DNA of 64,000 bases from Mangrovibacterium diazotrophicum (GTDB lineage: Bacteria > Bacteroidota > Bacteroidia > Bacteroidales > Prolixibacteraceae). The notes below the pieces were generated by a model. The model saw only the letters and a list, made by a program, of their open reading frames with translations, had not been told where the DNA came from and searched no databases. A program made the translations under genes and the position numbers. Shown piece by piece: positions 1-64,000 of this stretch (positions are counted from its first letter, which is position 1; each line of letters opens with the position of its first letter). The stretch lies in the NCBI RefSeq assembly GCF_003610535.1, contig NZ_RAPN01000001.1, positions 1,103,320 to 1,167,319 on the forward strand, given 5' to 3'.

Positions 1-389
1 AATACCCCACCCGGCTCTTTCACTGCGACCAGGTCGGCAAATTTCTGTGCCAGATCATTCACGGTAATCACGCCCATGTACTGATGATCGCTATCCAAAA
101 CCGGCACAACCGACAATTTCAACTCCGACACGAGAGAAACCACCTCATAAATATGTTGGTTGGCGTGAACATGAGGAGTCAACATATGATCCCGACAGTT
201 CTCCATTAACTCTTCATTCAAATTCAGGTCATAAATGGTCTTATCGGCAATCAATCCGGTATAAATATGATTATCCACCACCGGCAAATGCGATATGCGG
301 AAAATCTCCATCCAGTTCAGTGCTTTCTGACCATTATCAGTCAGTCGCAATGATGGGATTACATCTGATATGAGTTCGCTTGCTAACAA
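1..389 (-). CDS. CBS-domain protein (3' end beyond the left edge)
   Basis: The reverse strand is open from about 389 to the window edge and encodes paired CBS-type segments (for example HLPVVDN, then LSVVPVLDSDHQYMGVITVNDLA). CBS pairs usually bind adenine nucleotides, but what this protein senses is unknown. No ATG precedes the conserved start, so I place the start at a TTG (389) giving MLASELISDV. This is a guess, as there is no clear ribosome site. The gene is divergent from pdxJ, and the intergenic space is short enough for the two promoters to overlap. The C-terminus lies outside the window, so the length cannot be judged. Confidence 0.7.
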   Translation of the reverse strand, partial: MLASELISDVIPSLRLTDNGQKALNWMEIFRISHLPVVDNHIYTGLIADKTIYDLNLNEELMENCRDHMLTPHVHANQHIYEVVSLVSELKLSVVPVLDSDHQYMGVITVNDLAQKFADLVAVKEPGGV

Positions 390-428
390 TTCTTTATTCT
401 TAATTTTCCGGTTCAAACAATTAAATCG

Positions 429-436
429 TAACTTTG
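429..436 (+). promoter_or_regulatory. Candidate pdxJ promoter, -7 element
   Basis: TAACTTTG matches the Bacteroidota -7 consensus TAnnTTTG and ends 18 bases before the pdxJ ATG. I see no TTG at the expected -33 position, so this is a partial match. Confidence 0.55.
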
Positions 437-454
437 CTGCCCTATTAAATTATT

Positions 455-1171
455 ATGACCAGACTTAGTGTAAATATAAACAAAATAGCGACACTGAGAA
501 ACTCCAGAGGAGGATCGGTGCCTAGTGTTGTAGAGGCAGCTATTAACTGTCAAAAATTTGGTGCAGAAGGAATTACAGTTCATCCAAGACCGGATGAAAG
601 GCATATTCGCCGGCAGGATGTTTACGACATTAAGCCTCACATTTACACCGAATTAAATATCGAAGGTTATCCAAGTGAAGATTTTCTGAAATTAGTGATC
701 GACGTAAAGGCCGACCAGGCCACGCTTGTACCGGATAAACCGGGGCAGCTCACTTCGGATCACGGCTGGAATACCATTGAAAATGAAGCTTTTTTGGTCG
801 ATGTTATCAAAGAGTTAAAAAAGAATGGCATCCGGACTTCGATCTTCGTTGATCCTGATTTAAAAATGGTTGAAGGCGCCAAACGTGTCGGCACAGATCG
901 TATTGAATTGTACACCGAGCCATACGCCAGTCTTTACATGAAAGACGCCGAAAAAGCAGTCGCTCCCTTTGTGGAAGCCGCCAAACTGGCCCACAACCTG
1001 GGCCTCGGCATTAACGCGGGTCACGACTTGAATTTGAAAAATCTGAAATATCTGGTCGACATGATTCCTTACATCGATGAAGTCTCAATTGGTCACGCGC
1101 TGGTTGCCGATGCGTTGTACCTCGGGCTTCACAATACCATTAAGGAATACCTCGAATGTCTTAAACCATAA
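455..1171 (+). CDS. pdxJ: Pyridoxine 5'-phosphate synthase PdxJ
   Basis: PdxJ condenses 1-deoxy-D-xylulose 5-phosphate with 3-amino-2-oxopropyl phosphate to make pyridoxine 5'-phosphate, the last ring-forming step of DXP-dependent vitamin B6 synthesis, in the cytoplasm. The 238-residue protein has the family's length and hallmarks: N-terminal [17 protein letters not shown], the HPRPDERHI stretch near residues 43-51, and the C-terminal INAGHDLN and [11 protein letters not shown] segments that line the phosphate site. The ATG lies 18 bases after a TAACTTTG -7 element. A hairpin follows near 1250. The PLP product would serve the aminotransferase at 8218-9420, but that gene is on the other strand and no shared control is visible. 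Confidence 0.97.
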
Positions 1172-1173
1172 TA

Positions 1174-1215
1174 CGGGTTGCGCGTTACGTGTTAAGAGTT
1201 GCGGGTTGGGGCATT
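1174..1215. repeat. Degenerate G/T-rich spacer, left copy flanking the hydrolase
   Basis: The spacer after pdxJ is built from variations of GGGTTGCG/GTTACG. It contains GAGTTGCGGGTT (1196-1207), an exact 12-base inverted copy of AACCCGCAACTC at 2176-2187 on the far side of the hydrolase gene. Confidence 0.5.
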
Positions 1216-1249
1216 GCTTGTGAATGTCCCCATACAAAACCCACTGAAT

Positions 1250-1272
1250 GAGCCGGGAATTGTTCCGGCTTC
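1250..1272 (+). terminator. Weak hairpin after pdxJ
   Basis: AGCCGG pairs with CCGGCT around a short loop, followed by a mixed T-rich stretch (tcctatttta) instead of a clean T run. It could end pdxJ transcription, but the evidence is weak. Confidence 0.4.
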
Positions 1273-1302
1273 CTATTTTACCCTATTAACCACCCAAATC
1301 AT

Positions 1303-2115
1303 ATGGATTTATTTTTCAGAGAAGAAGGATCGCAGGGAAAGAATATCGTCATTGTGCACGGACTCTACGGATCGTCAGATAACTGGCTTACTGTTGGCAA
1401 AAAGTTGGGCAAAAATCACCATGTTTATTTGATAGATCAGCGCAATCACGGCCGTTCGCCAAATGCAGAAGAGCACACGTACGAGCTGATGAAAGAGGAT
1501 TTGGCTGAGTTTTTTGAAAAACACAACATTGACAAAGCTATTCTCATCGGCCACAGCATGGGTGGAAAAACGGCTATGTTTTTCGCCGCAGAGTATCCCG
1601 AAAAAGTCGAAAAACTCATTGTTGCCGACATCGCTCCGAAAGATTATCTCGAATTGGGTGAAAACAGCCAATACTACCAGCACCAGCTTATCCTGCAAAC
1701 ACTGATCGAATTGCAGAATAACTGCGAAGCATACCATTCGCGCGAAGAAATTTCCAATTTTCTGATGCTCAAACTGGGTAGCCAGGATTTGGTAATGTTC
1801 CTTCTGAAAAGCATCTATCTCGACAAAGAAACCCAGCAATTCCACTGCCGTGTGAATGTTGAAGTACTGAATGATTCGCTGGATGAAATTATTTCAGGGA
1901 TGAATTACCGCTGGATTGACGACCGAATCCCAATCGTGGCCTACCCGGTGCTGTTTATTCGCGGCGCAAAATCCAATTACCTGACCGAGGAAGATGTGAA
2001 AATGGTGAAAGAAATTTATCCTGAAGCCGTGATCGAAACAATTCCGGATGCCGGGCATTGGCTCCACGCCGAACAACCCAAGCTGTTTATGGAAGCCTTG
2101 CTGAGGTTTATCTAG
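1303..2115 (+). CDS. Alpha/beta-hydrolase, YbfF-type esterase family
   Basis: A 270-residue cytoplasmic alpha/beta-hydrolase without a signal peptide. The oxyanion-hole segment HGLYGSSDNW (19-28), the GRS turn after DQRNHG, and the nucleophile elbow GHSMGG (Ser85) are all present. The C-terminal GHWLHAEQP supplies the catalytic His. Close relatives of this size, such as YbfF, cleave short acyl esters or acyl-CoA, but the substrate cannot be told from sequence. The gene stands alone between two low-complexity spacers that carry an inverted 12-base repeat, and it converges on malQ. The ATG at 1303 begins the conserved beta-strand at the proper distance, so I prefer it to the overlapping upstream frame. 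Confidence 0.85.
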   Translation: MDLFFREEGSQGKNIVIVHGLYGSSDNWLTVGKKLGKNHHVYLIDQRNHGRSPNAEEHTYELMKEDLAEFFEKHNIDKAILIGHSMGGKTAMFFAAEYPEKVEKLIVADIAPKDYLELGENSQYYQHQLILQTLIELQNNCEAYHSREEISNFLMLKLGSQDLVMFLLKSIYLDKETQQFHCRVNVEVLNDSLDEIISGMNYRWIDDRIPIVAYPVLFIRGAKSNYLTEEDVKMVKEIYPEAVIETIPDAGHWLHAEQPKLFMEALLRFI

Positions 2116-2205
2116 TTACTCGTTTCTGGTTACTGGTTACTGGTTGCTGATTGAAACTCGAAACCCGAAACTCATAACCCGCAACTCGAAACCCGCGACG
2201 CGACT
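2116..2205. repeat. Degenerate low-complexity spacer, right copy flanking the hydrolase
   Basis: The first half repeats GGTTACTGGTTACTGGTTGCTG. The second half repeats CGAAACCCG/CGAAACTC/AACCCGCAACTCG. AACCCGCAACTC (2176-2187) is the inverted mate of 1196-1207. No reading frame is supported. Confidence 0.55.
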
Positions 2206-2210
2206 TCCTC

Positions 2211-3716
2211 CTACTCGTCCAACTTCACCACACGGTTGTACTTTTCTGTCAGATCGACTAAAAAGTCTTTGTGCGTCTTTTTCAGCATGCGCCATTCCAT
2301 CCGCCATTCCCAGTTATTTTTCACTGTTCCCGGGGTGTTCATGCGGTGCTTGCCGTCAAGTTCCAACAAATCCTGCATCGGCACAATCGCAATTTTGGCC
2401 ACCGATGCCCAAGCTGTTTCCAGCAAACTGCGATGCAAAATGTTCCAGCCTGCCGTGAAGTAACTTTTCAGATTTTTTCGCTCTTCTTTCGTCGCTGTTT
2501 TTAGCCAGCCTAAAGTCGTGTCGTTATCGTGTGTACCTGTGTAAACTGCGAAGTTTTGTCCGTAATTGTGCGGCAAATTCACATTGGTTGCATCCGAGGC
2601 GTAAGCAAATTGCAGCACCTTCATGCCGGGCAATTCAAAAGCATCGCGAAGCGCCTCCACTTCCGGTGTAATAATACCAAGGTCTTCAGCAATTACAGGT
2701 AGATAGCCCAATTGCGATTTCAGTAAACTCAGCATCTCAAAGCCTTTGGCCGGCCACCATTCGCCGTTAATAGCGTTTTCTTCACTCGCCGGAATTGACC
2801 AAAACGACTCCAAACCACGGAAATGGTCAATCCGCACCAGGTCGAACATGCGCAGGTTGAAATGAATTCGCGCCGCCCACCAATCGTATTGCCGCTCAGC
2901 CAACCGGTCCCAATTAAAAATCGGGCATCCCCAGTACTGGCCTGTTTCACTGAAATAATCCGGAGGAACGCCCCCGACATGGGTCATTTCACCTTTGTCA
3001 TTCAGCATGAAAATATCCTGGTTGCCCCAAACATCAGAGCTGTCAAGCGACACGTATAACGGAAGATCGCCAAAAATCAGAATCCCTTTTGAATTGGCAT
3101 AATTCTTCAACTGGAACCACTGCCGGAAAAAAATAAACTGAACGAACCGATGGAAATTAACCTCGCCATCGCTTTCCAAAAGCGCAACATCAACGGCGTG
3201 AGATTGGCGCTTTCTGAGCTCGTCGTCCCATTCGTTCCAGCACAAATCTTCATCGTTGTTCTTCAGGGCACGGAACAAGGCATAATCCGTCAGCCACCAC
3301 GAATGCTCGCCTAAAAAGGTGTAGTAATCTTCTTTCCAGTCGTCAAAATTTTCGGAAAAAGCCTCGTAAGCTTTCCGTAGCAGCGCCGTCTTTTCAACCA
3401 CCACTGTATCGTACTCAACTTTCTTCTCTGATAACTCTGGAAAGCCCAGCAAGTCTTCCTCTGCCAGCAGCCCCTCGTCGGTCAATCGTTCCAAACTGAT
3501 AAACAGAAGGTTTCCTGCAAAAACGGAATACGACTGGTAAGGTGAATTCCCATAGCCAGTCGGCCCGATCGGCAAAATTTGCCACAATCGTTGTTTCGTT
3601 TCCGCCAAAAAATCAACAAACTCATAGGCATCTTTTCCCAAAGTGCCAACTCCGTATTTATTCGGCAGCGAACTTAAATGCAATAAGACTCCGCTACTAC
3701 GCTCTAATTCTTTCAT
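2211..3716 (-). CDS. malQ: 4-alpha-glucanotransferase (amylomaltase)
   Basis: MalQ is a GH77 enzyme that moves maltosyl and longer glucan units between alpha-1,4-glucans and so recycles short maltodextrins in the cytoplasm. The 501-residue protein has the compact bacterial length and the diagnostic start RSSGVLLHLSSLP. The catalytic set is visible: nucleophile Asp297 in RIDHFRG, acid/base Glu344 in IAEDLG, and Asp397 in GTHDND. The LPIGPTGYGNSPYQ donor-site motif lies at 48-61. There is no N-terminal starch-binding extension, unlike some Bacteroidota MalQ forms. It stands alone, convergent with the hydrolase, with no neighbouring sus/mal genes. Confidence 0.97.
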   Translation of the reverse strand: MKELERSSGVLLHLSSLPNKYGVGTLGKDAYEFVDFLAETKQRLWQILPIGPTGYGNSPYQSYSVFAGNLLFISLERLTDEGLLAEEDLLGFPELSEKKVEYDTVVVEKTALLRKAYEAFSENFDDWKEDYYTFLGEHSWWLTDYALFRALKNNDEDLCWNEWDDELRKRQSHAVDVALLESDGEVNFHRFVQFIFFRQWFQLKNYANSKGILIFGDLPLYVSLDSSDVWGNQDIFMLNDKGEMTHVGGVPPDYFSETGQYWGCPIFNWDRLAERQYDWWAARIHFNLRMFDLVRIDHFRGLESFWSIPASEENAINGEWWPAKGFEMLSLLKSQLGYLPVIAEDLGIITPEVEALRDAFELPGMKVLQFAYASDATNVNLPHNYGQNFAVYTGTHDNDTTLGWLKTATKEERKNLKSYFTAGWNILHRSLLETAWASVAKIAIVPMQDLLELDGKHRMNTPGTVKNNWEWRMEWRMLKKTHKDFLVDLTEKYNRVVKLDE

Positions 3717-3926
3717 TTACTTTCCTTGATTATATCGTCCCGAAAATCAATCTCCCTCCTCACGTTCCTGCGTTCAGTCAAGAACTCACTCGGTATAAGA
3801 CAAAAATAAATTTTTTATCGTATTCGAAAGCAGATCAATGCAAAAACATCTTTCAATGTCAGTTCACTTTATTTTGAAGTAATCGCAGGCATCAAAATTT
3901 CGAATGGCAAATTCCGTCGAAAGAAC

Positions 3927-3934
3927 TACCTTTG
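3927..3934 (+). promoter_or_regulatory. Candidate -7 element for the CvfB-like gene
   Basis: TACCTTTG fits TAnnTTTG. Transcription would begin near 3941, downstream of the TTG at 3932. That argues for the ATG at 3956 as the true start and against the longer TTG-initiated frame. Confidence 0.6.
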
Positions 3935-3955
3935 CGGGCAAAGAAATACAGATTT

Positions 3956-4786
3956 ATGGCTGCAATTGGTTTATTGAATGAGTTGGAAATTGTCAAAGAA
4001 GTTGACTTTGGATTGTACCTAGATGGTGGTGAACAAGGTGAAATTCTTTTACCGAAACGCTATGTTCCTGCAAACTGCAAAGTGGGCGACCAGATTGAGG
4101 TGTTCATCTACCTCGACTCGGAAGACCGGCTTATTGCAACCACTGAAACACCGCTGGCCATGGTTGGCGATTTTGCGATGCTGAAGGTCGTTTCGACCAC
4201 TCCTGTTGGCGCCTTCATGGAATGGGGCTTGCAAAAAGACCTGCTCGTGCCTTTCCGCGAACAGCAATTCCCCATGGAAGAAGGCCGCAACTACCTGGTT
4301 TTTGTTTACGTTGACGACGAAACGCAGCGTATTGTAGGCTCCTCAAAACTTGATAAGTTCGTTGATAACCTACCCGTTGACTACGAAGCCGGAGAAGAAG
4401 TGGACCTGATTATTGCGGGCAAAACCGACTTGGGCTACAAAGCTATTATCGACAACAGCCACTGGGGCTTGATCTTTAAAAATGAAGTGTTCCAGCCGTT
4501 GAAAACCGGCGACCGCTTGAAAGGGTACATCAAGAATGTGCGCCCCGACGAGAAGATCGACCTGGTACTTCAAAAGCCGGGATACGAGAAAATTGACAGC
4601 ATCGCTCAAGGCGTTTTGGACAAATTGAAAGAAGCAGGAAATTTCATGCCTGTCAACGATAAAACCGATCCGAACGAAATATCAAAACTGTTCGGAATCA
4701 GCAAAAAGAACTTCAAAAAAGCGATCGGTTCGCTCTACAAGCAACGTTTAATTACGATTGAAGATGACGGAATAAAAGCTGTGTGA
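3956..4786 (+). CDS. CvfB-like S1 RNA-binding protein
   Basis: A 276-residue protein of the CvfB/YitL family. It has an N-terminal OB-like region (GLLNELEIVKEVDFGLYLDG), consecutive S1-type modules (around GAFMEWGLQKDLLVPFREQ and GYKAIIDNSHWGLIFKNE), and a C-terminal winged-helix part (SKLFGISKKNFKKAIGSLYK). Such proteins bind RNA. In staphylococci and pneumococci they influence expression of virulence and surface genes, but a Bacteroidota role is not established. I use ATG 3956 because the -7 element overlaps the alternative TTG (3932) and the conserved family start fits this Met. It precedes topB by 135 bases of low-complexity spacer. Confidence 0.88.
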   Translation: MAAIGLLNELEIVKEVDFGLYLDGGEQGEILLPKRYVPANCKVGDQIEVFIYLDSEDRLIATTETPLAMVGDFAMLKVVSTTPVGAFMEWGLQKDLLVPFREQQFPMEEGRNYLVFVYVDDETQRIVGSSKLDKFVDNLPVDYEAGEEVDLIIAGKTDLGYKAIIDNSHWGLIFKNEVFQPLKTGDRLKGYIKNVRPDEKIDLVLQKPGYEKIDSIAQGVLDKLKEAGNFMPVNDKTDPNEISKLFGISKKNFKKAIGSLYKQRLITIEDDGIKAV

Positions 4787-4921
4787 CAGTGACCAGTTCG
4801 AAGTGATCAGTATTCAAACAGTTACGATTTAGCTATTTACAATTGACAAATTGGAAAGCAACCAATTTACAGCTTGAAGTTTACTTCTTGCAGCTTTTGA
4901 CTTTCAACTTTTGCCTTCACC
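4787..4921. repeat. Degenerate spacer before topB
   Basis: A/T-rich self-similar words (CAGTGACCAGT, AATTGACAAATTGG, ACTTTCAACTTTTG) fill the gap. CAGTGACCAGT recurs at about 53993 in the spacer after tex. No promoter consensus or reading frame is clear. Confidence 0.4.
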
Positions 4922-7168
4922 ATGAAACTTTGTATTGCCGAAAAACCTAGTGTAGCCAGAGAAATCGCCCAAATTATCGGGGCCAAAACCCGCCGCGACG
5001 GTTATTTTGAAGGAAATGGCTACCAGGTGAGCTGGACATTCGGACACTTGTGCACCCTAAAAGAACCACACGATTACACTGACAAATGGAAATACTGGGA
5101 CATGCGCTACCTTCCCATGATTCCGCCACGTTTCGCGATCAAAGTCATTGAAGACAGCGGGGTGCAAAAGCAATTCGGCATTCTGGAGAAACTCATCAGC
5201 GAAGCGCAGGAGATCATCAACTGCGGTGATGCCGGCCAGGAAGGAGAGCTCATCCAGCGCTGGGTGCTCACCAAAGCCATCAACAAAGCCCCGGTCAAAC
5301 GCCTCTGGATTTCGTCGCTGACGGAAGAGGCCATTCGCGAGGGTTTTGAAAAGCTGCATGAAGGCGAAGAATTCGACAAACTCTACGAAGCCGGGAGCGC
5401 CCGTGCCATCGGCGACTGGTTGCTGGGCATGAACGCTACACGCGCCTACACGCTGAAATACGGGCAGAATAAACAAGTGCTATCTATCGGCCGCGTGCAG
5501 ACACCAACTTTGGCGATGATTGTTGAACGTCAACTGGAGATTGAGAACTTCAAACCGGTGCCTTATTGGGAAATCAAAACTATTTACCGCGACACCGTTT
5601 TTTCGGCGACCAGCGGACGTTTTCAGAAGCCGGAGGACGCGCAAACCGTGTTACAGGAAATTTCCGGCATCGACCTGTACATTGGCAATATTGAAACCAA
5701 GAACAGCAGCGAGCACCCTCCCCGCCTCTTCGACCTGACTTCGTTGCAGATTGAATGCAACCGCAAGTTCAGCATGAGTGCGGACGATACGCTGCGCACC
5801 ATCCAGTCGCTTTACGAGAAAAAAGTAACGACCTATCCGCGTGTTGACACCACCTTCCTGTCGGACGATATTTACAAGAAGGTGCCGGCAACACTAAAAA
5901 ATATGAAAGGCTACGAAAGCCTGACGCAACCGATTTTGGAAGCCGGCAAAATCCGGAAATCGAAAAAGGTATTCGACAACAAGAAAATCACCGATCACCA
6001 CGCCATCATACCAACCGGGCAAAACCGGATCGATTTGAGCGATGCCGAACGGAAAGTTTTCGATTTAGTTTGCAAACGTTTCATCGCTGTGTTTTACCCC
6101 GACTGTAAAGTGGCCAACACCAGTGTTGAAGCAAAGATCGCCCAACACGATTTTAAAACTACCGGGAAACAAATTCTGGAACCGGGCTGGCGCGTAGTCT
6201 TCCAAAACGAAGACAAGGACGACAACAGCGAAGATCGGATTCTGCCAGCCTTTACCAAGGGAGAACACGGTCCGCATCAACCCGATTTGCAGGAAAAGCA
6301 AACCCAGCCACCGCAATATTTCACCGAAGCGACTTTGCTGCGAGCGATGGAAACGGCCGGCAAAAACATGGACGACGAAGAGCTGCGCGAGCTCATGAAG
6401 GAAAACGGCATTGGCCGCCCTTCAACCCGTGCCAACATTATTGAAACCCTCTTCCGCCGTCGCTACATTCAGAAGGAGCGAAAACGCTTGGTTGCAACGC
6501 CAACCGGAGTTGAACTCATTCAGAGTATTGAAAACGATCTGTTGAAATCGGCCGAACTCACCGGCCAGTGGGAGCGAAAATTACGCCAGATTGAATCGGG
6601 CGAGGTAGAAATCGCTCAATTTATGGACGAAATGAAGACGATGGTTTCCGAAGTGATTAACCAGGTAAAAAGCTCGCCACGCAGGCAGATCACCATTCTG
6701 GAAGACGAGGAAACACTGAAGGCGAGAGCCAAAGAAGAGGCGAAGCAACAGAAAAAAGAAGCGGCCCAAAATGCGGCTGATAATATTGAATGTCCGAAGT
6801 GTGGAAAAGGAAAGCTGCTAAAAGGAAACTCGGCCTGGGGCTGCTCGGAATGGAAAGCAGGCTGCCGTTTTACAATTCCGTTTGCCATGTACGAAAAGCA
6901 ACTGACCGACAAGCAGGTAATAACATTGGCAACCAAAAAGAAAAGCCCGGTTATTAAAGGTTTTAGCTACAACGATCTAAAAATTGACGGCAAATTGATC
7001 CTCAACGAGAATAGCGAGCTCATTCTGCAAACCGAGATTAAAGACGACAGCAGCTGCCCCAAATGTAACGTGGGCAAAATTGTAAAGGGGAAAACCGCTT
7101 ACGGTTGTACTAATTTCAAATCGGGATGCGACTTTCGGATGCCGTTTGAGATTGCAGTTTCTAGCTAG
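4922..7168 (+). CDS. topB: DNA topoisomerase III (type IA)
   Basis: A type IA topoisomerase of 748 residues, which decatenates DNA by cutting one strand and passing another through the break. The TOPRIM domain opens the protein (CIAEKPSVAREIA with Glu7; CGDAGQEGELI at 101-111). The active-site Tyr305 lies in TTYPRVDTTFLS. SIGRVQTPTLAMI (188-200) is the type IA signature. The C-terminus carries two repeats shaped like topoisomerase zinc fingers with a CPKC...GC...GC pattern (about residues 625-655 and 710-740). That domain architecture fits the TopB form common in Bacteroidota. The gene is followed 10 bases later by a small membrane-protein gene on the same strand. Confidence 0.96.
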   Translation: MKLCIAEKPSVAREIAQIIGAKTRRDGYFEGNGYQVSWTFGHLCTLKEPHDYTDKWKYWDMRYLPMIPPRFAIKVIEDSGVQKQFGILEKLISEAQEIINCGDAGQEGELIQRWVLTKAINKAPVKRLWISSLTEEAIREGFEKLHEGEEFDKLYEAGSARAIGDWLLGMNATRAYTLKYGQNKQVLSIGRVQTPTLAMIVERQLEIENFKPVPYWEIKTIYRDTVFSATSGRFQKPEDAQTVLQEISGIDLYIGNIETKNSSEHPPRLFDLTSLQIECNRKFSMSADDTLRTIQSLYEKKVTTYPRVDTTFLSDDIYKKVPATLKNMKGYESLTQPILEAGKIRKSKKVFDNKKITDHHAIIPTGQNRIDLSDAERKVFDLVCKRFIAVFYPDCKVANTSVEAKIAQHDFKTTGKQILEPGWRVVFQNEDKDDNSEDRILPAFTKGEHGPHQPDLQEKQTQPPQYFTEATLLRAMETAGKNMDDEELRELMKENGIGRPSTRANIIETLFRRRYIQKERKRLVATPTGVELIQSIENDLLKSAELTGQWERKLRQIESGEVEIAQFMDEMKTMVSEVINQVKSSPRRQITILEDEETLKARAKEEAKQQKKEAAQNAADNIECPKCGKGKLLKGNSAWGCSEWKAGCRFTIPFAMYEKQLTDKQVITLATKKKSPVIKGFSYNDLKIDGKLILNENSELILQTEIKDDSSCPKCNVGKIVKGKTAYGCTNFKSGCDFRMPFEIAVSS

Positions 7169-7178
7169 AAAGTGCTTT

Positions 7179-7613
7179 ATGAAAACTAAAATCAGAAATA
7201 AAACACCCCAATCTCCCGCAAAATGGGATACCAAGAGCACGATAAGCACTATTGGTATTGCCCTGATCGTTGGCCTCATTGCCTTTTCACAAACTATCAA
7301 ACCCAAAAGCAATCGTGTTGACTATTTAAGATTCGATCAAACGACCAAAGGGTATATAACTCATATTGCTGAAAGAGGTGGCTATTTTCAAGGCTACAAA
7401 GGAGCTAACTATATGACCTCCGGCTATGAGATTTCGTACGAGTTTTCAGTCGATGGCGTAAACTTCGCGGGAAAGTCTCTGGTACCTCAAAATGAAGCTA
7501 TTTTGAAAATCAGAAATCAACAAAAGAATAATAATGGTCCAATTACCGTGAGGATTTGGTACAATTCTAACAATCCTCAGTTTAGTGATATTGACTTGAG
7601 CAGTATCAACTAA
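7179..7613 (+). CDS. Small membrane protein, DUF3592-like
   Basis: A 144-residue protein with one N-terminal membrane segment (about STIGIALIVGLIAFSQTI, residues 22-39) and an exported soluble part. The pattern of the soluble part (KGYITHIAERGG, then SYEFSVDGVNFAGKS, then ITVRIWYNSNNPQFSDID) resembles DUF3592 proteins, in which a Val/Ile-x-Tyr-x-Pro-type strand follows a YxFxVxG strand. No biochemical role is known for the family. The ATG at 7179 starts 10 bases after topB, and the reading frame extends further upstream only inside topB, so I take this Met. Likely co-transcribed with topB, without any evident functional tie. Confidence 0.65.
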   Translation: MKTKIRNKTPQSPAKWDTKSTISTIGIALIVGLIAFSQTIKPKSNRVDYLRFDQTTKGYITHIAERGGYFQGYKGANYMTSGYEISYEFSVDGVNFAGKSLVPQNEAILKIRNQQKNNNGPITVRIWYNSNNPQFSDIDLSSIN

Positions 7614-7655
7614 AAACATCAGAAGACCAGACACGAAAATTCTTGTTTGTATTTT

Positions 7656-8105
7656 CTAGCCCAGTAACCGGAAAAACAGGGCAACCAAAATACCAACGAT
7701 TACACCACCAAAGACTTCGCGAAAGGTGTGCCCCAGGCTTTCTTTCAGCTGGGCACTCTTAAATTCTTTCAGCTCTTCAAAATCGATTCTCTTCGATAAT
7801 ATATTGAGGAAACGTGCATGTTTACTGGCTTCGTAGCGCACGCCCATCGCATCGTGAATGGTGATGATGGAGAACGTAATGGCGATGGCAAAAAAGTAAT
7901 TGTCAATTCCCTCGAAAAAACCAATGGTACAAGTTAAAGCTGTTACCACCGCCGTGTGCGAGCTGGGCCACCCACCGTTCGACTTCAGCAACTCGAAATT
8001 CCATTTTCCTTTTCTAATTTTGAAATTGATCAGTTTTACTGCCTGTGCCACAACCATTGCAGTCAAAGCTGCCAAAGCTGTTTCCATTGCCGAATTCATT
8101 TGCAT
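7656..8105 (-). CDS. Divergent PAP2 (DUF212) membrane protein
   Basis: A 149-residue inner-membrane protein of the divergent PAP2 family, distantly related to phosphatidic-acid phosphatases. GGWPSSHTA (about 44-52), HDAMGVRYEA (about 83-92) and the C-terminal LGHTFREVFGG (about 128-138) match the phosphatase-type signature triad, so lipid phosphate or isoprenyl phosphate hydrolysis is plausible, though the substrate is unknown. Membrane segments include TALAALTAMVVAQAVKLI and IVGILVALFFRLLG. The start is firm: AGGAGG sits 8-9 bases before ATG 8105, a rare strong Shine-Dalgarno for this genome type. It lies downstream of the aminotransferase on the same strand, separated by a hairpin. Confidence 0.87.
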   Translation of the reverse strand: MQMNSAMETALAALTAMVVAQAVKLINFKIRKGKWNFELLKSNGGWPSSHTAVVTALTCTIGFFEGIDNYFFAIAITFSIITIHDAMGVRYEASKHARFLNILSKRIDFEELKEFKSAQLKESLGHTFREVFGGVIVGILVALFFRLLG

Positions 8106-8164
8106 AAACGAGTCCTCCTGTCGGTTTTAATAGACGAACACCACAAGATAATTATTTCTTTCAG

Positions 8165-8217
8165 TTAGAAGTGCCTTGGGGCGACATCTTTTAAACGGAT
8201 GCCACCCCGCGCTTCAA
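8165..8217 (-). terminator. Long hairpin after the aminotransferase
   Basis: On the minus strand GGGGTGGCATC pairs with GATGTCGCCCC (11 pairs, two G-U) with partial extension by GAAG/CTTC. No T run follows, so this may be an mRNA 3' stabiliser or a partial terminator. Confidence 0.4.
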
Positions 8218-9420
8218 CTAAACCGCGCAAAGAACTTTCTTCATTTCTTCGGCAATAATCTGCACGCCTTTTTCAATTTCGTCCGGATCTGCGTTTGTAA
8301 AGTTCAAACGAATATGATTGCTGCCCTGCCCTTTGGTGTAGAACGAATTCCCGGGAACGAAAATCACGCCGCGTTCCATGGTCGATTTAATCAGCTCGTC
8401 AGCACGTAAACCATCCGGCAGCGTCAGCCAGATAAACATGCCACCAGTTGGCTGGGTCACCTTTACGTCATCCGGCAAATAGCGATTCAACATATCAACC
8501 ATACAGGCTGCCTGTTCCTCATATTTTGTTCTAGTCCGGCTTAAATGTTCATCCAGATCGTTGTGCGTCAAGTAGTGGTGCAAAACGTATTGAGTCAGGT
8601 TATTCGAGTGCAAATCAGCTGCCTGTTTCGCTTTATCGAAATGCGGTACCAAAGCCGGCGGCAGAATCACCCAACCATTGCGCAGTCCAGGAGCGACCAT
8701 TTTCGAGAACGAGCCAGTCCAGGCTACATGATCCGGCGCATATTTTTTTACCGGCGCAGGGAATTCCTCGCCAAAACAAATTTCATTGTAAGGATCGTCT
8801 TCCAGCAAAAACTGGTTGTAGCGACGTAACAATAACGCCAAATCCTGTCTTTTTTCATCTGAATAACTGATTCCCGATGGATTTTGGGCATTGGTAACCG
8901 CGTACATTAATTTGATTTCATCGTTCAGAAACAAGTCTTCGACCTGCGCCAAATCAGCACCGTCTTCCAGCAAGTCTACTTCCTTAAAATTGGGCAGATA
9001 AGCCGACATCGATTGGATAGCTCCCAAATAGCTAGGTTTTTCTAAAATCACGCCATCTCCGGGATTGATAAACAGCTTCGACAAAATGTCAATTGCCTGC
9101 TGTGAACCATTCGTAATAACAACCATCTCCGGTGTAATCTTCATGCCATACTTGGCACTGTAGCGACTGGCAATCCACTCGCGCAGTGGGTAATACCCCA
9201 ACGAACCGGCATATTGCAGAATATTACGGCCAGCGTCGGCCATTACTGCCCTTGTACTCTCGGCCAATTCGTCGACCGGGAACAAAGACGGATTTGGCAA
9301 TCCTCCGGCAAACGAAATCATTTTTTGCTGGCCAATGGCATTTAAAATGCTGCGAACAAAGGATACCGGTATATTTCGGTATTGTTCTGAGAATTTTTCT
9401 TCGGGAAACTGATTTTCCAT
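8218..9420 (-). CDS. PLP aminotransferase, LysN/MocR-like class I, under leader-peptide control
   Basis: A 400-residue fold-type I aminotransferase. Visible features are the N-terminal SFAGGLPNPSLFP substrate-loop motif typical of LysN/AroH-like enzymes, VITNGSQQAIDILSKL (PLP phosphate contact), TNAQNPSG (PLP ring Asn), DDPYNEI, and the Schiff-base Lys in TGSFSKMVAPGLRNGW. Characterised relatives act on 2-aminoadipate, leucine or aromatic amino acids, so sequence alone leaves the substrate open. The upstream region carries two tandem Ile/Leu/Val-rich leader peptides with terminators, which points to branched-chain amino acids as regulators and perhaps substrates. The ATG at 9420 follows the second terminator by 33 bases. 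Confidence 0.9.
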   Translation of the reverse strand: MENQFPEEKFSEQYRNIPVSFVRSILNAIGQQKMISFAGGLPNPSLFPVDELAESTRAVMADAGRNILQYAGSLGYYPLREWIASRYSAKYGMKITPEMVVITNGSQQAIDILSKLFINPGDGVILEKPSYLGAIQSMSAYLPNFKEVDLLEDGADLAQVEDLFLNDEIKLMYAVTNAQNPSGISYSDEKRQDLALLLRRYNQFLLEDDPYNEICFGEEFPAPVKKYAPDHVAWTGSFSKMVAPGLRNGWVILPPALVPHFDKAKQAADLHSNNLTQYVLHHYLTHNDLDEHLSRTRTKYEEQAACMVDMLNRYLPDDVKVTQPTGGMFIWLTLPDGLRADELIKSTMERGVIFVPGNSFYTKGQGSNHIRLNFTNADPDEIEKGVQIIAEEMKKVLCAV

Positions 9421-9453
9421 AGTTTGTTATTTAAGTTTAAAATCGGCAAAAAC

Positions 9454-9494
9454 AAAAAGCCCTTCCCGGGGCTGACCACACCGGAAAGGGCTTT
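9454..9494 (-). terminator. Attenuator terminator 2 (before the aminotransferase)
   Basis: On the minus strand AAAGCCCTTTCCGG pairs with CCGGGAAGGGCTTT (14 pairs, one G-U), then TTTTGTTTTTG. It sits between leader peptide 2 (stop at 9519) and the aminotransferase start (9420), where an attenuator terminator belongs. Confidence 0.9.
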
Positions 9495-9518
9495 GCAACA
9501 TGCAATACAGTCCCGCTC

Positions 9519-9584
9519 CTAGGTGATCAACTCCACCAGGATAACCGCGACCGCGACGAGAATATGTATTGACAATCGACTCAT
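9519..9584 (-). CDS. Leader peptide 2, Ile/Leu/Val-rich (21 aa)
   Basis: ATG 9584 to TAG 9519. Of 21 codons, 12 are branched-chain: Ile at 6, 8, 15, 20; Leu at 4, 9, 16, 19; Val at 10, 12, 14, 17. The core is SIHILVAVAVILVELI. A terminator hairpin begins 24 bases after the stop, and an alternative GGTG...CACC hairpin spans the last codons and the stop. This is the classic layout of ribosome-mediated attenuation: a ribosome stalled for want of charged Ile, Leu or Val tRNA would block the terminator and let the aminotransferase be read. It shares the SIH-ILV core with leader 1, so the two look duplicated. No ribosome site is obvious, which is usual here. No homologue search was done. Confidence 0.82.
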   Translation of the reverse strand: MSRLSIHILVAVAVILVELIT

Positions 9585-9611
9585 ATTATTTGTATCAAAC
9601 AGTAATAAAAA

Positions 9612-9640
9612 CAAAAAAGCCACCCTCCGAAGAGAATGGC
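9612..9640 (-). terminator. Attenuator terminator 1 (between the two leader peptides)
   Basis: On the minus strand GCCATTCTC pairs with GAGGGTGGC (two G-U pairs) around a stable TTCG tetraloop, followed by TTTTTT. It lies 41 bases after the stop of leader 1 and 27 bases before the start of leader 2. Confidence 0.9.
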
Positions 9641-9681
9641 CTTGCTCCAATAGCTTTAATATTTTTTGTCCATACTCTTCC

Positions 9682-9744
9682 CTAGCCCAACGCGATGACC
9701 GCGAGTGCGACGACGAGAATCGTATGAATTGAATTGCTTTGCAT
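9682..9744 (-). CDS. Leader peptide 1, Ile/Leu/Val-rich (20 aa)
   Basis: ATG 9744 to TAG 9682. The core SIHTILVVALAVIAL has 9 branched-chain codons out of 20: Ile 6, 9, 17; Leu 10, 14, 19; Val 11, 12, 16. It is the first of two similar leaders. SIH at residues 5-7 and ILV just after are shared with leader 2, although the DNA between the matching codons has diverged. Its own TTCG-loop terminator follows. Transcription probably begins just upstream: TATCTTTC near 9758-9765 on the minus strand matches TAnnTTTG in 7 of 8 positions. Stalling here would need to be overcome before the second unit is transcribed, which would give two gates in series. Confidence 0.8.
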   Translation of the reverse strand: MQSNSIHTILVVALAVIALG

Positions 9745-9873
9745 TGTTTTCACAAAGGAAAGATAATTTTCAGCCCTGCAAAGTTTCAGTTTCCTTTTTT
9801 TCAATTTTCATTCGAAAAATTTAAAATGGGCACGGAATGTTAACAAAAACGACCAAACAAGGACTTAGCTAAA

Positions 9874-9910
9874 AATAAAAACACTGCGCTCCGTTAAACG
9901 GGCACAGTGT
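9874..9910 (-). terminator. Intrinsic terminator of the PI-PLC-like gene
   Basis: On the minus strand ACACTGTGCCCGTTTAACGG and its partner form a long interrupted hairpin (outer arms ACACTG/CAGTGT), followed by TTTTATTTTT. It lies about 50 bases after the stop at 9960. Confidence 0.85.
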
Positions 9911-9959
9911 CATGAACAAATGTATGAAATAATATGGGAAGATTCTTTTAATCTGCTAC

Positions 9960-11039
9960 TTAACGCTTCTCAAAAAGCGGATTCACCCGAACATAAGTAC
10001 TGTCTGCAAAAGCGATGTGATAGGGCGAATCGAAAAATGTACTGGGCTGATAATAGTCGGTAGTTATGATTTGAGCCCCCGATGCACAAGCAGTTTCAAA
10101 ACGCGAATAATCGTTATTCCGGGCTTCGACCGTGTTGGCATCCGCACGCGTACGAATCAGGTAGCCTTGTTTGACTAGCTTCGGGATTTCCGGGTTTTCG
10201 GGATCGTTTAACAACAAAGCTGCTGCTTCGGGAGTACCGGGTTCGGCGCGGGCAAACAATACCCGACCAATTAACGAAGGATGCCCGTGCATATAAAGGT
10301 CCCGCTTTGCTCCTCCATCGTCCAAAATGAAGAGGAAACGCCCCTGTGCGTCTTCCAATTTCGGCCAGCTTCCTTTAGTCACTGCTTCATTTAATGTAGG
10401 ATAATCAGCACGAACCATATCCGGAGTGATCAACTTGTCGTCTCCCAAACCCGCGCGAATTGCCTCATCCAGCCGATCAAAAGTTGCTGATGTTAATCGC
10501 TCCGGTTCGGTGAGTTTTGAGTGGTCATCTTTCATCTGATCAGCAGACCCTTTTACTTCCATTGTTATAAACACGGGAAAATGTCCGGGATTAGCTTCAG
10601 ACCAAGCTTTCAACTGAACTAACGCAATTTTTAGCGTAGGACACGAGCTAAGAAAATCAACGCCAATCATATGAAAGACCTTGAAACCCGGCTTCATCAT
10701 CAAACTATCGGGGTCATAAGGTTGTTCGGGCTTCACCCAATCCAAACCTTCCGGATGAGCATACCGACCGCCCAGGCTGTCAGCATACACGTCAATTTCC
10801 AAATTGCGTAAGCCTAAATCCAACTGATCAGCAAGACTGACATGCGCGTACTGCAAACCTGTGGCTCTTGGATCTCTGGCAATCATCGAATCCATCAACG
10901 CAGGCTCGATGGCCTGTTTATAGCTATTGTGAGAACCGATTACCTGGTATTGGTTAATCGGTAGATTGTCGTTTTGATGAGATGTAGAACATGACGCCAC
11001 TAACAAAAAAGAAAAAGCAGCAAGCGCACGAAACTTCAT
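9960..11039 (-). CDS. Lipoprotein, Ca2+-dependent phosphoinositide phospholipase C-like
   Basis: A 359-residue protein with a lipoprotein signal (MKFRALAAFSFLLVASC, lipid-carrying Cys17), so it is attached to a membrane on the periplasmic or outer side. The mature part has the PI-PLC-C1-like pattern: IGSHNSYK (catalytic-His region), LDLGLRNLEIDVYAD (acidic Ca2+/substrate site) and FPVFITMEVKG. Members are annotated as calcium-dependent phosphodiesterases acting on phosphoinositides, but bacterial substrates are largely untested. The lipoprotein signal sets the ATG at 11039 rather than the longer frame starting at 11078, and TAGCTTTG (11066-11073) would place the transcript start between them. 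It is monocistronic, with its own terminator. Confidence 0.85.
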   Translation of the reverse strand: MKFRALAAFSFLLVASCSTSHQNDNLPINQYQVIGSHNSYKQAIEPALMDSMIARDPRATGLQYAHVSLADQLDLGLRNLEIDVYADSLGGRYAHPEGLDWVKPEQPYDPDSLMMKPGFKVFHMIGVDFLSSCPTLKIALVQLKAWSEANPGHFPVFITMEVKGSADQMKDDHSKLTEPERLTSATFDRLDEAIRAGLGDDKLITPDMVRADYPTLNEAVTKGSWPKLEDAQGRFLFILDDGGAKRDLYMHGHPSLIGRVLFARAEPGTPEAAALLLNDPENPEIPKLVKQGYLIRTRADANTVEARNNDYSRFETACASGAQIITTDYYQPSTFFDSPYHIAFADSTYVRVNPLFEKR

Positions 11040-11065
11040 AACTTTTGTTGTTGAAATTGATGCGT

Positions 11066-11073
11066 CAAAGCTA
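11066..11073 (-). promoter_or_regulatory. Candidate -7 element for the PI-PLC-like gene
   Basis: TAGCTTTG on the minus strand fits TAnnTTTG, 26 bases before ATG 11039. A TTG at the expected -33 spacing is not seen. Confidence 0.55.
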
Positions 11074-11172
11074 GGCAAAAACGAAGCGGCATCCGTTAAA
11101 CCAAAATTACATTCCGATTAGATGTTTGGAAAAAACGTTCAACAAACCGTTAAAGACCGACTCAAAAATGAA

Positions 11173-12783
11173 CTAATACACATCTTCGCAATAGCGATTA
11201 TCGGCTTGCAATTGATCCACCGTCAGGCCATTATCTTCGGCCTGCAACAACGCATTGATGGTTTGCTTAACGCTTTGCCCCATCTTTATCGAGCCACACA
11301 CGTAAATATGTGCACCTTGGTCAATCCACCTCAGCAGTTCAGTACCTTCTTTCAATACGGCATCCTGCACGTAGAATTTCGTCGATTGGTCGCGGGAGAA
11401 AGCCAAACTCACATTTTCCAGCAAACCTTCACGTTTCCATCCATCCAATTCTTCGCCATATAAATAATCAGACTTTCGCGTCTTTTCGCCAAAGAATAAC
11501 CAGTTTCGGGTATTTGTATGCATTCGGCGTTCCTGTAAAAACGCACGAACGGGAGCAATACCAGTCCCGGCTGCGATGAAAATTGCCGGCGTTGAAGAAT
11601 TGACAGGCAAACGGAATTCATCGTCGGGCGCGATGAAAAACGAAACAGCCGTGCCAACTTCCAACCATTCACTCAAGTAAGTTGAACAGGAGCCTTGACG
11701 TTCGCGATTCTTGTGGTTAAACCGCACCTGTTTTACTGTTAGCTGCAGCTCATCAGCATTCATTTGCTGGAAGGATGAAATCGAATAATAGCGGATTTTC
11801 AACTTGTCGGGTAAACTAACCAATTGCGATGTATTAAACAGATACGGGAAGTCGTTCAACATATCCATCAAATCATGCTTACGTTGGTAATCCAAACTCG
11901 CCTTGTCGTCTGCCAGTAGGTCCGACAGATTTTCGTCGCCCGATAAATCAGCATAACGCTTCATAACCCCACGACTCAAGGTCGTTATTTCAGCTTTTGT
12001 CAAGAGAAACTCGCGAAGGCAAAGACCTTCTTCCTCTCGAATCAACTCTTCTGGATTTAGTCCGGTCTTAGCGACAATCAGTGCGACCAATCGTGGAGAG
12101 TTTTGTGGCGCAACGCCAATGGAATCACCTGATTTATATTGCACTTCTCGCCCGTTAATAGCCAAACTGATGTGATACACCCCTTCTGCGGACTCCGGAT
12201 TGAGACATCTTTTTTCTTTAACAATTGCTTTCTTCCACGATCGATTCTTTTGCTCCTCAATGAGAAAAGAATCACCATTCGAGCTCCCTGCCAATAATTT
12301 AGAGACCGTTGAAATCCAGCCGGCAGCGTTCGTTTCAAACGCTTCATCACAGTCTACACGCGGAGAAAAGGGTTTGGCACCGCTGTCAAGCAAAAGCCTT
12401 TCCAGTGTCTTTCCGGCCTCGCAAAAATGCTCGTAATCCGAATCGCCCAACGCGCATACCGAAAACTCAAGATGATCAAGTTGAATCTGTTTATTCTTTA
12501 AGTGCTTGAAAAAACGGACAGCTACCGGAGGTGGATCGCCCTCTCCATGAGTGCTCACCACAAAAAGAACTGTCTTTTCCGAAGCCAGGTTCTCTGCTTT
12601 AAACGACGACATATTTTTCAGCCGCACTTTCTTGCCTTTCTCCTTTAAATGTCGAAAAGTCTCACTGGCAACAAACTCTGCGTTGCCTGATTTTCCGCCA
12701 AATAATATCGTAATTAAACCTGTTTCGGCTGCAAGCTGCTGCTCACCAAAAAACTTCCGTATCGTTCCAAACATCCTTTTCAA
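11173..12783 (-). CDS. CysJ-like diflavin (FMN/FAD) reductase
   Basis: A 536-residue electron-transfer flavoprotein. The N-terminal flavodoxin domain (about 22-160) carries STHGEGDPP and CALGDSDYEHFCEAGK for FMN. An FAD domain follows, with RYYSISS (FAD-binding) and RQGSCSTYLSEWL. The NADPH domain has GTGIAPVRAFLQER, FFGEKTRKSDYLY and YVCGSIKMG, and the chain ends in RYCEDVY with the terminal aromatic residue of CysJ. It is about 60 residues shorter than E. coli CysJ at the N-terminus. No sulfite reductase hemoprotein gene (cysI) lies in the window, so the electron acceptor is open. A TTG-N20-TAACTTTG promoter lies upstream. Confidence 0.87.
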   Translation of the reverse strand: MKRMFGTIRKFFGEQQLAAETGLITILFGGKSGNAEFVASETFRHLKEKGKKVRLKNMSSFKAENLASEKTVLFVVSTHGEGDPPPVAVRFFKHLKNKQIQLDHLEFSVCALGDSDYEHFCEAGKTLERLLLDSGAKPFSPRVDCDEAFETNAAGWISTVSKLLAGSSNGDSFLIEEQKNRSWKKAIVKEKRCLNPESAEGVYHISLAINGREVQYKSGDSIGVAPQNSPRLVALIVAKTGLNPEELIREEEGLCLREFLLTKAEITTLSRGVMKRYADLSGDENLSDLLADDKASLDYQRKHDLMDMLNDFPYLFNTSQLVSLPDKLKIRYYSISSFQQMNADELQLTVKQVRFNHKNRERQGSCSTYLSEWLEVGTAVSFFIAPDDEFRLPVNSSTPAIFIAAGTGIAPVRAFLQERRMHTNTRNWLFFGEKTRKSDYLYGEELDGWKREGLLENVSLAFSRDQSTKFYVQDAVLKEGTELLRWIDQGAHIYVCGSIKMGQSVKQTINALLQAEDNGLTVDQLQADNRYCEDVY

Positions 12784-12841
12784 TTTTGTTTCCTGTCGTG
12801 AATTGTGACCACCTGCTGAGCAGAAAATCGAATACTGACGC

Positions 12842-12872
12842 CAAAGTTAATTTCGAAAGTCAATCTGATCAA
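12842..12872 (-). promoter_or_regulatory. Promoter of the diflavin reductase gene
   Basis: On the minus strand TTG (12870-12872), a 20-base spacer and TAACTTTG (12842-12849) match the Bacteroidota TTG-N19/20-TAnnTTTG promoter. The rest of the 343-base gap (12784-13126) holds the terminator of the upstream gene and nothing else I can support. Confidence 0.75.
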
Positions 12873-13069
12873 TCCCAACATCTTATGATTTTACCGAAAG
12901 ACACGAGACCAAAACACCATAACAAGATAAAATTCAATGAATTAAATAGAAAACCGACTATAAATCACCCAATATTAAAAGACAAAAATATCTCATATAT
13001 GAAAGGAGACCTGTTTCTTTCTCCTTATTTCTAGGTAGAAAAGCCATCAGAAAGCAAATTTATGGCCAA

Positions 13070-13106
13070 GAAAAAGGGCATCCCATTTGTCGTGAAATGC
13101 CCTTTT
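13070..13106 (-). terminator. Intrinsic terminator of the DPP5-like gene
   Basis: On the minus strand AAAGGGCAT pairs with ATGCCCTTT, then a T run. It lies about 20 bases after the stop. Confidence 0.88.
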
Positions 13107-13126
13107 GCGTTATCCTCGGAGTTCGA

Positions 13127-15220
13127 TTATTTCAACCATTTATCCAGCCAATTTTTAAACACTCTCTGCCACAGAATACCGTTTTGAGCGGTAGTCACCC
13201 AGTGACTTTCTTCGGGGAAGTGTAAAAACTCGGCCGGGATATCCTGCAGCACTGCCGCATTAAATGCTCCCATCCCCTGTGTGAACGGAATCCGGAAATC
13301 CTTTTCTCCGGTAATCACCAAAATCGGTGTGTTCCATTTGCCTGCAAACAAGTGCGGAGAGAACGTGTATGAGCGCTGAGCGGCAGCATTCGATTTGTCC
13401 CAGTAAGGGCCACCGATGTCCCAGTTTTCAAACCACATTTCTTCGGTAGTCACATACATTTGGTCGAAGTTGAAAATACCACAGTGCGAAATGAACGCTT
13501 TAAAACGCTTGCTCTCATTGTGACCAGCCAGGTAGTTAACAGAGAAGCCACCGTAGCTGGCACCAACTGCGCCCAAACGATTTTCATCCACATAGGGCTC
13601 CTTGGCCACATCATCAATCGCCGACAAGTAATCCTGAATATTCAGGCCACCGTAGTCTTTGCTGATTTGTTCCAACCATTCCATACCAAAGCCCGGCAAA
13701 CCGCGACGGTTTGGAGCCACGATAATGTAATCGTTCGCGGCCATCATCTGGAAGTTCCAGCGGTACGACCAAAATTGGCTAACTGTTCCCTGCGGACCAC
13801 CCTGGCAATACAAAATGGCCGGGTATTTTTTGTTCGGGTCGAAATGAGGCGGATAGATTACCCAAACCAACATCTCTTTGTTGTCGACTGTTTTTACCCA
13901 GCGGCTTTCCACCTTACCCATTTCCAACTGATCCATCAGTCCTTTGTTCACAGCTGTCAATGGCTCGTCGGTTCCGGTAGCCATGTCAACCAGGTACAAT
14001 TCGGCTGGTTGCGACATCGAAACTTTCGTTGCCACCAATTTGCCATTAGCTGCTTCTTCAACTGTCTGGTAATTGTGCACGCCATCGGTCAAACGCTGAA
14101 TGTGTCCGTCTGCGATGCTTACCCGGTAGATTTCATCAGTTGCATGAATATCGCTGATGAAGAAAATTGCTTGGGCATCGCGGCTCCAGCTCAGGTGCTC
14201 CGCATTTTGCTCCCAATTAGCCGAATAGTTTTTCTCTTCTCCGGTTTCCAGGTTCATCACAAACAAACGCGTTTGATCCGATTCGTAACCATCACGCGCC
14301 ATGCTCGTCCACGCCAGGTATTTACCATCAGGCGAAAAGCTTGGATTTTTATCGTAGCCTTTGTGTGCTTCTGTTAGGTTTCGGGTCTTTCCGGTTTCAA
14401 TATCGTATTCGTACAAATCAGTATTCGTGCTCTCGGCGTAAGCCTTTCCACTCAACTTTTTGGATGAATAAACCAATTTCTTGCTATCAGCACTCCACGC
14501 CAATTGCTCGGTGCCATCAAATGGGCGATCAGGTGCATCAAACTTCTCCCCTTCCAGCAAATCCTTGCCGCCGGTAATTCGTTCCGCTCCGAGCTTGGCG
14601 ATAAAAATGTGATTGTACGTATAGTCATGCCAGTTATCCCAGTGTCGATACATCAGATCACTTTCCAGACGGGCATTTGCTTTCGGCAAATCCGGAAACA
14701 TGTCATGAATGTTTTCGTCCAGTTTCACCTGTTTCACATAGGCAATTTCCTTCGAGTTTGGTGCATATTTAAATCCGTTGATTCCGCCTTCAATGTCGGT
14801 GATCTGCTCCGGATTTGAGCCGTCAGGGTTCATTTCCCACAACTGGCTGCTACCACTCGCTGACGAGATATAGCCAATTTTCTCTCCATCAGGCCGCCAC
14901 ATCGGCTCCGATTCGTTCGACGCGGTATTGGTCAATTGTACTGCTTCGCCACCGTCTGCCGGTACCGAATACAGTTCTCGGTAGCCTTTATTTTCTTCAA
15001 TATTGAAATAAGTTACCGCGTACAGCACCGTTTTCCCATCGGGCGACAAGCTTGCATTTCCGAGCCGTCCAAATGACCACAGCACCTCCGGAGTCATCAC
15101 ATCCGATGTTAGTTTCGGTGTCTCCGGCACATAAGATTTTTGTATATCATTCATCGATTTGGGGTTAGCACAAGCATTCAGAATCAATGCCGTGACAATT
15201 AAAACATAAACATTTCTCAT
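13127..15220 (-). CDS. S9 family prolyl oligopeptidase, DPP5-like lipoprotein
   Basis: A 697-residue exported serine peptidase with a lipobox (ILNAC, Cys17). The N-terminal two thirds is a beta-propeller of TolB/PD40-type repeats (LSPDGKTVLYA, WRPDGEKIGYIS, FSPDGKYLAWTS, WSRDAQAIFFIS). The C-terminal alpha/beta-hydrolase domain carries the triad Ser555 (GASYGG), Asp641 (GEKDFRIP) and His673 (EESHW). It has the DPP5/acylaminoacyl-peptidase arrangement rather than the DPP4 one: there is no DWVYEEE motif. DPP5 enzymes remove dipeptides after Ala or hydrophobic residues in the periplasm. Together with DPP4 at 59057 it would complete peptide breakdown. It is divergent from the thioredoxin lipoprotein gene. 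Confidence 0.92.
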   Translation of the reverse strand: MRNVYVLIVTALILNACANPKSMNDIQKSYVPETPKLTSDVMTPEVLWSFGRLGNASLSPDGKTVLYAVTYFNIEENKGYRELYSVPADGGEAVQLTNTASNESEPMWRPDGEKIGYISSASGSSQLWEMNPDGSNPEQITDIEGGINGFKYAPNSKEIAYVKQVKLDENIHDMFPDLPKANARLESDLMYRHWDNWHDYTYNHIFIAKLGAERITGGKDLLEGEKFDAPDRPFDGTEQLAWSADSKKLVYSSKKLSGKAYAESTNTDLYEYDIETGKTRNLTEAHKGYDKNPSFSPDGKYLAWTSMARDGYESDQTRLFVMNLETGEEKNYSANWEQNAEHLSWSRDAQAIFFISDIHATDEIYRVSIADGHIQRLTDGVHNYQTVEEAANGKLVATKVSMSQPAELYLVDMATGTDEPLTAVNKGLMDQLEMGKVESRWVKTVDNKEMLVWVIYPPHFDPNKKYPAILYCQGGPQGTVSQFWSYRWNFQMMAANDYIIVAPNRRGLPGFGMEWLEQISKDYGGLNIQDYLSAIDDVAKEPYVDENRLGAVGASYGGFSVNYLAGHNESKRFKAFISHCGIFNFDQMYVTTEEMWFENWDIGGPYWDKSNAAAQRSYTFSPHLFAGKWNTPILVITGEKDFRIPFTQGMGAFNAAVLQDIPAEFLHFPEESHWVTTAQNGILWQRVFKNWLDKWLK

Positions 15221-15543
15221 AGTAAGTAATCTATTTTCAGGAATCGCAAAATACAGTTTTCAAAAGAGATAAAAAAGAACTTAACAACTTGTTCAAAACA
15301 AATGCTAAAATCACCCAGAAGTAAATCTCGAACCGTTTTGACCAAACAATTGAGAATTCTTAAAAGACAAAAAGACGTTGCCCGTTAATGCACCATTCGA
15401 CAGACCAGGAAGTGGATACATATTCATTTTTCTATATATTTACATTTATTAGCTATTTTTAGGTCAATACTTAGACCCAAGGTTATATATTTGTAGTTGA
15501 AGACAATCCGATAGACTCAAATAAACGGAAAGGAAAAGGCACT
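15221..15543. other. Divergent intergenic region, 323 bases
   Basis: A/T-rich space between divergent starts. I see the -7 element for the plus-strand gene (15486-15493) and a one-base-short match (TATTTTG) for the minus-strand gene. There is no frame, RNA fold or repeat I can support. Confidence 0.5.
15486..15493 (+). promoter_or_regulatory. Candidate -7 element for the thioredoxin lipoprotein gene
   Basis: TATATTTG fits TAnnTTTG, 50 bases before the ATG. No convincing -33 TTG. GGAAAGGAAAAGG just before the ATG is a purine-rich ribosome site. Confidence 0.55.
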
Positions 15544-16035
15544 ATGAGAAATATATTTTTAGCATTCAGCTTCGCTGTTCTTACACTAACCAGCTGCGCT
15601 TCCGGCTCAAAAACGGAGAATCAAACTCAAAACCCGGATGATCCGCAGGAACACAGCGTTAGCCTAATTAGTAAGGAACAATTTTTAAAAGAGGTTTGGA
15701 ACTACGAAGACTCTCCCAACGAATGGAAATTTTTGGGCGACAAACCTGTGATTATTGATTTTTACGCCGATTGGTGCGGTCCATGTAAAATTGCAGGACC
15801 CATTTTGGAGGATGTTGCCAAAGAATATGATGGCAAAGTGATTGTTTACAAAATCGACACGCAGAGAGAACGAGAGCTGGCAAGTGTATTTGGAATCAGC
15901 AGCATCCCGGCATTCCTTTACATTCCTGTTGAAGGAAAACCAATGATGACAGCCGGAATAGGGCGGACAAAAGACCAGACGCGACAAATGTTTGTAGACA
16001 ACATTGAGTCGCATCTGCTAAAAAACAAGCAATAG
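15544..16035 (+). CDS. Thioredoxin-fold lipoprotein
   Basis: A 163-residue exported thioredoxin. The signal ends in a lipobox (LTLTSC, Cys18), then comes a low-complexity linker and a thioredoxin domain with the standard active site DFYADWCGPCK and the cis-proline segment SSIPAFLY. The canonical CGPC dipeptide is that of reducing or general thiol-disulfide oxidoreductases, so reduction of envelope disulfides is likely. The partner is unknown. It stands alone with its own promoter element and a strong terminator, so it is monocistronic. Confidence 0.9.
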   Translation: MRNIFLAFSFAVLTLTSCASGSKTENQTQNPDDPQEHSVSLISKEQFLKEVWNYEDSPNEWKFLGDKPVIIDFYADWCGPCKIAGPILEDVAKEYDGKVIVYKIDTQRERELASVFGISSIPAFLYIPVEGKPMMTAGIGRTKDQTRQMFVDNIESHLLKNKQ

Positions 16036-16056
16036 TTTCATTCGCAATATAGATCT

Positions 16057-16084
16057 AAAGGACGGCCTTCACCGTCCTTTTTTC
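16057..16084 (+). terminator. Intrinsic terminator of the thioredoxin gene
   Basis: AAAGGACGG pairs with CCGTCCTTT around a short loop, continuing into a T run. Confidence 0.92.
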
Positions 16085-16279
16085 ATTTAGCGCAAAGATT
16101 CTTCGAGTCAAAAAATAAATCGAAATTCAGAACATATGACAATTCAACTTTGAAAAATTAGCATTTGCTCGTCCGAATATCTGAATTGCTCAACAGATTG
16201 CCGATTTCAGTAAATGCAGAGTGTACCGCTGTTGGATTTTAGGCCATTAAAACTAAATTGCCGTTAAAATTCAACAGTT

Positions 16280-16804
16280 ATGACTCACGTGGAAAGCTTT
16301 TTAAATGAATTGAATAACTCAATTCAGGCTGATCAGACCAACGGCAACAAGCAGCAAAATACCGGTTTAATTCAGTTTATCGCTTCAACCAAAAACTCGC
16401 TTGATAATCTGCAGTCATACCTTGACAATAAACAAGTCGCCCAGTTCTACCAGGAAATCGGAGAGCTCAAATTCATGATCGAATACTCCGACGAAGTTCA
16501 CAAAAACTGGTTGCTCATTCGCGCTTATTCCGGAGCATTGGCCCGTCTCTCGTTGGAAGTTTCAATGAAACACGCGTCAGATGTGTCGTCCTATTACGAA
16601 ATCCAATATGGCCGTCGCCGGATTTTGAAGGAGGAAAGTTGGTTCGAACAACTGCGTTGGGAATTCCTGGACGAACTGAAAACGCTCGACGATGATGCGA
16701 AACTGACTCGTTTCCTGAACAAGCAGCACAAAAAGCTAAACAGCTGTTTTCAAGTCTACAAAAGCGAGCTGATGCTGTTTCTCGAGAGTCTGAACAAACA
16801 GTAA
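16280..16804 (+). CDS. Protein of unknown function, all-helical
   Basis: I do not recognise this 174-residue protein. It has no signal peptide or membrane segment. It is acidic to neutral and predicted mostly helical, with heptad-like stretches (SFLNELNNSIQAD, STKNSLDNLQSYLDN, RRRILKEESWFEQLRWEF) and a single Cys (in NSCFQVYKS). It sits 132 bases before the cellobiose phosphorylase gene, which has its own strong promoter, so the two need not be co-transcribed. The frame is continuous with codon use like its neighbours, so it looks real. A cytoplasmic adaptor is a guess only. Confidence 0.7.
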   Translation: MTHVESFLNELNNSIQADQTNGNKQQNTGLIQFIASTKNSLDNLQSYLDNKQVAQFYQEIGELKFMIEYSDEVHKNWLLIRAYSGALARLSLEVSMKHASDVSSYYEIQYGRRRILKEESWFEQLRWEFLDELKTLDDDAKLTRFLNKQHKKLNSCFQVYKSELMLFLESLNKQ

Positions 16805-16860
16805 TCCCTCCATTTTTAAAATAACTTTTCTACAACATATTTAATTTTGCGCCTATCTTT

Positions 16861-16890
16861 TTGTACTTTTTACAATTAAATTTATTTTTG
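16861..16890 (+). promoter_or_regulatory. Promoter of the GH94 gene (full consensus)
   Basis: TTG (16861-16863), exactly 19 bases, then TATTTTTG (16883-16890). This is the best match in the window to the Bacteroidota TTG-N19-TAnnTTTG promoter. The ATG follows 46 bases later. Confidence 0.82.
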
Positions 16891-16936
16891 CTTCGGAATT
16901 AGACAATTCTGGCTTATAAACCCAACAACACGACTT

Positions 16937-19372
16937 ATGAATTTCGGACATTTTGATGACGAAAAGCGGGAGTATGTTATTACCAACCCGCAAACACCCT
17001 GGCCTTGGATCAACTACTTAGGCAACGAAGATTTCTTTAGCTTAATTTCGAACACAGCCGGCGGCTATTCTTTTTACAAGGATGCCAAGTTCCGCCGGAT
17101 TACGCGCTACCGATACAACAATGTGCCGATGGACAACGGAGGCAAGTATTTTTACATCAACGATGGCGGGACTATTTGGAGCCCGGGATGGAAACCTTGC
17201 AAAACTCCGCTGGATGACTATTCGTGCCGCCATGGTATGAATTACACGGTCATTAAAGGGGCTAAAAATGGTATCGAAGCTGAAGTGCTGTACTTTGTTC
17301 CATTGAAAACCTGGGCTGAAGTTCAAAAGGTAAGTTTGAAGAACAACACCGATCAAAGCAAAAAAATAAAGCTGTTCTCGTTTGTCGAATGGGCACTTTG
17401 GAATGCCGCAACCGACATGGAAAACTTCCAGCGAAACTTCTCAACCGGCGAGGTTGAAATTGACGGAAGCACCATCTACCACAAAACAGAATACAAAGAG
17501 CGCCGCAATCACTATGCCTACTACTCGGTAAACGCACCAATCGGAGGCTTTGAAACCGACCGCGAAACATTCTTCGGACTGTACAATGGTTTCGACGAGC
17601 CGCAAACTGTTCTTGAAGGCGGACCACGAAACAGCGTCGCGCATGGCTGGTCGCCAATCGCGTCGCATTTCGTCGAAGTGGAGCTTCAACCCGGCGAAAG
17701 CAAAGAGTTGGTTTTCGTTTTGGGCTACGTTGAGAATGAACAAGACGATAAATGGGAATCCAAGAACATTATTAATAAAACGAAAGCCAAAGCGACACTG
17801 GAGCGTTTCAACACCGCAGAAAAAGTGGATGCGGCATTGGCCGAACTAAAAGCATACTGGGAAAAACTGCTGGGTGTTTTCACGCTCAACTCGAAGGAAG
17901 AAAAACTGAATCGCATGGTCAACATCTGGAACCAGTACCAGTGCATGATAACCTTCTGTTTCTCGCGCTCGGCTTCGTTCTTCGAAAGCGGCATTGGCCG
18001 TGGTATGGGCTTCCGCGACTCGAACCAGGATTTGATTGGCTTTGTGCACCAAATTCCGGAACGCGCCCGCGAACGAATCATTGATATTGCCTCAACACAA
18101 TTTCCCGACGGCGGTTGTTATCACCAGTATCAACCATTGACGAAAAAAGGAAATAACGAGATCGGTCAAGGGTTCAACGACGACCCGATGTGGCTGATTC
18201 TCGGTGCAACAAGCTATATCAAAGAAACCGGCGACTTCAGTATTCTGGTTGAGCCTGTCCCATTCGACAACGAACCGGGAACCGAAGTTTCCATGTTCGA
18301 ACACCTCACGGTTTCGTTTGACCACGTGGTGAACAACCTCGGGCCTCACGGATTGCCGTTGATCGGTCGTGCTGACTGGAACGACTGCCTCAACCTGAAC
18401 TGCTTCTCAAACGACCCGAATGAAAGCTTCCAAACGACCGAAAACAAAACCGAAGGTAGCAAAGCCGAAAGTTTGATGATTGCCGGCTTGTTTGTGGTTT
18501 ACGGACGCGACTATGTGGAGCTTTGCCGCAAGCTGGACAAAAACGAGGAAGCCGACCGCGCTCAAAAACACATTGACGCGATGGTAGAAGCCGTGAAACA
18601 ACACGGTTGGGACGGCGAATGGTTCCTGCGCGCTTACGACTACTACGGTAACAAAGTTGGATCGGATGAAAACGAAGAAGGCAAAATCTTCATCGAATCG
18701 AATGGCTGGTGTACGATGGCCGGAATCGGCATGGAAGAAGGTATGGTTGCCAAAGCGCTCGACTCAGTGAAAGAACGATTGGATTGCGAACACGGCATTG
18801 TACTGAACAACCCGGCCTTCACAAAATATTACATTGAGTACGGCGAAATTTCAAGCTACCCTGCTGGCTACAAGGAAAACGCCGGTATTTTCTGCCACAA
18901 CAACCCCTGGATTATGATCGGGGAAACGGTGCAGGGTCGCGGAGACCGCGCTTGGGATTATTTCCGGAAGATTTGTCCCGCTTACACCGAACATTTGAGC
19001 GACCTGCACAAAGTGGAACCTTATGTGTACGCCCAAATGATTGCCGGGAAAGACGCTTTCAAACCAGGCGAAGCTAAAAACTCTTGGTTAACCGGAACGG
19101 CAGCCTGGAACTACTACACCATCACCCAATACATTCTGGGCATCCGCCCAACTTACGACGGACTATTGATGGATCCGTGTGTTCCGGCAGAATGGGATGG
19201 CTTCCAAGTAACCCGTACATTCCGAGGAACGACTTTCAACATTGAAGTCACGAACCCGAACGGTGTGATGAAAGGCGTAATAGAACTTTGGATTGATGGT
19301 GAAAAAGCGGACGGCAGCCTGGTTCCGATAATCGGAAAAGCCAGCTGCGAAGTAAAAGTCATCATGGGCTAA
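16937..19372 (+). CDS. Cellobiose phosphorylase (GH94)
   Basis: An 811-residue cytoplasmic phosphorylase with the usual GH94 length and no signal peptide. It would split cellobiose with phosphate into glucose 1-phosphate and glucose, saving ATP. The N-terminal beta-sandwich domain begins [29 protein letters not shown]. The (alpha/alpha)6 domain carries [11 protein letters not shown] (358-366) and the catalytic-acid motif [10 protein letters not shown] with Asp480/Asp483. The [16 protein letters not shown] stretch lies in the phosphate/subsite region. Related GH94 enzymes act on chitobiose or longer cellodextrins, so cellobiose is the best but not the only option. It has its own promoter and terminator. 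No cellulase or transporter is adjacent; the SSS carrier at 22464 is not clearly linked. Confidence 0.93.
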
Positions 19373-19379
19373 AAAATAA

Positions 19380-19406
19380 AAAGAGCGGATTCAGGTCCGC
19401 TCTTTC
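19380..19406 (+). terminator. Intrinsic terminator between GH94 and DUF2202 genes
   Basis: AAAGAGCGGA pairs with TCCGCTCTTT around a short loop. The flanking A and T runs let it serve both convergent genes. Confidence 0.9.
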
Positions 19407-19425
19407 TGTTTCTATTCGTTCGTTT

Positions 19426-20067
19426 CTAGTTGTTTTTCCCGCATCCGCGACCACGACAGTTCCCCTGCCCTTGTCCTCCTCGTTCCATATCTCCTTCAAC
19501 TATTTCATCAAAATGATCCTGTGGAAGGAGTTTCGGTTCATAGTTCTCGCCGTTGTTGGCCAACACCCTGGTAAAGGCCCGCAGGTGGTTTCGGCTGCCG
19601 CGAAGCAAATTCGAATACACCACTTTAATCGACTCATCTGTTGTTTCATCCAGCAAGCGTTCCAGATCTTGAATATCCAATTCCTCCACGTAGGCACCGC
19701 TTTCCAACGCCGCTACCAGCGAAACTTTGCCGTCACTCAACAACTGATCGTAAGTAGCCTGCAATTCTTCATTCTGAAAAACACCCGCTTCGGGATTTGC
19801 TGGATCATCCAAACCAAAGGCGTCCAACAAAGTAGCAATAGCCGCCATGTGATTGGCTTCAGCCATCGGGATATTCTCGAAAATGCGTAGATCGTACAAA
19901 TCACCAAAGGCCGTGTACAGGTCGTGCGCCAGTTTCTCTTCTTCGCGCATTTGCAGCAGCCCCGCTTTCGCCTCATCAGTCAGGCTTTCGCTGCCAACTC
20001 CGGCGTAACTGCTCATTACAACTGAGAGCAAGACTGCCAGTAAAATTCCACTTACTTTTGTTTTCAT
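19426..20067 (-). CDS. Exported DUF2202 (ferritin-like) protein with Cys/Gly tail
   Basis: A 213-residue exported protein: signal peptide (about 1-22, cleaved near SYAG) and a DUF2202 domain, a predicted four-helix ferritin-like bundle. Candidate metal ligands are seen in REEEKLAHDLY, AEANHMAAI and RGSRNHLRAF. The last 20 residues are unusual: GGQGQGNCRGRGCGKNN, rich in Gly and Arg with two Cys, like the tail of the protein encoded 11 bases upstream. DUF2202 has no firm biochemistry; a di-iron or other metal site is inference. It lies downstream of an ECF sigma/anti-sigma/CpxP operon and could belong to its regulon. Confidence 0.85.
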   Translation of the reverse strand: MKTKVSGILLAVLLSVVMSSYAGVGSESLTDEAKAGLLQMREEEKLAHDLYTAFGDLYDLRIFENIPMAEANHMAAIATLLDAFGLDDPANPEAGVFQNEELQATYDQLLSDGKVSLVAALESGAYVEELDIQDLERLLDETTDESIKVVYSNLLRGSRNHLRAFTRVLANNGENYEPKLLPQDHFDEIVEGDMERGGQGQGNCRGRGCGKNN

Positions 20068-20078
20068 AACTGAAATGA

Positions 20079-20528
20079 CTAACTGTTAGCACGACAAGTT
20101 CCGGAACCATTTCCCGAACGGCCCTGACCGTTGCCCTTACCCTGTCCTTTTCCTTTTTTGCCGGATTGCCCCACTGCGCTGCCATTGTTTCCACGGGCTT
20201 GACGCGCACTTTGCCAGGCCGCATATTCTTTTTGCTGATCAGCATTCAACAAGCCGTTGATGTCTTTTCGATGGGCATCGCGGGTATTCAGCATTTTTTC
20301 TCGAATTGCTTGCTTCGCTTCCAGATCGGTTGTCGACTGGCGCTCGGTCCGGTATTCAGCCATTTGCTTTTGAAAGCTTGTTTCCAGTTCGGTGATCGAA
20401 GCTTTCTGTTCATCGGTCAAATTTGAAATTCCGTTGATACACGAATTTTTCTTTGGGTTTTGTGCATTTGTATTCAGTCCCAATGTCACCAATAAAACCA
20501 TTGCTAAAATTCCAATTGTTGTTTTCAT
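20079..20528 (-). CDS. Spy/CpxP-like periplasmic protein with Gly/Lys-rich tail
   Basis: A 149-residue exported protein: signal peptide MKTTIGILAMVLLVTLGLNTNAQ, then a helical domain with LTxxQ-type motifs (NLTDEQKASI and LLNADQQKEY) typical of Spy/CpxP chaperones, then a low-complexity tail GKKGKGQGKGNGQGRSGNG ending in GTCRANS. Spy-type proteins bind unfolded periplasmic proteins, and relatives such as CnrX sense metals. The tail is basic, disordered and Cys-containing, like the neighbouring DUF2202 protein. I use the Met at 20528 because the signal peptide starts there; a start at 20549 would add seven residues. It is 11 bases before the DUF2202 gene, so co-transcribed with it. Confidence 0.8.
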   Translation of the reverse strand: MKTTIGILAMVLLVTLGLNTNAQNPKKNSCINGISNLTDEQKASITELETSFQKQMAEYRTERQSTTDLEAKQAIREKMLNTRDAHRKDINGLLNADQQKEYAAWQSARQARGNNGSAVGQSGKKGKGQGKGNGQGRSGNGSGTCRANS

Positions 20529-20637
20529 AACTTCTGTTTTTAAATTCATTCGATGTTGTTTTGTTTTCCCTCCGACTTGAAGGTTTTACTACTTGACACC
20601 GATTGAAATGAAAACTTGTGGTGTTAAAAGAGAAAAA

Positions 20638-20673
20638 ACAAAAAAAATCCTGAACCAGGGATTGGATCAGGAT
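20638..20673 (-). terminator. Terminator of the sigma/anti-sigma/CpxP operon
   Basis: On the minus strand ATCCTGA pairs with TCAGGAT around a 13-base loop, then a run of Ts. It separates the operon from the Spy-like/DUF2202 pair. Confidence 0.8.
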
Positions 20674-20693
20674 CAAATGAAGAAGAATGAATA

Positions 20694-21212
20694 TTATTCA
20701 GGCCTGCCCTGCCGGTGCTTTTTACCTGGTAGTTGAACGCGTTCGTCGCTGTTAAGCAACGACTGAAAAATATCTGCCAACCGAGCTTTCTGTTCATCAT
20801 TACAGATCGACTTCAATTCGAGGTAGAAGTCGCAGGTTGCCAACTTCAGATCCCGATGCTCTACACCTACTCGTTGCGCGATCGCTTGCAGATCTTCCCG
20901 ACTAACCGAATCAGAGAATAATTCGTCGAGCATTTCCACGCGTAACTGACTCATATCGTCAGCAATTCCCCGTGCCCGACGGTTGAACCGCCGGTTGGCT
21001 TCACGGAAAGGCTCGAGTTGGGCTTCACTCAAATTGAGTTCCTCTTTGAAAAAACGGGTTCGCCGGTCCCCGGGAACTTTCGTTTCTACCCGCTCGCGCG
21101 ACGAGCGCTCTTCATCATTACTGTGATAAAAAACTGTCGCTACCGTGGCTACGTTTGTAACCAATAGGATCACGACCAGCCAGCTTAATATTTTCACGTT
21201 TCGAAACATCAC
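20694..21212 (-). CDS. CpxP/CnrX-like periplasmic sensor protein
   Basis: A 172-residue protein with one N-terminal membrane segment (KILSWLVVILLVTNVATVATVF) that probably stays as an anchor, and a helical periplasmic domain with Spy/CpxP pattern: ELNLSEAQLEPFREANRRF and ICNDEQKARLADIFQSLL. Two Cys (127, 137) and several His residues could bind metal or form a disulfide. The start overlaps the anti-sigma stop by 4 bases (ATGA), a sign of translational coupling, so this is the third gene of the sigma operon. By analogy with Cpx or Cnr modules it may sense envelope stress and feed the anti-sigma factor; that is inference. Confidence 0.82.
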   Translation of the reverse strand: MMFRNVKILSWLVVILLVTNVATVATVFYHSNDEERSSRERVETKVPGDRRTRFFKEELNLSEAQLEPFREANRRFNRRARGIADDMSQLRVEMLDELFSDSVSREDLQAIAQRVGVEHRDLKLATCDFYLELKSICNDEQKARLADIFQSLLNSDERVQLPGKKHRQGRPE

Positions 21213-21637
21213 TCAAAGTTTAAAAGAAATTCTTCAATGGGTTCTTCGGATAAATCATCAAACGGCACCAACACTGCCTGCTCGGTCGAAGCAAGATCGG
21301 CTCGGGCATGATCGCCCACCCAAATGCCGAACCGAATTCCGACCGCGAGCAGCAAAACAATTAGCGCCGGTTGAAGCACGCGTTGCCAACGAACCCCGGA
21401 AACGCTGCGCCGCGCATCAATCCTGTTTTTGACACCTGTGTAAAAATACGGGCCGGGGTCTTGTGTCCTGTTTTCATCCAGCAAAAGCAAACTGCTTTTC
21501 AACTCCAGAAAGTATGTCATGCACTCGCCACATTCTTCCAGGTGAGCGGCAACCTGCTCCCTCGTTTTTTCAGGCAAACTGCCTTCCAGGTAGAAAATCA
21601 GCTCTTTGCGAACGCTATGATGGTTCATCGTTTTCAT
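21209..21637 (-). CDS. Anti-sigma factor with zinc-finger-like N-terminus
   Basis: A cytoplasmic N-terminal domain with HLEECGEC, the His-x3-Cys-x2-Cys pattern of zinc-binding anti-sigma (ZAS) factors; one membrane segment (VLQPALIVLLLAVGIRFGIWVG); and a short acidic periplasmic tail. It should bind and hold the ECF sigma factor encoded just upstream until a signal arrives. Starts at 21652 (MCQTIMKTMNHH) or 21628 (MNHHS) are also possible. I take 21637 (MKTMNHHS) because family members usually begin with a few residues before the NHx motif. It overlaps the CpxP-like gene by 4 bases. Confidence 0.88.
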   Translation of the reverse strand: MKTMNHHSVRKELIFYLEGSLPEKTREQVAAHLEECGECMTYFLELKSSLLLLDENRTQDPGPYFYTGVKNRIDARRSVSGVRWQRVLQPALIVLLLAVGIRFGIWVGDHARADLASTEQAVLVPFDDLSEEPIEEFLLNFE

Positions 21638-21674
21638 AATCGTTTGACACATTTTTCAATTAAAACTTGTGCAC

Positions 21675-22250
21675 TCAAATGCCCTTTTTGTAGCACTGGT
21701 ACAACTTCTTTTGCAATCCAAGTTTTGCGCGGTGAATCAACGATTCGACCGACGACAGGGAAAGCCCCATCACTTCTGCAATATCCTGGTACGCGAGATC
21801 TTCCAGTTTGCTCAGCGTAAAAGCCACACGCTGACGCTCGGGCAAACTATTTATAGCTTTGTACAAATTGGTTCTTCGTTGATCATTTTCTACTTCGTGG
21901 TCGGGCCTGGAACTCCAGCTTTCATCGGGCACATCCACTTTCGTTTCATCTCCCAAACTGATCCCAACCGAACGGAAAAACTTCCGCCGCTTGTTGTCGC
22001 GCACAAAATTGAGCGATCGGTTCACAGCAATGCGGTAGATCCAGGTTGACAACTTCGATTCACCCCGAAACTTGTGCAACGAATGATATAATTCGACAAA
22101 TATTTCCTGCGCCAGATCCTCCGCATCATTTCGATCCTGCACAAAGCCCAGACAGGTGTGCAAAACCATCTTTTGATGACGATCCACCAAGAGCCGAAAG
22201 GCCTTTTCATCGCCATCATTGATTTGCTGCACCAAGTCCTGATCAGTCAT
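21675..22250 (-). CDS. ECF-family RNA polymerase sigma factor
   Basis: A 191-residue sigma-70 family ECF factor. The region 2 motif is DAEDLAQEIFVELYHSLHKFRGESKLSTWIYRIAVN. The region 4 helix-turn-helix is LPERQRVAFTLSKLEDLAYQDIAEVMGLSLSSVESLIHRAKLGL. It directs RNA polymerase to envelope- or stress-related promoters and is controlled by the anti-sigma factor just downstream. The longer frame begins at a GTG (22280), but the ATG at 22250 gives the standard start TDQDLVQQI. First gene of the operon sigma, anti-sigma, CpxP-like. Its own promoter has no TAnnTTTG match, as expected if it is autoregulated, but I cannot show that. Confidence 0.92.
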   Translation of the reverse strand: MTDQDLVQQINDGDEKAFRLLVDRHQKMVLHTCLGFVQDRNDAEDLAQEIFVELYHSLHKFRGESKLSTWIYRIAVNRSLNFVRDNKRRKFFRSVGISLGDETKVDVPDESWSSRPDHEVENDQRRTNLYKAINSLPERQRVAFTLSKLEDLAYQDIAEVMGLSLSSVESLIHRAKLGLQKKLYQCYKKGI

Positions 22251-22463
22251 TTTTGAGGTATTCAGTTTTGGTTTTGACACGAATTTATAGAAAAACTTGC
22301 GGCCCGTTCACTTAAAATCTCACCATTTTCTCCATTTGCTTGCAGCAGTGATGTTTTCACTTGTTTTTTCCTACCCAATTTAACCGAAAATAAAAGGCAA
22401 AAGGCCCGAGATTAACGCCAATAATTGCTATTTTTAACCCAACAACTTATAAACCCTCAACCA

Positions 22464-24293
22464 ATGAATCTGACTATTACCGACGTAATTATTATTGCGT
22501 TGTACCTGGTGGCTACAGTCGTTATCGGACTGGTTTTGAAAAAAGTCGCTCAAAAAAGCAAATCCAATTATCTTCTTGGTGGAAACAAATTGCCCTGGTA
22601 TATGCTTGGCTTGTCCAACGCGTCCGGAATGTTCGACATTTCCGGCACCATGTGGCTGGTGACACTTCTTTTTGTGTATGGGCTCAAAAGTATCTGGATC
22701 CCCTGGCTTTGGCCGGTGTTCAACCAGGTATTTTTAATGGTTTTCCTGAGTATCTGGCTACGCCGCTCGAATGTAACAACCGGTGCCGAATGGATCAATA
22801 CCCGCTTTGGAAGGAGTTTGGACAGTAGCCTTTCGCACGGCGTCGTGGTTATTTTCGCGCTCATCCTTTGCCTGGGTTATCTGGCTTATGGCTTTATCGG
22901 GCTGGGCAAATTTGTGATGATTTTTATCCCCTGGCATGTTGTGGCTCCTTATATACCTTTCACTGTGCCGGAAGCCTACGTTCCTCACATTTACGGGATC
23001 ACCTTCACGCTGTTCGCCGTTTTCTATGCCGTTCTGGGTGGAATGACCAGTATTGTTTGGGCCGATGTTTTGCAATACATCATCATGACCATTTCGGCAA
23101 TTCTGATTGGCGTGCTGGCCATGAAAGCGCTGACTGTAGAAACATTGAATGTGCCGGATGGCTGGAAAACCCCCTTCTTCGGGTGGAAGCTCGATGGGCT
23201 CGACTGGCGGGGAATGATCGACCAGGTGAATGACAAAATTGCCAGCGATGGCTATTCGCTCTTCACGATCTTTTTTATGATGATGGTCTTCAAAGGATTG
23301 CTGGTTTCCATTGCCGGTCCGGCACCAACCTATGATATGCAGAAAATTCTTTCAACAAAAACGCCGAAAGACGCAGCCAAAATGAGTGCTTTCGTATCGG
23401 TGGTTTTGATGCCAATCCGCTACTTCATGATTGCCGGTTTTGCCGTATTGGGAATCCTCTACTTCGACCGTTTAAACCTGATGGTTGCCGGACAAATTGA
23501 CTTCGAGCAAATTCTGCCGTCGGCAATTGCCGAATTCGTTCCTGTTGGTTTTATGGGATTGCTTCTCGCTGGCTTGCTGGCAGCCTTCAACTCAACCTTT
23601 GCCGGAACGCTAAATGCTGCCCAAGCCTACGTGGTTAACGATATTTACCTGCGCTACGTAAACCCCGATGCTTCCAATAACAAACTTAAAAATATCAACT
23701 ACGCAACCGGGATTATCGTTGTAATTATCAGTATCATCTTCGGCGTTTTCGCCCAAAACGTAAACAGCATGTTGCAGTGGATCGTGTCTGCGCTTTACGG
23801 CAGCTACGTGGTATCCAACGTGTTGAAATGGTACTGGTGGCGTTTTAATGGCTATGGCTATTTCTGGGGTATGGTGGCTGGCCTGATCCCAGCGTTGATT
23901 TTCCCTTACATCTTCACAGAAACTTTGGATTTGTACTATTTCCCTTGGCTGCTGCTGGTTTCGGTAATCGGTGCCATGTTGGGTACTTTCCTGTCGAAAC
24001 CAACCGACGAGGAAGTTTTGAAAGAATTCTACCGAACTGTTCGCCCGTGGGGATTCTGGGGACCGATTAAAGCGAAAGTCATGGCTGAAGATCCGACTTT
24101 CGTTCCCAACAAAAATTTCAAGCTGGACATGTTCAATGTGATCATCGGAACAACCGCGCAAACAGCCCTGGTTGCTATGCCAATCTACATTGTACTGAAA
24201 GATACACTTCCGATTTGGATTACGATCGCCATCACCATCGTGTGTGGTCTGATTCTGAAAAAAACCTGGTGGGACCGATTACCCGAAAAATAG
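22464..24293 (+). CDS. Sodium:solute symporter (SSS family)
   Basis: A 609-residue inner-membrane carrier with about 14 membrane segments, an SSS-family length. Sodium-site and core signatures include LSNASGMFDISGTMW and the conserved GLLLAGLLAAFNSTFAGTLNAAQAYVVNDIYLRYV. It uses the sodium gradient to bring in a solute. Relatives carry sugars, inositol, amino acids or sialic acid, so the substrate is open. I start at ATG 22464 because a frame extending to 22425 adds a non-conserved N-terminus. The sigma operon is divergent. A long hairpin ends the gene. Confidence 0.9.
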   Translation: MNLTITDVIIIALYLVATVVIGLVLKKVAQKSKSNYLLGGNKLPWYMLGLSNASGMFDISGTMWLVTLLFVYGLKSIWIPWLWPVFNQVFLMVFLSIWLRRSNVTTGAEWINTRFGRSLDSSLSHGVVVIFALILCLGYLAYGFIGLGKFVMIFIPWHVVAPYIPFTVPEAYVPHIYGITFTLFAVFYAVLGGMTSIVWADVLQYIIMTISAILIGVLAMKALTVETLNVPDGWKTPFFGWKLDGLDWRGMIDQVNDKIASDGYSLFTIFFMMMVFKGLLVSIAGPAPTYDMQKILSTKTPKDAAKMSAFVSVVLMPIRYFMIAGFAVLGILYFDRLNLMVAGQIDFEQILPSAIAEFVPVGFMGLLLAGLLAAFNSTFAGTLNAAQAYVVNDIYLRYVNPDASNNKLKNINYATGIIVVIISIIFGVFAQNVNSMLQWIVSALYGSYVVSNVLKWYWWRFNGYGYFWGMVAGLIPALIFPYIFTETLDLYYFPWLLLVSVIGAMLGTFLSKPTDEEVLKEFYRTVRPWGFWGPIKAKVMAEDPTFVPNKNFKLDMFNVIIGTTAQTALVAMPIYIVLKDTLPIWITIAITIVCGLILKKTWWDRLPEK

Positions 24294-24345
24294 ACAATTC
24301 AACACTAATCATAACCGCTCAGGATTCCAACTGAGCTTTGGTTAA

Positions 24346-24396
24346 ATAAATGACAGGAAAAGGAGACTCCACAGTCTTTCATTTCCTGTCATTTAT
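24346..24396 (+). terminator. Terminator-like hairpin after the SSS carrier
   Basis: Exact 15-base arms ATAAATGACAGGAAA and TTTCCTGTCATTTAT flank a 21-base loop. The following sequence is only moderately T-rich. It may act on both strands. Confidence 0.7.
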
Positions 24397-24509
24397 CATG
24401 TTTTGCCGGGCAAATGCAAACGTTTGTCCTCTTGTTAAGTATTTTTAACGAAATTTTTGCGCCGAAAGATCAGATTTGCCTAATTTTAGACAAATTTTGA
24501 TCCGAAACC

Positions 24510-24785
24510 ATGAAAGCAGTTATTTTAACCTCTTCGATTTTCTACTTGTTAGGGTTGAAGGTTTCTCAAAACATTGAAGCCAATCCCAAAGAACTCCAGG
24601 ACGCCAACCCAGCACCGGTAAAACAAGAACAAGTAATCGAAAAACCTGTTGCCGAAAAAACAGAAGAGCAAAAAACGCTTTACACAACAACTCCACAAAA
24701 GGAGACTCCGACGATGAATTCGGATTCAGGATTTAACTCCGTGGTTCGACAAAAATCAACACATTTAATGGAAAAGATGGACTAA
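24510..24785 (+). CDS. Small exported or membrane-anchored protein, unknown
   Basis: I do not recognise this 91-residue protein. It has a short hydrophobic start (MKAVILTSSIFYLLGLKV) that could be a signal or anchor, followed by a Glu/Lys/Pro/Gln-rich, probably disordered part (PAPVKQEQVIEKPVAEKTEEQ). No Cys. It is tail-to-tail with the thioesterase gene, 4 bases apart. The codon use is ordinary and the frame has a plausible ATG, but its small size and low complexity keep the call modest. Confidence 0.5.
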   Translation: MKAVILTSSIFYLLGLKVSQNIEANPKELQDANPAPVKQEQVIEKPVAEKTEEQKTLYTTTPQKETPTMNSDSGFNSVVRQKSTHLMEKMD

Positions 24786-24789
24786 CAAA

Positions 24790-25278
24790 TTAGTCCTCCT
24801 TATCGAAAAAAGCTTCCACACCAGGGTAATGATATTTCTCCCGGGCAATTCGTTCCGGAAAAATAAAGTAGTCCATTTCAGCCATCGTGCATAACTTCCC
24901 TTCCGAATTATAAATCCGGGCCTCAATTTTGGCAGTTCTCCGTTGTTTTTCCAACAACTTCGCACGTAAAGTAATCTTCCCCGTATTTGTATAAACCGGC
25001 TCCTTGTATTTTACATTCAGCTCTGTTGTAACACCTGCAGTTCCGCACTTGACATACACAACCCAGCCCCCAATTTCATCGAGCAAAGTGGCTTGAATTC
25101 CACCGTGCAACACATTCACCCAGCCCATAAAATTTGGCTGTGGTTCCCATTCGGCATACAGTTCATCACCGTCTTCCCAAAATTCCAGTTTCAGACCAAT
25201 TGGGTTATGTGGCGAGCATCCGATGCACTGGTAAAGTTCCGGATCATCGTTTCTATGAACATTCAATATTTTTCTCAT
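24790..25278 (-). CDS. Hotdog-fold thioesterase, PaaI-like
   Basis: A 162-residue hotdog-fold protein. GWVNVLHGGIQATLLDEIGGW (about 52-72) is the PaaI/thioesterase signature, where HGG contacts CoA and Asp67 is the usual catalytic acid. It would cleave acyl-CoA, with the exact acyl group unknown. The N-terminal CIGCSPHNPIGL is a variant seen in some Bacteroidota members. It starts at ATG 25278 after a short space from the prohibitin gene upstream, whose terminator lies in that space. Confidence 0.85.
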   Translation of the reverse strand: MRKILNVHRNDDPELYQCIGCSPHNPIGLKLEFWEDGDELYAEWEPQPNFMGWVNVLHGGIQATLLDEIGGWVVYVKCGTAGVTTELNVKYKEPVYTNTGKITLRAKLLEKQRRTAKIEARIYNSEGKLCTMAEMDYFIFPERIAREKYHYPGVEAFFDKED

Positions 25279-25292
25279 GGCAACTGTTTTAG

Positions 25293-25329
25293 TAAAAATG
25301 AAACCGGCCGGAAATTACTTCCCGACCGG
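25293..25329 (-). terminator. Terminator of the prohibitin gene
   Basis: On the minus strand CCGGTCGGGAA pairs with TTTCCGGCCGG (two G-U pairs) around a GTAA tetraloop, followed by TTTCATTTTT. It lies between the prohibitin stop (25348) and the thioesterase start. A TAACTTTG on the same strand (25334-25341) may drive the thioesterase gene. Confidence 0.8.
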
Positions 25330-25347
25330 CCTTCAAAGTTAATATCT

Positions 25348-26163
25348 TTAATTGTTTCCGAGAATCAGCGGCAAACCATCCTTGCCACTGCCAACGACCA
25401 CAACTTTCGAATTCTGCGATTTCGCCAACTCCAGCGTTGCCTCTATTCCTCTTTGTTTCAAAATTTTGTCAGTTAAACTCGAATTAATAATCTGGTTATA
25501 AGCTGCAATACCTTCCGCTTCAATTCGCTTCCGCTCAGCTTCAGACGTTTCGCGGGTTAGGCGGAATTGGTAGGCCAATGCTTCCTGCTCGGTCTTCAAT
25601 TTATTTTCGATTGCCACCCGAATTTGATCCGGCAAATTGATGGAACGAATCAGCAAAGCACGCATGTCAATGTTATTCTTCTCCAAAATAATTTTGGTCT
25701 CATCAATGATTGCCTGTTCCACTTCGCTACGTTTGGTCGAATAGATTTCCTCGGCTGTGTAACGGCCCGCCACCTGACGCACCATTGAGCGAACTTCGGG
25801 GATGATCAATTGATCAATATACCGCTTGCCGAAAACTTCGTGCAAATAGCCAATTTTATCGTACACCGGGTTGAAACGAACGGACACGTCAACATTAATA
25901 TTCAAACCATTTTTATCGAGAACATCCATGGTTTCCTCCCGTTGCTGTTCTTTCACATCGTACACAATCAGGTCGTTCCAAGGCGCGACAACATGAAAAC
26001 CAGGCATGTAGATATTTTCTTTATCCAAACCATCTCCGAATGGCCGGAAAATAATAGCTCGTTCGCCGGGCTGAATGGTGAAAAACATACTACTACCGAA
26101 GAAGATGAGTATAATCACTCCAACGACGATGACAATTAAATAAGATTTCTTTAGGACATTCAT
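25348..26163 (-). CDS. Prohibitin-family (SPFH) membrane protein
   Basis: A 271-residue SPFH-domain protein. One N-terminal membrane segment (YLIVIVVGVIILIFFGSSMFF) is followed by the band-7/prohibitin domain (IQPGERAIIFRPFGDGLDKENIYMPG at about 31-56, and VDVSVRFNPV), then a coiled coil (RLTRETSEAERKRIEAEGIAAYNQII). SPFH proteins form ring-like assemblies in the membrane that organise proteases and lipids. In bacteria prohibitin-like members often partner FtsH, which is not in this window. Divergent from the nucleoside phosphorylase gene. Confidence 0.9.
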   Translation of the reverse strand: MNVLKKSYLIVIVVGVIILIFFGSSMFFTIQPGERAIIFRPFGDGLDKENIYMPGFHVVAPWNDLIVYDVKEQQREETMDVLDKNGLNINVDVSVRFNPVYDKIGYLHEVFGKRYIDQLIIPEVRSMVRQVAGRYTAEEIYSTKRSEVEQAIIDETKIILEKNNIDMRALLIRSINLPDQIRVAIENKLKTEQEALAYQFRLTRETSEAERKRIEAEGIAAYNQIINSSLTDKILKQRGIEATLELAKSQNSKVVVVGSGKDGLPLILGNN

Positions 26164-26260
26164 TTTGGTAAGTTTTCAATATTATTTATACGATATTAAA
26201 CAATTGTCCGCAATTAAACAAAAGTCGCCGATAATCTTGAAACAGGAATCGGAACCGACG

Positions 26261-26291
26261 TTGCGTTGCGCCGGATTTTTGATTAGTTTTG
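26261..26291 (+). promoter_or_regulatory. Promoter of the nucleoside phosphorylase gene
   Basis: TTG (26261-26263), 20 bases, TAGTTTTG (26284-26291). It supports ATG 26315 as the start rather than frames opening further upstream. Confidence 0.75.
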
Positions 26292-26314
26292 AGCAAAATC
26301 ATCAAGGACTTTCT

Positions 26315-27184
26315 ATGATTGGCTCCTCCGAACTAATAATTAATTCCGATGGAAGTATCTTTCATCTTCACCTGAAACCCGAGCAAATTGCCGACAACGT
26401 AATCCTGGTTGGCGATCCAGGACGGGTTGAAATGATCGCTTCCCTCTTTTCCCAAATTGAATTTAAAGTTAGCAACCGCGAATTTGTCACCGTAACCGGA
26501 ACGTTCAAAAAAACGCGCATCACAGTTATCTCTACTGGCATTGGCACTGACAACATCGACATTGTGATCAATGAACTGGATGCGTTGGTGAACGTGGATT
26601 TTGAAACACGCGAGATAAAAACGGAGAAGCGAAAGTTGAACATCATTCGTATTGGCACTTCCGGCGGACTTCAGCCTTTTCTGGATGTCAACTCCTTTGT
26701 GATTTCTCGCAAAGCAATCGGTTTCGATGGCCTGCTCAACTTTTATGCAGGACGGAACTCGGTGTCTGATCTGGACTTTGAAACCAATTTTAAAAACCAC
26801 GTCGACTGGAACCCGCTGTTAACGTCGCCTTATGTTGTTGACGCTTCTCCCGAACTGTTTGATAAAATTAACGGGCCCAATTTTGCTTCGGGTGTTACCA
26901 TATCGGCACCGGGCTTCTATGGTCCGCAGGGGCGGGTTTTAAGGTTGCCAATCGTTGATCCCGAGATAAATCCTAAAATCGAAAGTTTTAACTACGCCGA
27001 TTATAAAATTACCAACTACGAAATGGAATGTTCGGCCATTTACGGGCTGTCGGCTCTACTGGGCCACCGCGCGCTGACGGTTTGTCTCATCATCGCGAAC
27101 CGTCTAAGCAAACAGGCCAACGGCGACTACCACACGATGATGAAAAAGCTTATTCAGTTGGTTTTGGATAAGTTGGCAGAATAA
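26315..27184 (+). CDS. Nucleoside phosphorylase
   Basis: A 289-residue phosphorylase of the PNP/UDP family. It splits nucleosides with phosphate into base and (deoxy)ribose 1-phosphate in the cytoplasm. The motifs VILVGDPGRVEMIA (phosphate site), STGIGTDNIDIVINEL and RIGTSGGLQ (about 114-122), and the base-site stretch NYEMECSAIYGLSALLG are present. They resemble uridine phosphorylase-type sites, but the base preference is not certain. I set the start at ATG 26315 because a TTG-N20-TAGTTTTG promoter ends at 26291, downstream of the other possible starts. The next gene begins 27 bases later. Confidence 0.88.
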   Translation: MIGSSELIINSDGSIFHLHLKPEQIADNVILVGDPGRVEMIASLFSQIEFKVSNREFVTVTGTFKKTRITVISTGIGTDNIDIVINELDALVNVDFETREIKTEKRKLNIIRIGTSGGLQPFLDVNSFVISRKAIGFDGLLNFYAGRNSVSDLDFETNFKNHVDWNPLLTSPYVVDASPELFDKINGPNFASGVTISAPGFYGPQGRVLRLPIVDPEINPKIESFNYADYKITNYEMECSAIYGLSALLGHRALTVCLIIANRLSKQANGDYHTMMKKLIQLVLDKLAE

Positions 27185-27211
27185 TATATCTTGAGCCAAT
27201 ACACGACGCTT

Positions 27212-28078
27212 ATGGATTCTCAAAAACTACAAGCACTAATTAGCCTTTTGGATGACCCGGATCAAGCAGTGTTTGAGATGGTGGAAAAGGAGTTGCTGAA
27301 GGAAGATACGTTGCAGGTGGAACAATTAGAGCACGTTTGGGAAACGAGCCTGGACGAACTGATGCAGAGCCGGATCGAAGATTTGATTCAGCAAATTCAG
27401 TTTCGCGAAACCAGCAAACGAATTCAAAACTGGTCGATACAACCGGCCGTTGATCTATTTGAAGGATTCTTTCTGATCAGCCAATACCAATACCCCGACT
27501 TAAAACTGAAATCAGTTGAAAGTCAACTCAAAAAAATTAGCAGCGACGTTTGGCTCGAAATCAACAACCGACTGACCTCGATTGAGAAAATCACGGTTTT
27601 GAACCACATTCTTTATGATGTCAACAAATTTGCCATCAACCACAGCAACATGCTGTTGCCGCAAAACTGTTACCTCAACCAACTGCTGGAAACCAAAAAA
27701 GGCAACCCGATCTCGTTGGCCATTTTATATACAATAGTTGCACGCGATTTGGGCTTTCCGGTCGAGCTGATCGACTTCCCTAAAAATCCGCTATTGGCTT
27801 ATGTTGATGCTGAATTAGCAAAGAAAACACATGGCGAAGACTACGACTCCCCCATTTTATTCTACATCAACCCGGCAAACAAAGGGGCGATTATCGGGCG
27901 GAAAGAAATCGAGTATTTCATGAAGAAAAATGAGCACGTCGACGACAAAGTTTTTCAGCAACCAAGCGAAGACCGAAAAATCATCAAGTTGCTGCTCGAA
28001 AACCTGATTGAGGCTTACGAAGCGGTTGGCCATCGCGAAAAGGTAAACGACCTCAGCTCGATTGCCTCGATGTTGTAA
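27212..28078 (+). CDS. SirB1/transglutaminase-like protein
   Basis: A 288-residue protein of the SirB1 type. Its core is a transglutaminase-like fold recognised by NKFAINHSNMLLPQNCYLNQLLETKKGNPISLAILYTIVARDLGFPVELIDFPKNPLL. An N-terminal helical extension (about 1-90) and a C-terminal TPR-like region follow the usual build. Family members lack clear enzymatic data and may not be catalytic. I start at ATG 27212 because the longer frame uses a TTG at 27191. Co-transcribed with the phosphorylase. Its TAA abuts the truA stop on the other strand with no base between. Confidence 0.75.
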   Translation: MDSQKLQALISLLDDPDQAVFEMVEKELLKEDTLQVEQLEHVWETSLDELMQSRIEDLIQQIQFRETSKRIQNWSIQPAVDLFEGFFLISQYQYPDLKLKSVESQLKKISSDVWLEINNRLTSIEKITVLNHILYDVNKFAINHSNMLLPQNCYLNQLLETKKGNPISLAILYTIVARDLGFPVELIDFPKNPLLAYVDAELAKKTHGEDYDSPILFYINPANKGAIIGRKEIEYFMKKNEHVDDKVFQQPSEDRKIIKLLLENLIEAYEAVGHREKVNDLSSIASML

Positions 28079-28849
28079 TCAGTCGATTGGTTCCGACCGC
28101 ACAAACATCTCTTCCGGATAATGAATATCGGTTAAAAATAGTCCCTCTGCAGGTGCAGAAACTCCGGCTGAGCCACGATCTTTGGCTTCGATAACCTGTC
28201 GAAAACCATCAACTGTAAGTTTTCCCAATCCAACTTCAACTGTTGTCCCCACAATAGCCCGAACCATGTTCCGCAAAAAGCGATCGGCTTTAATCGTAAA
28301 TTTCAATTGCTGACCGTCCAGTTCCCATCGAGCCTCGTCAATCCGGCAATTATTCGTTTTCACATCGGTGTGCAACTTACTGAAGCTGGTAAAATCAATA
28401 AACTCGAAAAGCACCTTGCAGGCCTCGTTCATTCGTTCAACATCCAACGGCCGGCTATTGTACCAGGAGGTCTCCAGCGTAAAGGGATTCTTCCGTTGAT
28501 TGATAAAATAGTGATAAGTCCGGGAGACAGCACCAAAGCGGGCATGCGCTTCCGAATCAACTTTGGTGATTTTAAAAATGACCACGTCCTTGCCTAAGAA
28601 GCTGTTCAATTTGTAGGTAAATCCAGGTTCATCCAAGGAGCTTTTGGCCGAGTCGAAATGGGCCACATAGTAGCTCGCGTGAACACCGGTATCAGTCCGG
28701 CCGGCACCGGTTACCCCAATGTCTTCGCGGCAAATGGTTGTGAGCGCATGCTCCAAATCTCCCTGCACACTTTTGGCGTTGGGCTGCACTTGCCAGCCAT
28801 GATAACGCGTGCCGTTATAGGCTAATTCAACAAAATATCGTTGTTTCAA
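28079..28849 (-). CDS. truA: tRNA pseudouridine(38-40) synthase TruA
   Basis: A 256-residue TruA that converts uridines 38-40 of tRNA anticodon arms to pseudouridine. The catalytic Asp53 lies in GAGRTDTGVHA. Flanking blocks YNGTRYHGWQVQPNAKSVQG, SFSKLHTD and RFLRNMVRAIVGT are all present. The start is TTG 28849 (MKQRYFVELAYNG): there is no in-frame ATG before the conserved YNG block, and the nearest internal Met would remove essential sequence. It is convergent with the SirB1-like gene and nothing separates their stop codons, so any terminator must lie inside a coding region. Confidence 0.94.
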   Translation of the reverse strand: MKQRYFVELAYNGTRYHGWQVQPNAKSVQGDLEHALTTICREDIGVTGAGRTDTGVHASYYVAHFDSAKSSLDEPGFTYKLNSFLGKDVVIFKITKVDSEAHARFGAVSRTYHYFINQRKNPFTLETSWYNSRPLDVERMNEACKVLFEFIDFTSFSKLHTDVKTNNCRIDEARWELDGQQLKFTIKADRFLRNMVRAIVGTTVEVGLGKLTVDGFRQVIEAKDRGSAGVSAPAEGLFLTDIHYPEEMFVRSEPID

Positions 28850-29028
28850 TTTTCGAATCTGTTTAAACTTAAAATTTAGAAGCCAGCACTTTCCAATCGT
28901 TCTGTTTTTATTAATTTTACAGGCATTTGCGCTGGTTTTTACTTAACAACTTTTAACAAAGTTATACCCTTTTTTGAACTAGTATGCACTAATTTCGTCA
29001 ACCAAAATATAAAAATAGATCTAAAAAT

Positions 29029-30024
29029 ATGAATCAAGCAGTTGATATTCGTGAGCTCAATGAAAGAATAGAGAAAGAGAGTTCTTTCGTCGATTTGATC
29101 AGCATGGAAATGAACAAGGTGATTGTCGGACAAAAACACCTTGTTGAAAGTTTGATGATTGGTTTGTTGTCGGGCGGCCACATCCTGTTGGAAGGTGTTC
29201 CCGGGCTGGCAAAAACGTTGGCCATTAACACGCTGGCGAAGACCATTAGCGCTGATTTTGCCCGAATTCAGTTTACACCGGATTTGCTGCCCGCCGACTT
29301 GCTGGGTACACTAATATACAGCCAGAAGAATGAAGAGTTTGTGGTCAAAAAAGGACCGATCTTCACCAATTTCGTACTGGCAGATGAGATCAACCGTGCG
29401 CCCGCTAAAGTGCAGTCAGCTTTGCTGGAAGCCATGCAGGAACGCCAAATTACCATTGGCGACCAAACCTTCAAACTGGAGGAACCTTTCCTGGTAATGG
29501 CCACACAAAACCCGATTGAGCAAGAAGGTACCTACCCGCTTCCCGAAGCACAGGTTGACCGTTTCATGCTAAAAGTGGTTATCAAGTATCCGCAAAAAGA
29601 GGAAGAGAAACTGATTATTCAACAAAACCTGTTGAAGCAATTCCCGCAACCATCGAAAGTGTTGACGCCGGAAGCAATCATTAAAGCTCGCGACGTGGTA
29701 AAAGATGTTTACCTGGATGAGAAAATCAGTAAATACATCGTCGACATTGTGTTCGCCACCCGTAACCCGATCGAATACAAGTTGGAGAAATATGCCGATA
29801 TGATTTCGTACGGAGGTTCACCACGTGCAAGTATCAGTTTGGCGCAGGCTGCCAAAGCATACGCTTTCATTAAGCGCCGTGGATATGTGATTCCGGAAGA
29901 TGTGCGGGCTGTGTGTCACGATGTGATGCGCCATCGTATTGGGTTGAGCTACGAAGCCGAAGCCAACAACATTACAACCGAAGAAATTATTACAGATATT
30001 CTGAATACTGTTGAAGTTCCTTAG
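29029..30024 (+). CDS. MoxR-type AAA+ ATPase of the bat operon
   Basis: A 331-residue AAA+ ATPase. The Walker A is GVPGLAKT (56-63), the Walker B is FVLADEINRAP, the sensor-1 is MATQNPIEQEGTYPLPEAQVDRF, and the C-terminal lid domain is helical. MoxR proteins are chaperones that assemble or activate VWA-domain partners, here the DUF58 and BatA/B proteins that follow. It is the first gene of the bat cluster (moxR, DUF58, a BatX-like gene, batA-E). A four-helix-bundle gene with inverted repeats separates it from the rest. Confidence 0.93.
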   Translation: MNQAVDIRELNERIEKESSFVDLISMEMNKVIVGQKHLVESLMIGLLSGGHILLEGVPGLAKTLAINTLAKTISADFARIQFTPDLLPADLLGTLIYSQKNEEFVVKKGPIFTNFVLADEINRAPAKVQSALLEAMQERQITIGDQTFKLEEPFLVMATQNPIEQEGTYPLPEAQVDRFMLKVVIKYPQKEEEKLIIQQNLLKQFPQPSKVLTPEAIIKARDVVKDVYLDEKISKYIVDIVFATRNPIEYKLEKYADMISYGGSPRASISLAQAAKAYAFIKRRGYVIPEDVRAVCHDVMRHRIGLSYEAEANNITTEEIITDILNTVEVP

Positions 30025-30030
30025 CGGAAC

Positions 30031-30475
30031 AAATTCCAAAAAACAAGGAACAAAAAACAAAATCCAAACATGAACGAACTTGAAAACAGGTGCCTTCAAT
30101 TTGCAATCGATATTCGATTAAGATTGAAAGTATTGCCCAGAAATACTTCAAACACGGAAGATTTCAAGCAAGTAGTCAGGTCTTCAGGTTCGATCGGTGC
30201 AAATTATATTGAGGCCAATGAGTCTCTAGGCGACAAAGACAAGCTATTCCGAATGAGAATTGCAAGAAAGGAAGCTAAAGAGACCATTTACTGGCTAACA
30301 ATTTTAAAGAACACAAATCCTGATTTTGATAACGAGCTTCAAGATCTGGTTAGTGAAGCTGACGAGTTGAAAAAGATTATTTCAGCAATCATTAAAAAGC
30401 TAGATCACTAACCCCTTTTGAATTTTGGGATTTGACTTTGGGGTTTTGGTCATTGGAATTTGATTTTTGGAATTT
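30031..30475. repeat. Inverted-repeat-bounded insert carrying a four-helix-bundle gene
   Basis: AAATTCCAAAAAACAA (30031-30046) and its inverted mate TTGATTTTTGGAATTT (30460-30475) agree in 15 of 16 bases and bound the gene at 30070-30411. Both flanks are low-complexity TTTTGG/CCAAAA tracts. The block sits between moxR and the DUF58 gene, which are normally adjacent in the bat cluster. It carries no transposase. Confidence 0.6.
30070..30411 (+). CDS. Four-helix-bundle protein (23S intervening-sequence type)
   Basis: A 113-residue protein of the four-helix-bundle family first found in 23S rRNA intervening sequences. Diagnostic stretches are VVRSSGSIGANYIEANESLGDKDKLFRMRIARKEAKETIYWL. These genes are common in Bacteroidota, often as lone inserts between unrelated genes. 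Their function is unknown; one structure forms a pentamer. Here it lies inside the bat cluster between inverted repeats and appears to be an acquired passenger. The base composition (A/T-rich flanks, AAATC words) differs from its neighbours. Confidence 0.92.
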   Translation: MNELENRCLQFAIDIRLRLKVLPRNTSNTEDFKQVVRSSGSIGANYIEANESLGDKDKLFRMRIARKEAKETIYWLTILKNTNPDFDNELQDLVSEADELKKIISAIIKKLDH

Positions 30476-30521
30476 ATACCACGAGAAAAAGTAAAGTAGT
30501 TGAACTTATAATCAAGGTAGC

Positions 30522-31403
30522 TTGGAACATACAGAACTATTAAAAAAGGTCCGGAAGATTGAAATTAAAACCCGGGGATTGAGCGCAAATATTTTTGCGG
30601 GCGAATATCACTCGGCTTTTAAAGGACGCGGGATGGCTTTCAGCGAGGTGCGCGAATACCAGTTCGGCGACGACGTGCGTAACATCGACTGGAACGTGAC
30701 GGCTCGCTACAACAAACCGTACATCAAAATTTTTGAGGAAGAGCGTGAGTTGACCGTGATGTTGTTGATCGACGTCAGCGGGTCGCGTGATTTTGGTTCA
30801 TTCGAGAAATTCAAAAAGAATGTGATTACCGAAATCTCCGCGATTCTTTCGTTCTCTGCCATCCAGAACAACGATAAAATCGGTGTGATTTTCTTCTCGG
30901 AAACCATTGAAAAATTCATTCCGCCTAAAAAAGGGAAATCGCACATTTTGCGTATCATCCGCGAGCTGATCGATTTTGAGCCGGAAAACAAAGGGACCAA
31001 CATTTCCGAAGCCTTGCGTTACATGACCAATGCCATCAAGAAACGTTGCACCTGTTTCATCATTTCCGACTTTATTCAAAGTGAAAACGAATTCGACAAG
31101 GCGCTGACTATCGCCAATAACAAGCACGATGTCGTGGCTCTCCGCATTTTCGACGAGCGCGAAGCCAGCCTGCCGCCAATTGGTATGATCAAGCTGAAAG
31201 ATGCTGAAACCGGCGAGTACATCTGGGTGGACAGTAGCAGCCGGCAAGTGCGCGAAAGCTATGCGCAATGGTGGAAAGAAGCCAGTGCCAAACTGGATTG
31301 GTCGTTTAAGAAAAGCGGTGTAGATTACGCCAACATCAACACCAAAGAGGACTATGTCAGATCCCTGATGACGCTGTTTAAAAAACGGGGGTTAAAAGCA
31401 TAA
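30522..31403 (+). CDS. DUF58 protein of the bat operon
   Basis: A 293-residue protein with the DUF58 core RGMAFSEVREYQFGDDVRNIDWNVTARYNKPYIKIFEEER and a vWA-like fold. LLIDVSGSRDFG has the Asp-x-Ser-x-Ser MIDAS pattern for a metal ion. It is the probable substrate of the MoxR ATPase. Its start is TTG 30522 (MEHTELLKKVRKIEIKTRGLS) with AAGG 6 bases upstream; no nearby ATG keeps the conserved N-terminus. The next gene starts 3 bases after its stop. Confidence 0.9.
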   Translation: MEHTELLKKVRKIEIKTRGLSANIFAGEYHSAFKGRGMAFSEVREYQFGDDVRNIDWNVTARYNKPYIKIFEEERELTVMLLIDVSGSRDFGSFEKFKKNVITEISAILSFSAIQNNDKIGVIFFSETIEKFIPPKKGKSHILRIIRELIDFEPENKGTNISEALRYMTNAIKKRCTCFIISDFIQSENEFDKALTIANNKHDVVALRIFDEREASLPPIGMIKLKDAETGEYIWVDSSSRQVRESYAQWWKEASAKLDWSFKKSGVDYANINTKEDYVRSLMTLFKKRGLKA

Positions 31404-31406
31404 AGC

Positions 31407-32399
31407 ATGAAAGGACTAAAAATTACGATATTATTGCTAGGGCTGTGCGGATTTTTCCAGGGAACATCCTTCGCTCAGGGTATCCGCGTAAAAGCAGTAA
31501 TTGATTCAACCAACGTACTGATTGGTGACCAGTTTAATTTGCGGCTGGAATTGGAGCAGCCCAAGGATGCTCAAGTTGCTTTCCCTGAAGTTGGCGATAC
31601 CCTCGCCAATGGCATCGAAGTGATGGCACAATCGCCATTGGACACCTTCAAACTGGACGAAAGCGAACAGCTAAAAATCATCAAAAACCTGACCATTACG
31701 AGCTTCGACACCGGACGCAACGTTGTTCCGTCCTTCAAGTTTAAACTGGTTCAGGACAATATGCAGCAGGATTTGGAAACCCTGCCCGCCGAGTTTTTCG
31801 TGCATGGAATGGAAATTGATACCACCAAAGGCCCGACCGACATCAAGCATCCGTATGCAGCTCCGGTGACCTTAGCCGAAGCTTCGCCCTACATTTTGGG
31901 TGCGATTTTGATTTTGGCCATTGCCTTCTTCATTTTCTACTACATCCAGCGCCGCCGGAAAAACAAACCGGTATTTGGTAAAGCGGCCAAGCCCAAAGAG
32001 GCACCGCACGTGATTGCCCTGCGCGAACTGGAGCGTATCAAAGATGAAAAACACTGGCTGGAACCGGCGGAAGTCAAAATGTTCTACAGTGATGTGTCTG
32101 ACACCTTGCGTCAATATATTCAGGAGCGTTACAAAATCAATGCGATGGAGTACACGACCGAGGAAACAATGCAGGCTTTCAACAAACAAAAAGATCTCCT
32201 AGCAGATAAGTCGAAGGTTCAGCTAAAAGACATTCTCAGCCTGTCCGACTTGGTGAAGTTTGCCAAGTATCAACCTTCGCCCGACGACCACAACCTGACT
32301 TTGATGAATGCCTTCTTCTTTGTGAACGACACAAAGGTTGAAGAACGAAAGACGGAAGTTAAAGATGAACGCGAAGGTGAGGAAGTAGACATGAAATAA
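31407..32399 (+). CDS. Bat-operon membrane protein (BatX-like)
   Basis: A 330-residue protein: signal peptide (MKGLKITILLLGLCGFFQGTSFAQ), a periplasmic beta-rich domain like the BatD N-terminal domains, one membrane segment (YILGAILILAIAFFIFYYIQ, about 162-181), and a cytoplasmic helical tail with ALRELERIKDEKHWLEPAEVKMFYSDVSDTLRQYIQERY. The layout matches the small protein between DUF58 and batA in Bacteroidota, distantly like DUF4381. Its role is unknown, but it would bridge the envelope domains and the VWA proteins. The start is well set, 3 bases after the DUF58 stop. Confidence 0.85.
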   Translation: MKGLKITILLLGLCGFFQGTSFAQGIRVKAVIDSTNVLIGDQFNLRLELEQPKDAQVAFPEVGDTLANGIEVMAQSPLDTFKLDESEQLKIIKNLTITSFDTGRNVVPSFKFKLVQDNMQQDLETLPAEFFVHGMEIDTTKGPTDIKHPYAAPVTLAEASPYILGAILILAIAFFIFYYIQRRRKNKPVFGKAAKPKEAPHVIALRELERIKDEKHWLEPAEVKMFYSDVSDTLRQYIQERYKINAMEYTTEETMQAFNKQKDLLADKSKVQLKDILSLSDLVKFAKYQPSPDDHNLTLMNAFFFVNDTKVEERKTEVKDEREGEEVDMK

Positions 32400-32467
32400 G
32401 TCTCTGCTTCAAACTTTTTGCAGAAAAAAATACATCACAACAATTTTCTAAGAATAGAAAGAAAAAG

Positions 32468-33460
32468 ATGAACGGAATAACATTTAAAAATCCGGAATAT
32501 TTTTACCTGCTGCTGCTATTGATTCCCATGCTGGCCTGGTACATTTTCAGGTTCAGAAAATCGGGAGCGAGCATCCGCTTTTCAACGATCTCCGGTTTTA
32601 GCAAAATCGGGAAAAGCTGGAAACACTATTTGCGCCATGCACCGATCTTCCTGCAAATGGCTGGTGTTGCCCTGCTGATCGTCGCATTAGCGCGTCCGCA
32701 ATCTTCCAGCAGCTGGGAAAATTCAACAACCAAAGGGATCGACATTGTAATCGCGCTCGACATCTCAAGTTCGATGCTTGCCCGCGACTTTCAACCCGAC
32801 CGTTTGGAAGCAGCCAAAAATGTGGCCACCAAGTTTATTGCCGGTCGCCCAAATGACAAGATGGGGCTGGTCGTTTTCTCGGGCGAAAGCTTTACGCAGT
32901 GTCCGCTGACAACCGACCACGCTGTGCTGATCAACCTCTTCCGCGACATTCAGAGCGGTATGATTGAAGACGGTACCGCTATCGGAAATGGATTAGCCAC
33001 CTCGGTTGCCCGTTTAAAGGAAAGCACAGCCATCAGTAAAGTCATTATTTTGCTGACCGACGGTGAAAACAACCGCGGCGAAATTGCTCCGGTTACCGCA
33101 GCTGAACTTGCCAAAACATTCGGTATCCGCGTTTATACCATTGGAGTTGGAACCGAGGGAACTGCTCCCTACCCTGTTCAAACGCCTTTTGGAACGCAAA
33201 TGCAAAATATGCCGGTGAAAATTGACGAGGAAACGCTGCAAAAAATTGCAGACATCACCGACGGTCAATATTTCCGGGCTACCGATAACGAGTCGCTTGT
33301 TAAAATCTACGATGAAATTGACAAGCTCGAAAAATCGAAAATTGAGGTGAAGGAATTCAGCCGGAAACAGGAAGAATACCAGCGGTTCGCCTTCTTAGGC
33401 GGTCTGATCCTGCTGGCCGGTCTATTCCTGAAAATAACCCTATTCAGAAACATTCCTTAA
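32468..33460 (+). CDS. batA: VWA-domain protein BatA
   Basis: A 330-residue membrane protein with two N-terminal membrane segments (about 10-28 and 58-76), a VWA domain, and a C-terminal segment. The MIDAS is intact: Asp98-Ser100-Ser102 in ALDISSSM, with a conserved Thr-Asp in LLTDGENN. VWA domains bind partners through a metal ion. In Bacteroides fragilis the Bat proteins improve survival in oxygen, which gives the usual name, but the mechanism is not settled. It sits 68 bases after the BatX-like gene and 11 before batB, so co-transcription is expected. Confidence 0.92.
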   Translation: MNGITFKNPEYFYLLLLLIPMLAWYIFRFRKSGASIRFSTISGFSKIGKSWKHYLRHAPIFLQMAGVALLIVALARPQSSSSWENSTTKGIDIVIALDISSSMLARDFQPDRLEAAKNVATKFIAGRPNDKMGLVVFSGESFTQCPLTTDHAVLINLFRDIQSGMIEDGTAIGNGLATSVARLKESTAISKVIILLTDGENNRGEIAPVTAAELAKTFGIRVYTIGVGTEGTAPYPVQTPFGTQMQNMPVKIDEETLQKIADITDGQYFRATDNESLVKIYDEIDKLEKSKIEVKEFSRKQEEYQRFAFLGGLILLAGLFLKITLFRNIP

Positions 33461-33471
33461 GTTGAAGAAAA

Positions 33472-34506
33472 ATGGAAATGTTCAGATTTGCACATATTGA
33501 ATACCTGTATTTACTGGCCATCATACCGATCCTGATCGTTATTTTCTCAGTCATCCGCATCCGCCGTAAAAAGGCGCTGGAGCGTTTCGGTCAAAAGGAA
33601 ATCGTCGATCAGCTAATGCCGAATGTGAGTAACAGCCGCCCGGTGCTTAAATTCATTTTATGGATGTTCGCACTGGCATCAATTATTTTTGCAGTAGCAC
33701 AACCGCAATTCGGCAGTAAGTTGAAAACTGAAAAACGGAACGGTGTGGAGTTGATTATCGCGCTGGACGTCTCCAACTCGATGATGGCCGAAGACATTCA
33801 ACCCAACCGGTTGGAACGGGCGAAAAGAGCCATCTCCCGCTTAGTCGACAATTTGGATGACGACAAAATCGGCCTGATCGTTTTTGCGGGCGATGCTTAC
33901 ACGCAGCTGCCCATTACCACCGACTTTTCGTCGGCTAAGCTGTTTCTGAATTCTGTCAGTACGAACATTGTTCCGCGGCAGGGAACAGCCATCGGCGCAG
34001 CCATCAACCTGGCGGTAAGTTCATTCAGCCCGCAGTTTACGGGTAACAAAGCCATCATCGTTATTACCGACGGTGAAAACCACGAAGACGATGCCGTTGG
34101 AGCAGCTCAAGCCGCAGCGCAACAAGGCATCATCGTTCACACCATTGGGATGGGATTGCCGCAGGGAGCTCCGATTCCGGTCTATCAAAACGGACAAAAA
34201 GATTTCAGAAAAGATAAAAGCGGACAGGTTGTGGTGACCAAGCTCGACGAGAAAATGCTGCAAGAGATTGCCGCTGCCGGAAACGGCGTTTACGTTCGGG
34301 CCAACAATGCACAAGTTGGCCTAAACACCATTTTCAACGAGATAAATAAAATGGAAGGTGCCGAGATGGAGTCGCTGGTTTACGCAGAATATGCCGAACA
34401 GTACCAATGGTTCATCGCCCTGGCCCTATTCTTCCTGTTGCTGGATTATCTGGTTCTGGAACGGAAGAACAAATATTTGAAAAACATCAAAATATTTGGA
34501 AAATGA
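33472..34506 (+). CDS. batB: VWA-domain protein BatB
   Basis: A 344-residue paralogue of BatA. Hydrophobic N-terminal segments (YLYLLAIIPILIVIFSVI and FILWMFALASIIFAVAQ) come first, then a VWA domain with an intact MIDAS Asp99-Ser101-Ser103 in ALDVSNSM and ITDGENHEDDA. The C-terminal membrane segment is WFIALALFFLLLDYLVL. BatA and BatB probably pair in the inner membrane, with their VWA domains facing one side. The stop overlaps the batC start by 4 bases (ATGA), so translation is coupled. Confidence 0.92.
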   Translation: MEMFRFAHIEYLYLLAIIPILIVIFSVIRIRRKKALERFGQKEIVDQLMPNVSNSRPVLKFILWMFALASIIFAVAQPQFGSKLKTEKRNGVELIIALDVSNSMMAEDIQPNRLERAKRAISRLVDNLDDDKIGLIVFAGDAYTQLPITTDFSSAKLFLNSVSTNIVPRQGTAIGAAINLAVSSFSPQFTGNKAIIVITDGENHEDDAVGAAQAAAQQGIIVHTIGMGLPQGAPIPVYQNGQKDFRKDKSGQVVVTKLDEKMLQEIAAAGNGVYVRANNAQVGLNTIFNEINKMEGAEMESLVYAEYAEQYQWFIALALFFLLLDYLVLERKNKYLKNIKIFGK

Positions 34507-35342
34507 GACAACACAAGATAATCGATATCACTCTTTTAAGTTTTATGTTCCTCCTGATCTCAGTGGCAGTTCAGGCACAAAACGAACGGAAATTCGTTCG
34601 CATGGGGAACAAACTTTACGAACAAGCGCTGGGCGACACCACCAAACAAGACACAGCTGCTTATAGCCAGGCTGAAGTGGCGTATCGCCGGGCACTGGAC
34701 AAACGCCCCGACGATCAGAAGTGGAACTTCAACCTGGGCGATGCGCTTTACAAGCAGCAAAAGTTCGACCAGGCGCAAAGTACCTACGAAGAAGTGGCCG
34801 AGAAGAGTGAAGATAAAGTGGAAAAAGCGCGTGCTTACCACAACATAGGCAACTCGCTACTGATGCAAAACAAGCTGGACGAAAGTATTGAAGCATACAA
34901 AAAAGCGCTGCGAAACAATCCGAATGATCTGGACACCAAGTACAACTTGCTGTATGCCATGAACCAGAAGAAAAAACAGGAACAGCAGCAGAAAAACAAA
35001 GATCAAAATAAAGATCAGAATAAAGATCAAGACAAGGACAAGGATAAGCAGGATCAGAATAAAGACAAGCAGGACCAGAACAAGGATCAAAACAAAGATC
35101 AGAATAAGGACCAGAACAAAGACCAAAATAAAGATCAGCAAAACCAGGATCAACAGAATAAGCAGAACCAGGATCAGAATAAGCAGCAGCAACAGCAGCA
35201 ACCTCAGGAACAAAAAATCTCCAAAGAGAATGCGGAGCGTTTGTTGCAGGCTTTGCAAAACGACGAAGAAAAGATCCAGGAAAAAGTAAAAAAAGCACAA
35301 GCAGCGCAAGCAAAACAACGACAGACTGACAAGGACTGGTAA
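34503..35342 (+). CDS. batC: BatC, TPR protein with Lys-Asp-Gln repeat tract
   Basis: A 279-residue exported protein: signal peptide (about 1-26), TPR repeats (about 34-152; KWNFNLGDALYKQQKFDQAQSTY, RAYHNIGNSLLMQNKLDESIEAYKKAL), and then an extreme low-complexity tract at about 157-235 of NKDQ, QDKD and QQQ units, followed by a charged helix ending in KDW. BatC is a small TPR component linked to BatA/B, presumably a scaffold. The tract is encoded by near-perfect AATAAAGATCAG-type repeats (34971-35207) that could slip. The ATG at 34503 overlaps batB; frames extending upstream are inside batB. Confidence 0.88.
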   Translation: MRQHKIIDITLLSFMFLLISVAVQAQNERKFVRMGNKLYEQALGDTTKQDTAAYSQAEVAYRRALDKRPDDQKWNFNLGDALYKQQKFDQAQSTYEEVAEKSEDKVEKARAYHNIGNSLLMQNKLDESIEAYKKALRNNPNDLDTKYNLLYAMNQKKKQEQQQKNKDQNKDQNKDQDKDKDKQDQNKDKQDQNKDQNKDQNKDQNKDQNKDQQNQDQQNKQNQDQNKQQQQQQPQEQKISKENAERLLQALQNDEEKIQEKVKKAQAAQAKQRQTDKDW

Positions 35343-35409
35343 CAATTGAAATATTAGTTACCAACTGCAGACTAAAAACACCGTTTTCACTGTTTCATGC
35401 TTTATATAT

Positions 35410-35417
35410 TAATTTTG
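35410..35417 (+). promoter_or_regulatory. Possible internal promoter before batD
   Basis: TAATTTTG fits TAnnTTTG, 31 bases before the batD ATG in a 106-base gap that is unusually wide for this cluster. No -33 TTG is seen at the right spacing. Confidence 0.4.
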
Positions 35418-35448
35418 AAGTTGAAATAACCAACGCATAAGGAGTAAA

Positions 35449-37272
35449 ATGATTAAGAGACTCATCCTTTCAATCTTATTTGTACTACCGGCTTGGTTCG
35501 CCTCGGCCGATAGTGTACGATTTAACATGACCGGCCCCAACGTAGTTTCGGTTGGCGAACAATTCCGTCTTTCTTTTACATTGAATGAGCAGGGTACCGA
35601 TTTAAAATTACCCGATTTATCCGGATTCGACGTGCTCATGGGCCCATCAACCTCCCAAAGTACCAGCATCCAGATGATCAACGGGCAAACGACGCAAACC
35701 GTGTCGTTCTCGTACATCTATATTTTACGTGCAAAGACTGAAGGAACCTTCACCATTCGTCCGGCATCGATCAATGTTGACGGCAAAGTTTACGAATCGA
35801 ATGAATTGGAAATTGAAGTTGTGAAAGGCCAGCCGCAAACGCAGCAAAGCCAAAGCAGCGGAAGCCAACAGCAACAACAGCAGGCCCCGGCAACAACCGA
35901 AATTACTAAGGACGATTTGTTTGTGAAAGTCGACCTGGACAAAAGCAATGTCTACAAAGGCCAACAGATTATTGCAACGGTAAAAATTTATGTGAGTCCT
36001 AGTGTTCCTATTACGAATTTCGAAGATGTAAAACTGCCTTCGTACGAAGGTTTCTGGACACAGGACATCGATATTCCCAACCAGATTACGTTCAATCGCG
36101 AAGTCTACAAGGGGAAAATTTACCAGGTTGGCGTGCTGAAGAAAACAATCCTGTTCCCGCAACAAACCGGAAAAATTAAAATCGATCCGTTTGAAATTAC
36201 CTGCCTGGTTCGTCAGCAGATCAAACGCCAGCGCAGTTTCTTCGACGATTTCTTCGATAACTACCGCACAGTATCGGCCAAAGTAACCAGTGATCCGGTT
36301 TACGTGCAGGTGAAAAACTTACCGGCTAGTCCGGATGGCTTCTACGGCGGCGTAGGGGATCTGGATTTCTCGGCTTCCATCGATAAAACCGGTGCAAAAA
36401 CCAACGAAGCAATTACCTTAAAACTGACCGTTTCGGGAAGTGGTAACCTGCGGTTGATTGAAGCGCCAAAAGTAGATTTCCCGAAAGATTTTGAAGTGTA
36501 CGACCCAAAGACCAACGAAAGTCTGAAATCGACCAACAGTGGTTTGCAGGGAAGCAAGACGTTCGAATACCTGGTTATTCCGCGTTACGCCGGAGATTAC
36601 ACAATTCCTGCGGTGACCTTCTCGAGCTTCAACCCGGCAACTGGAACCTACAAAACAACGACATCAAAAGCGTTTGATCTGACGATTGAACAAGGCACCG
36701 ACGATCAAAACACAACGGTGACCAGCGCTTACAATAAAGAAGATGTGCGTTTCCTTGGAAAAGACATTCGCTACATCAAGCAAAACCAATACAAGCTCCG
36801 CAGTACCGATAATTCATTCTATGGTAGCCTGGCTTTCTGGTTGTTATACATCTGCTCATTCGTTGTGGCGGTAATTGTTGCCATTGTCTACCGGAAAAAG
36901 CTGAAAGAAAATGCCAATATCCAGTTGGTGAAAACTAAACAAGCTAACAAAATGGCGCGCAAACGCCTGAAAGAAGCAGCAGCACACTTGAAACAACACA
37001 ACTCGGAGCAATTCTACGAAGCGGTTCTGAAAGCATTCTGGGGTTATCTGAGTGATAAATTGAGTATTCCGGTTGCGAAACTAAACCGCGACAACGCAGC
37101 GATGACCCTTGCCCAACGCGGCGCAAGCAAAGAACAGGTTGACGAGTTCATCAAGATCATCGACACCTGCGAATTTGCCCGCTACGCACCGAGTGCTTCG
37201 GACGCAGCTTTGGAGGAAGTGTATGAAAAATCGGCCAACCTGATGGGTAAGCTGGACAAACAAATCCGTTGA
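35449..37272 (+). CDS. batD: BatD
   Basis: A 607-residue envelope protein: signal peptide (MIKRLILSILFVLPAWFASA), a large periplasmic part of repeated beta-sandwich domains (first ANKDVR-like SVGEQFRLSFTLNEQGTDLKLPDLSGFDV, second KSNVYKGQQIIATVKIYV), one membrane segment (SLAFWLLYICSFVVAVIVAIVY, about 464-485), and a cytoplasmic helical tail. A Gln/Ser-rich linker (about 126-145) separates the first two domains. BatD is the hallmark component of the Bat system and is predicted to reach into the periplasm. Confidence 0.92.
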   Translation: MIKRLILSILFVLPAWFASADSVRFNMTGPNVVSVGEQFRLSFTLNEQGTDLKLPDLSGFDVLMGPSTSQSTSIQMINGQTTQTVSFSYIYILRAKTEGTFTIRPASINVDGKVYESNELEIEVVKGQPQTQQSQSSGSQQQQQQAPATTEITKDDLFVKVDLDKSNVYKGQQIIATVKIYVSPSVPITNFEDVKLPSYEGFWTQDIDIPNQITFNREVYKGKIYQVGVLKKTILFPQQTGKIKIDPFEITCLVRQQIKRQRSFFDDFFDNYRTVSAKVTSDPVYVQVKNLPASPDGFYGGVGDLDFSASIDKTGAKTNEAITLKLTVSGSGNLRLIEAPKVDFPKDFEVYDPKTNESLKSTNSGLQGSKTFEYLVIPRYAGDYTIPAVTFSSFNPATGTYKTTTSKAFDLTIEQGTDDQNTTVTSAYNKEDVRFLGKDIRYIKQNQYKLRSTDNSFYGSLAFWLLYICSFVVAVIVAIVYRKKLKENANIQLVKTKQANKMARKRLKEAAAHLKQHNSEQFYEAVLKAFWGYLSDKLSIPVAKLNRDNAAMTLAQRGASKEQVDEFIKIIDTCEFARYAPSASDAALEEVYEKSANLMGKLDKQIR

Positions 37273-37295
37273 GTAACCGAAAAAAGAAGACAATC

Positions 37296-38045
37296 ATGAA
37301 GAAGTTCATTCAAACCATATTTTTGTTGGCATTGAGCCTGTCGGTCTTTGCACAGGATGCCCAGCTTGACAAAGCCAACCAACACTACATTGCCGGCGAA
37401 TACGATCAGGCTATCGAGGCTTACAACGAAATTTTGAATGGTAGTAAAGAATCAGCCGAAGTGTATTACAACCTGGGGAATGCGTATTACAAGACCGGGA
37501 AGTACACGCAATCTATTCTGAATTACGAGCGTGCAAAACTATTGGCTCCCAACGACGAAGATATTCAGTTCAACCTGGAACTGGCCAATCAACACGTGGT
37601 TGATGCCATCGACCCGCTACCACAAGTTTTCTTTGTTCGCTGGTGGAACAACATCACCAACAAGTTCTCCATCGACCAGTGGGCGCGCATTAGCGTGGTT
37701 TCGTTCATCGTGTTCCTGATTTTGGCGGGACTATTTTTCTTCACCCAAAACGGCGTGATCAAAAGAGTTTCATTTTGGACCGGTATTTTAGTGATAGTTA
37801 TTTCCATTTTTAGTTTTAACTTTGCCGCCCGGCATAAGAAGCGAATAACCGAGCATAATTTTGCCATCATCACGCAACCAAGCGTGACGGTAAAAAGCTC
37901 GCCTTCCGACAGTGGAACCGACTTATTTTTGATTCATGAAGGACTGAAGGTCGAAATCAAAGATAATTTGAGCGGTTGGATGGAAATTCGCCTGTCTGAC
38001 GGAAACCAGGGATGGTTACCAGCAAACAGTGTTGAAAGAATTTAA
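37296..38045 (+). CDS. batE: BatE, TPR and SH3-domain protein
   Basis: A 249-residue protein: signal peptide (MKKFIQTIFLLALSLSVFAQ), TPR repeats (HYIAGEYDQAIEAYNEIL, YYNLGNAYYKTGKYTQSILNYERAKLL), two membrane segments (WARISVVSFIVFLILAGLFFF and VSFWTGILVIVISIFSFNFA), and a C-terminal bacterial SH3-like domain (ITQPSVTVKSSPSDSGTDLFLIHEGLKVEI, GWLPANSVERI). It closes the bat cluster. ATG 37296 starts the signal peptide; the frame from 37269 adds a charged stretch with no support. A good terminator follows. Confidence 0.88.
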   Translation: MKKFIQTIFLLALSLSVFAQDAQLDKANQHYIAGEYDQAIEAYNEILNGSKESAEVYYNLGNAYYKTGKYTQSILNYERAKLLAPNDEDIQFNLELANQHVVDAIDPLPQVFFVRWWNNITNKFSIDQWARISVVSFIVFLILAGLFFFTQNGVIKRVSFWTGILVIVISIFSFNFAARHKKRITEHNFAIITQPSVTVKSSPSDSGTDLFLIHEGLKVEIKDNLSGWMEIRLSDGNQGWLPANSVERI

Positions 38046-38049
38046 AACG

Positions 38050-38075
38050 ATGCCGGCCAAAGCCGGTATTTTTTT
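38050..38075 (+). terminator. Terminator of the bat cluster
   Basis: ATGCCGGC pairs with GCCGGTAT around a 4-base loop, then TTTTTTTG, right after the batE stop. Confidence 0.92.
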
Positions 38076-38140
38076 GTTTTACACCATATTTCAAAACCAT
38101 TTTAAACGCGAGTTGTTTAAAGACTCATAAATTTAAAATC

Positions 38141-39007
38141 ATGGCTTATAATTTACTAAAAGGTAAAAGAGGGATTATTTTCGGTGCCCTGAATGCTGAT
38201 TCAATTGCTTGGAAAGTTGCAGAGCGCGCCTATGAAGAAGGAGCTACCTTCACATTAACGAATACATCCGTTGCCCTGCGTATGGGAGATACAGCTCAGC
38301 TCGCTGAGAAAACAAACTCGACATTGATCGCGGCCGATGCTACCAACGTAGCCGACCTGGAAAACCTGGTTGAAGAGTCGATGAAAGTGTTGGGCGGAAA
38401 AATCGATTTTGTGTTGCACTCAATTGGTATGTCTCCGAACGTGCGCAAAGGTCGTCATTACAGCGACCTCGACTACAACTACCTGGATAAAACACTGGAC
38501 ATTTCAGCAATTTCATTCCATAAAGTATTGCAGGTTTGTCGTCAAAAAGACGCCATCAACGAATGGGGATCTGTGGTAGCTTTATCGTATGTTGCTGCAC
38601 AGCGTACATTCTATGGTTATAACGACATGGCTGATGCCAAAGCGTTGTTGGAGTCAATTGCCCGTAGCTTCGGTTACATCTACGGCCGCGAGCGCAACGT
38701 GCGTGTGAACACGGTTTCACAGTCACCAACTCGCACAACTGCCGGTAGTGGTGTAAAAGGTATCGACCGTTTGCTGGACTTCGGCGATCGTATGTCTCCG
38801 CTTGGTAATGCAACAGGCGACGAGTGTGCAGACTACTGCATCACTTTGTTCTCTGACCTGACCAAAAAAGTGACTATGCAGAACTTGTTCCACGATGGTG
38901 GTTTCTCATCAATGGGTATGAGCATGCGTGCACTGGAACAGTACGAAAAAGGTTTGGATTGCGATTGTGATTGCGGTCCTGCTGAAACAGAACACAAATA
39001 CGACTAA
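38141..39007 (+). CDS. fabI: Enoyl-[acyl-carrier-protein] reductase FabI
   Basis: A 288-residue short-chain dehydrogenase-type enoyl-ACP reductase that reduces the trans-2 double bond in each cycle of fatty acid elongation. NAD(P)-site residues are in KGKRGIIFGALNADSIAWKVA. The catalytic pair follows FabI spacing, with Tyr in YNDMADAK and the Lys seven positions later. VLHSIGMSP and SQSPTRTTAGSGVKG are also typical. The C-terminus ends in CDCDCGPAETEHKYD, a Cys/Asp-rich extension beyond the E. coli enzyme. It stands alone with a clean terminator and no other fab gene nearby. It is a triclosan-class target. Confidence 0.95.
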   Translation: MAYNLLKGKRGIIFGALNADSIAWKVAERAYEEGATFTLTNTSVALRMGDTAQLAEKTNSTLIAADATNVADLENLVEESMKVLGGKIDFVLHSIGMSPNVRKGRHYSDLDYNYLDKTLDISAISFHKVLQVCRQKDAINEWGSVVALSYVAAQRTFYGYNDMADAKALLESIARSFGYIYGRERNVRVNTVSQSPTRTTAGSGVKGIDRLLDFGDRMSPLGNATGDECADYCITLFSDLTKKVTMQNLFHDGGFSSMGMSMRALEQYEKGLDCDCDCGPAETEHKYD

Positions 39008-39029
39008 TCGTTCGATTTAAATAAAATAA

Positions 39030-39061
39030 AAAACGGAGCTGAATTTCAGTTCCGTTTTTTT
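39030..39061 (+). terminator. Terminator after fabI, usable on both strands
   Basis: AAAACGGAGCTGAA pairs with TTCAGTTCCGTTTT and is followed by more Ts. The opposing gene ends at 39060, so the hairpin could serve both. Confidence 0.9.
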
Positions 39062-39536
39062 ATGCTTTTAAATAAGCAATGTCTTCTTCGTAATCGTATT
39101 GAAGGTCCTCATGAAGCTTACCAACAGTTGTGGTTATTTTCTGAAGCTGCCTCGCATACATATTTCGGATGATTGGGCTAGTGCTCATCGGGATCTTTTC
39201 CGTTCGCATCTTCCGGCAAAAGTAGATGAGCAGTTCAACCTCGGTTGTTTTTAGCCCCGAATATCGGATAGCCTGAGTCGTATCCTTCAGTATTTTCCGC
39301 AAGCTCTTTTTAATGAGATAGCCACTTTTTCGGTTCATACTTTTAAAGCCCAGATCAATCTCTTGCTTCACCGATTGGATGAAGCCTTCTTCATTTTCAG
39401 ATTCAAACAACAGGTAGGTCAACAGTTCTTTGTTATCCTTTTTGAAGCGTGCCATCCGCAAACACAGCTCCTGCAACTGCTGCGGCAGGTAGTTTTTCAA
39501 CTCGTCCCGAATTTCTTTAATTGACCGGCTTTCCAT
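39060..39536 (-). CDS. Protein of unknown function, helical
   Basis: I do not recognise this 158-residue protein. It is basic, mostly helical, and has no signal or membrane segment. Notable stretches are KNYLPQQLQELCLRMARFKKDNKELLTYLLF near the start and LLIYFCRKMRTEKIPMSTSPIIRNMYARQLQKI near the middle. Proteins of this size and pattern are common orphans in Bacteroidota, in my recollection, but I cannot check that. It has its own ATG at 39536 and stands alone between the fabI and sulfatase terminators. Confidence 0.75.
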   Translation of the reverse strand: MESRSIKEIRDELKNYLPQQLQELCLRMARFKKDNKELLTYLLFESENEEGFIQSVKQEIDLGFKSMNRKSGYLIKKSLRKILKDTTQAIRYSGLKTTEVELLIYFCRKMRTEKIPMSTSPIIRNMYARQLQKITTTVGKLHEDLQYDYEEDIAYLKA

Positions 39537-39551
39537 ACACGAAAGAAAGCA

Positions 39552-39583
39552 AAAAATAAGCGACTGACAAAGTAATCAGTCGC
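39552..39583 (-). terminator. Terminator of the sulfatase gene
   Basis: On the minus strand GCGACTGA pairs with TCAGTCGC around an 8-base loop, followed by TTATTTTTTG. It lies about 80 bases after the sulfatase stop. Confidence 0.8.
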
Positions 39584-39661
39584 TGTATACAGTCGCAATT
39601 TTATCCTGATCGGACAAAGCTGCCGGTAGTCTAATTATCCGAATACCGAATATCCAACAAG

Positions 39662-41116
39662 CTATTCAGTTGTTGAATGTCCTTCCATGCCAAAGGGGAA
39701 TTCTGCAGATTCGGTGCGGGCAGCCCAGAGAATCTGTTGCATCTCTTCAACTACTTCCGGGTGTTCTGCTGCAAGATTGTGCTCCTCCCCCGGATCTTTC
39801 GACAAATCGTAAAGCTCGAGAGTTTGCTTCTCCGGATCGGAAACATTGTAGGACACATATTTCCAGTCTCCCTGACGAATGGCCTGACGACCTCCGTTTT
39901 CGTGGAATTCCCAATACAAATAGTCATGTTTCTTTTGGCCGGGTTCGTTCAGTAAGGTTGGCAAAAACGAAATCCCTTGGATATTGGTTGGCTTCCCGGC
40001 ACCAACAAGCTCAGCAAATGTTGGCATCACATCCCAGAAAGCTGAAATCAAATCGGTTGATGAACCGGCTGCTATTTTATCCGGCCAGCGGGCGATCATC
40101 GGCTCCCGAATACCGCCTTCGTACAAATCGCGTTTGTAGCCTTTCAGCGGACCATTGCTATCAAAATAATCGGGATCAGCGCCACCTTCAATATGCGGCC
40201 CGTTATCTGAAGAGAAGATCACTAAGGTGTTATCGTCGATTCCCAGTTCCTTCAACTTCGCCATAATCTCCCCAACTTCGTCATCAAGCACCGAAACCAT
40301 GGCCGCAAACGCGGCGTGGCATTCCTGCTGTGAACCGTAACCTCCGGTTCGGAAACGAGGACTTCCGTAATCAGCTCCTTCAAATTGTTTCTCGGGATCA
40401 TATTTACCACGGAACTTAGCCAGGTATTTCTCCGGAAGTTTCAATTCAGCATGCGGAATCACCGAAGGATAGAACATGAAAAAGGTTGTATCCTTGTTCC
40501 GCTCCAAAAACTTCATGGCTTCTTCGTGAATCAACTCGGGAGCATATTCTTCAAACTGGTCATCAGCATTGCCATCCAACTCGATCATCGATTGGTTATC
40601 CCAAAGGTGCCCGGGGAAATAATTGTGAGCCAGTGTCTGACAATTGAATCCGTAAAATTCGTCAAATCCTTGTTTATTGGGATCGCCATCAGTATCAATG
40701 AAGCCCAAACCCCATTTTCCGAAAGCACCAGTCACGTAACCATTCTGCTGTAAAAGTTCGGCTACCGTAAATGCGTCGGCAGGCAACGGCAATTGCCCTT
40801 CAGGCTTGGTTCCAACGTTACCGCGGATCGGTGTAAATCCGGTCGTCTGCCCGGTCAGCAGCGACGAGCGCGAAGGAGCACAAACGGCACATCCGGCGTA
40901 GTGATTTGTAAAACGCATCCCTTCGGTCGCCAGCTTGTCAATATTTGGGGTTTCGAACTTTTGTTGCCCGTAGCAACTCAAATCGCCGTAGCCCAAATCG
41001 TCAGCGAGAATGTAAATGATGTTGGGTTTCTTTTCTTCAACGGTTGGTTTTGTGGCAGTTTGGCAGGCAGTAAACGCCAATAGCGCGACCAAACCGCTCA
41101 GGTAGTTTCTTTTCAT
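39662..41116 (-). CDS. Arylsulfatase-like lipoprotein (Cys-type)
   Basis: A 484-residue exported sulfatase. A lipobox (LLAFTAC) follows the signal. PNIIYILADDLGYGDLSCYG carries the first metal-binding Asp pair. CAVCAPSRSSLLTGQ is the activation motif C-x-P-S-R, whose Cys must be oxidised to formylglycine, in anaerobes by a radical SAM maturase that is not in this window. Late metal residues lie in VIFSSDNGPH. It would remove sulfate from a sugar or aryl ester outside the inner membrane. The S1_16-like length and lipoprotein form suggest polysaccharide sulfates, but no glycan locus surrounds it. Confidence 0.93.
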   Translation of the reverse strand: MKRNYLSGLVALLAFTACQTATKPTVEEKKPNIIYILADDLGYGDLSCYGQQKFETPNIDKLATEGMRFTNHYAGCAVCAPSRSSLLTGQTTGFTPIRGNVGTKPEGQLPLPADAFTVAELLQQNGYVTGAFGKWGLGFIDTDGDPNKQGFDEFYGFNCQTLAHNYFPGHLWDNQSMIELDGNADDQFEEYAPELIHEEAMKFLERNKDTTFFMFYPSVIPHAELKLPEKYLAKFRGKYDPEKQFEGADYGSPRFRTGGYGSQQECHAAFAAMVSVLDDEVGEIMAKLKELGIDDNTLVIFSSDNGPHIEGGADPDYFDSNGPLKGYKRDLYEGGIREPMIARWPDKIAAGSSTDLISAFWDVMPTFAELVGAGKPTNIQGISFLPTLLNEPGQKKHDYLYWEFHENGGRQAIRQGDWKYVSYNVSDPEKQTLELYDLSKDPGEEHNLAAEHPEVVEEMQQILWAARTESAEFPFGMEGHSTTE

Positions 41117-41227
41117 TGTTTGTAATAATTTGATTTTGCAGTGCAGTGCCCTAAAGTTAGAAAAGAAATCCGGAAACAGGATTCCCGAACGGGCAAAACA
41201 TTGGCGACAAAACGAATTCCAACTTCG

Positions 41228-41809
41228 TCAAACCGTTGTCAAAGCCACTTTTCGTCCCAAATGAAAAGCCTGCTTGTTAAATTCGACCACATCTTCTCCC
41301 TTGCCTGCAAAAACGGTTTCAATCCCCTTTTCGAACGACTGGACTGAGATATGCACAAAAGCAGACAAAGCACCCAGCATAATAATATTCGAAGACTTTG
41401 CGTGACCGATATCGCGGGCCAGATCGGTGGCATCTATTTTCAGCACTTTGGGTAGCTGATCAAGCGCCTCTTGAATTTTGCCGATTTCAGGGTAATTCGG
41501 AAGATTGGTAAACGGATCAGTATTGGTGATCAGGTAACCGTCTTTTTTCAGAAAAGGCAATTGTCGCAAGGCTTCCATTGGTTCAACCGCTAAAATCAGA
41601 TCGGCCTGCCCGTGGTGAATCAAATCAGCATAAACGGATCGGTCCGAAAGGCGCACGTGCGATACCACAGCTCCTCCGCGCTGGCTCATGCCATGCGTTT
41701 CCGACTGTTTCAAATGAAGCCCTTCTTCGAGCGCTGCCAGCCCGATAATGGCTCCCATCGATAAAATTCCTTGTCCACCCACACCTGCTAAAATAACATC
41801 TGTTTTCAT
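41228..41809 (-). CDS. iorB: Indolepyruvate oxidoreductase, beta subunit
   Basis: A 193-residue gamma-type subunit of 2-oxoacid oxidoreductases, partner of IorA. The start VILAGVGGQGILSMG is the family's glycine-rich motif, followed by ETHGMSQRGGAVVSHVRL. Together the subunits oxidise indolepyruvate and other aryl pyruvates made from aromatic amino acids, forming acyl-CoA and reduced ferredoxin. I start at ATG 41809 because the longer frame uses a TTG at 41815. It is 12 bases after the iorA stop, so co-transcribed. Confidence 0.93.
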   Translation of the reverse strand: MKTDVILAGVGGQGILSMGAIIGLAALEEGLHLKQSETHGMSQRGGAVVSHVRLSDRSVYADLIHHGQADLILAVEPMEALRQLPFLKKDGYLITNTDPFTNLPNYPEIGKIQEALDQLPKVLKIDATDLARDIGHAKSSNIIMLGALSAFVHISVQSFEKGIETVFAGKGEDVVEFNKQAFHLGRKVALTTV

Positions 41810-41821
41810 CGTCAATGTTTA

Positions 41822-43423
41822 CTATTTCGTTTTATTCCGTTTCATTCTCCACATCGCCTTTTGCAAACACTCCCGCCGTGGGATAACCACCGAAACTCCT
41901 TCAAATTCAATCTCTTCCTTAAAAATCTGAACCATCTCCTCGTGATTCTTTTTTAAGGGCACAAAGACCCGAATGTGGCGGGTGTCGACACCAAGCCCCA
42001 CACAAATAGTTTCGATAATATCCTTTGCAGCCGAATCCTGCCCTCCGGTCATCGACACTGATTGGTTATCGGAAATCACGATCAGCATATTGGTCTTTTC
42101 ATTAACGGCGTCGAGCAATCCGGTGATTCCCGAGTGCGCAAAAGTGGAATCGCCCAACACGGCAATCGCCGGGAAAAAGCCGGCATCGGCAGCCCCTTTC
42201 GCCATGGTGATGGAGGCGCCCATATCCACACAGGTATAAATTGACTCGAAGGGCGGCAAAGCAGCCAGGGCGTAACAACCGATGTCGGAAAAAATATGCC
42301 CCGCGCCGTAGCTGGCAATCGCTTCATCCAATGCCTTGAATGCATCAACGTGTCCGCAGCCCATACAAAAAGATGGCGGTCGCGGAACGACGCATTCAGG
42401 CACTGAGAAAGGCTCATCGTAAATCACAGCTAACGCCCGCCCAACTTTATCCGTCGTCAACTCTCCCTGTCTGTCAATTGTTCCGTCGAGCTTACCATGC
42501 ACCGGCTTTCCTTTCCCAAAGAAATCATGCAGTTGTTCCTCAACCAGCGGATAGCCTTCTTCCACCACGAGCAACTCGTCGCACAACTCTTCGAGTTTTC
42601 GGATGATTGACACAGGTACCGGGTATTGTGAGATTTTCACTCTTGGATACGGAATCTCAGAATCGGCGAAAACTTCCTGGAAATAGTTCCAGCCTAGTCC
42701 GCAACAAACGACCCCGAGGCTTTTATCTGCTCCATCCCTGAAAAAATTGTATTTAGACTGTTCGGCCCACTCTTGTAGCAGGTCTTGCTTTTCCAAAAGA
42801 TGGCGGTAATTCTTCCGCGCAAAAATCGGAAGTAAGAGGAACTGTTTGCTACTCTGCGGTAACTTCAGGCTTTTGGGCTGAAGTACTTCGCGGCGGAGAA
42901 CACCGGAACGTGTATGCGAAAGGCGGGTTGTCAGGCGAAGCATAACCGGAAGTTGGCTCTGCTCTGACAGTTGAAAAGCTTCATAAGCCATGTTGTAAGA
43001 CTCCTGTTGGTTCGAAGGTTCCAGAACCGGGATCATTGCAAACTTCCCATAGAAGCGAGAGTCCTGCTCGTTTTGAGACGAGTGCATCCCGGGATCATCA
43101 GCCACTGCCAATACCAAACCTCCATTCACACCCGTAATCGCCGAGTTAATGAAAACATCAGCAGCCACATTCAATCCGACCTGTTTCATGCAAACCAACG
43201 CACGCTTGCCCGCGTAACTCATGCCCAAAGCCGCCTCGTAAGCCGTTTTCTCATTGGCCGACCAATTGCAGCGCACCTGCCGATCAAGAGCCTGTTTACT
43301 TTGCTGAATATACTCTGTGATCTCTGTCGACGGGGTACCAGGATAGGCATAAACGCCCGAAATACCGGCATCAATGGCCGCCTGCGCCACCGCCTCGTTG
43401 CCCAGAAACAGTTCCGGTTTCAT
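41822..43423 (-). CDS. iorA: Indolepyruvate oxidoreductase, alpha subunit, no ferredoxin tail
   Basis: A 533-residue TPP-dependent subunit. The pyrimidine-binding half begins YAYPGTPSTEITEYI. The TPP/Mg2+ half has GCGHVDAFKALDEAI and GDSTFAHSGITGLLDAVNEKTNMLIVISDN (Gly-Asp-Ser...Asn-type TPP motif). The chain ends after VVIPRRECLQK and lacks the C-terminal two-[4Fe-4S] ferredoxin domain of archaeal IorA. Only isolated Cys are present. This short form appears in Bacteroidota, so it may be normal there and use a separate ferredoxin. With iorB it forms an operon that turns aryl pyruvates into aryl-acetyl-CoA. Confidence 0.93.
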   Translation of the reverse strand: MKPELFLGNEAVAQAAIDAGISGVYAYPGTPSTEITEYIQQSKQALDRQVRCNWSANEKTAYEAALGMSYAGKRALVCMKQVGLNVAADVFINSAITGVNGGLVLAVADDPGMHSSQNEQDSRFYGKFAMIPVLEPSNQQESYNMAYEAFQLSEQSQLPVMLRLTTRLSHTRSGVLRREVLQPKSLKLPQSSKQFLLLPIFARKNYRHLLEKQDLLQEWAEQSKYNFFRDGADKSLGVVCCGLGWNYFQEVFADSEIPYPRVKISQYPVPVSIIRKLEELCDELLVVEEGYPLVEEQLHDFFGKGKPVHGKLDGTIDRQGELTTDKVGRALAVIYDEPFSVPECVVPRPPSFCMGCGHVDAFKALDEAIASYGAGHIFSDIGCYALAALPPFESIYTCVDMGASITMAKGAADAGFFPAIAVLGDSTFAHSGITGLLDAVNEKTNMLIVISDNQSVSMTGGQDSAAKDIIETICVGLGVDTRHIRVFVPLKKNHEEMVQIFKEEIEFEGVSVVIPRRECLQKAMWRMKRNKTK

Positions 43424-43531
43424 AAGTCTTTCGGTTTGATTCTTTTAGAATTTAAGAAGATTTTCCTGCTTAAACAATGTTATTTATCAGAAGCGTTGCC
43501 ACCGGAAAAAGGGAAGATAGCCGACAATTGT

Positions 43532-43539
43532 TATTTTTG
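43532..43539 (+). promoter_or_regulatory. Candidate -7 element for the second SSS carrier
   Basis: TATTTTTG fits TAnnTTTG. No -33 TTG at proper spacing. The gene starts at 43576. Confidence 0.5.
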
Positions 43540-43575
43540 TGTGTCTGTCCTGCGGGACACCCAGTAGAATTGACT

Positions 43576-44910
43576 ATGAAGATTACCATTCTTGTTGTTT
43601 ACGGACTTGTCCTGCTCGTCATTGGAGTTGTCTCGGCACTGAAAATTAAAACGCCTTCCGACTATTTTGTTGCCGGGAAACGAAACGGCGTTTTTCAGAT
43701 TGCCGGAAGTTTGCTGGCTTCTATTTTAGGTGGCTCTGCCATTCTGGGTTCTGTTAATTTGGCGATTCACCAAAGCTGGGCTGCTGCCTGGTACCTGTTG
43801 GCGGCATCGGCCGGTTTGTGGCTGCTGTTTCCCCTGGTGCGCAAGGTTAGCAAGTTTGGCAAATTCACGCTGACCGACATGATCGGCCGTTTCTACGGAA
43901 ATACGGCCCGCAAGTCAGCGTCGGTGATTATCCCGATGGCCTGGACGGGAATTGTGGCGGCACAAATCATTGCCGCGGCAAAAATCCTGTTCAGTTTGTT
44001 TGCGCTGCCTTATTCCGACGGCGTGCTTATCTCATCCGCGGTGTTCATTATCTACACGCTGATTGGAGGGCAAATCTCCATCCTGAAAACCGATTTTATC
44101 CAGGCGATTATCATTCTCGTCGGAGTTGCCTGTTCGGCAATATTTCTGGCGTTTACCCACGGGCCGCACACGAGTCCGATTGGCGACAGTTTCCCATTTA
44201 ATCCGCACTTCGGAACAACTGATTTGCTTATTCTGGTTCTTACTTTTTCGAGCACCTTTGTGGTGGGACCGGATATTTATTCACGTGTTTTTTGTGCCCG
44301 CGACGAACGAACCGCCCGGCAAAGCATCGCCGTTGTTGCGGCAATCCTTATTCCGTTCGCATTCGTACTGACTTATCTTGGCGTATTTGCAGTTGAAAAT
44401 CTCTCGTCAGAGCAATTGACACATTCAGTCGTCTTAGTCGATCTGATTGCACAATACCTGCCCGAATGGGTACTCGGCTTAATGGCTGCAGCGCTGCTCT
44501 CAGCGGTACTTTCTTCGGCTGATACCACCCTACTGACAGCCTCGATGATGGTGACTGAATTATTTCAGGAAGATATTGACAACAAAAAATCACTCAACAC
44601 CACGCGAGTTTTTATTGTAGTCATTGGTGTGATCAGCATGCTGATCGCTTTGCAAATTACCTCCATCATTGGTTCCCTCCTGATGGCGCTTTCCTTTTAT
44701 TCCGGGGCTTTCATTGTACCAATCATTGCAGCACTGGCGAACCTGAAGGTGAACAAAAAATTGAGTATCGTTGCCATGCTTGTAGGCGGTTTGTTTGCTT
44801 TAGGCGGAAAAATACTGGCATCAGTGTACGGCTTCAGTTGGGCCAACTGGATGATCGTTGGCGCCTTTATACTGAACTTTCTGATTTTACGGATACCGGA
44901 GAAACGCTAA
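43576..44910 (+). CDS. Sodium:solute symporter (SSS family), second copy
   Basis: A 444-residue inner-membrane carrier with about 13 membrane segments, shorter than the one at 22464 and from another branch. Core motifs include SDYFVAGKRNGVFQIAGSLLASILGGSAILGS and ALLSAVLSSADTTLLTASMMVTE. It would import an unknown solute with sodium. I start at ATG 43576 since the frame opening at 43477 passes through the promoter element. It is divergent from iorA, which may hint at aryl-pyruvate or amino-acid uptake, but that is speculation. Confidence 0.88.
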   Translation: MKITILVVYGLVLLVIGVVSALKIKTPSDYFVAGKRNGVFQIAGSLLASILGGSAILGSVNLAIHQSWAAAWYLLAASAGLWLLFPLVRKVSKFGKFTLTDMIGRFYGNTARKSASVIIPMAWTGIVAAQIIAAAKILFSLFALPYSDGVLISSAVFIIYTLIGGQISILKTDFIQAIIILVGVACSAIFLAFTHGPHTSPIGDSFPFNPHFGTTDLLILVLTFSSTFVVGPDIYSRVFCARDERTARQSIAVVAAILIPFAFVLTYLGVFAVENLSSEQLTHSVVLVDLIAQYLPEWVLGLMAAALLSAVLSSADTTLLTASMMVTELFQEDIDNKKSLNTTRVFIVVIGVISMLIALQITSIIGSLLMALSFYSGAFIVPIIAALANLKVNKKLSIVAMLVGGLFALGGKILASVYGFSWANWMIVGAFILNFLILRIPEKR

Positions 44911-44930
44911 ACTTTTGTACGCAATATTGT

Positions 44931-45524
44931 CTATTCCTTGTATTCTCCCAAGTCTTCAATATCCTCGAGAATTCTATCAGATTTTTTCAAGAAGGCCATC
45001 AAATTTCTCCGGCTCAACAAAAGCATGAACACAGCCAGAAGCACGATAAAAAGTATCGTTTTAAAATCAAAATGAAACATATTCCATCCAATTAAAAGCG
45101 TTCCTGCTAAGGCAACCGGGCTCCAAAGAAAATTTAGTTGATACGACCGAACGAACATTTTCTTATAATCGTTGAGCTTTGCGGTTGATCCCAAAACAGT
45201 ATCATTAACGATATCGATACTTTTCAATTTTCGGATTGCTGAAATAAAAAACCAGCTGGAGTAAACGAAAAATACGATCCAAAGTAAAGTTCCCAAAAGA
45301 ACCGTCAAGTCAAAGTTCTCTGGTCGAAACTGTTCGTGAAACACGAACGCCAAAACAATCGGACCAATCACTAATCCATAATAATTCCGGTATTGCAGCC
45401 AATCTATTTTCTTCTGTGATTTCTGAGCCAATGTCTCCAATATCAACTTTTTATTCAGACTTTCAAGTGTATCCAACTTATTGTCATATTTTCTCCAAAG
45501 CTGTTCCAATTCTTTGTATTCCAT
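44931..45524 (-). CDS. Membrane protein, partner of an ECF sigma factor
   Basis: A 197-residue protein with four likely membrane segments in two pairs (YYGLVIGPIVLAFVF, LTVLLGTLLWIVFFVYSSWFF, FLWSPVALAGTLLIGW, TILFIVLLAVFMLLL) and a charged N-terminal cytoplasmic stretch. It starts 10 bases after the sigma gene. In Bacteroidota many ECF sigma genes are followed by an anti-sigma gene of this kind, without the zinc motif, so it could hold the sigma factor at the membrane. I see no known anti-sigma domain, so this is inference. Confidence 0.75.
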   Translation of the reverse strand: MEYKELEQLWRKYDNKLDTLESLNKKLILETLAQKSQKKIDWLQYRNYYGLVIGPIVLAFVFHEQFRPENFDLTVLLGTLLWIVFFVYSSWFFISAIRKLKSIDIVNDTVLGSTAKLNDYKKMFVRSYQLNFLWSPVALAGTLLIGWNMFHFDFKTILFIVLLAVFMLLLSRRNLMAFLKKSDRILEDIEDLGEYKE

Positions 45525-45534
45525 AGTTTCCGAT

Positions 45535-46026
45535 TTAATTGTTTGACAAATGATTTTTTAGTTTCTGTTTGATACGGTTTATTTTGGTCGCCACATTGGT
45601 TCTGCTTAAGCCGATAATCTCCGAAATATCATCATAGGAGTATCCTTCAAGCTGCAACATAATAATTGCCTTATCAACTTTCCCCAGGTGACCGATTGCA
45701 GCGTACAACAGTTCTGTTATTTCGTCCAATGTCTCCCCTGTTTCGATGCCGGGAACCCAGTCGGTATACTCAATATGATTTTTCTGATTAGAATAGTCCC
45801 GAAACCAAGAAATTGCAGTGTTTAATGCAACCCTATAAATCCAGGTACTTAACTTCGACCGCCCGTTAAAACGGGGATAAGCCTTCCACAAATTTGCGAC
45901 GATCTCCTGAAAAAGATCACTTCGATCAGCCTCAAAACTGCAGAACATGCGGCTAACTTTAAAAATCAGTTTCTTGTTTTCTTCGACTAATTTCAAAAAC
46001 TGATCGGTTAGTTTATCATCAATCAT
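45535..46026 (-). CDS. ECF-family RNA polymerase sigma factor, second copy
   Basis: A 163-residue sigma-70 ECF factor. Region 2 is SDLFQEIVANLWKAYPRFNGRSKLSTWIYRVALNTAISW. Region 4 is KAIIMLQLEGYSYDDISEIIGLSRTNVATKINRIKQKLK. It is a simple ECF with no extra domain. It is the first of two genes with the membrane protein downstream. Near its start AATTTTTG is one base off TAnnTTTG. Confidence 0.9.
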   Translation of the reverse strand: MIDDKLTDQFLKLVEENKKLIFKVSRMFCSFEADRSDLFQEIVANLWKAYPRFNGRSKLSTWIYRVALNTAISWFRDYSNQKNHIEYTDWVPGIETGETLDEITELLYAAIGHLGKVDKAIIMLQLEGYSYDDISEIIGLSRTNVATKINRIKQKLKNHLSNN

Positions 46027-46269
46027 TGGTGATTTGTTTTTGAGCTATTAGTCGCAAAAATTGAAAGAAAAGTCACACCGAGGGATAATTTATTCGGAAA
46101 AACTACTTAAAATATTCAATGTTAATAACGAATAACTCAAAGTCTTTTGTCAAATAAGAAATCAACAATATGATGTCTGTTAGATATGATTCATACAGAC
46201 AGGCATAGTTCGCCAGTAAGCGAAAGAAGTCGATTGATAAAAATTCGTGTTTTTAATATTCACCATTGG

Positions 46270-48762
46270 TTAGCCCAGCTCCACAATGGTAATACCTGCT
46301 CCACCGAACTGAACATGCTCGTCGCGGCAGGAACTTACGGCAGGCTCTGATTTCAGGTAGTTGCGAATCATTTCTTTCAAAATACCACTCCCCTTCCCAT
46401 GCAAAATTCGAAGTTCGTGTACGTTGAGCATGATAGCTTCATCAATAAAAGCCTGAATATTGGTAATCGCTTCCTCGGCGCGCTGACCGCGGATATCGAT
46501 ATCGGGTTTAAAATTTAGACGTCGTTCCGAGAGGTTCTTGTTTACGTTTGCCTTGGTCTGGTTGTACACCTTCTGCTCGCGCTTGGCTTCGTTGTTCGAT
46601 ACTGCCTTCAACTTCTTACGAGCGACGGTGGTGCGCAATTGCCCAAAAGCGACGATCGCATTTTTATCGGTCAGCTCCAGAATTTCGCCAACCGTATCTT
46701 GTCCTTCAATGCGAACTTTATCGCCCACTTCAAACGGCTTTTCAACCTGTGGCTTCACTAGTTGTTGCTGCGGAGCCTCTGGCTTGACTTCTTTTTTCTC
46801 CTTGCGATTCTTTTGCTTATTCTTCAGCTTTTCAATCTTCCGCTGGATCCATTCGTCCTGTTCAGCACTGGTCTCAACAACCTCTTCCTTGAAGGTCTCC
46901 AGCTGTTTCCGGATCGCTTTGGTTTTTTCTTTTTCAGCCTGACTTTCACGAATCTCGCGAATGGTATTTTCAACTTTCTTATTGGCCTCCGCTAAAATTT
47001 TCGCAGCTTCCGCTTTTGCTTCTTCAAGGATTTGCTTCCGCTGATCATTCAGCTTTTTCAGATCGGTTTCGTAGCGCGTTGAAACATCGTCAAGCGTCTT
47101 CTCCACCTGACGAATCCGTTGACGTTTGGACTCCCAGTAGCGTTTGTCGCGCAGGATGTCGCGCAAGTGCTTATCGAAGTCGATGTGGTCTTTCCCGATT
47201 TTATCGGTAGCCTCCTGCAGAATTACTTCCGGCATCCCGATTTTACGGGCAATTTCAAAAGCAAACGAGCTACCCGGCTTTCCGATTTCAAGTTGAAAGA
47301 GCGGCTCCATTTGATGCGCGTCGTACAGCATCGCACCGTTTATAATGCCCTCGGCTCCCGATGCGAAATGCTTCAGGTTAGTATAGTGAGTAGTGATAAC
47401 TCCGAAAGTACCCAACTGGTTCAGTTGATTGAGAATTGCCTCAGCAATGGCTCCCCCAAGCATGGGTTCGGTACCGGTTCCAAACTCGTCAATCAACACC
47501 AGCGTTCTTTCATTCGAATTACGAACGAAAAATTTCATATTCATCAAGTGCGAGCTGTAGGTACTCAGGTCGTTCTCGATCGACTGTTCGTCACCAATAT
47601 CGATAAAAATCTGGTCGAAAATACCGGCCAGGCTGCTTTCGTGTACAGGAATCAAAAGCCCGCACTGCAACATGTACTGCAGCAACCCGACTGTTTTCAG
47701 ACAGACCGATTTACCACCGGCGTTGGGGCCGGAAATCAACAGCAAATGGTCTTTCTGAGTCAGGGTAATATTCAAGGGCATTACCTGGCGGTTTTCCTTG
47801 GCCAGGTTGAATTTCAACAATGGGTGAACCGCCTTGATCCACTCCAGTTGGCTCTCCCATTTTATATGCGGCTTGATCGCCTCCATGCGGTTTGCCAGGC
47901 GTGCTTTCGCGCGAACAAAGTCAATGGTACCAAGAAATTCATATTGGCTCATCAAGTCGCCCAAATACGGACGAATGTCGTCGGCTACTTCCACCAGGAT
48001 GCGAACAATCTCGCGCCGCTCAGCATATTCCAGTTCCCGGATTTCATTGTTCAGTTCGACCACCTCGGCCGGCTCAATATAGGATGTTTTTCCGGTAGCA
48101 GATTCATCGTGCACAATCCCGCTGATGCGTCGTTTCAAGGCCGAAGAAATCGGGATTACCGGTCGCCCATCGCGGATAGACACACTGGCGTCGTCCTCGA
48201 TCAGACCTTCGCGTTGAGCTTGCTTCAAAATGGCATGCAGACGCTTCGATACATTACCTTGTTTCGAGAATAATTCTCGCCTGATTCGGGCCAGTTCGGG
48301 CGATGCCGAATCTTTGATCTTCCCGTGCTGATTTAGAATTTGGTCAATCCGGTCTTTCACATACGGAAAAACCTGCACTTGTTCCAATAGCTTCCGCAAG
48401 TTCGGATAACTTTCTTCTTTTTGCTGTTTGATAAAACGAACAATCGCAATGATGGTCTCAAGCGAACGCTTCAGATTGAAAAGTTCGTCAACATCCAAAA
48501 AGCGGCCTTCCGTTCGGATTTTGGAAAGCGCCGGACGCATATCGAAAAAATAGTTAATCGGGAACGAGTCAGTATCCTGCAATAATTTGGAGAATTCATC
48601 GGTGAGCGACAACTCAAAATCGAGTTTGCCAGGCTTGGTCATAAATTCAATCTCGTCCACGCGGTCCTGTCCCAGGCTGCTTAAACAAGATTCCTTCAAC
48701 AAAGCACGCACTTTGTCGAAACCGATTTTCACTTCAAAATTATCCGGATATATTTTCGTCAT
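46270..48762 (-). CDS. mutS2: MutS2 endonuclease
   Basis: An 830-residue MutS2, which lacks the mismatch-recognition domains of MutS. The Walker A is GPNAGGKS (345-352), with DEFGTGTEP and STYSSHL in the ATPase core. A long coiled coil follows (about 510-640), then a KOW-like module (EVGDKVRIEGQDTVGEILELTDKNAIVAF) and a C-terminal Smr nuclease domain with DIRGQRAEEAI and LRILHGKGSGILKEMIR. Functions shown elsewhere are suppression of recombination and ribosome rescue. Monocistronic with a TATTTTTG element upstream. Confidence 0.96.
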   Translation of the reverse strand: MTKIYPDNFEVKIGFDKVRALLKESCLSSLGQDRVDEIEFMTKPGKLDFELSLTDEFSKLLQDTDSFPINYFFDMRPALSKIRTEGRFLDVDELFNLKRSLETIIAIVRFIKQQKEESYPNLRKLLEQVQVFPYVKDRIDQILNQHGKIKDSASPELARIRRELFSKQGNVSKRLHAILKQAQREGLIEDDASVSIRDGRPVIPISSALKRRISGIVHDESATGKTSYIEPAEVVELNNEIRELEYAERREIVRILVEVADDIRPYLGDLMSQYEFLGTIDFVRAKARLANRMEAIKPHIKWESQLEWIKAVHPLLKFNLAKENRQVMPLNITLTQKDHLLLISGPNAGGKSVCLKTVGLLQYMLQCGLLIPVHESSLAGIFDQIFIDIGDEQSIENDLSTYSSHLMNMKFFVRNSNERTLVLIDEFGTGTEPMLGGAIAEAILNQLNQLGTFGVITTHYTNLKHFASGAEGIINGAMLYDAHQMEPLFQLEIGKPGSSFAFEIARKIGMPEVILQEATDKIGKDHIDFDKHLRDILRDKRYWESKRQRIRQVEKTLDDVSTRYETDLKKLNDQRKQILEEAKAEAAKILAEANKKVENTIREIRESQAEKEKTKAIRKQLETFKEEVVETSAEQDEWIQRKIEKLKNKQKNRKEKKEVKPEAPQQQLVKPQVEKPFEVGDKVRIEGQDTVGEILELTDKNAIVAFGQLRTTVARKKLKAVSNNEAKREQKVYNQTKANVNKNLSERRLNFKPDIDIRGQRAEEAITNIQAFIDEAIMLNVHELRILHGKGSGILKEMIRNYLKSEPAVSSCRDEHVQFGGAGITIVELG

Positions 48763-48781
48763 CAGTTTTTATTTGCTGGCG

Positions 48782-48789
48782 CAAAAATA
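48782..48789 (-). promoter_or_regulatory. Candidate -7 element for mutS2
   Basis: TATTTTTG on the minus strand, 19 bases before the mutS2 ATG. The -33 TTG is not clear. Confidence 0.55.
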
Positions 48790-48880
48790 ACAAGAAGTTT
48801 TTTAGTTCCGAGATTTCCGGGCGTGTTTGCCGCGGATCTTTGCCAGCACCTCCCCATTCGGGGATATCTTTCAGAAATAA

Positions 48881-49282
48881 TCAGGAATTAAACTTGTTCT
48901 CGACCATGCGTAAGAAATTCGAAGCGTTGAAAGGCTTGCCCAGGTAATTGTCCATCCCGGCTTCCAAACAATGTTTGATATCCCCGTCCGCATCACTAGC
49001 CGTCATGGCAATAATAAATGCTTTTTTGAGCATTTCCTGCTCTTTTTCGAACAGACGAATGACCAAGGTCGACTCACATCCATTCATGACCGGCATCATC
49101 GCGTCCATTAATATCACATCGTAGGGAACTTTTTTATACTTCTCAAAAGCCTCCAATCCATTGTAGGCACTATCGATTTCAGAAAATCGCCCCCGCAACG
49201 ACAATGTAACAACCCGATGATTAATCGGACTATCGTCAACCACCAGTAATTTTAAACCGTTGAAATCAAGATCCTCTGACAT
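48881..49282 (-). CDS. Stand-alone response regulator receiver domain
   Basis: A 133-residue CheY-like receiver with no output domain. The acidic pocket is VVDDSPI (15-21), the phosphorylation site is Asp60 in ILMDAMMPVMNG, the switch Thr is at 94 (IAMTASD), and the conserved Lys is Lys116 (GKPF). It would be phosphorylated by a histidine kinase not encoded nearby. It lies 20 bases after the AGCS carrier on the same strand, so co-transcribed, a pairing I do not know from elsewhere. Confidence 0.88.
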   Translation of the reverse strand: MSEDLDFNGLKLLVVDDSPINHRVVTLSLRGRFSEIDSAYNGLEAFEKYKKVPYDVILMDAMMPVMNGCESTLVIRLFEKEQEMLKKAFIIAMTASDADGDIKHCLEAGMDNYLGKPFNASNFLRMVENKFNS

Positions 49283-49302
49283 TTTGCGTTAAAATATATT
49301 TG

Positions 49303-50982
49303 TTAGTCAACCGGAGCATGCTCCTCCGGGAACCTTTCCGAGTATTCAACCCAGAAACTCTTTACCTCCGCTTTCATTTCTTTTCTTAACAGCAAGATAC
49401 CAATTAAGTTCGGAATCGTCATCAAAGCAATCGTAATTCCTGACAATGTCCAAATGATTGTGGTATCAGTAAATGACGCCAAAAAGAAACCAATGACGTA
49501 CACAATCCGGAAGTAAATCACTGCTTTAGAGCCGAACATGAATGTCATTGCCCGGTCGCCGTAATAACTCCACGAAATTGCAGTTGAGAACGCAAAAAGC
49601 AACAAGCCTATTGCCACAATATATTTTCCAAAATCGCCAAACCAACTCTTTGTAAAAGCGATCGTTGTTAACGGAGCACTGTGGATCAACGATTTTCCCA
49701 TAAAAGCCAATGAAACATTGTTTGGTATCACACCATTTACAACCGACACCGTACCGTTATAAGGCGCACCGTTTTCTAGCACCCGAACATTTTCGGCTAC
49801 CGAACGGGCATGGATAATGGTCAGATCATTTTGCACTTTTCCGTCAACAACCTGCAAATCGCCGGTGTACTCAGGCAGTGTGGTGTGGCCTAACAGGAAA
49901 TCGTGCAGCGCCTGCTGATCTTCCGGCTTCGCCTCGTCGTAACGATTGTCCATCACCACAATATCTGTTGTTTGAAACTGGTTGTCAACTTTCTCAGTCC
50001 AAACGCCCGACGACAAAATCACCAGACCTGTCAGGGTACAAATGATGATGGTATCGATAAACGGTTCGAGCAGCGCCACCAAACCTTCAGAAACAGGCTC
50101 GTGAGCACGGGCTGCCGCGTGTGCAATTGGTGCAGACCCCTGCCCTGCTTCGTTGGAAAACAAGCCACGGTTCACACCCCGGTTAAAGGCAAAAGCAAAA
50201 CCGGCACCTAAGAAACCACCGGTAGCTGCTGTTCCCGTGAAGACATTGCTGAAAATAGCAATGATCGACGGGATAATATTTTCGTAGTTGTACCCGATAA
50301 CGGCAATGGCGCCAACAAAATAGATGAGCGCCATCAACGGAACCAATCGCGAGGTTACTTTGGCAATCCGCTGGATACCACCAATAATTACAAATCCCAA
50401 AAGAACCGCCAATACGAAACCTGTCAACACCTTGTTAATACCAAAGGTGGCAAACAAGGAGTTCGAGATGGAGTTAACCTGTGGCAAACTTCCGGTTCCG
50501 AATGACGACAAAACGGTTGCAATTGCGAAAATGACGGCCAGCCACTTCATGTTCAAGCGGTTTTTCATGTAGTACATCGGCCCACCGGCCATCGTACCGT
50601 CATCCGTTTTTTCGCGGTATTTATGAGAGAGCGTGACCTCTACAAATTTAGTCGTCATACCAAGGAGCGCTGTCACCAACATCCAGAATAAAGCAGCAGG
50701 CCCTCCCAGGTGAATGGCCAATGCCACACCGGCGATATTACCGGTTCCGACAGTGCCTGAAAGTGCTGTTGTCAAAGCCTGAAAGTGCGACGTATCACCA
50801 GTATCCCCTTCCCGGTCGAACTTACCCCGAACGATGCGGACTGCGTATTTCAAATAACGAAACTGCGGGAATTTCAGATAAATTGTGTAGAATAAACCCG
50901 TACCTAAAAGTAAGTAAACAAACCAGGAGCTACCTCCGATATATCCGTCTATTAAGGCAAGAATATCATTAAGCTTTGACAT
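49303..50982 (-). CDS. Alanine/glycine:cation symporter (AGCS) with a large insert
   Basis: A 559-residue AGCS-family carrier that brings in alanine or glycine with Na+. The family signature [26 protein letters not shown] is present, along with [25 protein letters not shown]. Between the conserved [12 protein letters not shown] and the next core segment ([18 protein letters not shown]) there is an insertion of roughly 110 residues (about 324-435), a hydrophilic stretch with [19 protein letters not shown]. Typical AGCS proteins are about 450-500 residues. The insert should face one side of the membrane. Co-transcribed with the response regulator. Confidence 0.9.
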
Positions 50983-51298
50983 ACATGAGATTTTAATTAG
51001 CGACTAAAATAGCATTTTGTCTTCTACAGCCGAAATTATTGATTCGATTAATAACATTTATTTCCAATTTGTAGAAAAAAGATGATTAACATCAGTAAAA
51101 CCGCTCAGTCAACCTATTTTTAAACAAATAGAACACAATGGAATAGCCAATCGAAGTCAAACTAATTTGAAGATTTCAACGGAAAACTTCAACCTTGCTC
51201 CCGTGCCAACGTACTTCAAGAAAAATATAAATTGAAAAACAGCTTTTGAATGGCTTTTTCTCTATTTTTGCTCTATAACAATTAAACAAAAACGATTT
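50983..51298. other. Divergent intergenic region, 316 bases
   Basis: A/T-rich space between the AGCS gene (minus) and the small operon at 51299 (plus). I see only the -7 element at 51263-51270 and a near match GCTATTTTAG for the AGCS side. No reading frame or fold stands out. Confidence 0.5.
51263..51270 (+). promoter_or_regulatory. Candidate -7 element for the small acidic protein operon
   Basis: TATTTTTG fits TAnnTTTG, 28 bases before the ATG at 51299. No TTG is found at the right -33 spacing. Confidence 0.5.
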
Positions 51299-51559
51299 AT
51301 GTTACCAAAATTTTTACTTGCCGACAACTCACAAGAGTGCCCCGACACGATTTTCGTCGTTCACACTGAAGAACCGAAATTCATCGTTGAAAGTGACATT
51401 GAAGATTTTTGGACTAATCAGAAAGTTCATTGGTTAAGTGAGCCTCCTGTTTCCGAAGAAGTAATCAAAGCGTTGTTGGAAGATGCAGAAACCTTCCTGG
51501 ACGATGAGTTTGAAAACCAGGATAACTTGTACGCAGAAGACGAAGACGACGAAGATTAA
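51299..51559 (+). CDS. Small acidic protein of unknown function
   Basis: I do not recognise this 86-residue protein. It has no signal peptide or membrane segment. The middle has TIFVVHTEEPKFIVESDIEDFW and the end is a strongly acidic, probably disordered tail (DDEFENQDNLYAEDEDDED). Such short proteins with acidic tails exist in Bacteroidota without a known role, in my recollection. It is 17 bases before the PspC gene, so co-transcribed. Confidence 0.7.
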   Translation: MLPKFLLADNSQECPDTIFVVHTEEPKFIVESDIEDFWTNQKVHWLSEPPVSEEVIKALLEDAETFLDDEFENQDNLYAEDEDDED

Positions 51560-51576
51560 TCGGATAAAATCGAACT

Positions 51577-51786
51577 ATGAATACATTCGACGGCAAGAAA
51601 AGACTTACCCGTTCGAACGATAGGATGCTTGCCGGTGTACTTGCCGGTATAGCTGAATATTTGGACATGGACCCGACGATTGTCCGGATCATTTTTGTGT
51701 TACTCGCGGTCTTTAGCGCCGGATTCCCCGGCCTGTTGCTTTACATCATCCTTTGGATCGTTATTCCGGAGAAACCTCTCAACTAA
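51577..51786 (+). CDS. PspC-domain protein
   Basis: A 69-residue protein made almost entirely of a PspC domain: KRLTRSNDRMLAGVLAGIAEYLDMDPTIVRIIFVLLAVFSAGFPGLLLYIILWIVIPEKP. The domain contains one or two hydrophobic segments and would lie at the inner membrane. In enterobacteria PspC regulates the phage-shock response; in Bacteroidota the short forms have no assigned role, and no pspA is here. It ends 20 bases before the tex 3' end on the other strand. Confidence 0.88.
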   Translation: MNTFDGKKRLTRSNDRMLAGVLAGIAEYLDMDPTIVRIIFVLLAVFSAGFPGLLLYIILWIVIPEKPLN

Positions 51787-51793
51787 AAATATT

Positions 51794-51844
51794 GAATTCA
51801 GCAAGGCTAATCCTGAGGGACATCTTTCAGGCTTAGCTGAATTC
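51794..51844. terminator. Inverted repeat spanning the 3' end of tex
   Basis: GAATTCAGC (51794-51802) with TAATCCTGA pairs against TCAGG-CTTA-GCTGAATTC (ending at 51844), with a 5-base bulge. The right arm is inside the tex coding region (stop at 51807), so the hairpin could end both convergent genes. No long T run follows. Confidence 0.5.
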
Positions 51845-53942
51845 TCTTTCTGGCCAGATCCACTTCAGTTACTTTCACTTTCACATGCTGATGCAGTTTC
51901 ACAATTTCGTTGGGGTCGCTGATAAAACGATCTGCCAATTGCGAAATATGAACCAATCCATCCTGCTTCACACCAACATCGACAAACGCACCAAACTTGG
52001 TAATGTTGGTGACAATACCCGGCAGCACCATACCAACCTGTAAATCTTCAACCTTATAAATTCCGTCGGCAAATTCGAAAACCTTGATGCCTTTGCGCGG
52101 ATCCCTGCCTGGCTTGGCTAACTCAGCAACAATATCATTCAAGGTTGGCAAACCAACTTCCGGAGTCACATATTTTTTCAGATCAAGCGTTCCGAGTAAA
52201 GACGTATTGGCAACCAATTCGGCTACGGAACACTTCAGATCTTTAGCCATTTTCTGAACAACTGTGTACGATTCCGGGTGAACAGCTGAATTATCGAGCG
52301 GATTGTCCGCATCCGGGATTCGCAAGAAACCGGCTGATTGCTCAAATGCCTTTGCTCCCATGCGTGGTACTTTCATCAGCTCTTTTCGCGAACCAAAAGC
52401 GCCGTTTTCCTTTCGGTAATCGACCACATTTTGCGCCAATTGCGGACCAAGGCCCGAGATATAGGTCAACAAGTGTTTAGAGGCTGTATTAACATTCACG
52501 CCGACCTTGTTTACTGCCGACTCGACAACCGTGTCCAAACTTTCCTTTAACATTTTCTGATCAACATCATGCTGGTACTGCCCAACCCCGATCGATTTCG
52601 GATCGATTTTAACCAGCTCAGCCAAGGGGTCCATCAAACGTCGACCGATCGACACCGCTCCACGCACGGTAACATCGTATTGCGGAAACTCGTCGCGGGC
52701 AACCTTTGATGCTGAATAAACAGAAGCACCATCTTCAGAAACCACAAACACTTTCAAGTCGCGATCGTAGCGGAGCTTTTTCACAAAGTGCTCCGTTTCA
52801 CGACTGGCTGTACCGTTTCCAATAGCGATCGCTTCAATTTGGTATGCACTCACCATCGAAGTGAGTTTCTTCGCGGCCATCTTGGTTTCTTCCTGTGGTT
52901 TGTGCGGATAAATCGTTTCGTTGTGCAACAGGTTACCCTGCGCATCCAAACAAACCACCTTGCAACCGGTACGATAACCGGGGTCAATTGCCAGCACGCG
53001 CTTTTGCCCGAGCGGAGCAGCCAGCAACAACTGCCGCAAATTTTCGGCAAAAACCTGAATCGCTTCCTGATCCGCTTTCCCTTTCGACAAATTGGAGAAC
53101 TCTGTTTCCATCGAGGGAGACAAGAGACGCTTGTAACTATCTTTTAAGGCCAACGCTACCTGATCAGCAGACTCGTTCTTGGCACGAATAAACAACCGAT
53201 CCAGACGTTCCAGAGTATCGGCGTCATCTGGAGAGATGCTAATACGCAGAACGCCTTCTGCTTCGCCACGACGCATCGCCAACAACCGGTGAGAAGGACA
53301 ACGTTTGAGTTGCTCTTCCCAGTCGAAATAGTCGCGGTATTTGGCACCTTCTTCTTCTTTACCCTTCACGAGCTTTGCCCGGATAACAGCACCAACTTCA
53401 AACGACCGGCGTACAACCTGCCGTGCGCGTTCATTCTCATTCATCCATTCCGCAATGATATCGCGTGCACCAGACAGTGCTTCATCTGTTGATGCAACAT
53501 CGCCTTTCACAAACGTCAACGCGCGACTTTCAACATCGCGCTCCTGTTGCTTCATCAAGATTTTGGCCAGTGGTTCCAAGCCTTTCTCGCGTGCGATTGT
53601 TGCCTTTGTTTTCCGCTTCGGTTTGTATGGAAGGTAGAGATCCTCCAGCTCGTTACTTTCCCAGCATTCTTCAATCCGCTTTTTCAACTCACCAGTCAAC
53701 AGACCTTGCTCGTCAATGGTATTCAGGATGGTTTCCTTCCGCTTCGTTAGTTCCTCAAAACGGCTTTTCTCATCCTTAATCGCACCGATCTGAACCTCGT
53801 CCAAACTACCGGTTCGTTCTTTCCGGTAGCGCGAAATAAAGGGAACGGTAGCACCGTCGTTCAATAATTCGATGGTATTTTTTACCTGGTGTGAAGCAAG
53901 ATTAAGCTTGCCCGATATGAGTTGAATGATTTCTGAAGTCAT
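51807..53942 (-). CDS. tex: RNA-binding transcriptional accessory protein Tex
   Basis: A 711-residue Tex/SPT6-like protein. The N-terminal helical domain includes SGKLNLASHQVKNTIELLNDGATVPFISRYRKERTGSLDE. A YqgF-like RNase H fold follows with LAIDPGYRTGCKVVCLDAQGNLL. HhH motifs (SGLGPQLAQNVVDYRKENGAF) come next. The C-terminal S1 domain is GIVTNITKFGAFVDVGVKQDGLVHISQ. Tex binds RNA and affects transcription and stress tolerance. The stop lies in the hairpin shared with the PspC operon. Confidence 0.96.
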   Translation of the reverse strand: MTSEIIQLISGKLNLASHQVKNTIELLNDGATVPFISRYRKERTGSLDEVQIGAIKDEKSRFEELTKRKETILNTIDEQGLLTGELKKRIEECWESNELEDLYLPYKPKRKTKATIAREKGLEPLAKILMKQQERDVESRALTFVKGDVASTDEALSGARDIIAEWMNENERARQVVRRSFEVGAVIRAKLVKGKEEEGAKYRDYFDWEEQLKRCPSHRLLAMRRGEAEGVLRISISPDDADTLERLDRLFIRAKNESADQVALALKDSYKRLLSPSMETEFSNLSKGKADQEAIQVFAENLRQLLLAAPLGQKRVLAIDPGYRTGCKVVCLDAQGNLLHNETIYPHKPQEETKMAAKKLTSMVSAYQIEAIAIGNGTASRETEHFVKKLRYDRDLKVFVVSEDGASVYSASKVARDEFPQYDVTVRGAVSIGRRLMDPLAELVKIDPKSIGVGQYQHDVDQKMLKESLDTVVESAVNKVGVNVNTASKHLLTYISGLGPQLAQNVVDYRKENGAFGSRKELMKVPRMGAKAFEQSAGFLRIPDADNPLDNSAVHPESYTVVQKMAKDLKCSVAELVANTSLLGTLDLKKYVTPEVGLPTLNDIVAELAKPGRDPRKGIKVFEFADGIYKVEDLQVGMVLPGIVTNITKFGAFVDVGVKQDGLVHISQLADRFISDPNEIVKLHQHVKVKVTEVDLARKRIQLSLKDVPQD

Positions 53943-53989
53943 GGGTCAATTTTGAAAATGCACCCGAAGATAATAGAAAATTTGGGAGT

Positions 53990-54111
53990 TTTCAGTGACC
54001 AGTCGCAGTGTTCAGTGAAGAAGGATTTCTAGATTATCAGATTGCTGGATTCTTGGATATTCAGACAGTCTGACAATCCGAATATCCAATAATCTGAACG
54101 TCCGAACATCT
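53990..54111. repeat. Degenerate spacer between rplT and tex
   Basis: Repeated words (CAGTGACCAGT, GTTCAGTGAAG, GGATATTCAGACAGTC, CAATCCGAATATCCAATAATCTGAACG) form an imperfect inverted pattern. CAGTGACCAGT is shared with the spacer before topB (4787-4921). There is no frame. Confidence 0.45.
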
Positions 54112-54148
54112 AAAAAAGAAAGCCCCGCTCCGGATCCGGAACAGGGCT
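54112..54148 (-). terminator. Terminator of the thrS-infC-rpmI-rplT operon
   Basis: On the minus strand AGCCCTGTTCCGG pairs with CCGGAGCGGGGCT (two G-U pairs) and is followed by TTCTTTTTT. It lies about 30 bases after the rplT stop. Confidence 0.92.
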
Positions 54149-54179
54149 CTATGTTTATTTCGACCTTTTCTGTGATTTG

Positions 54180-54524
54180 TTATTTCACCTTATCAACGAT
54201 AGCTTTGAAAGCTTGTGGTTGATACACAGCTAAATCAGCTAAAACTTTACGGTTGATTTCAATGTTTGCTTTTTTCAACAAACCAATCAATTGAGAATAG
54301 CTGAGTCCTTCCATACGGGCTGCAGCGTTGATACGCTGAATCCACAATGCACGGAAGTTACGTTTTTTGGCTTTGCGGTCGCGGTAAGCATATTGTAAAC
54401 CTTTTTCATAGGTGTTTTTTGCTACCGTCCACACGTTTCTGCGGGCACCAAAGTTACCTTTAGTTTGCTTTAGAATTTTCTTTCTACGAGCCCGAGATGC
54501 GACATGATTTACTGATCTTGGCAT
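54180..54524 (-). CDS. rplT: Ribosomal protein L20
   Basis: A 114-residue L20, the standard length. The start [19 protein letters not shown] and the mid-protein stretch [24 protein letters not shown] are diagnostic. L20 is an early assembly protein of the 50S subunit and in some bacteria represses its own operon. It is the last gene of thrS-infC-rpmI-rplT. The 98-base gap to rpmI could hold a binding site, but I recognise no fold. Confidence 0.98.
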
Positions 54525-54622
54525 AATCTTAAATTTTAAGTGCTAGCGCCCTGTCTTCACAGGAACTTTGTTGGCTAAATCACTTGTTACTAACTTTAAT
54601 TCTTTAACTCTCCTGAAAAGGA

Positions 54623-54820
54623 TTACTTCATTGCAAGCAACAGCTTAACGTTTTTCTCGTCTGCTTTGTCAACCAAAGTTGCATGAGTCAAGTTACGTTT
54701 TTGCTTTGTTGACTTTTTAGTCAAAATGTGACTTTTGAAAGCATGTTTCCTTTTCAATTTACCGGTACCGGTCAATTTGAACCGTTTTTTTGCACCGGAA
54801 TTGGTTTTCATTTTTGGCAT
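54623..54820 (-). CDS. rpmI: Ribosomal protein L35
   Basis: A 65-residue L35 with the start [21 protein letters not shown] and [20 protein letters not shown], standard for this small basic 50S protein. Third gene of the operon, 55 bases after infC. Confidence 0.98.
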
Positions 54821-54875
54821 CTTGTCCTAAATTTAAATATTCAAAGAATCTGAAGCTCCGTCCAAAGTGTCCGGT

Positions 54876-55433
54876 TTACTTTTTCTTCTTAGGTGAAATA
54901 AACATCGTCATTCTTTTTCCTTCTAACTGAGGCATCTGCTCTACCTTGCCGATTTCTTCCAGCGCCTGAGCAAATTTCAGCAAAAGAATCTCGCCTTGTT
55001 CTTTAAAGAGGATTGAACGTCCTTTAAAGAATACAAAAGCCTTCACTTTTGCTCCTTCAGCTAAGAACTTTTCAGCATGCCGCAGCTTGAACTGGAAATC
55101 GTGATCGTCGGTTTGAGGACCGAAACGAATTTCTTTCACAGTTACTTTTACGGCCTTAGCCTTCATCTCTTTTTGTTTCTTTTTCTGTTGATAAAGAAAC
55201 TTTTGATAGTCGATAATCTTACAAACAGGCGGATCGGCGTTTGGAGAAATCTCTACCAGGTCCAACTCCATTTCCTGAGCCATTGCTAAGGCTTCTTTCA
55301 GTGGAAAAACACCTTGATTTTCGATATTATCACCAACAAGACGTACCTGGTGGGTACGAATCCTTTCATTTAATCTATGCTGAGGTGTTGTATCCACACG
55401 TCCACCTCTGCGATTTGGCCTATTGACTGCGAT
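54876..55433 (-). CDS. infC: Translation initiation factor IF-3, ATC start
   Basis: A 185-residue IF-3, which checks start codons and keeps 30S subunits free. The N-domain carries [17 protein letters not shown] and the C-domain [25 protein letters not shown]. The start is unusual: no ATG precedes the conserved region. A GTG at 55397 would leave only 173 residues. An ATC at 55433 is preceded at 8 bases by GGAGG, a perfect Shine-Dalgarno, and reads into [13 protein letters not shown]. Non-ATG (ATT/ATC/ATA) starts on infC are known to let IF-3 repress itself. The start lies 22 bases after thrS, in the same operon. Confidence 0.93.
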
Positions 55434-55446
55434 AAGAAAAACCTCC
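55431..55446 (-). promoter_or_regulatory. infC ribosome-binding site and ATC start
   Basis: On the minus strand GGAGG (55442-55446), eight bases, then ATC (55431-55433). Most genes in the window lack so good a Shine-Dalgarno, which supports this as the start. Confidence 0.8.
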
Positions 55447-55455
55447 TATTTCTTT

Positions 55456-57405
55456 TTAGTTATAAAATGCAGATAATTGTTCTTTAACTTCATCGTTCAG
55501 GAACTGAGCAAACTCTTCCATTGTCATATTGCCTTTGTCTCCTTCGCCTTGTTTACGAACAGAAACCTGGCCTGTTTCAGCCTCTTTCTCCCCGACAATC
55601 AGCAAGTAAGGAATTCGTTTAAGCTCATTATCCCGGATTTTCCGACCGATTTTTTCGTTCCGGTCGTCAATCAGGCTGCGAATATCGGAATTATTTAGAT
55701 AATCTGAAACTTTTTGAGCATAATCGTTATATTTTTCGCTGATCGGTAACACCACTACCTGATCGGGAGTTAACCACAACGGGAATTTACCAGCTGTGTG
55801 CTCAATCAACACTGCCACAAATCGTTCCATAGATCCGAACGGTGCACGGTGGATCATAATCGGACGGTGACGTTTGTCATCCGCTCCAATATATTCCAGC
55901 TCAAAACGTTCCGGCAGGTTATAGTCAACCTGGATGGTACCCAACTGCCAGCTACGTCCCAAGGCATCTTTCACCATGAAATCCAATTTCGGTCCGTAGA
56001 ATGCAGCTTCGCCCAACTCAGTTACTGTTTCCAGCCCTTTTTCGGCACAAGCTTCAATAATAGCAGCTTCTGCTTTGTCCCAGTTTTCGGGAGAACCAAT
56101 GTATTTGTCCGGGTTGTTCGGATCACGCAGTGAGATTTGTGCTGTGTAATTATCCAATCCCAAACTGTTGAAAATAATGAAAACAATATCGATTACTTTC
56201 TTGAATTCGTCTTTCAACTGATCCGGACGGCAATACAAGTGTGCATCGTCCTGGGTAAAGCCACGTACACGCGTCAACCCGTGCAACTCACCACTTTGTT
56301 CGTAACGGTAAACAGTACCAAACTCGGCATAGCGAACCGGCAGGTCTTTGTACGAGTGTGGTTTGCTGGCGAAAATCTCGCAGTGGTGCGGACAGTTCAT
56401 CGGCTTCAACATGTACTCTTCGCCTTCTGCCGGTGTTTTAATGGTTTGGAATGAATCCGCGCCATATTTCTGAAAGTGACCAGATGTTTTGTACAAAGCC
56501 ACATCACCAATATGCGGAGTCATGACCTGCTGGTAACCGAATTTCTTCTGTACCTTTTTCAGGAAATCTTCCAGCTGCAAACGCAATTGGGTTCCTTTCG
56601 GCAACCACAACGGCAAGCCTTGTCCTACTTTCTGCGAGAAAGTGAACAGTTCCATTTCCTTACCGATTTTGCGGTGGTCGCGTTTTTTGGCTTCCTCCAG
56701 CAATACCAGGTATTCGTCCAGTAATTTTTGTTTTGGGAACGTCACCCCGTAAACACGGGTCAACATTTTATTTTTTTCGTTACCTCGCCAGTAAGCTCCG
56801 GCAATCGATGTCAATTTTACAGCTTTGATGTACGAAGTGTTCGGCAAGTGGGGCCCGCGACACAAGTCGGTAAAATTCCCCTGGTTATACAAAGTAATGG
56901 TACCATCTTCCAACTCGCTGATCAATTCCTGCTTCAGTTCATCGTGCTTTTCGGTGAACATGGCCAAGGCATCAGCTTTACTGATACTGCTGCGAACGAT
57001 GTCGTTTTTCTCGCGCGAAAGCTCGATCATTTTTTTCTCAATCTGAGCCAGATCTTTCTCAGTCAACTGCTTGCCTTCCGGCAGATCAATATCGTAATAG
57101 AATCCCGTATCAACAGTTGGGCCGATACCGAATTTCGTGCCCGGATAAAAGAATTCAATGGCTTCGGCCATCAAGTGGGCAGACGAGTGCCAGAAAGTTT
57201 CTTTTCCTTCGCGATCGTCCCACGTGAATAATTTGATAGCTGAATCCTGATTAATGGGACGGTTTAAATCCCAAACTTGACCATTTACTGATACGGCCAA
57301 CACGTCTTTGGCCAATCGACTGCTGATCGAATTGGCAATTTCGAGGCCGGTTACGCCGCTTTCGTATTCGCGGACACTGTTGTCAGGTAATGTAATCTTT
57401 ATCAT
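55456..57405 (-). CDS. thrS: Threonyl-tRNA synthetase
   Basis: A 649-residue class II synthetase that charges tRNA-Thr. The N-terminal TGS domain ([28 protein letters not shown]) leads into the editing domain with [18 protein letters not shown]. The catalytic core has [13 protein letters not shown] (zinc Cys), [35 protein letters not shown] and [11 protein letters not shown]. The C-terminal anticodon domain has [15 protein letters not shown]. First gene of thrS-infC-rpmI-rplT. The upstream -7 element predicts a leader of about 120 bases. Confidence 0.98.
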
Positions 57406-57530
57406 CTGTCAATACATGAAGAGGCTTTACACCTCAATTATTTTTAGCTTATAGCTTGTTTTACTGAAAGTTGCGAACCAATCGACTGAACAACTAGCGT
57501 TGACCCGCATTTTCAGCCTGCAAAGATAAT

Positions 57531-57538
57531 GATTCTTG
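57531..57538 (-). promoter_or_regulatory. Candidate -7 element for thrS operon
   Basis: TATCTTTG on the minus strand fits TAnnTTTG, 126 bases before the thrS ATG. No -33 TTG at proper spacing. Confidence 0.5.
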
Positions 57539-57706
57539 CTTGTTAGCGATGAGATTCAATGGATTTTATAGGAATTTAAAAGCTTGGGCGAACACCAATC
57601 GTTTTACTCGTCCCCTTCTAAAATCACAAACATGTTTTCCGAGAATCATAAGCATCATTTAAAAAACGGTAGGCATGAAATTTTGACCACAACTGCAGTA
57701 AGCCAA

Positions 57707-57739
57707 AACAAAAAAAGACGCCCACCAGGAGCGCCTTCA
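57707..57739 (-). terminator. Terminator of the outer-membrane-type gene
   Basis: On the minus strand AAGGCGC(T)CC pairs with GGGCGTCTT around a TGGT loop, then TTTTTG. It lies about 35 bases after the stop at 57773. Confidence 0.8.
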
Positions 57740-57772
57740 ACTTAATTATTGTAACTGCGAAACTTGAAATCG

Positions 57773-58858
57773 TTAACGGAAACCAAAACTGAGACCAGCA
57801 TTGTAAGTCACATAGTTTGTTTTGGCGATAGAACCAAACAAACTGAAGAAAGCCAACTTTAAACGGAAACCGGCATCAAGTCCTATGTAATTGTCTTTGT
57901 AGTGCAAAGCAATCGGATCTTCTTCATCAACCATCGCATCAATCAGCAAATCATCAATACTGGTGTAATCGTCGCTCAAACGTTCCGGATCCGGTATTGG
58001 AAATCGTCCTAAAATATCGAATGTTGTTTTACTGCTGTTACCGGTTACCGAGGCAAAGAAAGTGATCACCGCAATTTTCTTGGACACGATCAAACCATAC
58101 TTGAAGTTTTTCGATTCGAGTTCACCGCGTTGATTTTCATCAACCACATATCCGGCGGGGTTCGAGTAACCGTAGTTTGTATAGTCGAAGTGCATGGTCG
58201 ACTCGCCGCTCATTTTAGAATAGGCAGCAAACAGCGCAATGTCGATTGGCAAATGTTTGATAAATGGCAACGACTTGCGGATGTTGTGTTTGAAACCAAT
58301 ACCCCACAGACCAACGTCTGCCTTTTCGTTGTCAATATCGAACTTCACTTTCGGGATGTACCGACCGATGATATCGGTATTGGGTAACAAACCAAATGAA
58401 GCCTGAATAATTGGAACCGGAACCACATCAAAGTCGCTACCACCGGGAGTCGAAAAATATTCAACCGGAATTGTCATTCCCTGGTAGTTAGCATCGTAAT
58501 ACAAAGGTACTCCACCTGTACTTCCTGCCGCTGTCGAGGCAATGCTGTTTCCTTCCTGTGCATACAGGTACTTCAATCCCAATTTATTTACATCGAAGGT
58601 CTTGTCCGAATCGGCCACTTTGAAAGCGCTCACCGAAAATGCCAGGTCAAAGCCCCACAACTTGTGTGTTTCAGCCGTGTAATACCACGAGTTATTCATT
58701 CCAACACCAAGTCCTTTAGCGTAAGGCTCAACGTAAGCTCCGATCAGCAAATTGGCATCGTGCGTACCAAACCGCAACATGTCAGCCACATCCGACTGGG
58801 CAAAAGAAAACTTAAAACCGGCCAAAGCCACAAGCGCAACAAGTAATATCTTTTTCAT
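57773..58858 (-). CDS. Outer-membrane-type beta-barrel protein
   Basis: A 361-residue protein with a signal peptide (MKKILLVALVALAGFKFSFAQ) and alternating hydrophobic strands through to a C-terminal Phe-Arg end (YNAGLSFGFR), as in outer-membrane barrels. Blocks such as DANLLIGAYVEPYAKGLGVGMNNSWYYTAETHKLWGFDLAFSV and KNIRKSLPFIKHLPIDIALFAAYSKMSG suggest the DUF6588 group. The role is unknown; it may be a small porin-like or surface protein. No other barrel genes are next to it. Confidence 0.72.
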   Translation of the reverse strand: MKKILLVALVALAGFKFSFAQSDVADMLRFGTHDANLLIGAYVEPYAKGLGVGMNNSWYYTAETHKLWGFDLAFSVSAFKVADSDKTFDVNKLGLKYLYAQEGNSIASTAAGSTGGVPLYYDANYQGMTIPVEYFSTPGGSDFDVVPVPIIQASFGLLPNTDIIGRYIPKVKFDIDNEKADVGLWGIGFKHNIRKSLPFIKHLPIDIALFAAYSKMSGESTMHFDYTNYGYSNPAGYVVDENQRGELESKNFKYGLIVSKKIAVITFFASVTGNSSKTTFDILGRFPIPDPERLSDDYTSIDDLLIDAMVDEEDPIALHYKDNYIGLDAGFRLKLAFFSLFGSIAKTNYVTYNAGLSFGFR

Positions 58859-59056
58859 GATAAAAATGATAGATTATAAGAGTCTAATTATACTGCAAAT
58901 TGATAAAACGACACGTCATCCCGCCTAAACAGCTTGAAAATCGAATCGTAAAATGACTTATTGAATAACTGAGAAAATTGTGTTTTCGTATGATTTCCCC
59001 TTTTTTTATTGGGAAATTTTTCCCTGTTTTGAGCATTCCAAAAAATTCATGAAAAC

Positions 59057-61258
59057 ATGCACAAGATTATTTTTCTCTTCATCCTTTTCTGCGGAATCGG
59101 GTTTAGTTCTCTCGCACAAAAGCAAATAAGTATTGAAGACGTCCAGGCATACGGTACATTCTCTGAGCAAAAAGTAGAAGGTTTGTACTCGATGAACGAC
59201 GGTCTGCATTACACCACCTTGGAATACGGAAATAAGATTGTAAAATACAACTATAAAAACGGCGAAAAAGCGGGCGTTGTGTTCGATCTCTCGACCGTGA
59301 AAGATGCAGCGATCAAAAGTTTCTCTGAATACGAATTCAGCGACGATGAAACCAAGATTTTGTTGACAACAGAAAAGGAGAAAATATACCGCCACTCGTC
59401 TTCAGCCAATTATTACGTTTGGAACTCAGTGACACAGGAGCTTTCTGAACTTTCAGCAAAAGGCAAGCAACAACTGGCAACTTTTTCTCCCGACGGGGAA
59501 CGCGTTGCTTTTGTTCGCGACAACAACATTTTTGTAAAAAGTCTGAAGTTCGGAACCGAAAACCAGGTTACTACCGATGGTAAAGTCAACGAGATAATCA
59601 ATGGTGCTCCCGATTGGGTTTACGAGGAAGAATTCAGTTTCAACAAAGCATTTGCCTGGTCGCCCGACTCCAAATTCCTGGCGTTTATGCGTTTCGACGA
59701 GACCAATGTTCCCGAATTCACCTTTCCGATGTACAAAGGCCTGGCTCCCGAACACAAGGAAAATTCGCTGTACCCGGGCGAATACATTTACAAATACCCG
59801 AAAGCAGGAGAAACAAATTCGACTGTCAGCGTACTTATTTATGATTTGAAGTCGAAAACAACTGTTTCGTCCGACCTGGGTAATGAAACTGACCAGTACA
59901 TCCCGCGCATCAAATGGATGGCCGATGCAGCCGACCTTGCCGTAATGCGGTTAAACCGTTACCAAAACCAGATTGATATATTGTTGGTCAACCCGTACAC
60001 GGGCGACAGTCGTCCTTTTTATACCGAAAAGAACAAACGCTATATCGCCGAGACATTCCTCGATGCCTTCACCATTCTTCCGGATAACGATTACTTCGTG
60101 GTTAACAGCGAGCGTGACGGCTATTCACACCTTTATTTATACAACCGCCAAGGTTTCGAAGTGCGCCAGCTCACCATCGGCGAGTTCGACGTAACCCAGT
60201 TTTACGGCTTCGACCCGAAAAAGAAGATTTTTTATTACCAGGCAGCCAAAGAATCGGCCATGCAACGCGAAGTGTATTTCGTGAGTCTCGATGGAAAAAA
60301 ACAAGGCAAACTGAGCAGTGAATCCGGAACAAATGAAGCCGAATTCAGCAAAGGCTTTCAATATTACATCAACACCTACACCAACCTGAGCACTCCGCTG
60401 CAAACAACCTTGCACAGCAGCGACGGAAAACTGATCCGGGTGCTGGAAGACAATAAGGCACTGGAAGAAAAAGTAAAACAGTATGCCGTTAGCCCGAAAG
60501 AATTTTTTCAGTTTGAAACTTCGGAAGGCGTGACATTGAATGGCTGGATGCTGAAGCCATCAAACTTCGACCCGAACAAAAAATACCCGGTGGTGATGAC
60601 GCAATACAGCGGGCCAGGTTCAAAAGCGCAGGAAGTACTTGACGTATTTTCGGTGGACTGGTACAACTACCTGGCTCAGGAAGGATTTATTGTGGCCTGC
60701 GTTGACCCGAGAGGCTCGTTTGGCCGTGGCGAAGATTTCAAAAAAGCGACCTACATGCAATTGGGTAAATATGAATCGGACGACCAGGTTGAAACAGCAA
60801 AATACCTGGGCAGCCTTCCCTATGTCGACAAAAGCAACATCGCTATTTGGGGATGGAGTTTTGGAGGTTTCACAACCCTGTTGAGCATGGAAAAAGGCGG
60901 CTCCGTTTTCAAAGCAGGAATCGCTGTGGCTCCGGTGACACACTGGAAATTTTATGATACAATCTACACAGAACGTTACATGCGTACCCCGCAACAAAAC
61001 CCTGACGGATACGACGACAACTCGCCGCTGCTTCATCCGGAAGGCATTAAAGGACGCCTGTTCCTGATTCATGGCTCGGCCGATGACAACGTACATGTTC
61101 AAAATAGCATGGAGTTCTCGGAAGCTTTGGTCCAAGCTGGCATTCAATTCGACATGGCCATCTACACCAACCGCAATCACGGTATCTATGGCGGCAATAC
61201 CCGCGTTCATTTGTATCACCGGATGACGGACTTTTTGAAAGCCAATCTGATGAAATAA
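59057..61258 (+). CDS. dpp4: Dipeptidyl peptidase IV (S9)
   Basis: A 733-residue exported DPP4, which removes N-terminal Xaa-Pro or Xaa-Ala dipeptides. The signal is MHKIIFLFILFCGIGFSSLAQ. A beta-propeller domain carries the substrate-anchoring motif DWVYEEEF (double Glu). The hydrolase domain has Ser601 in WGWSFGG, Asp677 in GSADDNVH and His708 in RNHGI. With the DPP5-like lipoprotein at 13127, it equips the cell to break down proline-containing peptides. The gene has its own terminator, which lies in the 3' coding end of the next gene. Confidence 0.94.
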   Translation: MHKIIFLFILFCGIGFSSLAQKQISIEDVQAYGTFSEQKVEGLYSMNDGLHYTTLEYGNKIVKYNYKNGEKAGVVFDLSTVKDAAIKSFSEYEFSDDETKILLTTEKEKIYRHSSSANYYVWNSVTQELSELSAKGKQQLATFSPDGERVAFVRDNNIFVKSLKFGTENQVTTDGKVNEIINGAPDWVYEEEFSFNKAFAWSPDSKFLAFMRFDETNVPEFTFPMYKGLAPEHKENSLYPGEYIYKYPKAGETNSTVSVLIYDLKSKTTVSSDLGNETDQYIPRIKWMADAADLAVMRLNRYQNQIDILLVNPYTGDSRPFYTEKNKRYIAETFLDAFTILPDNDYFVVNSERDGYSHLYLYNRQGFEVRQLTIGEFDVTQFYGFDPKKKIFYYQAAKESAMQREVYFVSLDGKKQGKLSSESGTNEAEFSKGFQYYINTYTNLSTPLQTTLHSSDGKLIRVLEDNKALEEKVKQYAVSPKEFFQFETSEGVTLNGWMLKPSNFDPNKKYPVVMTQYSGPGSKAQEVLDVFSVDWYNYLAQEGFIVACVDPRGSFGRGEDFKKATYMQLGKYESDDQVETAKYLGSLPYVDKSNIAIWGWSFGGFTTLLSMEKGGSVFKAGIAVAPVTHWKFYDTIYTERYMRTPQQNPDGYDDNSPLLHPEGIKGRLFLIHGSADDNVHVQNSMEFSEALVQAGIQFDMAIYTNRNHGIYGGNTRVHLYHRMTDFLKANLMK

Positions 61259-61280
61259 GAATCGAACAGAATCAAAGATA

Positions 61281-62555
61281 TTAGCTCAAGCCTGCTGTTT
61301 CAGCGGGCTTGTTTTGTAAAAACGGGAAGTCTTCTTCCGGCTCTCCGTCCAGCGCTTGCTGAATGAGCCGTTCGAATAACTGATTTTGGTAAGGCGAAAA
61401 AGTTCCTGTTTTCTTTTCAATCAAATCGAAACTGATCGGGGAACGACGATCAAAGGCCTCGACATACTCCGGACTGAAAAAGCGACTGTTCGCCTGAACC
61501 GCTTCAACCAAAAACAGCTCAATGCTCTTTTGCATCAACGACTGAAAAACAGGCACCTCGTCAGAATCCATTTCTTCAGCCTGCTGAATCACTCGCTGTC
61601 CCAGGTGAAAAGTTCGATTTAAAATCTGATCGAGCTGTTCTCCTTTTGCCGCAAACGCAAAAGCCGTCCAAACACGTTCGTTCACATCATCGCTTAAATC
61701 CTGGAAATCATCCAACAGCTGCAAGTATGCACCATAAGCATACAAAAACGCTTCTTTCTCCCGGCTTAAATTACCGGCCAACAAGTAACCATCAGCTACA
61801 ACCGAGGTTCCGCCTTTATGAATGCAAATTGCCAAACGCTGCTCAAAATTCAATTCTTTAACACCTTCAATCAAGCAAACGCTCTCGGACTGAGCAGCAT
61901 GAATCTCCAATAAACTTTGGTACAAATTGGGATACAAATCCCGCGACCACTCGCCCTCAATCAGTTCAACCATCTCAAAGATTTTCTCTTCCTGACTATT
62001 CTGCGGAATTTCCGGTTCTCCTGCCAAGCGGTTGGCAAAACGATCGCCAAAAGCGAGCTTCTCCAAAGTAGAAATGCTGGCATCGTCCAGATAATTGTCG
62101 GTGTATGGATAGAGCATACTGTATGCAAAAATTGAAGCCGTTAGCTCAACCGGTTTTCCCAGCAACAACTGCAGACCATTTAGGATCCAAACATTTCGCA
62201 ATGCCTGGAAAATACTTTCGTGTGACAAAGTCGGATCATACTTTTTCGCCGCCTTCATAAACGTCCAAGTACTGCTGACCATTTTATCCGAAAGAATGGT
62301 CTCCACCTGTTCTTCAGAATAGTCCAACGTATAGCGAAAGAACGTCGTCAACTCATTCAACAATTCCGCCTTTTGTTTCCGGATTGCCTCCAATGAACCT
62401 CTTGCCTGCTTTGCTCTTGCCTTAATTTTTGCTGAAAATTGATCAAGCCGCTTTTCACGCAGCGACTGTTCCCGCAGAGAATAAACCGGTAAGTCTTCGG
62501 GGAATTCCAGACTTGCCTCTTTCCACCAGTTTAGCATTTGATCCGTCTTCATCAT
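61281..62555 (-). CDS. Class 1 isoprenoid-synthase-like protein
   Basis: A 424-residue all-helical protein with two acidic motifs placed as in class I terpenoid/prenyl synthases: YTDNYLDD (Asp153, Asp157, Asp158) on one helix and LDDFQDLSDD (Asp282, 283, 286, 289, 290) on another, with KGGTSVVADGYLLAG (247-261) between them. The second motif is a textbook DDxxD. It has no signal or membrane segment. This could be a diphosphate-binding enzyme, making or using prenyl diphosphates, but the first motif is not the strict DDxxD and overall similarity to known groups is not visible by eye. No terpene or carotenoid genes are near. The final codons carry the DPP4 terminator hairpin. Confidence 0.68.
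   Translation of the reverse strand: MMKTDQMLNWWKEASLEFPEDLPVYSLREQSLREKRLDQFSAKIKARAKQARGSLEAIRKQKAELLNELTTFFRYTLDYSEEQVETILSDKMVSSTWTFMKAAKKYDPTLSHESIFQALRNVWILNGLQLLLGKPVELTASIFAYSMLYPYTDNYLDDASISTLEKLAFGDRFANRLAGEPEIPQNSQEEKIFEMVELIEGEWSRDLYPNLYQSLLEIHAAQSESVCLIEGVKELNFEQRLAICIHKGGTSVVADGYLLAGNLSREKEAFLYAYGAYLQLLDDFQDLSDDVNERVWTAFAFAAKGEQLDQILNRTFHLGQRVIQQAEEMDSDEVPVFQSLMQKSIELFLVEAVQANSRFFSPEYVEAFDRRSPISFDLIEKKTGTFSPYQNQLFERLIQQALDGEPEEDFPFLQNKPAETAGLS
61288..61316 (+). terminator. DPP4 terminator inside the opposing coding end
   Basis: AAGCCTGCTG pairs with CAGCGGGCTT (one G-U pair) around a TTT loop, then GTTTTG. It lies in the last codons of the isoprenoid-synthase-like gene. Confidence 0.85.
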
Positions 62556-62729
62556 CGTATTCAGTTTTAGCCGTTTTGTTTTCTGATACCAAAGAGAATC
62601 AATTCAGTTTCAGCATCCTGCTAATTTCCGACGAACAATCGGGATTTATCGGTAAAAGACGACTTGAAAAAAATTAAATCAAAACGCCATAATTTTTTAA
62701 CGGACGATAGTACGGGGATAAAATTTTTC

Positions 62730-62737
62730 TATATTTG
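62730..62737 (+). promoter_or_regulatory. Candidate -7 element for tRNA-Leu
   Basis: TATATTTG fits TAnnTTTG, about 70 bases before the tRNA. No TTG at the right -33 spacing is seen. Confidence 0.55.
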
Positions 62738-62788
62738 CATCGCCTTTGAGGAAAACACCAACTCAAGGCGATGCGCCGAAAAGTCGGC
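62737..62788 (+). repeat. Two hairpins in the leader of tRNA-Leu
   Basis: First, GCATCGCC(T)TTGAG (62737-62750) and CTCAAGGCGATGC (62762-62774) pair in 13 positions with one bulged T around an 11-base loop, overlapping the end of the -7 element. Second, GCCGA (62775-62779) and TCGGC (62784-62788) pair across AAAG. Neither is followed by a T run, so they are not terminators. Confidence 0.5.
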
Positions 62789-62808
62789 AACAAGCATCAA
62801 AGTTTAAT

Positions 62809-62892
62809 GCCCAGATGGTGGAATTGGTAGACACGCTAGTTTCAGGGACTAGTGACCGCAAGGTTGTGCAAGTTCGAGTCTTGTTCTGGGTA
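62809..62892 (+). tRNA. tRNA-Leu (anticodon CAG)
   Basis: 84 bases with a long variable arm, as in Leu tRNAs. The acceptor arms GCCCAGA and TCTGGGT pair (one G-U), followed by A73. The D-arm is TGGTGGAATTGGTAGACA. The anticodon arm CTAGT-TTCAGGG-ACTAG reads CUG codons with CAG at positions 34-36. The T-arm has GTTCGAGTC. CCA is not encoded. It is a stand-alone gene with its own promoter element and terminator. Confidence 0.96.
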
Positions 62893-62893
62893 C

Positions 62894-62922
62894 AAAAAAG
62901 CCGCGAAATTCGCGGCTTTTTT
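62894..62922 (+). terminator. Terminator of tRNA-Leu
   Basis: AAAAAAGCCGCGAA and TTCGCGGCTTTTTT form an almost perfect hairpin immediately after the tRNA, followed by Ts. Confidence 0.93.
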
Positions 62923-62976
62923 CATTTTAGATTAGTTCTTCTCTGAATCCCCATCTACATTCGTTTCTACATTTTA

Positions 62977-64000
62977 TCAGTTTATTCCCCAATTTTCGTT
63001 CGGCTCGTCTCCCATCTCCAATATTATTTTTCCTCCTCCTGTCAGGCTTTCCTGCGAGATCCGCCAATCGGTTAGTTCAGCTCCATTGAAAGTGGCTGAC
63101 TGGATGTAACAGTTTTCGGGACTGTTGTTGATCGTTTCAATTTCAATCGTTTTTCCGGAATAGTACGCCGGGTTCAAATGAATGACAACCTTATCAAACA
63201 ACGGGCTACCCAACTCCAGTTGAGGGTCTGCCAGACAACCGCCATCCATCGAGAACAAACCGAGCTTCATTAACACAGACAACGACCCCATGAGCCCTTG
63301 ATCTTCATCGCCATTGTACCCACGCTCCGGACTCAGTCCTTCGTAAACTGTTTCAACCACTTTGCGCGACCAATACTGCGTTAGCCAAGGCTTGCCCAGG
63401 TAATTGAAGATGAACGCCGTTTGTATGGAAGGCTGGTTTCCGTAGTTGATTGGTACGCGGTTGTATTCAGGGTGGTGCTCCACATCGTGCGATGTACCGA
63501 TGGTGAAACCCTGTTTTTCAGCCAGCAGGAAAGATTCGTTCAACTTTGCAGACGCTTCTTCGTCTCCTCCCATTAGCTCCGCCAGACCTTTTAAATCATG
63601 GGGTACAAACCAGGTCGATTGCGCGCCATTTGACTCATTGAAGCCATGTTCGTGTTGGTGCGGGTCAAATCCGACAAACCATTTCCCATCGACATCTTTC
63701 GGACGCATCCAGCCACTGCCGCTATCATAAACGTTGCGATAATTCTTACTCCGCTTCATGAAATATTCGCAATCGCCTTCGTAACCGAGCTTGTGCGCAA
63801 GCTGCGCCAAAGCCCAATCCTGGTAAGCGTACTCCATTGTCAAACTGGCCCCCTCCTGATGCAAGCCAAATTCTCCTTCCGGGATCGGATACGGAACGTA
63901 ACCATTTTCAATGTAATATTTCAATCCGCCTCCGAGGCTTGTGTCGTGTTCGTAGCCGGCCTTCTCCATAATTCCGCCAGGCATGTGATCTTTCTTCAAT
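62977..64000 (-). CDS. Alpha-1,2-mannosidase-like GH92, C-terminal part
   Basis: The last 340 residues of a GH92-type protein whose start lies beyond the right edge. The recognised blocks are HQEGASLTMEYAYQDWALAQLAHKLG, GWMRPKDVDGKWFVGFDPHQHEHGFNESNGAQSTW, EHHPEYNRVPINYGNQPSIQTAFIFNYLGKPWLTQYWSRKVVETVY and the GYNGDEDQGLMGSLSVLMKLGLFSMDGG base motif. GH92 enzymes are calcium-dependent exo-mannosidases, common in glycan-using Bacteroidota. The usual length is about 750 residues, so the N-terminal half is missing here. Confidence 0.9.
   Translation of the reverse strand, partial: LKKDHMPGGIMEKAGYEHDTSLGGGLKYYIENGYVPYPIPEGEFGLHQEGASLTMEYAYQDWALAQLAHKLGYEGDCEYFMKRSKNYRNVYDSGSGWMRPKDVDGKWFVGFDPHQHEHGFNESNGAQSTWFVPHDLKGLAELMGGDEEASAKLNESFLLAEKQGFTIGTSHDVEHHPEYNRVPINYGNQPSIQTAFIFNYLGKPWLTQYWSRKVVETVYEGLSPERGYNGDEDQGLMGSLSVLMKLGLFSMDGGCLADPQLELGSPLFDKVVIHLNPAYYSGKTIEIETINNSPENCYIQSATFNGAELTDWRISQESLTGGGKIILEMGDEPNENWGIN

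Follow-up and report, generated by a model that had tools for sequence, protein, structure and literature searches.

Ribosome-mediated attenuators control the branched-chain amino acid (BCAA) operons ilvGMEDA and leuABCD of Escherichia coli. These operons, like ilvBNC of Corynebacterium glutamicum as outlined in PMC9834717, resemble the locus described here in that a leader peptide rich in Ile, Leu and Val (I/L/V), alternative hairpins and a terminator precede a BCAA gene. Each of those systems has one leader, whereas here two leaders stand in series before a single aminotransferase gene and contain much alanine. For ilvBNC, the title of Morbach et al. (2000), cited in PMC9834717, speaks of a leader peptide whose formation needs no ribosome binding site.

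Paired control elements upstream of a gene have also been reported. The leader RNA of Salmonella mgtCBR, as presented in PMC3641672, carries two short ORFs and two attenuators, like the present locus. Its signals differ from each other (ATP and proline), whereas our leaders look alike in signal, and its authors see no intrinsic terminators there, whereas both leaders have them here. Tandem homologous riboswitches, according to the account in PMC9481103, likewise place two like sensors in series, some with separate expression platforms, and a more digital response has been proposed for them; they sense by aptamer, whereas sensing by a translating ribosome is predicted here. Two leader peptides also precede ermB, for which PMC8274638 describes erythromycin-induced translational attenuation, in contrast to the starvation-linked transcription termination predicted at our locus. 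Leader peptides are further described before amino-acid biosynthesis operons of Flavobacterium psychrophilum (PMC9723704) and in 5′ regions of the Bacteroidota member Bacteroides thetaiotaomicron, where the BT_4401 5′ UTR contains several putative short ORFs (PMC7366714); the sections of these two reports on leader peptides describe no two attenuators in tandem with a terminator for each. A literature search covering tandem or double attenuators, Bacteroidetes leader peptides, tandem riboswitches and avtA leaders yielded one clear precedent, mgtCBR, and older comparative attenuator surveys in subscription journals may describe leaders like these from Bacteroidota. The mechanism class is already known; the conserved tandem pair of like signal is new.

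The locus lies in the window, by which we mean the whole 64,000-nucleotide stretch of Mangrovibacterium diazotrophicum DNA that was analysed. On the minus strand, leader 1, terminator 1, leader 2, terminator 2 and the aminotransferase gene follow one another (Table 1). An earlier note had described two I/L/V-rich frames, each ending before a strong terminator, in series upstream of the aminotransferase. Its coordinates and layout proved correct, as did its codon counts (I/L/V at 9 of 20 residues in leader 1 and 12 of 21 in leader 2), and both terminators were recovered. Terminator 1 was detected by a consensus scan as a stem of 12 pairs (9643-9616) followed by TTTGTTTTTA; the same scan caught terminator 2 just as an inner 5-pair stem (9473-9458), and the full terminator 2 was identified by pattern and folding. 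The consensus scan returned five terminator-like sites in 3 kb, which is not more than in shuffled sequences (mean 3.3, sd 1.7). When 20,000 random 291-nt pieces of the window were drawn, pieces overlapping the locus included, at least one I/L/V-rich frame (15-45 aa from an ATG, I/L/V ≥45%) was present in 78 pieces and at least two in 9. A T-box or other named Rfam motif was rejected for the leader region (no match at gathering score); the sole match above gathering score in the whole window was a tRNA at 62809. Beyond the earlier note, the analysis brought out antiterminators, 1:2 hairpins, alanine in both leaders and, elsewhere in this genome, tandem leaders ahead of the ilvD operon. As to neighboring genes, the aminotransferase gene is followed after 112 nt by a DUF212 (divergent PAP2) gene on the same strand (7656-8105, minus), and a CysJ-like sulfite reductase flavoprotein, whose best model match is under its cut-off, is encoded at 11173-12783 (minus).

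Table 1. Features of the tandem leader locus; positions refer to the window except for ilvD, which is given on G000:C3
Feature	Position	Strand	Basis or remark
Putative -7 promoter box TTCCTTTG	9753-9760	minus	by eye; TAnnTTTG with one mismatch, shortly before leader 1
Leader peptide 1, MQSNSIHTILVVALAVIALG, then stop	9744-9682	minus	frame read; kept in relatives
Element 1 region 1, Ile-His codons	9722-9728	minus	pairs with GTATGGA 9675-9669; weak covariation
Element 1 region 2, GAAGAGTATGG	9670-9680	minus	5′ strand of antiterminator 1; weak covariation
Element 1 region 3, CCATTCTCTTC	9629-9639	minus	common to antiterminator 1 and terminator 1 (5′ arm)
Intrinsic terminator 1	9613-9643	minus	consensus scan
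Leader peptide 2, MSRLSIHILVAVAVILVELIT, then stop	9584-9519	minus	frame read; kept in relatives
Element 2 1:2 hairpin	9522-9537	minus	GGTG 9537-9534 with CACC 9525-9522, inside last leader 2 codons
Element 2 region 2	9513-9531	minus	last leader 2 codons, stop and next bases; 5′ strand of antiterminator 2
Element 2 region 3	9471-9489	minus	3′ strand of antiterminator 2, made of the terminator 2 5′ arm and loop
Intrinsic terminator 2	9454-9493	minus	pattern and folding; -22.1 kcal/mol
LysN-like class I/II aminotransferase (PF00155), 400 aa	8218-9420	minus	gene predicted to be regulated; model match
ilvD of the window's genome (L049/L075, G000:C3)	218095-219858	minus	tandem leaders upstream

Both elements have the predicted anatomy of classical ribosome-mediated attenuation, in which a 1:2 hairpin, a 2:3 antiterminator and a 3:4 terminator can form. 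Covariation is strong for element 2 and weak for element 1. Antiterminator 2, at -20.8 kcal/mol in the window, was compared over 23 loci with pairings to partners swapped in from other clades: the native partners gave -18.3 kcal/mol versus -12.1 kcal/mol (0/5000 permutations, phylogeny ignored), and the native partner was no better than the mean swap at two loci (L041, L042). Among 21 sequences, both sides had changed in 10 of the 16 pairs of antiterminator 2, and 82.3% of the cells were paired versus 35-50% when the strands were slid. Changes on both sides were also observed in 5 of 7 pairs of the 1:2 hairpin (73.5% paired versus 29-58% slid) and in 7 of 13 pairs of terminator 2 (98.5% paired). 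RNAalifold, supplied with no structure, recovered the 1:2 pairing and the terminator of both elements. The leader 2 consensus is approximately IAAVAAIILVxxxT. At L014 and L041 the leader 2 frame is still open at 42 and 38 codons, respectively; these two loci have apparent extra sequence inside leader 2, partly palindrome-like.

The same swap in element 1, over 22 loci and again ignoring phylogeny, gave -12.5 kcal/mol for the native antiterminator 1 versus -10.5 kcal/mol (0/5000 permutations), and -9.7 versus -8.7 kcal/mol for the 1:2 helix (22/5000). Averaged over the loci, the swap, like conservation, speaks for antiterminator 1, but the native partner was no stronger than the mean swap at 4 of the 22 loci for antiterminator 1 (L012, L023, L024, L034) and at 6 for the 1:2 helix (L012, L023, L034, L027, L017, L028). 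In a fixed register, the paired percentage and the covariation score of antiterminator 1 were reached by 100 and 39 of 500 shuffles, and those of the 1:2 helix by 22 and 12 of 500, counts that lie near chance because the arm hardly varies. Terminator 1 was 100% paired by pair counts. Minimum-energy folds of the window sequence switched as the model predicts when the stretch under a stalled or terminating ribosome was removed, with the limit that the complete element 1 RNA folded as the terminator even when a ribosome was stalled on it; antiterminator 1 won only before the 3′ arm of terminator 1 was made, and antitermination in element 1 would therefore have to be kinetic. In leader 1 (consensus approximately IHIILVxAVA) the His codon is kept in 20 of the 21 leaders counted, L017 being the one without it; the likely reason for its retention is pairing in the 1:2 helix (CATA with TATG), not histidine itself.

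Conservation was scored over non-redundant loci. Duplicates and near-identical species (L009, L010, L011, L015, L018, L032, L033, L035, L039, L043) were left out, and L019, where the gene directly follows ilvD and has no leader of its own, was set apart; alignment A1 was made without L037 and L038, and alignment A2 without L037, L038 and L025. Both frames and both terminators were found in 22 of the 23 loci, window included. In L025, where a contig end cuts the locus, element 2 only is visible, and at the loci with enough upstream DNA the two frames and two hairpins of the earlier note were conserved throughout (22/22, window included). Substitutions at the three codon positions, counted in six chosen locus pairs, numbered 16/18/31 in leader 1 and 24/15/29 in leader 2, a bias to third positions that is only modest.

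The aminotransferase gene is present in 23 of 140 genomes of the family Prolixibacteraceae, phylum Bacteroidota (E 1e-90), and exactly these 23 genomes gave strong covariance-model matches to both elements. Strong matches ranged from E 1.2e-16 to 2.1e-10 for the element 1 model (next, 1.1e-6) and from 1.4e-19 to 2.8e-11 for the element 2 model (next, 3.0e-5); the 117 family genomes without the gene had no strong match to either model. Because the models were built from the same loci and match these by construction, the absence elsewhere is the informative part. At E ≤0.01, some match was seen in 112 of the 140 genomes for the element 1 model and in 63 for the element 2 model. The genome scans scored 25-27 candidates per genome under strict filters. 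In G158, the element 1 match is on a different contig from the gene and its terminator has no clean T tract. A class-wide spread of the gene was rejected, since of 375 Bacteroidia genomes 2, counting that of the window, carried it at E 1e-92. The nearest named relatives by aminotransferase sequence, each 86% identical, are Mangrovibacterium lignilyticum, M. marinum and a MAG filed as Sunxiuqinia, in keeping with a Mangrovibacterium-like source of the window.

Placing the two attenuators in series, as the earlier note did, would be at odds with transcription that begins between the first terminator and the second leader. In the loci scanned, this interval showed no conserved promoter, and the distance from the end of terminator 1 to the start of leader 2 was ≤21 nt in 14 of the 19 loci measured (leader starts chosen by the analyst), so that at those 14 there is no room for a promoter outside terminator 1. 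A candidate promoter was found upstream of leader 1 instead. TAnnTTTG is the flavobacterial sigmaA -7 box, as given in PMC9723704, and a putative box like it (≤1 mismatch) starts 13-17 nt before leader 1 as the scan's best match in 10 of 21 loci; in L001, L024, L028 and L042 an equal-scoring putative box was seen by eye at the same place. For the window's own putative box, the scan lists an overlapping box of equal score. If the box occupied -12 to -5, leader 1 would begin a few bases after the 5′ end of the transcript. Given this putative box and the short gaps to leader 2, both terminators are probably in series on one RNA.

A different arrangement would have only element 2 at work: terminator 1 would end a short RNA of its own, and leader 2 and the gene would be driven by a second promoter. 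The gap does hold loosely promoter-like sequence, by eye, in the window (TACTGTTTG) and in L020 (TAATGTTTG), and the weaker covariation of element 1 would fit. We nevertheless consider this arrangement quite unlikely, since with the gaps found at most loci the promoter would have to overlap terminator 1, and since the 23 genomes that have the gene are also the ones that have the two elements.

In the window's genome, I/L/V leaders also stand in tandem before the ilvD operon (MKLSAIISNVVILLVVVISQAK and MKHYSTYFPVVRLLVILRKT), and a terminator-like hairpin comes after each of them. Upstream of leuA there is one leader, MTKISTISILGILLGILLWMRD, again with a terminator-like hairpin behind it (L148, G000:C3:211500-213200). 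Thirty ilvD loci were found and, with L073 (partial gene) left out, 29 were read: 7 have two tandem leaders, 20 have one, 1 has none and 1 has no upstream DNA. In this tally, 11 loci, among them all 7 tandem ones, were read in sequence and the rest as frame lists, and terminators were judged by eye. The tandem cases come from the window's own genome, three others of its genus, and G005, G015 and G019; G158 is a further one. The element 1 model matched weakly just upstream of ilvD, for example in G006, G018, G011, G007, G008, G012 and G005, and the element 2 model weakly matched element 1 of G023, G155, G024 and G035; from these cross-matches the attenuators look related.

Shine-Dalgarno sequences are rarely used in Bacteroidota, so that sequence alone cannot tell whether the frames are translated. 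The hairpins might then be plain terminators or RNA-stability structures, and the frames hydrophobic small proteins or products of chance. This is very improbable given the covariation, strong in element 2, of the alternative pairings that join terminator arms to leader codons, and given that I/L/V-rich leaders recur before ilvD (27 of the 29 loci read) and before leuA of the window's genome.

We therefore favor, with considerable confidence, a single transcript on which two classical ribosome-mediated transcription attenuators act one after the other. The sequence itself gives the frames, the terminators, the possible alternative pairings, their conservation and their co-occurrence with the gene. 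The course of events that we infer from it, with translation, stalling and termination on one transcript and with the amino acids sensed, is as follows. Transcription would begin immediately upstream of leader 1. A ribosome stalled on Ile, Val, Leu and probably Ala codons of either element would cover region 1, region 2 would pair with region 3, and the terminator could not form. A ribosome at the stop codon would cover region 2, which would let the terminator form; without translation, regions 1 and 2 would pair and the terminator would again form. The aminotransferase gene would be reached only if the polymerase passed both terminators, so read-through would be approximately the product of two probabilities.

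The amino acids that the two elements would sense can be compared through leader composition (21 leaders 1, L016 being absent from the counts, and the last 16 residues of 22 leaders 2). Leaders 1 and 2 contain 19% and 19% Ile, 8% and 8% Leu, 14% and 19% Val, and 19% and 20% Ala, respectively. It is possible to imagine a two-input design, in which the leaders sense different amino acids (e.g. Ile/Leu versus Val/Ala) by AND logic, and the placement of the control codons lends it something: they follow region 1 in leader 1 (I-I-L-A/V) and precede it in leader 2, where an Ala-rich part comes first and I/V/L codons next. Because the overall compositions are almost equal, the arrangement looks like a same-signal (gain or dynamic-range) design rather than a two-input gate, and we hold the latter to be unlikely.

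Alanine sets these leaders apart from those of ilvD. It accounts for 77 of the 407 residues counted in leaders 1, for 72 of the 352 in leaders 2, and for 14 of 109 in five leaders from other families of the order, compared with 24 of 680 in 33 ilvD leaders of the same family and order. The resulting contrast of 19-20% versus 3.5% is inflated by kinship among the leaders and could be biased against Ala-rich leaders at ilvD, where leaders were chosen with a 36% I/L/V filter, plus one by eye. The main alternative to alanine sensing is an RNA constraint on GCN codons. Such a constraint may act on the alanine codons of leader 2; RNAalifold placed no conserved pairs on alanine codons in either element. 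In the window's leaders GTC makes up 5 of the 7 Val codons (hand count) versus 13% in 29 long ORFs of the window.

The aminotransferase itself falls in the LysN/2-aminoadipate aminotransferase group by its match to solved LysN-type enzymes. The closest structures are 1x0m (E 6.6e-81), 2egy (E 4e-78; named alpha-aminoadipate aminotransferase by its depositors) and 3aov. None of the NCBIfam cut-offs was reached among the 25 of 63 matches listed, and the valine-pyruvate transaminase AvtA was rejected as an assignment (NF006967, 119.6 bits versus a cut-off of 402). The earlier note had assigned the LysN-like enzyme to branched-chain metabolism, and gene neighbors outside the family back this. An order-wide search of 344 genomes with the G040 homologue as query (E 1e-105) gave 9 matches besides the window's own, G040 included. 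In G040, the gene lies between ilvD (by model) and ilvB (by reading of the frame), and in G261 it lies between the same two genes, both recognized from cut frames that match the models. The frame preceding it in G181 and G168 has acetolactate synthases as its best matches, is cut by the locus ends and falls below cut-offs. These neighbors, in 4 of the 9 relatives, support a branched-chain role for the enzyme, as read from gene order. Leaders were also seen before the order homologues, two in tandem in G458 and G270 and one in G356 and G436; none was found in G256. That the enzyme is the sole BCAA aminotransferase was rejected, since class IV aminotransferases (PF01063) were present in every one of the 61 genomes searched, 60 relatives plus that of the window.

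Because the leaders are alanine-rich and the gene is linked to the pathway, the data suggest a transaminase that joins alanine and branched-chain amino acids. C. glutamicum AvtA joins the same substrates, as described in PMC9834717. The conservation of the pair in relatives suggests that two attenuators would give a sharper on/off response than a single switch. In its full form, the proposal is that a tandem of like elements reads BCAA and alanine codons and multiplies terminations, which would make a steep switch for an alanine/branched-chain transaminase, with ilvD controlled alike; we advance it tentatively, as somewhat less than an even chance.

The pair offers a function for a vaguely annotated aminotransferase. 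Because a same-signal pair is present in 23 of 140 family genomes and tandem leaders precede ilvD at 7 of 29 loci, it can now be asked whether the gain from a second like attenuator is lower leak, larger range or steeper response. If the proposal is true, Bacteroidota would have made repeated use of ribosome-sensing attenuators in series as a means of regulation.
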